Shown here piece by piece: positions 1-34,430 of a stretch of DNA of 34,430 nt; within the stretch, counting starts at the first letter, position 1; every line of letters begins with the position of its first letter. The notes beneath the pieces were generated by a model. The model worked only from the letters and a program-made list of their open reading frames with translations. It was not told where the DNA came from and made no database searches. The stretch spans positions 1 to 34,430 of the forward strand of contig JAHQWY010000003.1 of assembly GCA_029856445.1 (NCBI GenBank), written 5' to 3'. The position numbers and the translations under genes were made by a program. Source of the stretch: Promethearchaeia archaeon. Its GTDB lineage: Archaea > Asgardarchaeota > Lokiarchaeia > Sigyniarchaeales > SOKP01.

Positions 1-74
1 TTCTAATATTAGTTTAAGATTTCATTATACGATTTATAAAAAAAACCGATTATGGAAACTCTTATAATAAATCC

Positions 75-177
75 GCTCCTATAGTGTAGTCCGGCCAAGC
101 AGTATTTATTATTTGAATATATACTTGAATGCTAGGCTTTCACCCTGGTGACCCGGGTTCAAATCCCGGTAGGAGCA
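75..177 (+). tRNA. tRNA-Glu(TTC) with a 28-nt intron between positions 24 and 25
   Basis: Acceptor gctccta/taggagc, T-arm ccggg-ttcaaat-cccgg, anticodon arm ctagg-CTTTCAC-cctgg (anticodon TTC), D-loop AGTCCGGCCAA; the D-stem closes only if 102-129 is removed. Confidence 0.93.
102..129 (+). other. tRNA-Glu intron (non-canonical, 24/25)
   Basis: Bulge-helix-bulge: GGC/GCT outer helix, CAAG/CTTG 4-bp central helix, 3-nt bulges CAG and AAT, TAT/ATA intron helix; cutting after the second nt of each bulge restores the tRNA. Confidence 0.88.
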
Positions 178-268
178 CTATTTTATATAGAAAGTGTATT
201 TTTATAATGTTCATAAACTATATGTTATCTACAAATCTTAATAAAACAAAATTTTAAGGGAAAAAATG

Positions 269-373
269 CGCCCCCGGCATGGTTTTCTTCTTGTTTAGAG
301 GTTGAACAAAGAAATCGAACATGCGACCGCTCGGTTAACAGCCGAGTGCTCTACCTAGCTGAGCTACGGAGGC
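269..373 (-). tRNA. tRNA-Asn(GTT) with a 31-nt T-loop intron
   Basis: Reverse complement: GCCTCCG-TA-GCTC-AGCTAGGTA-GAGC-A-CTCGG-CTGTTAA-CCGAG-CGGTC-GCATG-TTCGAT-[intron]-C-CATGC-CGGGGGC-G. Confidence 0.92.
283..313 (-). other. tRNA-Asn intron (non-canonical, T-loop 59/60)
   Basis: T-stem GCATG/CATGC flanks a 38-nt loop instead of 7 nt; relaxed BHB with TTC/GAA central pairs, bulges ATT and AAC, and inner helix TCTT(t)GTT/AACAAGA. Confidence 0.8.
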
Positions 374-472
374 TCAATTATTACCTTTTTTCGATATATA
401 ATTTTATTAAATATAATATTTAGCTTTTTCTTTATTACTTTACAAATTAGACATATTATGATTCTCTATATT

Positions 473-997
473 CTAACTCTGAGTTGCATAATATATTAGC
501 CATTTTGCCATGGCCTGGAAGGATTCATTTATATTTATATTTTCTTTCGAGGAACAGAATACACACTGGTTACATTTCGCTCTAATAGCATAATCATTAG
601 CAACTTCAAATTCCACTTCATGATCTTGGAGGTCCCATTTCATCCCCAATAGAATTATTGGGATGAATCCTGCTTTTTGACGTATGATCTTAAGCCATTC
701 TGGTATTTCTCTAAAAGTATCATAATCACTTATATCAAAACAAATAAAAGCGCCACTTGCTCCCTTACAATAATCAGGTAGGAGCTCACGAAAACGTTTT
801 TCACCCGCGAAATCCCATAATTGCATTTTAACTGCTTCTTTTGTGTCAAGAATTTCAGATTTGGTATGAAATCCTGCTCCTATTGTCATTTTATAACCTT
901 CTTCGAATTTACCTGTACAATATCGAGTAATCATTGCTGTTTTTCCTACTCCCCCCGCTCCTGCAACAATAACTTTAAATATCCATGAACTTTGCAT
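473..997 (-). CDS. Ras-like small GTPase (Asgard type)
   Basis: G1 GAGGVGKT, G3 WDFAGEKRF, G4-like MKWD, G5-like CSSK. Confidence 0.9.
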   Translation of the reverse strand: MQSSWIFKVIVAGAGGVGKTAMITRYCTGKFEEGYKMTIGAGFHTKSEILDTKEAVKMQLWDFAGEKRFRELLPDYCKGASGAFICFDISDYDTFREIPEWLKIIRQKAGFIPIILLGMKWDLQDHEVEFEVANDYAIRAKCNQCVFCSSKENININESFQAMAKWLIYYATQS

Positions 998-1305
998 TTT
1001 AGTTAATCACAGAAATATCACGTCATAAAGAATTAGCTTATTGATAAATAATAAAAATTTAGCCTTAAATATTTTTTTGAAAGTATTCGCATTGAAAAAA
1101 TCCAAAATAAAATTACATAAGATTGATCTAAAAAAAAACCTAATTTTTTAATGGTTTGAAGATTATAAATGAATTTACAGACACTGTTTTTAAATAACAT
1201 AAAGATATAAGCTAAAATAAAAAAGATTTTTATAAGATTTTGTTCTATTATTTTTTAGTACTGAATTTAATAAGTTTTAATTAAGAAAGGTTGTGATAAG
1301 AGAGT

Positions 1306-1626
1306 ATTAAAGACGACGACATTTGTCCATTATGTAGCTTTCCAAAAGAACTCTGTATTTGTGATAGTTTAAGTGCTGATGAACAACAAATAGTTATTTC
1401 TAACGATAGAAGAAAATGGGGGAGAGTTGTAACTGTAATTACTTTTGTTGGAGATTTTGATGTAAATTTAAAAAATATATTAACAAAAGCAAAAAAAAAA
1501 TGTGCTTCTGGGGGAACTGTAAGAGACAACGGTGTTGAGCTTCAAGGAGATCATCGCTTTAAAATGAAAAAATTATTAATCGATTTAGGGTTTCCTGAAG
1601 AAAATATTCTTATCCAAGGATCATAA
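1306..1626 (+). CDS. Translation initiation factor aIF1 (SUI1/eIF1 family), apparent ATT start; absent from the ORF track
   Basis: Manual translation: (I/M)KDDDICPLCSFPKELCICDSLSADEQQIVISNDRRKWGRVVTVITFVGDFDVNLKNILTKAKKKCASGGTVRDNGVELQGDHRFKMKKLLIDLGFPEENILIQGS*. CASGGTV...GVELQGDHR is the SUI1 signature. Confidence 0.93.
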   Translation: MKDDDICPLCSFPKELCICDSLSADEQQIVISNDRRKWGRVVTVITFVGDFDVNLKNILTKAKKKCASGGTVRDNGVELQGDHRFKMKKLLIDLGFPEENILIQGS

Positions 1627-1703
1627 TTAACACAGTATTATTTTAAGAAAGCTATATATTAACGATTTATATATCTAAAACAAATTTTATTTTAGTAGGT
1701 TTT

Positions 1704-2144
1704 ATGGATTCAATAATTTATAAAGTAATTTTTAAAGCAATTCAGTATATGGAAAATAAAAATCTTACTTTAAATTTTAAGAATCTTGGTTTTAAAAAAC
1801 CAATCATTGTACCTTCTAGGTTTCTTCAGGAACTAAAAATCTTGAGTGAAAAATCTGAAAATATATTAATTTTTCAAAATATTGAAGAAGTTATAACAGT
1901 AGGAAATATTAACTCTAATGTAAATTATAATTACTACTTGATTATCTTATTTACGTTAAAATCAGGGAAAGACAAATACGGATATTTAATTGGAAATGTT
2001 AAAAATCTAGGTGATATAACTATAGGAATTTGGCCATTTAATCGAGAGGTTTCAGAATTAACTCCTGAAATTATTATTGAAAACTACAACAATATCATTA
2101 ACAATCCTAGTGACTATAGTAAAATTTGTCTTATTTCTCAATAA
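1704..2144 (+). CDS. Hypothetical protein
   Basis: 146-aa ORF with archaeal-like composition; no family recognised. Confidence 0.65.
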   Translation: MDSIIYKVIFKAIQYMENKNLTLNFKNLGFKKPIIVPSRFLQELKILSEKSENILIFQNIEEVITVGNINSNVNYNYYLIILFTLKSGKDKYGYLIGNVKNLGDITIGIWPFNREVSELTPEIIIENYNNIINNPSDYSKICLISQ

Positions 2145-2173
2145 ATAAATTTGTTTTCTCAATCAGGTTTACA

Positions 2174-3112
2174 TTAAAATTTAAAACTAGGATCATGCTC
2201 TAATAAAAAATTTTTTAATTGACTTTTAATCGGCATCCCTGTTCTGGCTCCTAATTTCTGGATTTTTAAAGAGGCTGCAGCATTTGCATATTTGACTGAC
2301 TTTTCTAAATCCCATTTATGAATCCAATAAGCTACAGAAAAAGCACCATTAAATGTATCACCTGCCCCTGTTGTATCGATAATATCATCAACCTCAAATG
2401 TAGGCACTTCTTTCTGAAAATTTTCTGTAGTAACCAGTGCTCCCTTATTTCCTAAAGTTATGATGACAATAGGAATCCCTCTATTGATCAATTCATTAGC
2501 TGATTCTCTAGGGGTTTCACAATCTGTTATACTTTTAGCACCTTCAGCATTAGGAATTAGAACATCCGCATTCAATAAAATATGCTTTAAATTATTCCAT
2601 CCCTTTTGGGCAATTTGAGATTCCAAATCAATACTAATATTTACATCATATTCTTTTGCAATATTAATAGCTTTCTCTGCTATTTTAGAATGAATTATTG
2701 TAGTATGCAAAAGTTTTGATTTAGCAATATAGGATTCTGGTAAATCTGATAATGTTAACTTAGTAATTTGCATATGAGGTGATTGAATTATCGTTTTTTC
2801 ACCATTACAAATAAAAATAAAATTTACTGGAGTTTGTAATCCTGATTTCTTTAATGTAAATAATATATCCACTTTTTCTTTCTTAAAATCTTCTATTAAG
2901 AAATCTCCATAATGATCATTTCCAACAGCTCCAATAAAACCACAACTAACCCCTAAACGTGAAACTGCAACTAAATAATTTGCTGTTACGCCACCTGGAA
3001 AATAATGTTCACTTAAAGCATCTATTTTTTCATCTGGTTTAGGGAAATGTGGAATTTTGGAGACCCAATCAATGACAACTTCACCCAATCCAACTATATC
3101 TACTTTATTCAT
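2174..3112 (-). CDS. PfkB/ribokinase-family carbohydrate kinase
   Basis: GGVTANYLVAVSRLG N-terminal signature and DTTGAGDTFNGAF C-terminal PfkB signature. Confidence 0.92.
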   Translation of the reverse strand: MNKVDIVGLGEVVIDWVSKIPHFPKPDEKIDALSEHYFPGGVTANYLVAVSRLGVSCGFIGAVGNDHYGDFLIEDFKKEKVDILFTLKKSGLQTPVNFIFICNGEKTIIQSPHMQITKLTLSDLPESYIAKSKLLHTTIIHSKIAEKAINIAKEYDVNISIDLESQIAQKGWNNLKHILLNADVLIPNAEGAKSITDCETPRESANELINRGIPIVIITLGNKGALVTTENFQKEVPTFEVDDIIDTTGAGDTFNGAFSVAYWIHKWDLEKSVKYANAAASLKIQKLGARTGMPIKSQLKNFLLEHDPSFKF

Positions 3113-3190
3113 AGGTCGATCAAAGTATAATATGAATAAAAGAATAATTAAGATATTTTATTAATGAGAAATGTGAATATTATAAAAATC

Positions 3191-4915
3191 CTAAGTTTCT
3201 ATAGTTTTCATTACTCTTTCTAATTCTTCATCAATGTCTAAATATTTGAAATCATACACCGAAATTTCATAAGAACTAGAATATTCACTAAATTTAGCTT
3301 TTCCCTTTATTATTATATCCTTACCTAGGAATTCAGAGGATTTTGTTTCTAAAAATTTTTCAAAATCTGGTGTTTCTCTAATTTGGACAAGTTTATTTGT
3401 TTCAACACCAAGAAGCTTCTCAGCTTTTTCTCCCATAAAGGTTGTTCTGATTGATCCATTACCATCATCGATTGTAAGATTAGTAATCATTCGAAATTCT
3501 GTTGTCTCTCTCGTGTCACAATCACAATTCTCTAGTTTTTTCATACATTTTGGACACGCTTCATAAATTGTTATGTTGTTAAGATCTCTAGCAATATAAC
3601 CCTTAATTTCTACAACCCCCGGGTTATTAATCGAATCAATTTTTATATAATTACCAGAAAAGGAAGTACCTTGACTTATTTTAGAAAAATCCATGATCTT
3701 GAGGTTTTCTATTTCTAAATCAATTAGATCTAGGGTAGAATCACTTATTGTAGAGATCTCATTTCTTTGGGAAAAGTTATTAAACCTTAATGAGACATTT
3801 TTTAACAACAATCCTTGACCGATTGATAATTTAGTTGAAAAATCTTCTGCCATATCTCGCCATAAGGTTACTCTAATCCAATTAGTATTATCACTAACAA
3901 TAAATCCTAATAAAGAAAGAATTTCACCCGATTTTGAAGTAATTTCTTTTAAATCATCAAGCGAAGTTATCACTCCTTTAAATGAGACAATACCATTAAT
4001 TTCTTGAAGTTTGTTAATATTCTTTACTAACCCTACTTCTATTTGAATGTCCTTTTGGATCTTTTTTATGATTGAGTATTTGGATGCATATAGATCAATA
4101 GTTCTAGAATCTAAAGAATTTAATCTTGGATTTAAATTTGAAATTGATATAACATCATTTACCTTTATAGATTCTAATTTTGTCGTGTCATCATTCCAAA
4201 ATGTTATTCGAATTGATCCTGTTGTATCTAATAAAGATAGGGAACTAACTTTTCCTAGTTCTCCATTTTTTCTCGTAAATTCCTTTATAGGTGATATTTG
4301 GATAACTTTTCCTTCCAATGATATTGACTTAAGATTTAAATTAACATCTTTGATATTTGTTAATTTAAATTTAATTTTAGGATATTTTTTATAATCTACA
4401 TCGTTAGGGGACAGGATAACTCCTCCGAATTTTCCTATATGAATTTCTTTATCTTCAAATTTTCCTTTTCTTACAGTTCCATTTACAATTTTAACCAATT
4501 CATTTTGTTGAAAATTATCTTTGTTAAATAAATCAACATGATCATCCCATAAGACAATTCGAATATCTCCTGTTGTATCATGTAATAGGAAAGACCCTAC
4601 ATAGCCAGTTCCTCCATCAACTTTATTAAATTTGTTTGCGTTATAAATTTCTTTTATTCTACCAATAATATTAATATTTTTCATATTGAATGTAATATCT
4701 GATATGAATATTTCAATATCATTCATTAAATCTTTATTTTCCTCTTTTACGTCAACGCCTAGCTCTCTAGCTATAACGAATAAGGCTCCTTCTTCTGAGA
4801 TTAAACCTTTTAATTCCTTCTTTTTATCTTCAACCATATCTTGTATTTCTTTTCTTGTTAAACCTGTACTTTCGATTATTTTATTAATATACGCCTCAGT
4901 TTTCATTTCGCTCAT
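3191..4915 (-). CDS. RPA1-like single-stranded DNA-binding protein with tandem OB folds and a zinc finger
   Basis: Repeated LxDTTGSIRITFWND-type OB motifs (3 copies) and a CPKCMKKLENCDC zinc motif near the C-terminal OB fold. Confidence 0.88.
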   Translation of the reverse strand: MSEMKTEAYINKIIESTGLTRKEIQDMVEDKKKELKGLISEEGALFVIARELGVDVKEENKDLMNDIEIFISDITFNMKNINIIGRIKEIYNANKFNKVDGGTGYVGSFLLHDTTGDIRIVLWDDHVDLFNKDNFQQNELVKIVNGTVRKGKFEDKEIHIGKFGGVILSPNDVDYKKYPKIKFKLTNIKDVNLNLKSISLEGKVIQISPIKEFTRKNGELGKVSSLSLLDTTGSIRITFWNDDTTKLESIKVNDVISISNLNPRLNSLDSRTIDLYASKYSIIKKIQKDIQIEVGLVKNINKLQEINGIVSFKGVITSLDDLKEITSKSGEILSLLGFIVSDNTNWIRVTLWRDMAEDFSTKLSIGQGLLLKNVSLRFNNFSQRNEISTISDSTLDLIDLEIENLKIMDFSKISQGTSFSGNYIKIDSINNPGVVEIKGYIARDLNNITIYEACPKCMKKLENCDCDTRETTEFRMITNLTIDDGNGSIRTTFMGEKAEKLLGVETNKLVQIRETPDFEKFLETKSSEFLGKDIIIKGKAKFSEYSSSYEISVYDFKYLDIDEELERVMKTIET

Positions 4916-5120
4916 AATATAAAAATTTACCTTTTAAAATTATTTCATCAACTATTATTTAAAAAAAAAATTATTTATTTGTTAATTAAAATCTAATTCT
5001 TTTAAAATTAGAGAGTATTAAATAAAGGTAATTTTTCAAGAATGGATTGATGCATAAATCTAATAATAACAGTTATAGTCAAAGCAAATTTAAAAACCAA
5101 ATAATATCTCGAGGGGACAT

Positions 5121-5861
5121 ATGAGGAAATTTAAAGTTATACCTGTATTAGATATATTAAATTCGGAAGCAGTACATGCTGTTAAAGGCGAAAGAGCTAG
5201 ATATAAACCTCTGAAATCAAAATTATTTAATTCAACCAACCCGATAGAAATATTGAAAGTTCTTAAGCATATTTATAAATTCAATGAATTTTATATAGCA
5301 GATCTAGATGCCATAACTCGTAAAAAACCTAATTTTGAACTATTAGCGGATCTCTTAAAGATCTCGAGAATACATATCTTAATTGATCCTGGAATAGTTG
5401 ATGTAAAAGACATTCAACAATTTTCTCAATATGAAATTAAAAAATTAATAATTGGGTTGGAGACAATCCAAAGTTTGGGAGTTGTAGAAAAGGCTTTAGA
5501 TATATTGGGTAAAAAAAATCTGATTATAAGTATAGATATGTATAAAGGAGAAATACTAACTAAAGCTAAGGGATTGATCAATAAATCTTCTTTAGAAATA
5601 ATTAATAGAGTCGAATCAATGGGTATTAAAGAGTTAATCCTTTTAGATTTATATAGGGTAGGGCAAAAAATTGGTGGTATCCCTCAACAATATTTTGAGA
5701 TTCAAGAATCTTTCGATGGAGACATCTATGTGGGTGGTGGAATTAAAGATTACAAAGATATTTTAAGCTATAAACAAAATAACTTCGCAGGGATATTAAT
5801 TGCAACTGCTCTTTATGACGGTACAATAGATATTGAAAAAGTAAGAAAAATTAGTTTTTAA
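5121..5861 (+). CDS. HisA-like (beta/alpha)8 barrel protein (HisA-related family)
   Basis: IPVLDI start, YIADLDAI, LIDPGI, VGGGIKDYKDI phosphate-binding motif; diverges from true HisA around the second catalytic Asp (LLDLYRVGQKIGG). Confidence 0.82.
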   Translation: MRKFKVIPVLDILNSEAVHAVKGERARYKPLKSKLFNSTNPIEILKVLKHIYKFNEFYIADLDAITRKKPNFELLADLLKISRIHILIDPGIVDVKDIQQFSQYEIKKLIIGLETIQSLGVVEKALDILGKKNLIISIDMYKGEILTKAKGLINKSSLEIINRVESMGIKELILLDLYRVGQKIGGIPQQYFEIQESFDGDIYVGGGIKDYKDILSYKQNNFAGILIATALYDGTIDIEKVRKISF

Positions 5862-5867
5862 ATAGTT

Positions 5868-6395
5868 TTACTCAATAAAAATTACTCCTGTACTAGAGAC
5901 ATTTAAAGATTTTTTACAAACTGGGCATGTGTGCTTCATCCTTACCCAATCTGTCAAATGATCTTTATGTGCTTTTGCTTCACATATGGGACATCCAGTC
6001 ACTTCATCAAAAATTTCAATATTTTTACCGCATACGGAGCATTTAGTTTTTGAAGCAGTTGATACTTTAATTATATCTTTTTTAACATCTAATATTACTT
6101 TTTCAGTATTTTCAGCTGTTGGATTAATTTGTTTTAATTCATCTTTCGTATCAACACAAAATATTGATCCCTCTGTATCATCTTTTTTATTACCTATCCA
6201 GACAACCTTTCCTTTGAAATAGCTAGAACCCTCGTGTTCTAATGCTAGGTTTAGCCTTCGATCTTCCATAACGTAAGTCTGTATAACTTTTGTATATTTA
6301 AGATCCATAATGTCAGATAATTGGCTAATTACCTCTTTTGGTTCTTTAAATACTTCATTAGTAATATCTACTTTTGTAAATTCTTTAGGAGACAT
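5868..6395 (-). CDS. RING-like zinc-finger protein
   Basis: C-terminal CSVC-x10-CPICEAKAHKDHLTDWVRMKHTCPVCKK, resembling a RING-H2 (FHxxCLxxWLxxxxTCPxCR) pattern. Confidence 0.7.
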   Translation of the reverse strand: MSPKEFTKVDITNEVFKEPKEVISQLSDIMDLKYTKVIQTYVMEDRRLNLALEHEGSSYFKGKVVWIGNKKDDTEGSIFCVDTKDELKQINPTAENTEKVILDVKKDIIKVSTASKTKCSVCGKNIEIFDEVTGCPICEAKAHKDHLTDWVRMKHTCPVCKKSLNVSSTGVIFIE

Positions 6396-6722
6396 TATAA
6401 CCCAATATTCTTTTTTTTATATTTAATAACAATGATTTAATTTAAATTTTTATATATATCTGTTCTAAAAGAAAGTTTGAAGACCTTTAAATAGAGCGGT
6501 TAAAAAATTACAAATCCAAATTAGTATTGAATAATTAGAGAGATTCTAATATTTCTAATGTGATCATATAAAAAACTCTTTAATTTATTATAGAATCCCC
6601 ACTCAGTTAATAGTTGTTAATCTTTTAAGACTATTAATAAAAACGTCTTGAATTTTAAATTAGGTTCTCAATGTTAGTCTCAAATAAATTTTTTAATATT
6701 TTTAAATTATATATGATAAGAA

Positions 6723-7457
6723 ATGAGCAAAAAAATTAAGCTTTTAATAAGCCCTAAAACAATTGAAGAAGCTAAGACTGTGATTTTAGCAAATGTTGAT
6801 TTTATTGATTGTAAAAATCCTGAAGAAGGTTCTCTTGGCGCGAATTTTCCTTGGATTATCAAAGAAATGAAAAATTTAATCCCTACCAATAGTACTCAAC
6901 TCTTGAGTGCAACTATTGGAGACTTTCCTAATTTACCTGGTTCTGCTTCTTTAGCAGCTTTAGGGGCAGCAGCATCTGGTGCTGATATAATTAAAGTAGG
7001 GTTAAAAGGTCCAAAAACCATTGAAGAGGGGGTAAAATTAATGAAATGTGTTGTAAGAGCAGTAAAAAACTATAATAGAGATATTATAGTTGTAACTGCT
7101 GGATATGGAGACTATTTACGAATGGATGGAGGACTAGACTTCTTATCAATTCCTATAATTGCAGCTGGAGCTGGAGCTGATATAGCTATGCTTGATACGT
7201 ATATCAAAGATAATAAAGGATTATTTGATTTTTTGAATGTTAGTGAATTGATTGAATTTAAAAATAAAGCTAATCAATTAAATTTAAAAGTCGCTTTAGC
7301 AGGGAATTTAAAGGAAAATGTTCTGCCTAAGATTAGGAAAGTTAATCCAGACATAATTGGTGTTCGGAGTATGGTATGTGAGGGATATGACAGAAACCAA
7401 GGTAGTATAAGGTTAGATCTCATTGAAAATTTAAAATCCCATTTATACAACCTATAA
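6723..7457 (+). CDS. mfnB: (5-formylfuran-3-yl)methyl phosphate synthase (MfnB, DUF556), methanofuran biosynthesis
   Basis: IDCKNPEEGSLGANFPWIIKE, SATIGDFPNLPGSASLAALGAAASGADIIKVGL. Confidence 0.92.
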   Translation: MSKKIKLLISPKTIEEAKTVILANVDFIDCKNPEEGSLGANFPWIIKEMKNLIPTNSTQLLSATIGDFPNLPGSASLAALGAAASGADIIKVGLKGPKTIEEGVKLMKCVVRAVKNYNRDIIVVTAGYGDYLRMDGGLDFLSIPIIAAGAGADIAMLDTYIKDNKGLFDFLNVSELIEFKNKANQLNLKVALAGNLKENVLPKIRKVNPDIIGVRSMVCEGYDRNQGSIRLDLIENLKSHLYNL

Positions 7458-7566
7458 CACACAAGATCTTTAATATGAACTTTCATTATGATTTTAAAAA
7501 GATTTTTTAAATAGAATATACCTATGAAATATTTAATTTCTAAAGAATAAATAAAATTGATTACAT

Positions 7567-8382
7567 ATGTTTCACAAAGAACTAGGAATTATTGGTATTG
7601 GCAAAATTGGGACTGCCCTTTTGAGAGTATTAACTAATTCTAAAGCAATAGATACGGAAAAAATTATTATATATGATATCGATCAAGAACTTCTTCAAAA
7701 CAGAAGTAAAGAATTAAAAGTTGATTTTGCTGAAAGTAGTAAAACATTAGTTAAAGAAGCTAAATATATACTTATTGCTGTATTACCACAGGTAATCGAT
7801 GAGGTTTTAAAAGAAATTGGCTCATTGATTACAAGTGATCACGTAATAATTACAATTGCTGCGGGAATTTCAATAAACCATGTTAGTAAATATATCGACA
7901 AACAAGTGGGTATTATTAGAATTATGACCAATACTCCCCTATTAGTAAAAGCTGCTGCCTCAGCAATCTCATCTAATGAACATATAAAGCAACAGGAATT
8001 AGATTTTGTAAAGAGGTTGTTCAATGAACTTGGTATTATTGTAGAATTAGAGGAAAAACATTTGGATGCGGTCACAGGGTTATCAGGAAGCGGACCTGCT
8101 TATTTATTTATTATTATTGAAGCTTTAGCTGATGGGGGTGTAAAAATGGGACTACCGAGGGCAATATCGCTGAAATTAGCCGCTCAAATGGTGTTAGGTG
8201 CAGCAAAATTAGTGTTAGAGACTAATAAACATCCAGGAGAATTGAAAGATATGGTTGCAACACCGGGGGGTACAACCATTACAGCTATCCATGAAATTGA
8301 ATCCGCTAAATTAAGGGCTACACTTATAAGAGCAGTAGAAGCAGCAACATTAAAATCAAAATCTATGAATGAGAATGCTTAA
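7567..8382 (+). CDS. proC: Pyrroline-5-carboxylate reductase
   Basis: GIGKIG Rossmann start, MTNTPLLVKAAASA, TGLSGSGPAYLF, HPGELKDMVATPGGTTI. Confidence 0.95.
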   Translation: MFHKELGIIGIGKIGTALLRVLTNSKAIDTEKIIIYDIDQELLQNRSKELKVDFAESSKTLVKEAKYILIAVLPQVIDEVLKEIGSLITSDHVIITIAAGISINHVSKYIDKQVGIIRIMTNTPLLVKAAASAISSNEHIKQQELDFVKRLFNELGIIVELEEKHLDAVTGLSGSGPAYLFIIIEALADGGVKMGLPRAISLKLAAQMVLGAAKLVLETNKHPGELKDMVATPGGTTITAIHEIESAKLRATLIRAVEAATLKSKSMNENA

Positions 8383-9346
8383 CTTTTTCGTCACTTACAA
8401 AACAAGGCCCTTTTCTATTAATTGATGTATTAAAAACTCTTATTTCTGGTTTGTAAGTCTCAAAAATTTCTCTAACCTCTCTTTCATTATCTTCTTTGCA
8501 AATCGCGTAAACAGATCTTCCTAATTGGTTCATGCTTGCGCCTAAAATCTTCAAATTATTTAGCTCTTTTATTAAGTCTTCGATTTTATTTAACTCAAGA
8601 ATCTTGAGCATTTCAGTTTCATCTACAAACTCAATTGAAGCTTTAATAAATGATTTTATATTTCTTTCTTTCAATAATTTTGCTTGAGCTCTTCTACCGG
8701 CTCTTTTAATTTTTAAATTTAATATTGGATCTGTTAAAATGGATTTGGTATGTATCATCCCAAAAGAACCACATACAATTTTTAAATTTGGAGGAAATTT
8801 AATACTTTCAGACACGCATGGATAACCTGGTTCTTTAAGGATACATAATCCACCACGCAATTGCCCACAAACTGTACCTAATCCCGTACGCTTTACAACC
8901 TCTGCAATGTGAGCAATTCTTCCTTTTTCAGTAATTGATAAATTTAAATTTAAAGCTTTATTCAAACCATAAATGGTACCCAATGCTCCAGAACCACTTG
9001 CTCCATATCCACATCCAACGGGTAAATCAAAATTATGAAAAATACTGATTTTTTTTGGACATGTTAATAATTTTTTAACGTTTTCATAGATATGGTATGT
9101 GGTTTCGGCCTTATCATCAACTTTTTCATTATTAATAAATACTCTTATTACATTATTTTCATGTTTTTCTAAATCTTTAATTAAAACAGTGGTTCTTCCC
9201 ACTGCACTTAAATTAAAACCAGCACCTCTTGAACCAATTCTTTCTGGATTTTTTATGCTTGTACCATCAATCTCATCAACAATTTCAAAAAAACCAGAGA
9301 TTCTATGAGGTACTTCATAAATTACTTCTCTTTTATTGGGAACCAT
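8363..9346 (-). CDS. Pantoate kinase (GHMP family), archaeal CoA biosynthesis
   Basis: IGSRGAGFNL, LPVGCGYGASGSGALG GHMP motif, GLGTVCGQLRGG. Confidence 0.88.
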   Translation of the reverse strand: MVPNKREVIYEVPHRISGFFEIVDEIDGTSIKNPERIGSRGAGFNLSAVGRTTVLIKDLEKHENNVIRVFINNEKVDDKAETTYHIYENVKKLLTCPKKISIFHNFDLPVGCGYGASGSGALGTIYGLNKALNLNLSITEKGRIAHIAEVVKRTGLGTVCGQLRGGLCILKEPGYPCVSESIKFPPNLKIVCGSFGMIHTKSILTDPILNLKIKRAGRRAQAKLLKERNIKSFIKASIEFVDETEMLKILELNKIEDLIKELNNLKILGASMNQLGRSVYAICKEDNEREVREIFETYKPEIRVFNTSINRKGPCFVSDEKVKHSHS

Positions 9347-9399
9347 ATATCTAAGTAAATTAATTTATTAAATCATCTATATATTATTACATAAAAATA

Positions 9400-10125
9400 T
9401 TGAATGAAAATCTTATGAAAGGAAATGTTGTTATAAAGATTGGTGGATCTTTACTATTTACTGAGAATAAAAAAATTAATTCAAATGAAATAGCTAAATT
9501 TTGCAGAATTTTAAAAAATAAAAAATTCACAGGAAAACTTGTTGTTATTTGCGGAGGAGGATTACTTGCAAGAGAATACATAGATGCAGTTCGATCGTTT
9601 AATGGATCAGAAGCTTTATGTGATACTTTTGGAATAGAAATTTCCCGGATTAATTCTAAATTATTAATCGCTTCCTTTCAAGATTTTGCATATCCTTTAG
9701 TGCCAAGTTCAATTGAAGAGCTTTCTAAAGCTTTACTTTTTGAGAAAATAATAGTAATGGGAGGATTACAACCAGGTCAATCAACCACTTCTGTAGCATT
9801 AGAAGTTGCTGAATTTATTGGGGCAGAGAATGTAATAGTTCTTACTGATGTAGAAGGCATATACGATAAAGATCCTAAAAAATTTACAGATGCAAAATTG
9901 CTTAAAAATCTCCACTATGATCAATTGAGGGAACTATTATTAGAAATGACTAATGATAAACAAGCTGCTGCAGGGGAGTATCGAATTTTTGACACAGTTT
10001 CTTTACAAATTCTAAAACGTAGTGATATCAGAGTTATAGTCATGTCAGGGAAAGATTTAAACAACTTTAGTAAGTTTTGGGACGGAGAAAAAGACATAAA
10101 TGGTACAGTAATCTCAAAGAAATAG
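9400..10125 (+). CDS. pyrH: Archaeal-type UMP kinase (amino acid kinase family)
   Basis: VVIKIGGSLL, GGGLLAREYI, GGLQPGQSTTSVALEVAEFI, VLTDVEGIYDKDPKKF. Confidence 0.82.
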   Translation: MNENLMKGNVVIKIGGSLLFTENKKINSNEIAKFCRILKNKKFTGKLVVICGGGLLAREYIDAVRSFNGSEALCDTFGIEISRINSKLLIASFQDFAYPLVPSSIEELSKALLFEKIIVMGGLQPGQSTTSVALEVAEFIGAENVIVLTDVEGIYDKDPKKFTDAKLLKNLHYDQLRELLLEMTNDKQAAAGEYRIFDTVSLQILKRSDIRVIVMSGKDLNNFSKFWDGEKDINGTVISKK

Positions 10126-10190
10126 AGAAATCATAAAATATTTTAACTAATAAATTTTTATAAAAATTATTTATGGATTAGCATAAATAA

Positions 10191-10442
10191 TTGGAAAATA
10201 AAATGTCTCAATCTTCATGGAAGGATCAAATAAAAAAGAAATGGGGACCTCATAGCCATTGTCCTATTTGTGGTAAGGCTATGTCAACAGATAAAAAATT
10301 CTGTAGTCAGAATTGTAGAGATAATATGGTAGAACGTGAAAGAAAACAAAAGAAAAAGGGACGATTTCAATGTGTGTTTTTAATAGTAATGATGGTTGCT
10401 ATGATGTTATTTATGTTCATACTACCTTTAATCGGTAGTTAG
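10191..10442 (+). CDS. DUF2116-type zinc-ribbon protein with one C-terminal transmembrane segment
   Basis: HCPICGKAMSTDKKFCSQNCRDN then FQCVFLIVMMVAMMLFMFILPLIGS tail. Confidence 0.82.
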   Translation: MENKMSQSSWKDQIKKKWGPHSHCPICGKAMSTDKKFCSQNCRDNMVERERKQKKKGRFQCVFLIVMMVAMMLFMFILPLIGS

Positions 10443-10559
10443 GGAAGATTAGGCTCCAAATTAATCTCTTTAATTTTTCTTATAATAATCTGATCCTAAC
10501 GTTTAAACAATTCCCAATAATCTGATCTGGCTTTATAATTTTAAATGCAGAGAGAGGGA

Positions 10560-10598
10560 TTTCCAAAGGTTGCGAAAAGCCACAATATACCTGCCTTA
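10560..10598 (-). other. tRNA-Leu intron 2 (39 nt, T-loop 59/60)
   Basis: BHB: T-stem outer helix, TTCA/TGGA central helix, 3-nt bulges AAT and AAT, AAGG/CCTT inner helix. Confidence 0.88.
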
Positions 10599-10645
10599 TT
10601 TGAACCCCCGTAGGCCTATGCCAATGGATCTTGAGTCCATCACCG

Positions 10646-10670
10646 CAAATCGCTTGTATCATAACAAGCT
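10646..10670 (-). other. tRNA-Leu intron 1 (25 nt, D-loop/D-stem 21/22)
   Basis: Inner helix GCTTGT/ACAAGC, central helix GGTC/GATT (two G-T pairs), bulges AAA and TGC; removal restores the 11-nt D-loop and ACC/GGT D-stem. Confidence 0.82.
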
Positions 10671-10720
10671 TTGACCGGGCTTGGTTATCTCTGCATTTTG
10701 AAATAATAATGACATGAAAG

Positions 10721-10730
10721 ATATAAACCT
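10721..10730 (-). promoter_or_regulatory. Putative TATA box/BRE of tRNA-Leu
   Basis: aggtttatat on the minus strand, about 27-36 nt upstream of the tRNA 5' end. Confidence 0.45.
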
Positions 10731-10766
10731 TACCTTTTTTTGTTAAAAAGCAATCAACAAATATAA

Positions 10767-11129
10767 TTATTCTTTTTTCCTTACCTCATCTAAAACTTCG
10801 TTTATAAAATTAACTAAGGGTTTAATAATATCTTCCTCCTTCTCTCTATTTCTCAGAAATAAAAGGAGTAAGACAGGAGCCTCTAATACTTTGGAAGCTT
10901 TTTCAGCAATTATCGTACTTAATAATTTACTATTCATACCAAATAAATTATATGATGCTGTAGGTGATCTAATCCCCTCAACTACAGGAGGGCTCCCTAA
11001 AGTAACATTTCCTATTCCTAAATCCCGCTGATCAGAGATAAGTAACAAAAAACTCTTAAATAATTTGAAAAGATTTAAATAAATTATATTGTCATTAATT
11101 TCTATATTTCGTTCTGCCAATAATTTCAT
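10767..11129 (-). CDS. Hypothetical protein (120 aa)
   Basis: Open frame downstream of the roadblock-like gene on the same strand; no family recognised. Confidence 0.6.
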   Translation of the reverse strand: MKLLAERNIEINDNIIYLNLFKLFKSFLLLISDQRDLGIGNVTLGSPPVVEGIRSPTASYNLFGMNSKLLSTIIAEKASKVLEAPVLLLLFLRNREKEEDIIKPLVNFINEVLDEVRKKE

Positions 11130-11194
11130 TAATTTATCAAATATTCTTCTAATTCCGTTTTAAATGATGTGTTCAATATCTGAAGCAAAAAAAA

Positions 11195-11701
11195 TTAATC
11201 TGAGGAAATTACTACATCAGAAATTCTTTGTCTTCTAATATCAAAATCATGATCTAAATGAATTGTTATACAATGAAGATCTTTTTTTTCAAGATTTTTA
11301 TGAACATAACTTACAGGGACAACGGGTAATTCTGATTCATTAACTATTTTTTTTGGAACGGGAATAAGAATAACTGCTTCACATCTCTCACAATTAACTA
11401 AAACTACTTTCACATCAGGAGATTCAATTTTCTTATACCTTTTTAGAACATCTGGAGCTAGATCTGGAGAATCTATCGATATTTTATCTTTCTTCTTTGG
11501 GGGTTCAGGAACAGAGGGGATATGAAGATCTTTGTGTTCCTTTGTTGAATAATCTGGTTGCTCAACAATTTTTTTTGGTTTTGAATCAGTGTTTTTTGCA
11601 TCAACCTCTTTCAATTTTACTCCTCCCTGCTTTTTAGAATCATTTCGTTTATGTCTTTTTCCCTTCTTATCTAAATTTTTATCCGTTTCCAAAATTGTCA
11701 C
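11195..11701 (-). CDS. Hypothetical protein with basic low-complexity N-terminus and compact C-terminal domain
   Basis: Lys-rich first ~90 aa, then VKVVLVNCERCEAVILIPVPKK...KDLHCITIHLDHDFDIRRQRISDVVIS. Confidence 0.65.
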   Translation of the reverse strand: MTILETDKNLDKKGKRHKRNDSKKQGGVKLKEVDAKNTDSKPKKIVEQPDYSTKEHKDLHIPSVPEPPKKKDKISIDSPDLAPDVLKRYKKIESPDVKVVLVNCERCEAVILIPVPKKIVNESELPVVPVSYVHKNLEKKDLHCITIHLDHDFDIRRQRISDVVISSD

Positions 11702-11817
11702 TACTAGAATATATTTCAGATTTAACTAATTATATCATATCTGAAATAATAAAAAAGTTTTGACAAAAAATCTATTATTTTTTAATAATTTGTTCAAGGT
11801 TTATATTAAAGTAAAAT

Positions 11818-12453
11818 TTAAACGCCAAAAATTTGTCGTAATTCATTATATATTTTTGATAAATCAGAAATGATTTGAGCATTATTTTGTTGAAGATAAT
11901 AACTTACATATCCAGCTAAGCCCTCACTATCCTTTATCCAATCTAAGAAGGTTTTAATCTCGCCTTGTAGTTGTGGATCTATACTAGGGGCTCCACCAAC
12001 GGCAGCTGTTCCAACAGTAGTCGAAGTTCCTCCCATTTGGGATGCTTTTTGACCTAATTGAGCACTTGAATCCATATATGGTCCTTGTGATCTCATAGAT
12101 CCAACAGCCCTTTGTACATCCATTATTGCCCCACGAGCATCCCCATCTGGCTGAAGATAGCAAATAAGTTTATGTTCATCATCCTTTGCAGCGCAAATAC
12201 TTCCTTCGCCTTTTAAAGATATCGCGACCATACGTTCAGTCTCCATCTGCAATATCGAATATTTTACTCCTGAAACCATAATAAATTGAGCATTTTGACC
12301 CATCCAACTTGATACTACTCTATCAACATCTCCACTAATATCCCAGTTGTCTGTGCTATATATAATTTGTTTCCCTTTAATTACTGTTGCTGCTATAATG
12401 TTAGGATCTGATTGCATTAAATTATATACTGCGGTTGCAGGATCTACTGGCAT
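11818..12453 (-). CDS. Roadblock/LC7-like protein with a C-terminal extension
   Basis: PNIIAATVIKGKQIIYSTDNWDI...ILQMETERMVAISLKGEGSICAAKDDEHKLICYL roadblock-like pattern, Gly/Ser/Thr linker, helical tail. Confidence 0.65.
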   Translation of the reverse strand: MPVDPATAVYNLMQSDPNIIAATVIKGKQIIYSTDNWDISGDVDRVVSSWMGQNAQFIMVSGVKYSILQMETERMVAISLKGEGSICAAKDDEHKLICYLQPDGDARGAIMDVQRAVGSMRSQGPYMDSSAQLGQKASQMGGTSTTVGTAAVGGAPSIDPQLQGEIKTFLDWIKDSEGLAGYVSYYLQQNNAQIISDLSKIYNELRQIFGV

Positions 12454-12573
12454 CTTTTTCTCCTTTTTTATGGTTTTGTTATAGACTTGTAAAAATTAGC
12501 GAAATTACATTTTATTATAAAATAATTATAAACTGATTTTTTAAAAATTTATCTATAACATTAATATAGCATT

Positions 12574-13038
12574 TTATTTCTTTTTTTTAATATTTATTTT
12601 GCCAAATTTTGGTTTATTATACAATTTATATTTATCAGAATTTTCTTGGTTTTTTTCTTGATATCCTAATTCAAAATTTAGTTTATTTTTATCGAAATTA
12701 TGGTGCAAATCATCTCGATTTCTCATATTTTTGAGGTGATCATTAAGATTTTTGGGATTTTTGAATAATTTTCCACAAGCAGGACAACTTGGTGACTCCT
12801 TTTCTAGAAGTCCTTTAGGCGTTGTAACAATGACAGGAAAATCCTTTTTTACTACGGGTTGACCTTTAGTATACCGACAAAAATGTTTAACCAATTTTCC
12901 ATATGGGGGATAATTAAAAAAAATCTTACTTCCATGCCGGCATTCCCAATATAATACATCTGCACCACATTTTGAGCATTTTGTTTGAAAAGATCGAAGA
13001 TAACAATGTTTTCCGTGTGATTTATAATAATGTCGCAT
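12574..13038 (-). CDS. Zinc-finger protein (zinc ribbon plus C2H2-like finger)
   Basis: CSKCGADVLYWECRHGSKIFFN...KHFC and CPACGKLFKNPKNLNDHLKNMRNRDDLHH. Confidence 0.75.
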   Translation of the reverse strand: MRHYYKSHGKHCYLRSFQTKCSKCGADVLYWECRHGSKIFFNYPPYGKLVKHFCRYTKGQPVVKKDFPVIVTTPKGLLEKESPSCPACGKLFKNPKNLNDHLKNMRNRDDLHHNFDKNKLNFELGYQEKNQENSDKYKLYNKPKFGKINIKKKK

Positions 13039-13197
13039 TATATTAAGAGAAAGAACAAACTTATTAAAATGTTTCGATCTATAGTGAAAACCAAAAATTA
13101 AAAATTAAGATCATTATTAATGGATAAATCCTCAAAACGCAAATATTTATATTTGCAAGATTAATTATGAGAATTAAAGAATAGAATTTTTAAAGGG

Positions 13198-14136
13198 TTG
13201 AATTTGGTGGATCTTTCAATACCTCAAAAAAATTTAAATTTATGCCCAGAATGTGGTAACAAAAATTTAATCTCTGACGATACACGCGGTGAGGTTGTTT
13301 GCAATGATTGTGGTTTAGTTTTAAGCCAAAGAGTCATAGATTCTGGCCCTGAATGGCGAGCATTCACTTCTGAAGAGGCAAATAGGAAAGTTAGAGTTGG
13401 AGCACCTACAACTTTAACTCTCCATGATAAAGGATTAAGTACTATGATAGGTTGGAAGAATAAGGATGCTTTCGGGAAAACAATCAGTCCAAAAATGAAA
13501 GCTGAGGTCTATCGTTTAAGGAAATGGCATGTCAGAACCCGAACTAATAAATCTATTGATAGAAACCTAGCATATGCTATGAATGAATTAGATCGATTTG
13601 CTTCACAACTTAATCTTTCTAAAGACATTAAGGAATCTGCAGCTCACATCTACAGAAAAATGGCGAATAAAAATTTAATCAGAGGGAGATCGATTGAAGC
13701 AATGTTGATTGCATCCATTTACCTATCCTGTAGACTAAATAATATACCAAAAACTCTCGATGATTTTATAGAATTTGCTTCAGTTGACAAAAAAAAGATC
13801 GCACGATGTTATAGACTTATACTAAATGAGCTTAAATTAAACATACATGTTTCTTCTCCGATAAATTTCATCCCTCGATTTTGTGCTGATTTAAAATTAT
13901 CTGGTAGAACTCAAAACAGAGCTGCATCGATTCTAGAGCTTGCTAAAATGCATCGAATTACAGCAGGAAAGGCTCCAACCGGTTTAGCAGGTGCAGCATT
14001 ATATGTTGCTGCGATACAAGAAGGAGAAAGGCGAACTCAAAAAGAGATTTCAATCACAGCAGGAGTTACTGAAGCAACCATCCGAAATAGATACAAAGAA
14101 TTAGTAAATCATTTGAAATTCAATTTAAACGTTTAA
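13198..14136 (+). CDS. tfb: Transcription initiation factor TFB (TFIIB homologue)
   Basis: CPECGNKNLISDDTRGEVVCNDCGLVL zinc ribbon, SGPEWRAF, two cyclin-like repeats; start appears to be TTG. Confidence 0.96.
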   Translation: MNLVDLSIPQKNLNLCPECGNKNLISDDTRGEVVCNDCGLVLSQRVIDSGPEWRAFTSEEANRKVRVGAPTTLTLHDKGLSTMIGWKNKDAFGKTISPKMKAEVYRLRKWHVRTRTNKSIDRNLAYAMNELDRFASQLNLSKDIKESAAHIYRKMANKNLIRGRSIEAMLIASIYLSCRLNNIPKTLDDFIEFASVDKKKIARCYRLILNELKLNIHVSSPINFIPRFCADLKLSGRTQNRAASILELAKMHRITAGKAPTGLAGAALYVAAIQEGERRTQKEISITAGVTEATIRNRYKELVNHLKFNLNV

Positions 14137-14169
14137 TAAAGGACCAATAATTTTAGAAAATGTTTAATT

Positions 14170-14319
14170 TTAACGAACTTTAATTCGTTTTATTACATCT
14201 GGTCTTTTCTTATATAAAATCCGAAATCCACAGTGAGAACATTTAATACCTGGAAGTGCGCTCAATTCTTTTTTACTTACTTCTTTCCCGCAACTCTTTC
14301 TAGCACACACATATTTCAT
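14170..14319 (-). CDS. rpoP: DNA-directed RNA polymerase subunit P (Rpb12 homologue), 49 aa, absent from the ORF track
   Basis: Manual translation: MKYVCARKSCGKEVSKKELSALPGIKCSHCGFRILYKKRPDVIKRIKVR*; the IKCSHCGFRILYKKRP signature is typical of RpoP. Confidence 0.93.
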   Translation of the reverse strand: MKYVCARKSCGKEVSKKELSALPGIKCSHCGFRILYKKRPDVIKRIKVR

Positions 14320-14417
14320 ATTATATTCAAATATTTTATGATTAAAATATTTTTTGCTTAAGAACAGTAAAATTGAAAAATTTAATGAAAAAGAAGTTGA
14401 TTATAAATTATTAGGTA

Positions 14418-15227
14418 CTAAATATAAAGCGATTTTCTTTTATCCTCTGTATCCACAACCTGGAGAGTATCAAGATCTTTTTCTAATTGATCTTTCTTAA
14501 TTTGAAGGTTTTTAGTTATATCTTCAATATTTTCTAGCGAATATTTCTTTTTAATTGGCAATGTAAACGATTTTTTAAGCATTTCTAAAAGTGTGATTGA
14601 TGCTCTTAAATCAGTAATATCCTCATTAACCATAGCCATATTATCTGTTTCAGCGAGAAAAACTAAACCATCAATATTAAATCGTGCTTTTGCTAGCGTT
14701 GGAATTAATCCATTTGCACCAATTATCACACCTTTCTGAATTTTTTGGCAATTAGTTACAACTAAATAATTTTCTAAAATTTCTCGATTTGTAGAGCTAA
14801 CAAATATTTGTGGAGTTTTTGAATTAAGTTTTCGACTGCTCACAGGATAAGCACCAAGCGCAACTATAAGTTTTATCCCGTACTGATTAATTATTTCTGT
14901 AAGGAAATTGGAGATACGATAAATTCCCTTAGGTGTTAAACTTTGAGCATCAGCAGTTATTAAAATAATATCTCTTAATTCATTTGGGTCTTTCCAAAAT
15001 AAAATTTCTGCTTTAGGAGCAGATAAGATACTATCATCAACTATCGCTCCTGCAGGATAATCATCAAAAATAATATCCATTAAATTTTGAGCATTAAGTT
15101 GCCCTATTAATGAATCTAAAGCAAATTTACCTACATCGGCAATTCCTGGCATTCCTAAGATACATAATGGCTTTATGAATTGTTTCTTAGAAAGGTCGAC
15201 ATGTTGAATAATTCTTATACCTTCCAT
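14418..15227 (-). CDS. PAC2 family protein (proteasome assembly chaperone-like)
   Basis: LCILGMPGIADVGKFALDSLI, IIFDDYPAGAIVDDSIL, GVIIGANGLIPTLAKARFNIDGLVFLAET. Confidence 0.85.
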   Translation of the reverse strand: MEGIRIIQHVDLSKKQFIKPLCILGMPGIADVGKFALDSLIGQLNAQNLMDIIFDDYPAGAIVDDSILSAPKAEILFWKDPNELRDIILITADAQSLTPKGIYRISNFLTEIINQYGIKLIVALGAYPVSSRKLNSKTPQIFVSSTNREILENYLVVTNCQKIQKGVIIGANGLIPTLAKARFNIDGLVFLAETDNMAMVNEDITDLRASITLLEMLKKSFTLPIKKKYSLENIEDITKNLQIKKDQLEKDLDTLQVVDTEDKRKSLYI

Positions 15228-15447
15228 AGATTAAACCTTCTTTTCACAAAAATATATCTAATAATAGGGTATTTTTATCAGTTTAAAATGGATATATTAT
15301 CCTCGTAGAATTTTAAAATCATCATGATAATACGCTTTTAAAGCGCTCGATCACAATATTTCAATATTATCCAAAAATTAATTTTTAGGTACAGCTTAAA
15401 TATCTTAATATAAAACTCAGTTTTTGTTTAAAGAAAGAAGAATATAA

Positions 15448-16047
15448 ATGACAAATTTAGAATATAAGTGTCAATTGTGCGGAACATGTTGCCATGAGAT
15501 TCCTGGAGAATATGTTAAAAGGATTCCTATATATCCAGACGAAGCAGATAGATTAATTGAAATAGCCAAAAAAAGAAATGTTGATTTCAGGATAATCGAA
15601 GATTTAGTCTTTCCAGATATAAAAAACGAAAAAATAATGGTCCTAACTTATCGAATAAGGTTAGATAATGAATCAAAAGGTTGCCCTTTTTATAGTAAAA
15701 CAACAGGTTGCACAATCCAGGATGTTAAACCTTTAGCTTGTCAAGCATATCCATTAGCTTTAAAACGACTTGATGCATTTAATTTTGCAATATCTATTGA
15801 TCCTTTATGTAATTTTGTTATTATGAATTACGATGAGTTAGAGAAAACCGATTTGGAAAAATTAAGAGAAATTTTTAAAGAAGAATATCCAAAAGCAGAA
15901 AATTTTTACCGAAAAAACAAAAAGCTTATGTTTAAAATTAGAAAATTAGAGGTTACTAACAAAATTAAAATCCCTCACGAAATAAATTTGGAGAACTTCA
16001 ATGATTATCTAAAAAGATGGAATCGTACAGAGATTAGAGTAAACTAA
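15448..16047 (+). CDS. YkgJ family Cys-cluster (zinc or iron chelating) protein
   Basis: CQLCGTCCHEIPGEY and GCPFYSKTTGCTIQDVKPLACQAYPL. Confidence 0.85.
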   Translation: MTNLEYKCQLCGTCCHEIPGEYVKRIPIYPDEADRLIEIAKKRNVDFRIIEDLVFPDIKNEKIMVLTYRIRLDNESKGCPFYSKTTGCTIQDVKPLACQAYPLALKRLDAFNFAISIDPLCNFVIMNYDELEKTDLEKLREIFKEEYPKAENFYRKNKKLMFKIRKLEVTNKIKIPHEINLENFNDYLKRWNRTEIRVN

Positions 16048-16075
16048 TTTTGTTTCTGTGAATATTGGGATGAAT

Positions 16076-16468
16076 CTAAATTTTTAACTTTAAATCTTTA
16101 ATTAACTCTTTGAATTTGCTCTCTTCCAATTCTTTTTCATAGAATTTATTAAAACCTTCACTTATCACCTGGGCTAATATATGCTTACAGAATTTCCTTT
16201 TTTTATGTACAACAACGTTTTTATAGAAATCTTGACAAGAACAGAATAATCTTGGATAGATCAAATGTTCTTGATTTTCACCCATAGCAGTCCAAACGAT
16301 CCTATTTGACGGCGTGTAGATATATTTTGTAATTCCTCTTTTTAATACCTCTAATACGTCGTTAGATTTATCGGGAAATATGTTTTCTATGAATGAGATA
16401 AAATCTTCGTCAATTAATTGCTTTTGTTTCGCTTGTTCAAAAACCTTCAATAATAAATCTTTTGACAT
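16076..16468 (-). CDS. SWIM zinc-finger protein
   Basis: CSCQDFYKNVVVHKKRKFCKH matches CxC-xn-CxH. Confidence 0.85.
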   Translation of the reverse strand: MSKDLLLKVFEQAKQKQLIDEDFISFIENIFPDKSNDVLEVLKRGITKYIYTPSNRIVWTAMGENQEHLIYPRLFCSCQDFYKNVVVHKKRKFCKHILAQVISEGFNKFYEKELEESKFKELIKDLKLKI

Positions 16469-16519
16469 TTTCTCTAATATAGTAATAGTATCAATAAATA
16501 AAAAACGATCATCAAAATA

Positions 16520-17809
16520 TTGAATAATATATTATATCTTCCAACTCGATATTTCCCAGCCATTTCTGGCGCCGAATTCTATTTCCAAAGAATGGCAGAG
16601 ATATTAACTTCGAAATACAATTATAAAATAGATATTTATACTTCAAATGCTATAGATTTTAAAGCTTTACGAGATCCCAAAGGGAAGGTATTAAAACCCG
16701 ATAATAAATTATTCCATAAGGTAAATTCCCTGAAAATAAAAAGATTTCCAATAAATTATAACCTTTCAGAAAATGAGATTTATCAAAGGCTAAAAAATAT
16801 TGAGTCTTTTAATTCGTTAAATCTCAGTAGAGAATGTGTAACAAAATTTATTAAAAATGGACCATATTTAGAAGATTTAATAAAGTTCTTCATTACTAGT
16901 AATGAAGAGAATTATGATTTGATTCATACAACATTTTTCCCATATTTTAATTTAGTTATTTGTTTACTCTTTGGAAAAATTTTAGAAGTCCCCACGATTT
17001 GTACGCCCTTTTTTCATTTTTCAAATCCACGATATTCAGATTCAGTTTTAAATAAAATATTAAGCAAGTTTGATCGGATTATTGCTTGTACATATATTGA
17101 AAAAAAGATCTTAGTTGATAAATTTAAAATTCAAAACGAAAAGATAGACGTTATTCCTATGGGTGTAGATGATAAAATATTCAGAAGTAACCGTAAAATG
17201 CAAACAAATCATTATAAATTTAAAGAACACTTTTTCCATGAAAAGGAAAAAAAATTTAGATTAATACTTTATTGTGGTAACAAAAATTACGAAAAAGGAG
17301 CTATTAGCATTTTAAAATCCATTCCTCTAATTCTTGAAAAAATCAAAAATGTATATTTTGTATTTATTGGACCTTCAAGTAAAGCTTACAATCGTGAATT
17401 ATCTAAAATTCTAAAATTTAAACGTGCTAGAATAATCAATTTTACTCCAGATAATTTAACAGGTTATTATGATAAAAAAAAAATAGCAGCCTTTAAAGAA
17501 GCTGATTTATATTTAATGCCTAGTAGAACTGATGCTTTTGGAATTGCCTTTTTAGAGGCTTGGGCTGCTGGAATACCAGTTATTGGAGCAAGAATAGGTG
17601 CAACTCCGGAAGTAATAAGAGAAAACATTGATGGGCTTTTAGTTGAATTTGATAATCCTCTAGATATTGCCCAAAAAGTTATCAAACTGATAAAAAATAA
17701 AAGGTTGAAAAAGAAGCTTGGATTATCTGGTCAACATAGAGTTTCCCAAAGTTATACATGGGACATAATTGCTAAAAAAACGCATAATACATATCAAAAC
17801 TTATTATGA
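16520..17809 (+). CDS. Glycosyltransferase family 4
   Basis: TRYFPAISGAEFYFQRMAEIL and DLYLMPSRTDAFGIAFLEAWAAGIPVIGARIGATPEVI. Confidence 0.92.
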   Translation: MNNILYLPTRYFPAISGAEFYFQRMAEILTSKYNYKIDIYTSNAIDFKALRDPKGKVLKPDNKLFHKVNSLKIKRFPINYNLSENEIYQRLKNIESFNSLNLSRECVTKFIKNGPYLEDLIKFFITSNEENYDLIHTTFFPYFNLVICLLFGKILEVPTICTPFFHFSNPRYSDSVLNKILSKFDRIIACTYIEKKILVDKFKIQNEKIDVIPMGVDDKIFRSNRKMQTNHYKFKEHFFHEKEKKFRLILYCGNKNYEKGAISILKSIPLILEKIKNVYFVFIGPSSKAYNRELSKILKFKRARIINFTPDNLTGYYDKKKIAAFKEADLYLMPSRTDAFGIAFLEAWAAGIPVIGARIGATPEVIRENIDGLLVEFDNPLDIAQKVIKLIKNKRLKKKLGLSGQHRVSQSYTWDIIAKKTHNTYQNLL

Positions 17810-17829
17810 TCATAAAGTTGATGAAATAA

Positions 17830-19050
17830 ATGAAAAATATTTCAGGAAATCCATATTTAAAAAGGAAAAATGGAAAAGTACTAATTGATTCAATACTCTT
17901 AGATGAGATAATCGAGCAATATAAAACACCTTTACTGATTTTATTAGAAAACAGGTTAAGAGATAATATTAAGTCATTTGTTAGTATTTTCAATGAAAAA
18001 TTTGAAAATTTTCAGAGTTTCTATTCATTCAAAGCTAATTACTTACCAGAAATCTGTAAGATTATTTGTTCTGAGGGTATTGGGGCAAAAACAGTAAGTG
18101 TACCTGAACTTAAATTAGCACTGAAACTTGGTTTTTCCCCCGATAAAATTTTAGTGGGTGCCCCTTATTTACCAGAAACTCTTATAGAATTAAGTATTAA
18201 GAGCAAAGTAAGAGAAATTATAATATATAGTATAAAAGATTTAAAGAAAGTAAATGATATAGCCCAAAAACATAATCATGTCCAAAATATCTGCATTAGA
18301 GTAAACTCCCCGAAATATATGAGTAAATTGGGTATTAAATTTGATGATGATAAAATCAAATTATTGAAAAAATCGATATTAGCATTTAAAAATATCAAAT
18401 TAACATCTATATTATCTCATTTTGGGACCCAAATGAATAACATTAAACAATATGAAAAAAACATCAAATCTCTAGTTTTAAACTTAGAATTATTATCAAA
18501 ATATGATATTCTATTTGAGAGTGTGAATCTAGGTGGAGGTTTTCCAGAAGCAACTGTTATAGCTCAAAATGAACTAAAAAAAATTGCAGAAATGACAAAG
18601 AGTTATTTTAAAAAATCTAACTTACAATGTCCTATGATAAGTTTTGAGCCTGGAAGATATTTTGTAGGTGATTCTGGCTTATATATATCAAAAATTGTCA
18701 ATGTGAGTGAAGATCGTTGGATTTTTATAGACATAGGAAACCACATTTGTCCTAAATTTGCGAGATGCTCTTTAAGATTTTATAATGCTACTCAGATTGA
18801 TAAACCTCACAAATATAAAACCTCGATAGCTGGTATTGTCCCTACTGATCAAGATGTTCTAGCAAAAAATTACTTCTTTACTCAAGATTTAAGAGAAGAT
18901 GATAATGTTATAGTGACAAACACAGGTGCTTATTGTTTAACTTTTTCAAATCGTTTCCCTTATCCCTTACCAATAATAGTCCTTATCAATGGGGATAAAA
19001 TTACAAAAATATTTGATCCTGATTTAAACAAAGATTTTTCATTAAATTAA
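17830..19050 (+). CDS. Fold-type III PLP decarboxylase-like protein (LysA/ODC family)
   Basis: FYSFKANYLPEIC Lys motif, SHFGTQ, VNLGGGFP, SFEPGRYFVGDSG. Confidence 0.85.
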   Translation: MKNISGNPYLKRKNGKVLIDSILLDEIIEQYKTPLLILLENRLRDNIKSFVSIFNEKFENFQSFYSFKANYLPEICKIICSEGIGAKTVSVPELKLALKLGFSPDKILVGAPYLPETLIELSIKSKVREIIIYSIKDLKKVNDIAQKHNHVQNICIRVNSPKYMSKLGIKFDDDKIKLLKKSILAFKNIKLTSILSHFGTQMNNIKQYEKNIKSLVLNLELLSKYDILFESVNLGGGFPEATVIAQNELKKIAEMTKSYFKKSNLQCPMISFEPGRYFVGDSGLYISKIVNVSEDRWIFIDIGNHICPKFARCSLRFYNATQIDKPHKYKTSIAGIVPTDQDVLAKNYFFTQDLREDDNVIVTNTGAYCLTFSNRFPYPLPIIVLINGDKITKIFDPDLNKDFSLN

Positions 19051-19151
19051 GCTTGGATTAGTATCAAAAAATGTAATACCCCAATAATACATTAATTCTA
19101 ATTTTTTTATTATATTCTTTTTTGTAGCAAGAATTGATTAATTGATAAATT

Positions 19152-20258
19152 ATGGAATCATTTATTAATAAAGCGCGTAAAAGGGAAATAATTAGACCAC
19201 AGGCAGAAAGTTTTGGTTATGCTAATATAAAAATTATTGGGTGTGGTGGTGCTGGAAATAATACTGTTGATAGGTTAATGAAAATTGGAATAAGGGGTGC
19301 AACATGCGTAGCTGTTAATACAGATTGTCAGCATTTAGATAATGTCGAATCTCACCTGAAAATTTTAATTGGAAAGAATCTAACAAAAGGATTAGGGGCG
19401 GGAGGAAATCCCGAGGTAGGAAGAGCTGCTGCCGAAGAATCTCGGGAAGATTTGACCAAAGTATTAAGAGAATCTAATTTAGTTTTTATTACATGTGGTG
19501 AGGGCGGAGGTACAGGAACCGGAAGTGCACCAATTGTGGCTGAAATTGCCAAACTTGAAGGGGCAATAGTTGTAGGGGTAGTAACCCTTCCATTTGAAAC
19601 CGAAATAGGTCGTATTGACAAAGCTAAAATAGGTTTAAACTTATTAAAACGCTATGTTGATACATTGGTAGTAATAGATAATAATAGATTATTAGAAATA
19701 GCTCCAAATTTACCAATAATCGAAGCATTTAGTGTAGCTGATGAAGTTTTAGCTACAATGGTAAAAGGAATCACAGAAACAATCTCTTTACCTTCCTTAA
19801 TCAATCTAGATTTCGCTGATGTCAGAACTATTTTAAGTACAGGTGGAGTTGCCATTGTTGGTGTTGGTGAATCAAACAAGAAAGAAAGTCGAGTTGATGA
19901 TGCTATTGATGATGCTCTAAATACTCCCTTGTTAGATGTAAGTATTGAAGGAGCGAAAGGAGCTTTGATTCATATATGTGGAGGCAATGATATGACCCTT
20001 TCAGAGGCAAATTCAGTAGCTAAAAAGATTTCTGAAAAAATGGATGTGAATGATTCTATGGTTATTTGGGGTGCTCGAGTTTCAGATGAATTTGATGGGT
20101 TTATTAGGGTTATGTTGTTGATAACAGGGATTAAATCTCCTCAAATTTTTGGCAGTGGGTATTCAATGAATAGTTCAATCTTCCCTACTAAAACAAAATC
20201 TTCAAGGCTAAGTTTGTCTGACGATATTTTCAATATTGGTGAAATTACGTTTGACTAG
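19152..20258 (+). CDS. ftsZ: Cell division protein FtsZ
   Basis: IIGCGGAGNNTVDRL, CGEGGGTGTGSAPIVAEIAK tubulin/FtsZ signature. Confidence 0.97.
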   Translation: MESFINKARKREIIRPQAESFGYANIKIIGCGGAGNNTVDRLMKIGIRGATCVAVNTDCQHLDNVESHLKILIGKNLTKGLGAGGNPEVGRAAAEESREDLTKVLRESNLVFITCGEGGGTGTGSAPIVAEIAKLEGAIVVGVVTLPFETEIGRIDKAKIGLNLLKRYVDTLVVIDNNRLLEIAPNLPIIEAFSVADEVLATMVKGITETISLPSLINLDFADVRTILSTGGVAIVGVGESNKKESRVDDAIDDALNTPLLDVSIEGAKGALIHICGGNDMTLSEANSVAKKISEKMDVNDSMVIWGARVSDEFDGFIRVMLLITGIKSPQIFGSGYSMNSSIFPTKTKSSRLSLSDDIFNIGEITFD

Positions 20259-20290
20259 TCCTTTTTATATTTCTTTTTAAATTTAAGTGT

Positions 20291-20659
20291 ATGATAAACA
20301 AATTCTCTTCAGAAACACAAAAAGAAATTGATGGAATTATAAAAAAAATCAAAACGTGGAAAGATCTATTTAATATTAATCAAGAATTTTATTACGATGG
20401 CTGGTCCATTTCTTTAAAAGAAAAGAATGTCTATCCTCGTTGTATTATAATTTTTAAATCATATGAAAGTAATCAATTTTCTATTAGAAGCTTCGACATT
20501 TATCTTCGAAATTATCAAAAGGAAGAATATCATGAGATATATTCTGTTGAAAAGATAAAAAATCATCATGATCTAATAAAGGAATTAAAAGATGTTATTT
20601 ACGGAAAAGATTTAGGAAATCAGGTTTTACAAATCTATAATAAAACATTTTCAGAATAA
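20291..20659 (+). CDS. Hypothetical protein (122 aa)
   Basis: Open frame immediately after ftsZ; no family recognised. Confidence 0.6.
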   Translation: MINKFSSETQKEIDGIIKKIKTWKDLFNINQEFYYDGWSISLKEKNVYPRCIIIFKSYESNQFSIRSFDIYLRNYQKEEYHEIYSVEKIKNHHDLIKELKDVIYGKDLGNQVLQIYNKTFSE

Positions 20660-20662
20660 AAA

Positions 20663-21229
20663 TTAGAATTCTGGTTTATACATTTGTCTAAATTCTTCTT
20701 TCTTTTTGTCGTTATATTTATTTTCTATAAATTTTAAAACTGTATGATGAGGTATCCCTTTTATTATCATATTTATTGCTTTTCTAGCAATTTGTAGATT
20801 TTCATAAGCAGCGATTACAGAAACGGTTTTCCCATACACAGAGACATAACATTCAGTAAACCTTTCAAGAGCTTTTCGGATTTCTCCATTCCTCCCAATA
20901 ATTCGTCCTTTTACCCTTTTTATACGTTTCTCTGATTTTCCTAATATTAAAAATAGATTAAAAACTTCGAGATCATAATCATCTTCGATCAATTTCATAG
21001 CTTTAATAGGATTAAAACCTCTATTAATGGCATTTACTATCTTTTGAGCGGTATAAACATTTAGTGGTTTATAGTTTGGTTCATCTAATTTAGGTAAGAT
21101 TTCACAATCTCCTGTTTTACTATCTAAATTGATCTTTACTCCAAGCTTTTTTTCAATATCTTTCTTAACATGACCATCTGTTCCTATCAAGACCGCTATT
21201 CGATTTTTACCTATTTTCAATATTTTCAC
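20663..21229 (-). CDS. KH-domain RNA-binding protein (Pno1/Dim2-like)
   Basis: RIAVLIGTDGHVKKDIEKKLGVKI and GRIIGRNGEIRKALE: two KH motifs; adjacent to RIO1. Confidence 0.9.
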   Translation of the reverse strand: MKILKIGKNRIAVLIGTDGHVKKDIEKKLGVKINLDSKTGDCEILPKLDEPNYKPLNVYTAQKIVNAINRGFNPIKAMKLIEDDYDLEVFNLFLILGKSEKRIKRVKGRIIGRNGEIRKALERFTECYVSVYGKTVSVIAAYENLQIARKAINMIIKGIPHHTVLKFIENKYNDKKKEEFRQMYKPEF

Positions 21230-21266
21230 TTTAAACTGTTATATCTTTTAGAAAGATTAAAAATTT

Positions 21267-22115
21267 TTAAACCTCCATATTGATTACATCATAATAAAAA
21301 TCTTTAGGATCTGGTGTTTCAACACCTAATTTATTAAAATATTGAAAAATATTTTTGATATCTCTTACCAAAAAAACCTCTGCTTTAGGATGTTGGATTG
21401 ATACAGCTTGAGAGATGTCAATTACAACAGGACTCTGATTATGATATAAAATGTTGAACTCACTTAGATCTCCATGTACTAATTTTGCCTTTTGATATAA
21501 TAATTTTATAAATTTTAAGATTTCATTAAATAGGCTTACAGGTTCTTTGGGATTCTTAATATCTTTCAAAACAGGCGCAGGTATAGATTCAAAACCAATA
21601 TATTCCATAATTAAAATATTATTTTTAATAAATATTGGTTTAGGAACACGCAAATCTACTTTATATGCTCTTTTAAGATTTTTAAATTCTTTACTTGCCC
21701 ATAGGAATATAATTTTTGAAACATTGTGCGGAATTTTTTTAAATCTTGGATCTCCAATGATATATTTTTTCATCCATCTTGAAGTATTGCTATCAATTTT
21801 ATAAATTTTAACAGCAACTTCTTTTTCCTCTAAATCATATGCTAAATAAACATTAGCTTCTTTTCCAGCAGAAATAATGCCCTCTATTCTTTTTAATGGT
21901 CCATTTACTAATATTTTATTTAGATGAAAGACAGTACGTTCATCAAAAACAGATTCAATAGCAGCTCTCTTCTTTGATTGGTCTATTTTTTTAATTCTTT
22001 TATAATCAATTTTTGTTTTTTCTAACTCATCAATTCCGGAATTGAATTTCTTTTCTGATTTATCTTCTAAGAATCCTTCTTCATCCTCATCAATTTCGTC
22101 ATCGTGATCTTCCAA
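21267..22115 (-). CDS. rio1: RIO1-type serine protein kinase
   Basis: GIISAGKEANVYLAYD, LVHGDLSEFNILYH, VVIDISQAV. Confidence 0.95.
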   Translation of the reverse strand: MEDHDDEIDEDEEGFLEDKSEKKFNSGIDELEKTKIDYKRIKKIDQSKKRAAIESVFDERTVFHLNKILVNGPLKRIEGIISAGKEANVYLAYDLEEKEVAVKIYKIDSNTSRWMKKYIIGDPRFKKIPHNVSKIIFLWASKEFKNLKRAYKVDLRVPKPIFIKNNILIMEYIGFESIPAPVLKDIKNPKEPVSLFNEILKFIKLLYQKAKLVHGDLSEFNILYHNQSPVVIDISQAVSIQHPKAEVFLVRDIKNIFQYFNKLGVETPDPKDFYYDVINMEV

Positions 22116-22128
22116 TAAGTACTCCTCT

Positions 22129-23040
22129 TTATTTTTTTTTTATAATATTCTCATTAAAAAAGTAAGAATAGTCTTTTGTAAATTTAGAATTATTTTTACT
22201 TTTTAGTATGATTTTACTTTTTGTAATATTTTCTACTATAAATTCTTGATTGTCTATTAGAATTATATCATTAGTATCTACAGGTAAAAATTTTATCAAT
22301 GTTTTTAATCTATAGAGGTTTTTACCCTTCTGATTGTCTCTTCCTACCAATTTCTTTGATCTTTTTAACAAAAAATGATACTTTCCTTTTAGAAATTTTA
22401 TAATATAATTCATTAATTCGTTTGTACTGAGATATAAATCTACCCCATATTTTTGATCTTCGATCTTAGAAATGTATTGACGGGTGTCTTTATCAAAAAT
22501 ATTACTAACAAATTTATCTATTTCATTTAAAATTGTCTCAATCAACTCTAATTGGCTCTCATTTTTTACTCGAAGTTGGATAATTGATATAAAATAAGTG
22601 CCACCTCGTAAATTAGAACAATTCCTGCATAACATGTTATTTAAATTTAATTTTATTTCTTGCTGATGATAAATATTTGATGATCCCTTCAATTTTCCCA
22701 TGACAAGTATTTCAACGGATCTTATTAAACCTGTTGATGAATATACAATTGAATCTTCATTCGTTGAAAATAAAATCTCAATTTGCTTATTTTTGAGTAG
22801 TGATTTCAATAAAAACTTTTTAATAATCTCATAAAGGTTAGAAAACAAATTATCATTAGTAGGTTCAATCCATAAATCTCTTTTAGCATAACTACCACAA
22901 TCAATACAAACATTCACAGAAAAAGTCTTAGGTAACTCAAATAACGGATTTTCCTCTAAATAGCATTGAAGGCACATTCCGAAATGAGGAGAATCTTCAT
23001 TTAAACTTTTTCCACATATTGCACAAAATCGATTTGGCAT
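22129..23040 (-). CDS. NMD3-like ribosome biogenesis protein
   Basis: CAICGKSL...GMCLQCYLEE, CIDCGSYAKRDLW, MLCRNCSNLRGGTYFISIIQLR. Confidence 0.88.
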   Translation of the reverse strand: MPNRFCAICGKSLNEDSPHFGMCLQCYLEENPLFELPKTFSVNVCIDCGSYAKRDLWIEPTNDNLFSNLYEIIKKFLLKSLLKNKQIEILFSTNEDSIVYSSTGLIRSVEILVMGKLKGSSNIYHQQEIKLNLNNMLCRNCSNLRGGTYFISIIQLRVKNESQLELIETILNEIDKFVSNIFDKDTRQYISKIEDQKYGVDLYLSTNELMNYIIKFLKGKYHFLLKRSKKLVGRDNQKGKNLYRLKTLIKFLPVDTNDIILIDNQEFIVENITKSKIILKSKNNSKFTKDYSYFFNENIIKKK

Positions 23041-23336
23041 TAAAACATCATCTTTATAGCCATTGGTACCCCATTTATGGATCTAATTCCTTCTCTTGGT
23101 AGCAGTTTACACTCAATTGCTTTCTCGATTATTTTTTCTCCTACTATATTGAAAAAAGAAGCGTTCTTCAAAACATCTATAGCATCTTCTATCTTGATTA
23201 AATCTCCACCATAGAATCGGGTCGATATCTCAATTTTCAAATTACCCTCAGTGAAGACCTGATTAAGAAGCTCCTCATCACAACATGCTACAGTTTCACA
23301 ATCATCTCGAATGTGAATTTTTAGATAAACTCTCAT
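23040..23336 (-). CDS. DUF424 family protein
   Basis: 98-aa conserved archaeal protein between aIF2beta and NMD3; stop overlaps the NMD3 start as TAATG. Confidence 0.82.
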   Translation of the reverse strand: MRVYLKIHIRDDCETVACCDEELLNQVFTEGNLKIEISTRFYGGDLIKIEDAIDVLKNASFFNIVGEKIIEKAIECKLLPREGIRSINGVPMAIKMMF

Positions 23337-23353
23337 GATTTTTTTTAAATGCT

Positions 23354-23767
23354 TTATTTCTCTTTAACTTCTACTCTGGCTCCGCAAGCAGTACATTTTA
23401 AATAAAGTTTTTTACCCTCCCGTTGAATTTGGGTGTCTGGTTTTTTACAAATACTACATAATACATATGTTTTTGTATAATTTTCAATTAACTTGTTCAG
23501 TACTTGCTCTTTATATTGACCTTTTAGAAATAATTGTTGTCCTCTTATCTCCCCCATTGTTCCTGCGCTCTTTAGAAAAATGCCTAAAAAATGTCTTCTA
23601 TCTCTATTAAGAGTACTGATTATTTTATTGAAATTTGTAATAAATGTATTTCTACTTTCTATTCTAAGTTCTACTTTAGGAATTTCGAATCTTGAGGATT
23701 TTTTTACATTTTCTGGTATTTTTTCATAAGCTTCCTCTAATAAATCCTCATAATCATTTAAATCCAT
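23354..23767 (-). CDS. Translation initiation factor aIF2 subunit beta
   Basis: RDRRHFLGIFLKSAGTMGEIRGQQLFLKG and CSICKKPDTQIQREGKKLYLKCTACGA. Confidence 0.96.
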   Translation of the reverse strand: MDLNDYEDLLEEAYEKIPENVKKSSRFEIPKVELRIESRNTFITNFNKIISTLNRDRRHFLGIFLKSAGTMGEIRGQQLFLKGQYKEQVLNKLIENYTKTYVLCSICKKPDTQIQREGKKLYLKCTACGARVEVKEK

Positions 23768-23865
23768 TATTTAATCATCTAGTTAATTATTATATAATTA
23801 TTAAATCAATAATAAGAAAAATATTTTTCCTTTATTTATAATAAAGTTATCAATTTTAAGGTGAT

Positions 23866-24573
23866 TTAGTAAGATTCAAAAATATCTATATCTGATTCAT
23901 AAATACGCGATTCTAAAATTAAATCATTAATATAAGATCTTAATTCAATATCAGGTATTTTTATTTCTCTCCTTAACCCTTCAAAATTTATTCCTTTACC
24001 CTTATCAGAATGTAATTTAATTACTGAGTATACTTGCTCCTTCAGATTATCTCCTTCAGTATAATCAAATTCCTCTTCAAATAGATTATTAACATCAGAA
24101 AGGACTGGAATTTCCTGAATATCTCCTGCTTTAATACGATTTATTATTTCAGCATTTCTTAGCAAAATAAGATTGGGTTCCTCTACTTTCTTAATAATTT
24201 CAATCCATAATGATATATATCCACCCTTTTTGCTAACCCGACCAACGACATCAACAATATCACCAACATCATATATATTATAATTATCTGGATTAACTCT
24301 ATCCTTAACCGCTCTAATCAAACCTGTGCTATCATCCAAATTAAAAAATACTCTCACATTTGCTGTTAACTCCTCTTCTAATCCAGTTTCAAATTCATCA
24401 GGTTCTATTACTTTTTCTTTCTTTTCTACTATAGTAGCAATTAGTCTGATTCTTTTAACTTTTCCAAAGATAGTTAGAAAACAATTCTCATTTTCGTCAT
24501 ATTTTCCTTCTTCAATATGTCTTATCCAGCAATGTATTGCTGGATTTCTCTTATAACCAGTACTTTCAGTCAT
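23866..24573 (-). CDS. RPA2/RPA32-like protein (OB fold plus C-terminal winged helix)
   Basis: OB core FFNLDDSTGLIRAV...DIVDVVGRVSKKGGYISL and winged-helix-like GINFEGLRREIKIPDIELRSYINDLILESRIYES. Confidence 0.8.
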   Translation of the reverse strand: MTESTGYKRNPAIHCWIRHIEEGKYDENENCFLTIFGKVKRIRLIATIVEKKEKVIEPDEFETGLEEELTANVRVFFNLDDSTGLIRAVKDRVNPDNYNIYDVGDIVDVVGRVSKKGGYISLWIEIIKKVEEPNLILLRNAEIINRIKAGDIQEIPVLSDVNNLFEEEFDYTEGDNLKEQVYSVIKLHSDKGKGINFEGLRREIKIPDIELRSYINDLILESRIYESDIDIFESY

Positions 24574-24794
24574 TATGATTCAATTACACCTTTAGATACA
24601 TTTAAAATTATTTCCATTTAATTTAGGAATTTTTATTAAAGGAATAATACGTCATCCTTTCTTTTTTTATTGCTCAATTATTTATTAAATCAAATGAGGA
24701 TCATTATTTTTAGGACTCAAGAAATTTTATTGGAAAAAACCTAAAAATAAGAGTTTAATAGCGGGGGTTCGATTTGAACGAACGATCTCAGGGT

Positions 24795-24819
24795 TTCTCA
24801 ATGGAGTGGAAGTACCATT
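24795..24819 (-). other. tRNA-iMet intron 2 (25 nt, canonical 37/38)
   Basis: BHB: GGG/CCC outer helix, CTCA/TGAG central helix, bulges TAA and AAA, ATGG/CCAT inner helix. Confidence 0.93.
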
Positions 24820-24844
24820 TATGAGCCCTGCGGCATAAACCAGG

Positions 24845-24873
24845 TTAGCCCACCATCCAGAATTTTTAGGTGA
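24845..24873 (-). other. tRNA-iMet intron 1 (29 nt, D-loop 15/16)
   Basis: CACC/GGTG inner helix, GGCT/GGCT central helix (with G-T pairs), bulges AGT and AAC; removal gives D-loop AGCCTGGTTTA. Confidence 0.85.
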
Positions 24874-25104
24874 CTAGCCCACCCCGCTTTGAATAAATCT
24901 ATGAGATTATTTTATACCGATATATACTAGTTTTATATATTGCAATATAAACCCCCATAATTAAATGTTTTACTTTTTACAAGTACTAAAGTTTAATTTT
25001 GAATTCTGAGGATAAAATTGCGTAAGATTATATTTTTTATGGAAAAAGTTTAACTTACTATTTTAATTACATAATAAAAGATTTATTAAGCTAATCAGAG
25101 AAAT

Positions 25105-26937
25105 ATGCCACTTTTAAATTCACCATTTATTGAATTTTTGCTCAATCCTTGGTTTCTCTTATCTCTATTCTTTTGGCTAATTGTCTTAGCATTAGTTTAT
25201 TTATTAAGAAATAAAAAAGAAGCTGCGTATTTATTCTTCCCATTGTTAGCAATGTTCAAAACTAAAAAATTAAATAATTTCTTAAGAAAGATTTCTAGAA
25301 AAGTACCAAAATTTTGGAAAATTTTTTGGACAATAGGTATCTTCATCTCATTTGGATTTGTCATTTTTGCATTTTATTTCTTTTTTACAAATTTTATTAA
25401 CCTACTTGTAAATCCCAGAATAGAACAAGCAGTATTACCTCTTATTCCTGGCGTAACAATAGATTTACCCTTATTTTTTTACTTAATTCTTCCTTTATTA
25501 TTCATTGTAACTACTCATGAATTTGCTCATGGAATCGCAGCGAGTGCAGACGGACTAGATATTAAATCTACAGGAGTCCTTGGAGCGGGTATTTTCTACA
25601 TAATTGCTTTTGGTGCTTTTGTTGAAGTTGATGAGAGAATTGTAAATTCAAATAAGGTTAACAGGTATACCCGGTTAAGAATTGCGGCAGCAGGAACTTA
25701 TGTTAACGGAATTACGGCAGTTGTTGCTTTTATTTTGCTATTATGTTTCCCTTTGATGATAGCACCATGGTATCGTCAAGTAACACAAGTTAATACTGTA
25801 TTAAAAGAGGATGAAGGCGGATTTAATTATGGGAACATCACCAGGGGAGATGCCATAATTGCTATTAAAAAGAGTGGTACTACTGATGAGAATTACGTAT
25901 CTCTTGATGAATTAAAAGGAGTTTCCTTAAGTAGTATTTTAAACAACAAATCGACATTAGAGTGTGCAATTAATGATAGTTTAACACTAAAGATTTATGA
26001 TCCCTCTTTAGATGCTTTTTTAGAAAAAAATATTACTTTAGGACCACGTTATTATATAGGCCTTAGATATGAATATACCTCTGATGGACTTGGTTTAAAA
26101 ATAAATAAAGTTCTTTCTTTAAGTGAAGGTGGAAACAATTTTGGTAATATTTCAGAAGGATTAACTGTGATAAAAATTAATGGAATTCCTATAAATGTTT
26201 CAAATGGAGACACATTAGAGAGAGTTTATACTTCCTCTTTTCAAAATGGTATGATTCTAAATAACATTAATTTTAGTACCGATTCAGCTAATTATACTTT
26301 AGATCTTAGGATCGATGGAGTCATAATTGGAATATATAGTAATTCATATTTTATGTATAAGAATGGTATAGCCAAATTCTTCACAAGTTTTTGGCCAGAA
26401 TTTCTATTAAGAGAACTATCATGGCTTTTTTTAATTGCCTTTAGTATTACTTTATTCAATATGCTCCCTTTACCTATATTTGATGGGGATAGGATGGTTA
26501 AAGAATTAATTAATTGGGGTATAGGAGAAAATTACAAATCATTGAAGAAAAAGAAAGATAAATTTTATTTTAAAAAGGAAGATAAAAATTATGAGTTATC
26601 AGAATATCGAGTTGAAAAAATTAACTCTATTGAAATTATTATGAAGGATCCATTAAGATCTATTGAACCAAGTACAATTAGACTTTCAGAAGATAATTAT
26701 CAAATTATTGATAAAATTGGGGATGGATTTAAGGATACTGTTTTATTGAACCTCCCTGAAAAAACAGAGTTAACGGAAAATTCGGTAGTTGAAATTTCTT
26801 ATGAACATTACTATGATGAGAAGAAGAAGATAAAGAATTTAATTCTAAATACACTAAGATTTATTACCATATTTATTATCCTCGGAAATTTCATTTTATC
26901 ATTTATTAAATTTGGTGGATTAATCTTTTGGATGTAA
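25105..26937 (+). CDS. Site-2 protease-like M50 intramembrane metalloprotease
   Basis: VTTHEFAHGIAA (HExxH), NMLPLPIFDGDRMV, multiple hydrophobic segments with PDZ-like insert region. Confidence 0.93.
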   Translation: MPLLNSPFIEFLLNPWFLLSLFFWLIVLALVYLLRNKKEAAYLFFPLLAMFKTKKLNNFLRKISRKVPKFWKIFWTIGIFISFGFVIFAFYFFFTNFINLLVNPRIEQAVLPLIPGVTIDLPLFFYLILPLLFIVTTHEFAHGIAASADGLDIKSTGVLGAGIFYIIAFGAFVEVDERIVNSNKVNRYTRLRIAAAGTYVNGITAVVAFILLLCFPLMIAPWYRQVTQVNTVLKEDEGGFNYGNITRGDAIIAIKKSGTTDENYVSLDELKGVSLSSILNNKSTLECAINDSLTLKIYDPSLDAFLEKNITLGPRYYIGLRYEYTSDGLGLKINKVLSLSEGGNNFGNISEGLTVIKINGIPINVSNGDTLERVYTSSFQNGMILNNINFSTDSANYTLDLRIDGVIIGIYSNSYFMYKNGIAKFFTSFWPEFLLRELSWLFLIAFSITLFNMLPLPIFDGDRMVKELINWGIGENYKSLKKKKDKFYFKKEDKNYELSEYRVEKINSIEIIMKDPLRSIEPSTIRLSEDNYQIIDKIGDGFKDTVLLNLPEKTELTENSVVEISYEHYYDEKKKIKNLILNTLRFITIFIILGNFILSFIKFGGLIFWM

Positions 26938-26967
26938 TAAAATAAATTTATCTTTTAATTGGTATTA

Positions 26968-27942
26968 ATGATTAATTACAATATTTTCTTGAAGAAAGGT
27001 AAATGTTCTTATTGCGAAAACTCAATTGTAATTGAGAGAAGATATTCAGGTGAAAACCTCTGCCCGAACTGTTTTGAGAAAAACATTGAAAAAACAATTT
27101 ATAAGACCATTTCAAAATATGGAATGTTAAAGCCTGATGATAAGATTATAGTAGCACTTTCAGGAGGTAAGGATTCATATACTCTTTTATATAATCTCAC
27201 TATGATTCAAAAAAACCTATACCATCCAAATAAGCTCATAGCATTAACAATAGACGAGGGTATAAAAGATTACCGAGAAAATAGCATTAAAAATGCGATT
27301 GAATTATGTAGAGAACTAAATGTTGAGCATCATATCATCACTTTTAAAGAAAAATTTGGTTTAACCTTAGATGAGATCATCAGGAAAAAAAACCAACTGC
27401 CTGATTACAAATATGCCTGTAATTATTGCGCAACAATAAGGAGGAGATTATTAAATGATGGAGCTAAAGAATTTGGAGGCACTATCTTAGCTATGGGACA
27501 TAACCTTACAGATATAGCAGAAACTTATCTTATGAATATTCTATACAAGCGTTTTCACTTAATAGCAAATCAGTATTTATATAGGAAAGAAAATTCAAAA
27601 TTAAGTCGGTTTTTTGTTAAAAAAATTACTCCATTAATGAGAATTCCTGAAGAAGAGATATTCTTATATGTAAATATTAAAAATTTCAATTATTACCCTT
27701 CACATTGCCCCTATAGAGAAAAAGATCCAATATTGAGAAAAAGGGTTTTGAATTTCATTCAAAAATGTAAAAATTCCAGCCCAGAAATAGAATTTAATTT
27801 ACTCAATGGTTTTTTAGAACTTTCAGCTATTCTATATAACTATAATAAGAAATTAGAATATCAAACATGTCAGTCATGTGGATACCCATGTACAAATACT
27901 TCTATCTGCACTTTTTGTAGTTTTTTAAAAGAGTTGAATTAA
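26968..27942 (+). CDS. Ncs6/TtuA family tRNA 2-thiolation protein
   Basis: Zinc motif CSYCENSI...LCPNC, PP-loop VALSGGKDSYTLLY, CNYCATIRRRLL, C-terminal CQSCGYPCTNTSICTFC. ATG at 26968 preferred to TTG at 26959. Confidence 0.9.
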   Translation: MINYNIFLKKGKCSYCENSIVIERRYSGENLCPNCFEKNIEKTIYKTISKYGMLKPDDKIIVALSGGKDSYTLLYNLTMIQKNLYHPNKLIALTIDEGIKDYRENSIKNAIELCRELNVEHHIITFKEKFGLTLDEIIRKKNQLPDYKYACNYCATIRRRLLNDGAKEFGGTILAMGHNLTDIAETYLMNILYKRFHLIANQYLYRKENSKLSRFFVKKITPLMRIPEEEIFLYVNIKNFNYYPSHCPYREKDPILRKRVLNFIQKCKNSSPEIEFNLLNGFLELSAILYNYNKKLEYQTCQSCGYPCTNTSICTFCSFLKELN

Positions 27943-28931
27943 TAGGATTTTTCTATTAAAAATTCTCCCATTTCTTTAAGTTTATCATATTCTCTTATTT
28001 CTTCTTTGAATAACGGTACTTCAATTAGATTCTTATGCAATTTCTCACTAAATATTTCTCTTATTTTTATCAAATTTTTTTCTTGCATTTTTCGTCTTGC
28101 CTTACAGAACTCACATAGTTCAGTTGGATCTTGGTATAATTGATTCACTACAATATTAGAGACAGAAATGTTATTTTTAATTAATTCATTTAGCAAACGT
28201 CCAGTTTCAGTAATAGCCATTTCTTCAGGGATCATTACAATTACAAATGAATTTTTGACGGGATTTGTAAGATCCTCTCTTGCATTTAAAATAGATTCAT
28301 TTAATCTTTCTAAAATTTCTAAAGAATCATCTTTTTTTTTTTCTTCACGAGAAAATAGTCTTTTTACTGCCCCAAACATGTTACCTATTTTTATTCTCAT
28401 TTTTATTAATTTTCCTATCCATCCAGATAGAGTTTCTGGTAAGCTTAGAAATCTTAGGGTATGGCCTGTGGGAGCAGTATCAAATATAATTAAATCATAA
28501 TCGTGGTCTGTTTCAACGAATTCTAATATTTTCCCAAAAGCTAAAGCCTCATCAATTCCAGGCGGTGTCATCGAAGCTAATTCTTCCATATCCCCAAAAA
28601 GTGGCACATTTTCCATTAACCCAGACATGCCCATTTCTTCCATTGGATTTATATTAGTTATTCCCCTAAATTCTGCCATATTTGCCTTAGGATTTATCTC
28701 TAAAGCAGTAAGATTTTCTATTCCTTCAATATGAGTAGGTACACCTGGTAATAATTCTACACCTAAACTATCTCCCAAAGAATGAGCAGGATCGGTACTT
28801 ATAATCAATGTATTTCTTCCGTGTTCTGCTGCCCAAATTGCCGAACTTGCAGCACAACTAGTTTTTCCTACTCCTCCTTTACCTCCAAACATGATCATTT
28901 TTAAATTTAATAAAAGATTCTTTAACTGCAT
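27939..28931 (-). CDS. Get3/ArsA-family ATPase (TRC40-like)
   Basis: FGGKGGVGKTSCAAS deviant Walker A, STDPAHSLGDSLG, FDTAPTGHTLRFLSLP, CEFCKARRKMQEK. Confidence 0.92.
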   Translation of the reverse strand: MQLKNLLLNLKMIMFGGKGGVGKTSCAASSAIWAAEHGRNTLIISTDPAHSLGDSLGVELLPGVPTHIEGIENLTALEINPKANMAEFRGITNINPMEEMGMSGLMENVPLFGDMEELASMTPPGIDEALAFGKILEFVETDHDYDLIIFDTAPTGHTLRFLSLPETLSGWIGKLIKMRIKIGNMFGAVKRLFSREEKKKDDSLEILERLNESILNAREDLTNPVKNSFVIVMIPEEMAITETGRLLNELIKNNISVSNIVVNQLYQDPTELCEFCKARRKMQEKNLIKIREIFSEKLHKNLIEVPLFKEEIREYDKLKEMGEFLIEKSY

Positions 28932-28997
28932 CTTTGAAATTACACCTGTTTAGTTATTTTAAAATTTAGAATTAAGTTTAATTTAATTTTGTTAATT

Positions 28998-30278
28998 TTA
29001 ATAGTCAATTTTATACCTAAGAATACCAGCTATTCCACCAAAAGTACTATACAACATTTCACCCTCTTCTGTTTCAGTTGATAAAATTTCTACATTTGTA
29101 CCAGTTGATTCAGCTATTTCTCCAAGTTCTTCAATTAATGAATTAATTTCAATAATTCTAAATGAATTTGAATTACATTGTGGGCAGCTTTCTTCTTGAA
29201 TATCTCCACTAAATTTTTCTAATAAATTTTCCGTTATAGTTCTATTTTCAGTATAATCGCAATTTGAACATCCTAATTTGACTATATGGGTTTCTAGCTT
29301 TTCAGAAAGCAGGAGCATATCAACAGCGCCGTAATTTAATGCTCTTTGTATTTCTTCTAACCCATAAGTTGCTAATCCTGTATCATTAGAAATCTCCTTC
29401 ATAAAACGTTGCATAGCTTCTTTTTCACGAATATATTTAACATTTTCGATTTGATCCTTAACTTTTTCTATTAAAGCACGAATTCCTTCAACACCACCAT
29501 ACCCGATATCTACAACATCAAAAATTTTATCCTGTAATCTATAATCTAGACTCTCATCCTTTACAAATTTTTCTTTTGAGGGTCCTGGACCTCCCACAAA
29601 AATACCCTTTAAATCTTCAATTTGTAAAAATACTTCATTTACAGTTTCAGAAATTCGTCGATAGAAAGCAATTTCTGCTTCTTGATTTAATCTTTCAAAT
29701 CTTCGCTGTGATTGCCCACCTGCTGAATGTTTAGAATGAATACCTGAAGTAAATTCTTTTATAACTTCGACTTTATTGCCTTTAATATAACCAACAGCAG
29801 ATTCTTTTCTTCCAATTACTAACAAACCATAAGTCTCAGTAGGTGTAAGCATATCCTCTAAAGGCCATAACAAAAATTCACTCGCACAGTGATATCTAAA
29901 TGTGGTAATTCTATCAGGAGGTTCAATAATTGTTAGTTCATTTCTTTCCGTTCCAGGAGTATTATTTTGAGGTATTGCACCAGAAAACATAACCAAACCA
30001 TTATCAGGTGCTTCCTTTATGTTTTTTAATTGTCCTAAGAGACTATTAATACTATCAAGTACATTCTTTCTGGTTAATTTTGATTTGATATTTTGACTTT
30101 CACTAATTTCGTTCTTTAAATAATTTGTAACATCAGAAATTTTTTTATCATGAGGAATATACAACGAAATTAATTCAGTATGAAATCCCCTTTTATTCCT
30201 AAGTTCATCTAATTTCTGTTTCATTTTATAAATCTGTAAATCATTTGATTTCTTTTTTTCTACTGCACTCATATCCAT
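28998..30278 (-). CDS. prf1: Peptide chain release factor aRF1
   Basis: HSAGGQSQRRFERL (GGQ motif), GGPGPSKEKFV, eRF1-like architecture. Confidence 0.96.
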   Translation of the reverse strand: MDMSAVEKKKSNDLQIYKMKQKLDELRNKRGFHTELISLYIPHDKKISDVTNYLKNEISESQNIKSKLTRKNVLDSINSLLGQLKNIKEAPDNGLVMFSGAIPQNNTPGTERNELTIIEPPDRITTFRYHCASEFLLWPLEDMLTPTETYGLLVIGRKESAVGYIKGNKVEVIKEFTSGIHSKHSAGGQSQRRFERLNQEAEIAFYRRISETVNEVFLQIEDLKGIFVGGPGPSKEKFVKDESLDYRLQDKIFDVVDIGYGGVEGIRALIEKVKDQIENVKYIREKEAMQRFMKEISNDTGLATYGLEEIQRALNYGAVDMLLLSEKLETHIVKLGCSNCDYTENRTITENLLEKFSGDIQEESCPQCNSNSFRIIEINSLIEELGEIAESTGTNVEILSTETEEGEMLYSTFGGIAGILRYKIDY

Positions 30279-30367
30279 CTACTAAGATTACAAATTATAC
30301 AAAAAATTAATATTTTTTCTTTATACCAATCTATATAAAGAACTGTATTTAATACATGTGAAAAAAT

Positions 30368-31165
30368 ATGACTCTGAATGAAAATCAAAACAATGGAATC
30401 CCTGAAACACACCCACGATATCAAAGTCTAAAATTTCGACATAAGATAATCGATGGTATGAAAAAATTAGTTGTAGCTGAGGCTGGATTGATAGCTCATG
30501 GTAGAGGTGAATGTTTTGATTATATTTTAGGTGAAAAAACAACTAAAACCGCAAGATATGCAATAAGAGCCGCTGTGGCAGCATTATTATTAGCTAAGAA
30601 ACCAGTGATTAGTGTAAACGGTAATGTGGCTGCTTTAGTCCCCAATGAACTGGTAACTTTATCAAAATTATTAAACATCCCTCTTGAAATCAATTTATTT
30701 TACCATAAGGAAGGACGAATAAAAGCAATAACGGATGTTTTAACAAAAGCTGGAGCTACCGATATCAAAGGAATCAATGAAGATAAAATGGTTGAGCTTG
30801 AGGGACTTGAAAGTAATAGAAGAAAAGTAGAATTAATCGCTAAGGCAGATATTGTTATGGTTCCTTTAGAAGATGGTGATCGTACGGAAGCTCTAAAAAA
30901 GCTTAATAAAAAAGTAATAGCCGTCGATTTAAATCCTTTAAGCAGAACTGCTCTTTGGGCTGACATTACAATCGTTGATAATATCGTAAGAGTTATACCT
31001 GAAATGATAGAAATCTCAAAAGAATTAAAGAAATTAAATAAGGCTGAATTAAACTATATTCTGGAAAAATTTGACAATAAATTGAATATTCAAAAAACAC
31101 TGGATTTAATAATCGATTATATTAAAGAACAAAAAAAGATAGCATTCAACATCCAAAAGAAATGA
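30368..31165 (+). CDS. 4-phosphopantoate--beta-alanine ligase (archaeal phosphopantothenate synthetase)
   Basis: IPETHPRYQSLKFRHKIIDGMKKLVVAEAGLIAHGRGECFDYILGE, PLEDGDRTEAL, DLNPLSRTA. Confidence 0.93.
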   Translation: MTLNENQNNGIPETHPRYQSLKFRHKIIDGMKKLVVAEAGLIAHGRGECFDYILGEKTTKTARYAIRAAVAALLLAKKPVISVNGNVAALVPNELVTLSKLLNIPLEINLFYHKEGRIKAITDVLTKAGATDIKGINEDKMVELEGLESNRRKVELIAKADIVMVPLEDGDRTEALKKLNKKVIAVDLNPLSRTALWADITIVDNIVRVIPEMIEISKELKKLNKAELNYILEKFDNKLNIQKTLDLIIDYIKEQKKIAFNIQKK

Positions 31166-31271
31166 ATTTATGAATTCTCTGTATACATAAAAACTTAAAA
31201 GTTTCAAATATTATAACATATATATTAACAATGCCGTTTTTGAGTTACTCATCTTTTGAGCAAGCTAAGCA

Positions 31272-31802
31272 ATGACTACTAATAAAGATATAAAGATAAG
31301 TACTTTTACCGATACTAATAATCAAAAAATTATTATAAAGAGATGTAACTTGGATGATTTAGATGGAGTTATAAAAGTAAATGAAGAGGAACTTCCAGAA
31401 GATTATCCCTACTTCTTTTATAAGAGCATACTTGATAATTACCCCGAATCTTTTTTAATAGCTCAAAATAGTTTCGGAAAAATTATTGGTTACATTATGT
31501 GGAGGGTAGAAAAGACTCCTTCAATAGATAGTTTACGGTATGTCAATACGGGTCACCTTGTATCGATTGCGGTCTCACAAGGATATAGAAAGAAAGGAAT
31601 AGCAAAAAGTTTATTAACAAATAGCATGAATGCAATAAAAAAGTATAAGATTCATGAATATGTTTTAGAGGTAAGGGTTTCAAATTATAATGCAATTAAG
31701 CTGTATGAGCAATTCAACTTCAAAATCTCGAATATTAAGAAAAATTATTATCGAGATGGAGAAAATGCTTACTACATGACCCTAAAAGCAAAAAAACGTT
31801 AA
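31272..31802 (+). CDS. GNAT acetyltransferase, RimI/Ard1-like
   Basis: LVSIAVSQGYRKKGIAKSLL acetyl-CoA motif and EVRVSNYNAIKLYEQFNFK. Confidence 0.88.
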   Translation: MTTNKDIKISTFTDTNNQKIIIKRCNLDDLDGVIKVNEEELPEDYPYFFYKSILDNYPESFLIAQNSFGKIIGYIMWRVEKTPSIDSLRYVNTGHLVSIAVSQGYRKKGIAKSLLTNSMNAIKKYKIHEYVLEVRVSNYNAIKLYEQFNFKISNIKKNYYRDGENAYYMTLKAKKR

Positions 31803-32806
31803 ATTAATGAAGCTTCTAACCCTTTAATTAAATGAGTTAATAATTCATTTATGGGTGTCTTAATGCCTAATTCTTTTGCATAAATTAAGACCCTACCATT
31901 AATAAAATCAATCTCAGTGACCGTCCTATTTAAAATATCCTGTAGCATCGAATTCTTATTTTTTGATGTTTTTTTTGCTACATCATAAGTTTCAGCTATA
32001 AAATCTTTATTGGATAGCTTGATTTCCTTCAATTTTGCCACTTCAACTGCTTCTTCAACGGCTTCAGCCATCAATTGCTTTAATCCTTCCGATTCTAATA
32101 ATTGACCATTAGTTAAATTAGTTAAAGCCCCAAAAGCATTAATTCCTATATTTACAAAAACTTTCTCCCAAGATTCCTTATTTATATCTTTAGCAATTTG
32201 AGTCTTTAAACCCGCTAAATGGAGAAGCTCTTTTAAAAGATTCAAATCTTCATTTGCTTTGGTTAAATCAACATGATTATTATTGATATCTTCTAGAAAT
32301 GGAAAACCAATTTTTGTAAATCCATCTCCAGTGTGAATTAAATTACCTGGGGATTCCAAAAATGCCCCATTTGAAGTTACAATCCTTATTATCTTTGATT
32401 TCGGTATATAATTACTAATAATCTCTTCATTTCCAATCCCATTCTGTAAAATAACAAACCAGTCACTTACATCAATAAGTTTTTCATATTGGAGCACAGC
32501 TTTTTCCATATCATATGTCTTTGTAGTAAGAAAAATGTAATCAAATCTAAAATATTTATCCATTTTCAATTTTTCTTCTAGAATTTTCTCGTTTTCATAT
32601 GCGAGAATATCATTAATTTCTTTTACATCTTGATTCTTCTTAATTTTTAATCCTTTTTTGTCAATAGCTTCCTTATGTTCTCTCTGGCAGAAAAATATTA
32701 CTTCTAAATCATAGATTTCAGATTTAATATTTGCTAAATACCCGCCAAATAAACTACCTATGGAACCAGCTCCAATAAATCCGATCCTTATCTTTTTCCT
32801 TCCCAA
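31799..32806 (-). CDS. panE: Ketopantoate reductase (ApbA/PanE family)
   Basis: IGFIGAGSIGSLFGGYLA, LQNGIGNEEII, SWEKVFVNIGINAFGALTNLTNGQLLE. Confidence 0.9.
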   Translation of the reverse strand: MGRKKIRIGFIGAGSIGSLFGGYLANIKSEIYDLEVIFFCQREHKEAIDKKGLKIKKNQDVKEINDILAYENEKILEEKLKMDKYFRFDYIFLTTKTYDMEKAVLQYEKLIDVSDWFVILQNGIGNEEIISNYIPKSKIIRIVTSNGAFLESPGNLIHTGDGFTKIGFPFLEDINNNHVDLTKANEDLNLLKELLHLAGLKTQIAKDINKESWEKVFVNIGINAFGALTNLTNGQLLESEGLKQLMAEAVEEAVEVAKLKEIKLSNKDFIAETYDVAKKTSKNKNSMLQDILNRTVTEIDFINGRVLIYAKELGIKTPINELLTHLIKGLEASLI

Positions 32807-32862
32807 GTTCCTTCAAAAACCCTAAAATAAATAAAAATATTCTTATCTCAGTTCTATCTAAT

Positions 32863-33732
32863 TTATTTTAAAAACTTATCTAAATCTGTTTGACCTTTGG
32901 AATATTCGCCAGTTTTTTTCTTAAGATCCAAAAGACTTACATTTTCCGGTGAATTCTTTGGCTGCAGTGTTAATTCTTTCATTAACATTAAAGAATTTTT
33001 TGCTGCATATCCAGAAAAATGATTATTAAAATAAATCCCTATTCTCTCCACTTTTGGTATTATTTTACGTATTGATTGTGCAAATCTTTTTATTTCATCT
33101 TCCTTAAAAAAATAATCAAACCATATTTTTTTTCCAAATCCATGAAACCTTACATATGCCAAATTTGAATTTGTTACATCCATCCTGGGAGGTAATAAAG
33201 GCTCGACAACAGCACAATATGTCAAGGACTTATCTTTCAAGTAGTTAAACACCTCATCATCCATCCATGATTTATGTCTAAACTCTACGGCTAAGTAATA
33301 CTTTTCGTCTTTAAGCTCTGTTGGCCAATTATCTACAAATTCTTTTAAATTACTAAAATGGTCCTTTTTATTAAATGAAGGTGGTAATTGTATCAGAAAT
33401 GATAATAATTTTTTAGCATTAATTAGAGGTTCCATTGAATTTAAATAATGATATAATTCATTCGAGCACAATTCAATATCTAATTTATACTCATGTGTAA
33501 TTTTCTGGGGTATTTTTGCTGAAAAGATAAAATTACTTGGCGTTTTATCTACCCAATTTTGAACAACTCCCCTTGGTGGTATATTATAAAATGTAGTATT
33601 AATCTCATTTGTATAAAAAACTTCAGAATAAAATAAGAGAAAATCCTCTTGTCTTAAGCTTTTTGGATAGAAATTACCAATCCATTCATCATAACCCCAT
33701 CCAGATGTACCGATCAAAACCTTGCTTTCCAT
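32863..33732 (-). CDS. DUF72 family protein
   Basis: IGTSGWGYDEWIGNFYP, NTTFYNIPP, FIFSAKIPQKITH, AVEFRHKSW. Confidence 0.93.
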   Translation of the reverse strand: MESKVLIGTSGWGYDEWIGNFYPKSLRQEDFLLFYSEVFYTNEINTTFYNIPPRGVVQNWVDKTPSNFIFSAKIPQKITHEYKLDIELCSNELYHYLNSMEPLINAKKLLSFLIQLPPSFNKKDHFSNLKEFVDNWPTELKDEKYYLAVEFRHKSWMDDEVFNYLKDKSLTYCAVVEPLLPPRMDVTNSNLAYVRFHGFGKKIWFDYFFKEDEIKRFAQSIRKIIPKVERIGIYFNNHFSGYAAKNSLMLMKELTLQPKNSPENVSLLDLKKKTGEYSKGQTDLDKFLK

Positions 33733-34007
33733 AGTTAACTCTCTATTTTTTTACGATTTCTTTAAATCATCATTTCTCATTGCTAATAATTACTTACATT
33801 CGTATTTAAACTTTAAAATTCACTTAGTTTTCTGATTTTATTTAAGTTTTATTTTGATAGTAATAATCATTAATTCATTAATTATTAAATCTCAAAGGCT
33901 CTAATTTATCTATTAAATTTTATGAATTCTGACCATAAAATTTTTAACCAAGGATTTATTCTTATATTTCGTCGATTGTATTTTTACTTTCGATAATTAT
34001 TGGTGAA

Positions 34008-34207
34008 AAAATATCTCATCCAAATGGATGACATACACCTTTAATTGGCAGCGGACTTGTGGAAGTATATCTCATGAGTAGAAACATGCGAGAAATTGAA
34101 TCCATAACGACAATATAGTGAATTCTTTATTACGGCGCATGAAGTAACCCATGACTGAGATATTACAGGAAGCAATTTACCAAGCCAAGCATGAAAAATC
34201 GTGCTCA
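34008..34207 (+). ncRNA. Candidate unidentified structured RNA (strand presumed from the downstream rRNA)
   Basis: Noticeably higher GC than flanks; AATATCTCA/TGAGATATT (34010-34018/34156-34164), CATGCG/CGCATG (34085-34090/34136-34141), ACTT/AAGT (34055-34066) and AGCATG/CGTGCT (34188-34205) pairings; no convincing ORF. Confidence 0.4.
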
Positions 34208-34339
34208 TAAGAACATACTCCCTATATTATTAAAGTCTACTTATTTTTCGTCTCGATTTAATAATTATTTTTACCAAATCTGAATACGCAAACCCTTAGG
34301 CAAGCAATCTGAATCTTTCCTCAATTAGACTCCAATACG

Positions 34340-34430
34340 CCTCCGCTATTTGGTGGATATCTTGGCTTGGGCACCGATGAAGAGCGTGACAAGCTGCGAT
34401 AAGCTCGGGTTAGTCGCATGAAGACGCTGA
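34340..34430 (+). rRNA. 23S rRNA, 5' end (truncated by window end)
   Basis: TTTGGTGGATATCTTGGCTTGGGCACCGATGAAGAGCGTGACAAGCTGCGATAAGCTCGGG matches the conserved 23S 5' region; exact 5' end not determined. Confidence 0.95.

Follow-up and report, generated by a model that had tools for sequence, protein, structure and literature searches.

Predicted non-AUG start codons and a possible self-limiting loop for the initiation factor aIF1 in Asgard archaea

The initiation factors eIF1 of eukaryotes and aIF1 of archaea are homologous. In bacteria, the infC gene starts at ATT or ATC and its product, IF3, is autoregulated (PMC5472188). The eukaryotic factor eIF1 is subject to feedback through a poor context of its AUG (PMC6237735, citing Ivanov 2010). 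The resemblance between IF3 and aIF1 has been judged to be convergent and not homologous (PMC6412873). It has also been recognized that in S. solfataricus and P. abyssi aIF1 promotes the rejection of non-AUG and otherwise wrong complexes (PMC6237735; PMC7531240; PMC8211752). A full-text literature search, mostly outside subscription papers, found no report of non-AUG starts or autoregulation of archaeal aIF1. Here, analysis of a DNA stretch of 34,430 nucleotides from a Lokiarchaeon (the window), together with its relatives, suggests that Lokiarchaea, like many further Asgard archaea, start the gene of this fidelity factor at AUU, AUC, AUA or CUG, and that the factor may be held in a feedback loop like those of its bacterial and eukaryotic equivalents.

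The aIF1 gene and its start codon

The gene in the window is an ordinary aIF1 gene of a Lokiarchaeon, and its frame is described by the following features.

1306..1626, + strand: aIF1 (SUI1) coding sequence, 106 amino acids, stop codon TAA at 1624-1626, identified by Pfam, NCBIfam and PDB matches and by third-position differences
1294..1299, + strand: in-frame stops TGA and TAA that close the upstream side, identified by reading of the frame
1306..1308, + strand: inferred AUU start codon, from comparison within the family

The product belongs to the SUI1 family by its score against PF01253 (SUI1 domain; 63.7 bits, cut-off 25.5) and to aIF1 by its score against NCBIfam NF002096 (112.7 bits, cut-off 98). 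Its top relative in the PDB is the aIF1 structure 4mo0 (E 1.7e-25), the alignment beginning at residue 5 of the ATT-started protein, and it carries the N-terminal zinc knuckle CPxC...CxC of that solved archaeal aIF1. A profile search finds SUI1 as a single copy in the source assembly (E 7e-17). Some genomes of family f1 carry second SUI1 copies (L031, L036, L037, L042 and L043), which show GAGGTGA or a near variant, about 8 nt and then ATT or ATA; the in-frame GTG that an annotator would pick in these copies lies inside the Shine-Dalgarno (SD) element.

Inspection of the reading frame gives AGG TTG TGA (1294) TAA (1297) GAG AGT ATT (1306) AAA GAC GAC GAC ATT TGT. The sequence-only reading had claimed that the SUI1 frame is bounded by these two stops and contains no ATG, GTG or TTG until about 1564; this is confirmed, since the earliest such codon after the stops is ATG at 1564-1566, which is codon 87 counted from ATT.

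Our comparison set consists of 43 comparable aIF1 orthologues from the same GTDB family. That reading had also proposed that close relatives should be inspected for a conserved ATT or for an ordinary ATG at this position, and the alignments favour the former: the codon is ATT in 42 of the 43 orthologues and ATC in the remaining one, ATG occurs at the start position in none of them, and a GTG lies nearby in only a few members. Codon entropy at the start is 0.16 bit, as against 0.63-1.46 bit at the remaining conserved Ile positions of aIF1, whose codons vary freely. Surveys of relatives, order, class and phylum show a layout shared by nearly every family member, namely AAGGTTGTGA, nine bases, ATT and AAAGACGAC, and the start follows the G of GTGA by 13 nt in 43/43. 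Substitutions in codons 2-87 are strongly three-periodic, with 34018, 11391 and 5868 at the third, first and second positions, respectively, and no such periodicity was found in the 18 nt upstream of ATT (1071/1134/1123). By comparison, then, aIF1 in this family has a conserved start other than ATG, GTG or TTG, following the logic of infC. Conservation among Lokiarchaea, the placement of the SD element, the onset of periodicity and the occurrence of ATC, ATA or CTG in other Asgard lineages all support initiation at 1306, and AUU is very probably the true start of the gene.

An assembly error is ruled out, because dozens of independently assembled Lokiarchaeal genomes have the same layout. Recoding of a stop codon is ruled out as well: the nearest upstream in-frame stop is TGA in 29, TAA in 12 and TAG in 2 of the 43 orthologues, so that no single stop can have been recoded. 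A SUI1 match is absent from the assemblies of G002 and G015, both of the same genus and 94-97% complete, which reflects either an assembly gap or a loss.

The codons that follow the start have a usage of their own. Rare GAC codons (AAAGACGACGA) are kept at aIF1 codons 2-5 (window 1310-1319) in most of the family and are replaced by GAAGAAGAC in one clade, while in the relative G016 GAT is eight times commoner than GAC among Asp codons.

Leader, ribosome placement and the overlapping GTG frame

Three further features lie upstream of or across the start.

1227..1236, + strand: TATA-like promoter element TTTTTATAAG, in a block conserved in same-genus genomes, transcript start expected near 1257
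1287..1297, + strand: SD-like element AAGGTTGTGAT, identified by duplex energy and by GTGA at -13 in all orthologues of the family
1293..1310, + strand: overlapping minicistron GTG ATA AGA GAG TAT TAA in the GTG frame, judged incidental

The block GATTTTTATAAGATTTT-TTCTATTATTTTTTA is strongly conserved among 14 same-genus genomes, and the usual archaeal TATA spacing places the transcript start near 1257. The conserved TATA-like block thus points to a short aIF1 leader, probably of some 50 nt, and this would leave AUU as the sole near-cognate codon of the open stretch 1300-1308. A conserved RNA hairpin around the start was sought with RNAalifold in 35 aligned leaders, and no structure was found. 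A possible pairing of GUUGU with ACGAC around the start was rejected because a large clade has GAAGAA in place of GACGAC.

The 3' end of 16S rRNA in the relative G016 is GGAUCACCUCCU, with a canonical anti-SD sequence. The duplex between the aIF1 leader and the anti-SD has an energy of -10.0 kcal/mol. For the ATG genes of two Lokiarchaeal genomes the median is -3.1, and only 6% of them reach -8.6 or lower. The weak median agrees with the report that SDs are rare in a Lokiarchaeote (PMC7531240), and the difference indicates that the poor codon of aIF1 is accompanied by an SD of unusual strength. In some members of the family (g3, g4) the SD is weak, and the 9 nt between GTGA and AUU exceed the 4 nt seen most often where GGTGA precedes ATG. 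Near-cognate codons did not stand out when codons were ranked by SD energy alone, as the set AAT/TAT/AAA/GAA gave the same median, and this ranking was not used as evidence for the codon.

The GTG within this element opens a frame that could be read in two other ways. In the first, translation would start at GUG 1293 and undergo a prfB-like programmed +1 frameshift at UAU UAA A into the SUI1 frame (MIREY-KDDD...), a reading that draws on the presence of GTG 13 nt before ATT in 43/43 orthologues, on the TAA that the GTG frame meets at start+2 in 39/43, and on the discussion of S. solfataricus aIF1 as a frameshift candidate (PMC8211752). However, the combination expected of a prfB-like gene, an upstream start, a shift site in frame and a stop, all of them conserved, is not found: the frame ends at -7 or -4, ahead of any shift site, in three of the 43 orthologues, and in one more (G022) it runs past the site to a stop at +29. 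No GTG occurs in that frame in f7, f9, f10 and most f24 genes, no SD stands at the usual spacing upstream of the GTG, and the conserved GTGA is accounted for as the SD. We therefore regard such a frameshift as highly improbable.

In the second reading, the GUG minicistron would be translated up to the UAA that overlaps AUU, and ribosomes would restart at AUU. The overlap of stop and start by one base (AUUAA) in 39 of the 43 orthologues would fit this arrangement, but the stop arises because codon 2 is AAA (Lys), 4/43 orthologues have it at another position, and the GTG sits within the SD element itself. Moreover, neither the stop nor the minicistron is present in the non-AUG Asgard lineages outside the family. 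Termination-reinitiation is thus just as implausible as the frameshift, and direct initiation at AUU is the preferred reading of the start region.

Near-cognate starts in the Asgard phylum and genome-wide

Of the 139 aIF1 genes compared across the Asgard phylum, 64 lack ATG, GTG and TTG throughout the stretch from the in-frame stop to the zinc knuckle. These include 47 of 57 genes in f1, both members of g11 in f2, those of f6, f7, f9, f10 and f25, one in f14 and seven in f24. Their near-cognate codons are ATT (45), ATC (1), ATA (10) and CTG (8), all located 3-10 codons before the first Cys and in most cases preceded by an SD. The CTG of f24 occupies precisely the position of the GTG start in sister species; in genus g7 a GTG lies inside the SD-like stretch in most species, and G041, which has no GTG, keeps ATA. 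Several Asgard families (f4, f15-f22) start aIF1 at ATG, so the non-AUG trait is not obligatory. The ATG-started aIF1 of other archaea belongs to the same protein family, with the SUI1 fold and usually the same zinc knuckle, but differs in that the canonical start is missing in none of the 70 genomes sampled, most starts being ATG. The partner factor aIF1A, used as a control in the same family and order, has a canonical start in 30/30 genes.

Genes other than aIF1 also seem to use non-AUG starts. A strict scan for coding-like ORFs that have an SD and no canonical start nearby returned 7 of 713 ORFs in G016 and G004, aIF1 included, with ATT or ATA in place in six, and 2 of 193 in a methanogen-like control archaeon. 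The proportion is about 1% in the two Lokiarchaeal genomes and in the control, which does not support a generally raised use of non-AUG starts in Lokiarchaea. Related SAP-domain-like proteins of G004 and G016 (L268:1852-2856 and L247:6524-7534, both + strand), with an apparent ATT start behind the SD-like GAGGTGGTGA or GAGGTAGGTA, may represent another case of a conserved AUU start. Five Lokiarchaeal genes have an SD and ATA at the usual spacing and no canonical start near the 5' end (L265:15700, L132:16707 and L135:11491 on the + strand, L129 19169 and L266 2559 on the - strand), and they include ThiF/MoeB-like, small GTPase, hydrolase and peptidase-like proteins. Two genes of the control archaeon (L355 2630, - strand; L349:6535, + strand) have an apparent ATA or ATT start behind a strong SD.

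Because about 1% of genes have the same apparent layout, a weak start need not imply feedback. The main rival explanation is accordingly that AUU is the true start and merely keeps expression low, without feedback from aIF1, as in other low-expression genes with poor starts; the GTPase, hydrolase and SAP-domain-like genes of the scan, with their similar frequency in the control, speak for it. This reading gives no account of why aIF1, the discriminating factor itself, is where non-AUG codons recur from one Asgard family to the next, the state having changed at least 13 times, or of why the start of its partner aIF1A is always canonical. The figure comes from a tree of 105 Asgard aIF1 proteins with 13 switches between canonical and non-canonical starts, a tree that is short and poorly resolved and in which gains and losses are inseparable. 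It is family-wide conservation and phylum-wide recurrence that set aIF1 apart, and we consider low expression without feedback unlikely.

A possible self-limiting loop and its known counterparts

The best explanation, and in our judgement a likely one, is an AUU start combined with self-limiting feedback, the start being drawn from comparison and the loop from what aIF1 is known to do. The aIF1 gene would be transcribed from its own promoter with the short leader, and AAGGTTGTGAT would place the ribosome so that translation begins at AUU 1306-1308, which the initiator tRNA would read with a third-position mismatch. Since aIF1 is expected to destabilise complexes on non-AUG codons, an activity described for S. 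solfataricus (PMC6237735; PMC8211752) and not for the Lokiarchaeal protein, an AUU-started aIF1 may limit its own synthesis: at high levels its own AUU would be rejected, at low levels allowed, and the negative feedback would close and keep aIF1 near a fixed level. Much of the Asgard phylum may retain this logic, with AUU, AUC, AUA or CUG as the start. A further speculation, which we consider doubtful, is that the ancestral Asgard aIF1 was already non-AUG-started and self-regulated, that the poor-context feedback of eIF1 is its descendant, and that living Asgard aIF1 also tunes a small regulon of AUA, AUU and CUG genes.

In many Asgard genomes aIF1 is likely to be overlooked or cut short by gene finders limited to ATG, GTG and TTG, and the aIF1 start offers a simple sequence handle for testing how stringently the closest archaeal relatives of eukaryotes select start codons. 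Should the feedback exist, a poor start would make the fidelity factor self-limiting in each of the three domains: bacterial IF3, eukaryotic eIF1 and Asgard aIF1. The proposal that this is a third, parallel case holds in part: IF3 is only an analogue, whereas eIF1 is homologous to aIF1, which means that the eukaryotic case and the archaeal one may not have arisen independently.

Like infC, Asgard aIF1 appears to place a fidelity factor behind the start codon that it discriminates against, a near-cognate AUU or AUC of the kind that gene finders misannotate (PMC5472188). It differs from infC in that the factors are not homologous (PMC6412873), that the feedback of infC is proven and that of Asgard aIF1 inferred, and that the Asgard set adds AUA and CUG behind archaeal leaders. 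With eIF1, aIF1 shares homology and would also share the logic of a weak start on a fidelity factor (PMC6237735). However, eIF1 keeps AUG and weakens its context, whereas Asgard aIF1 appears to change the codon itself, with the SD positioning the ribosome.
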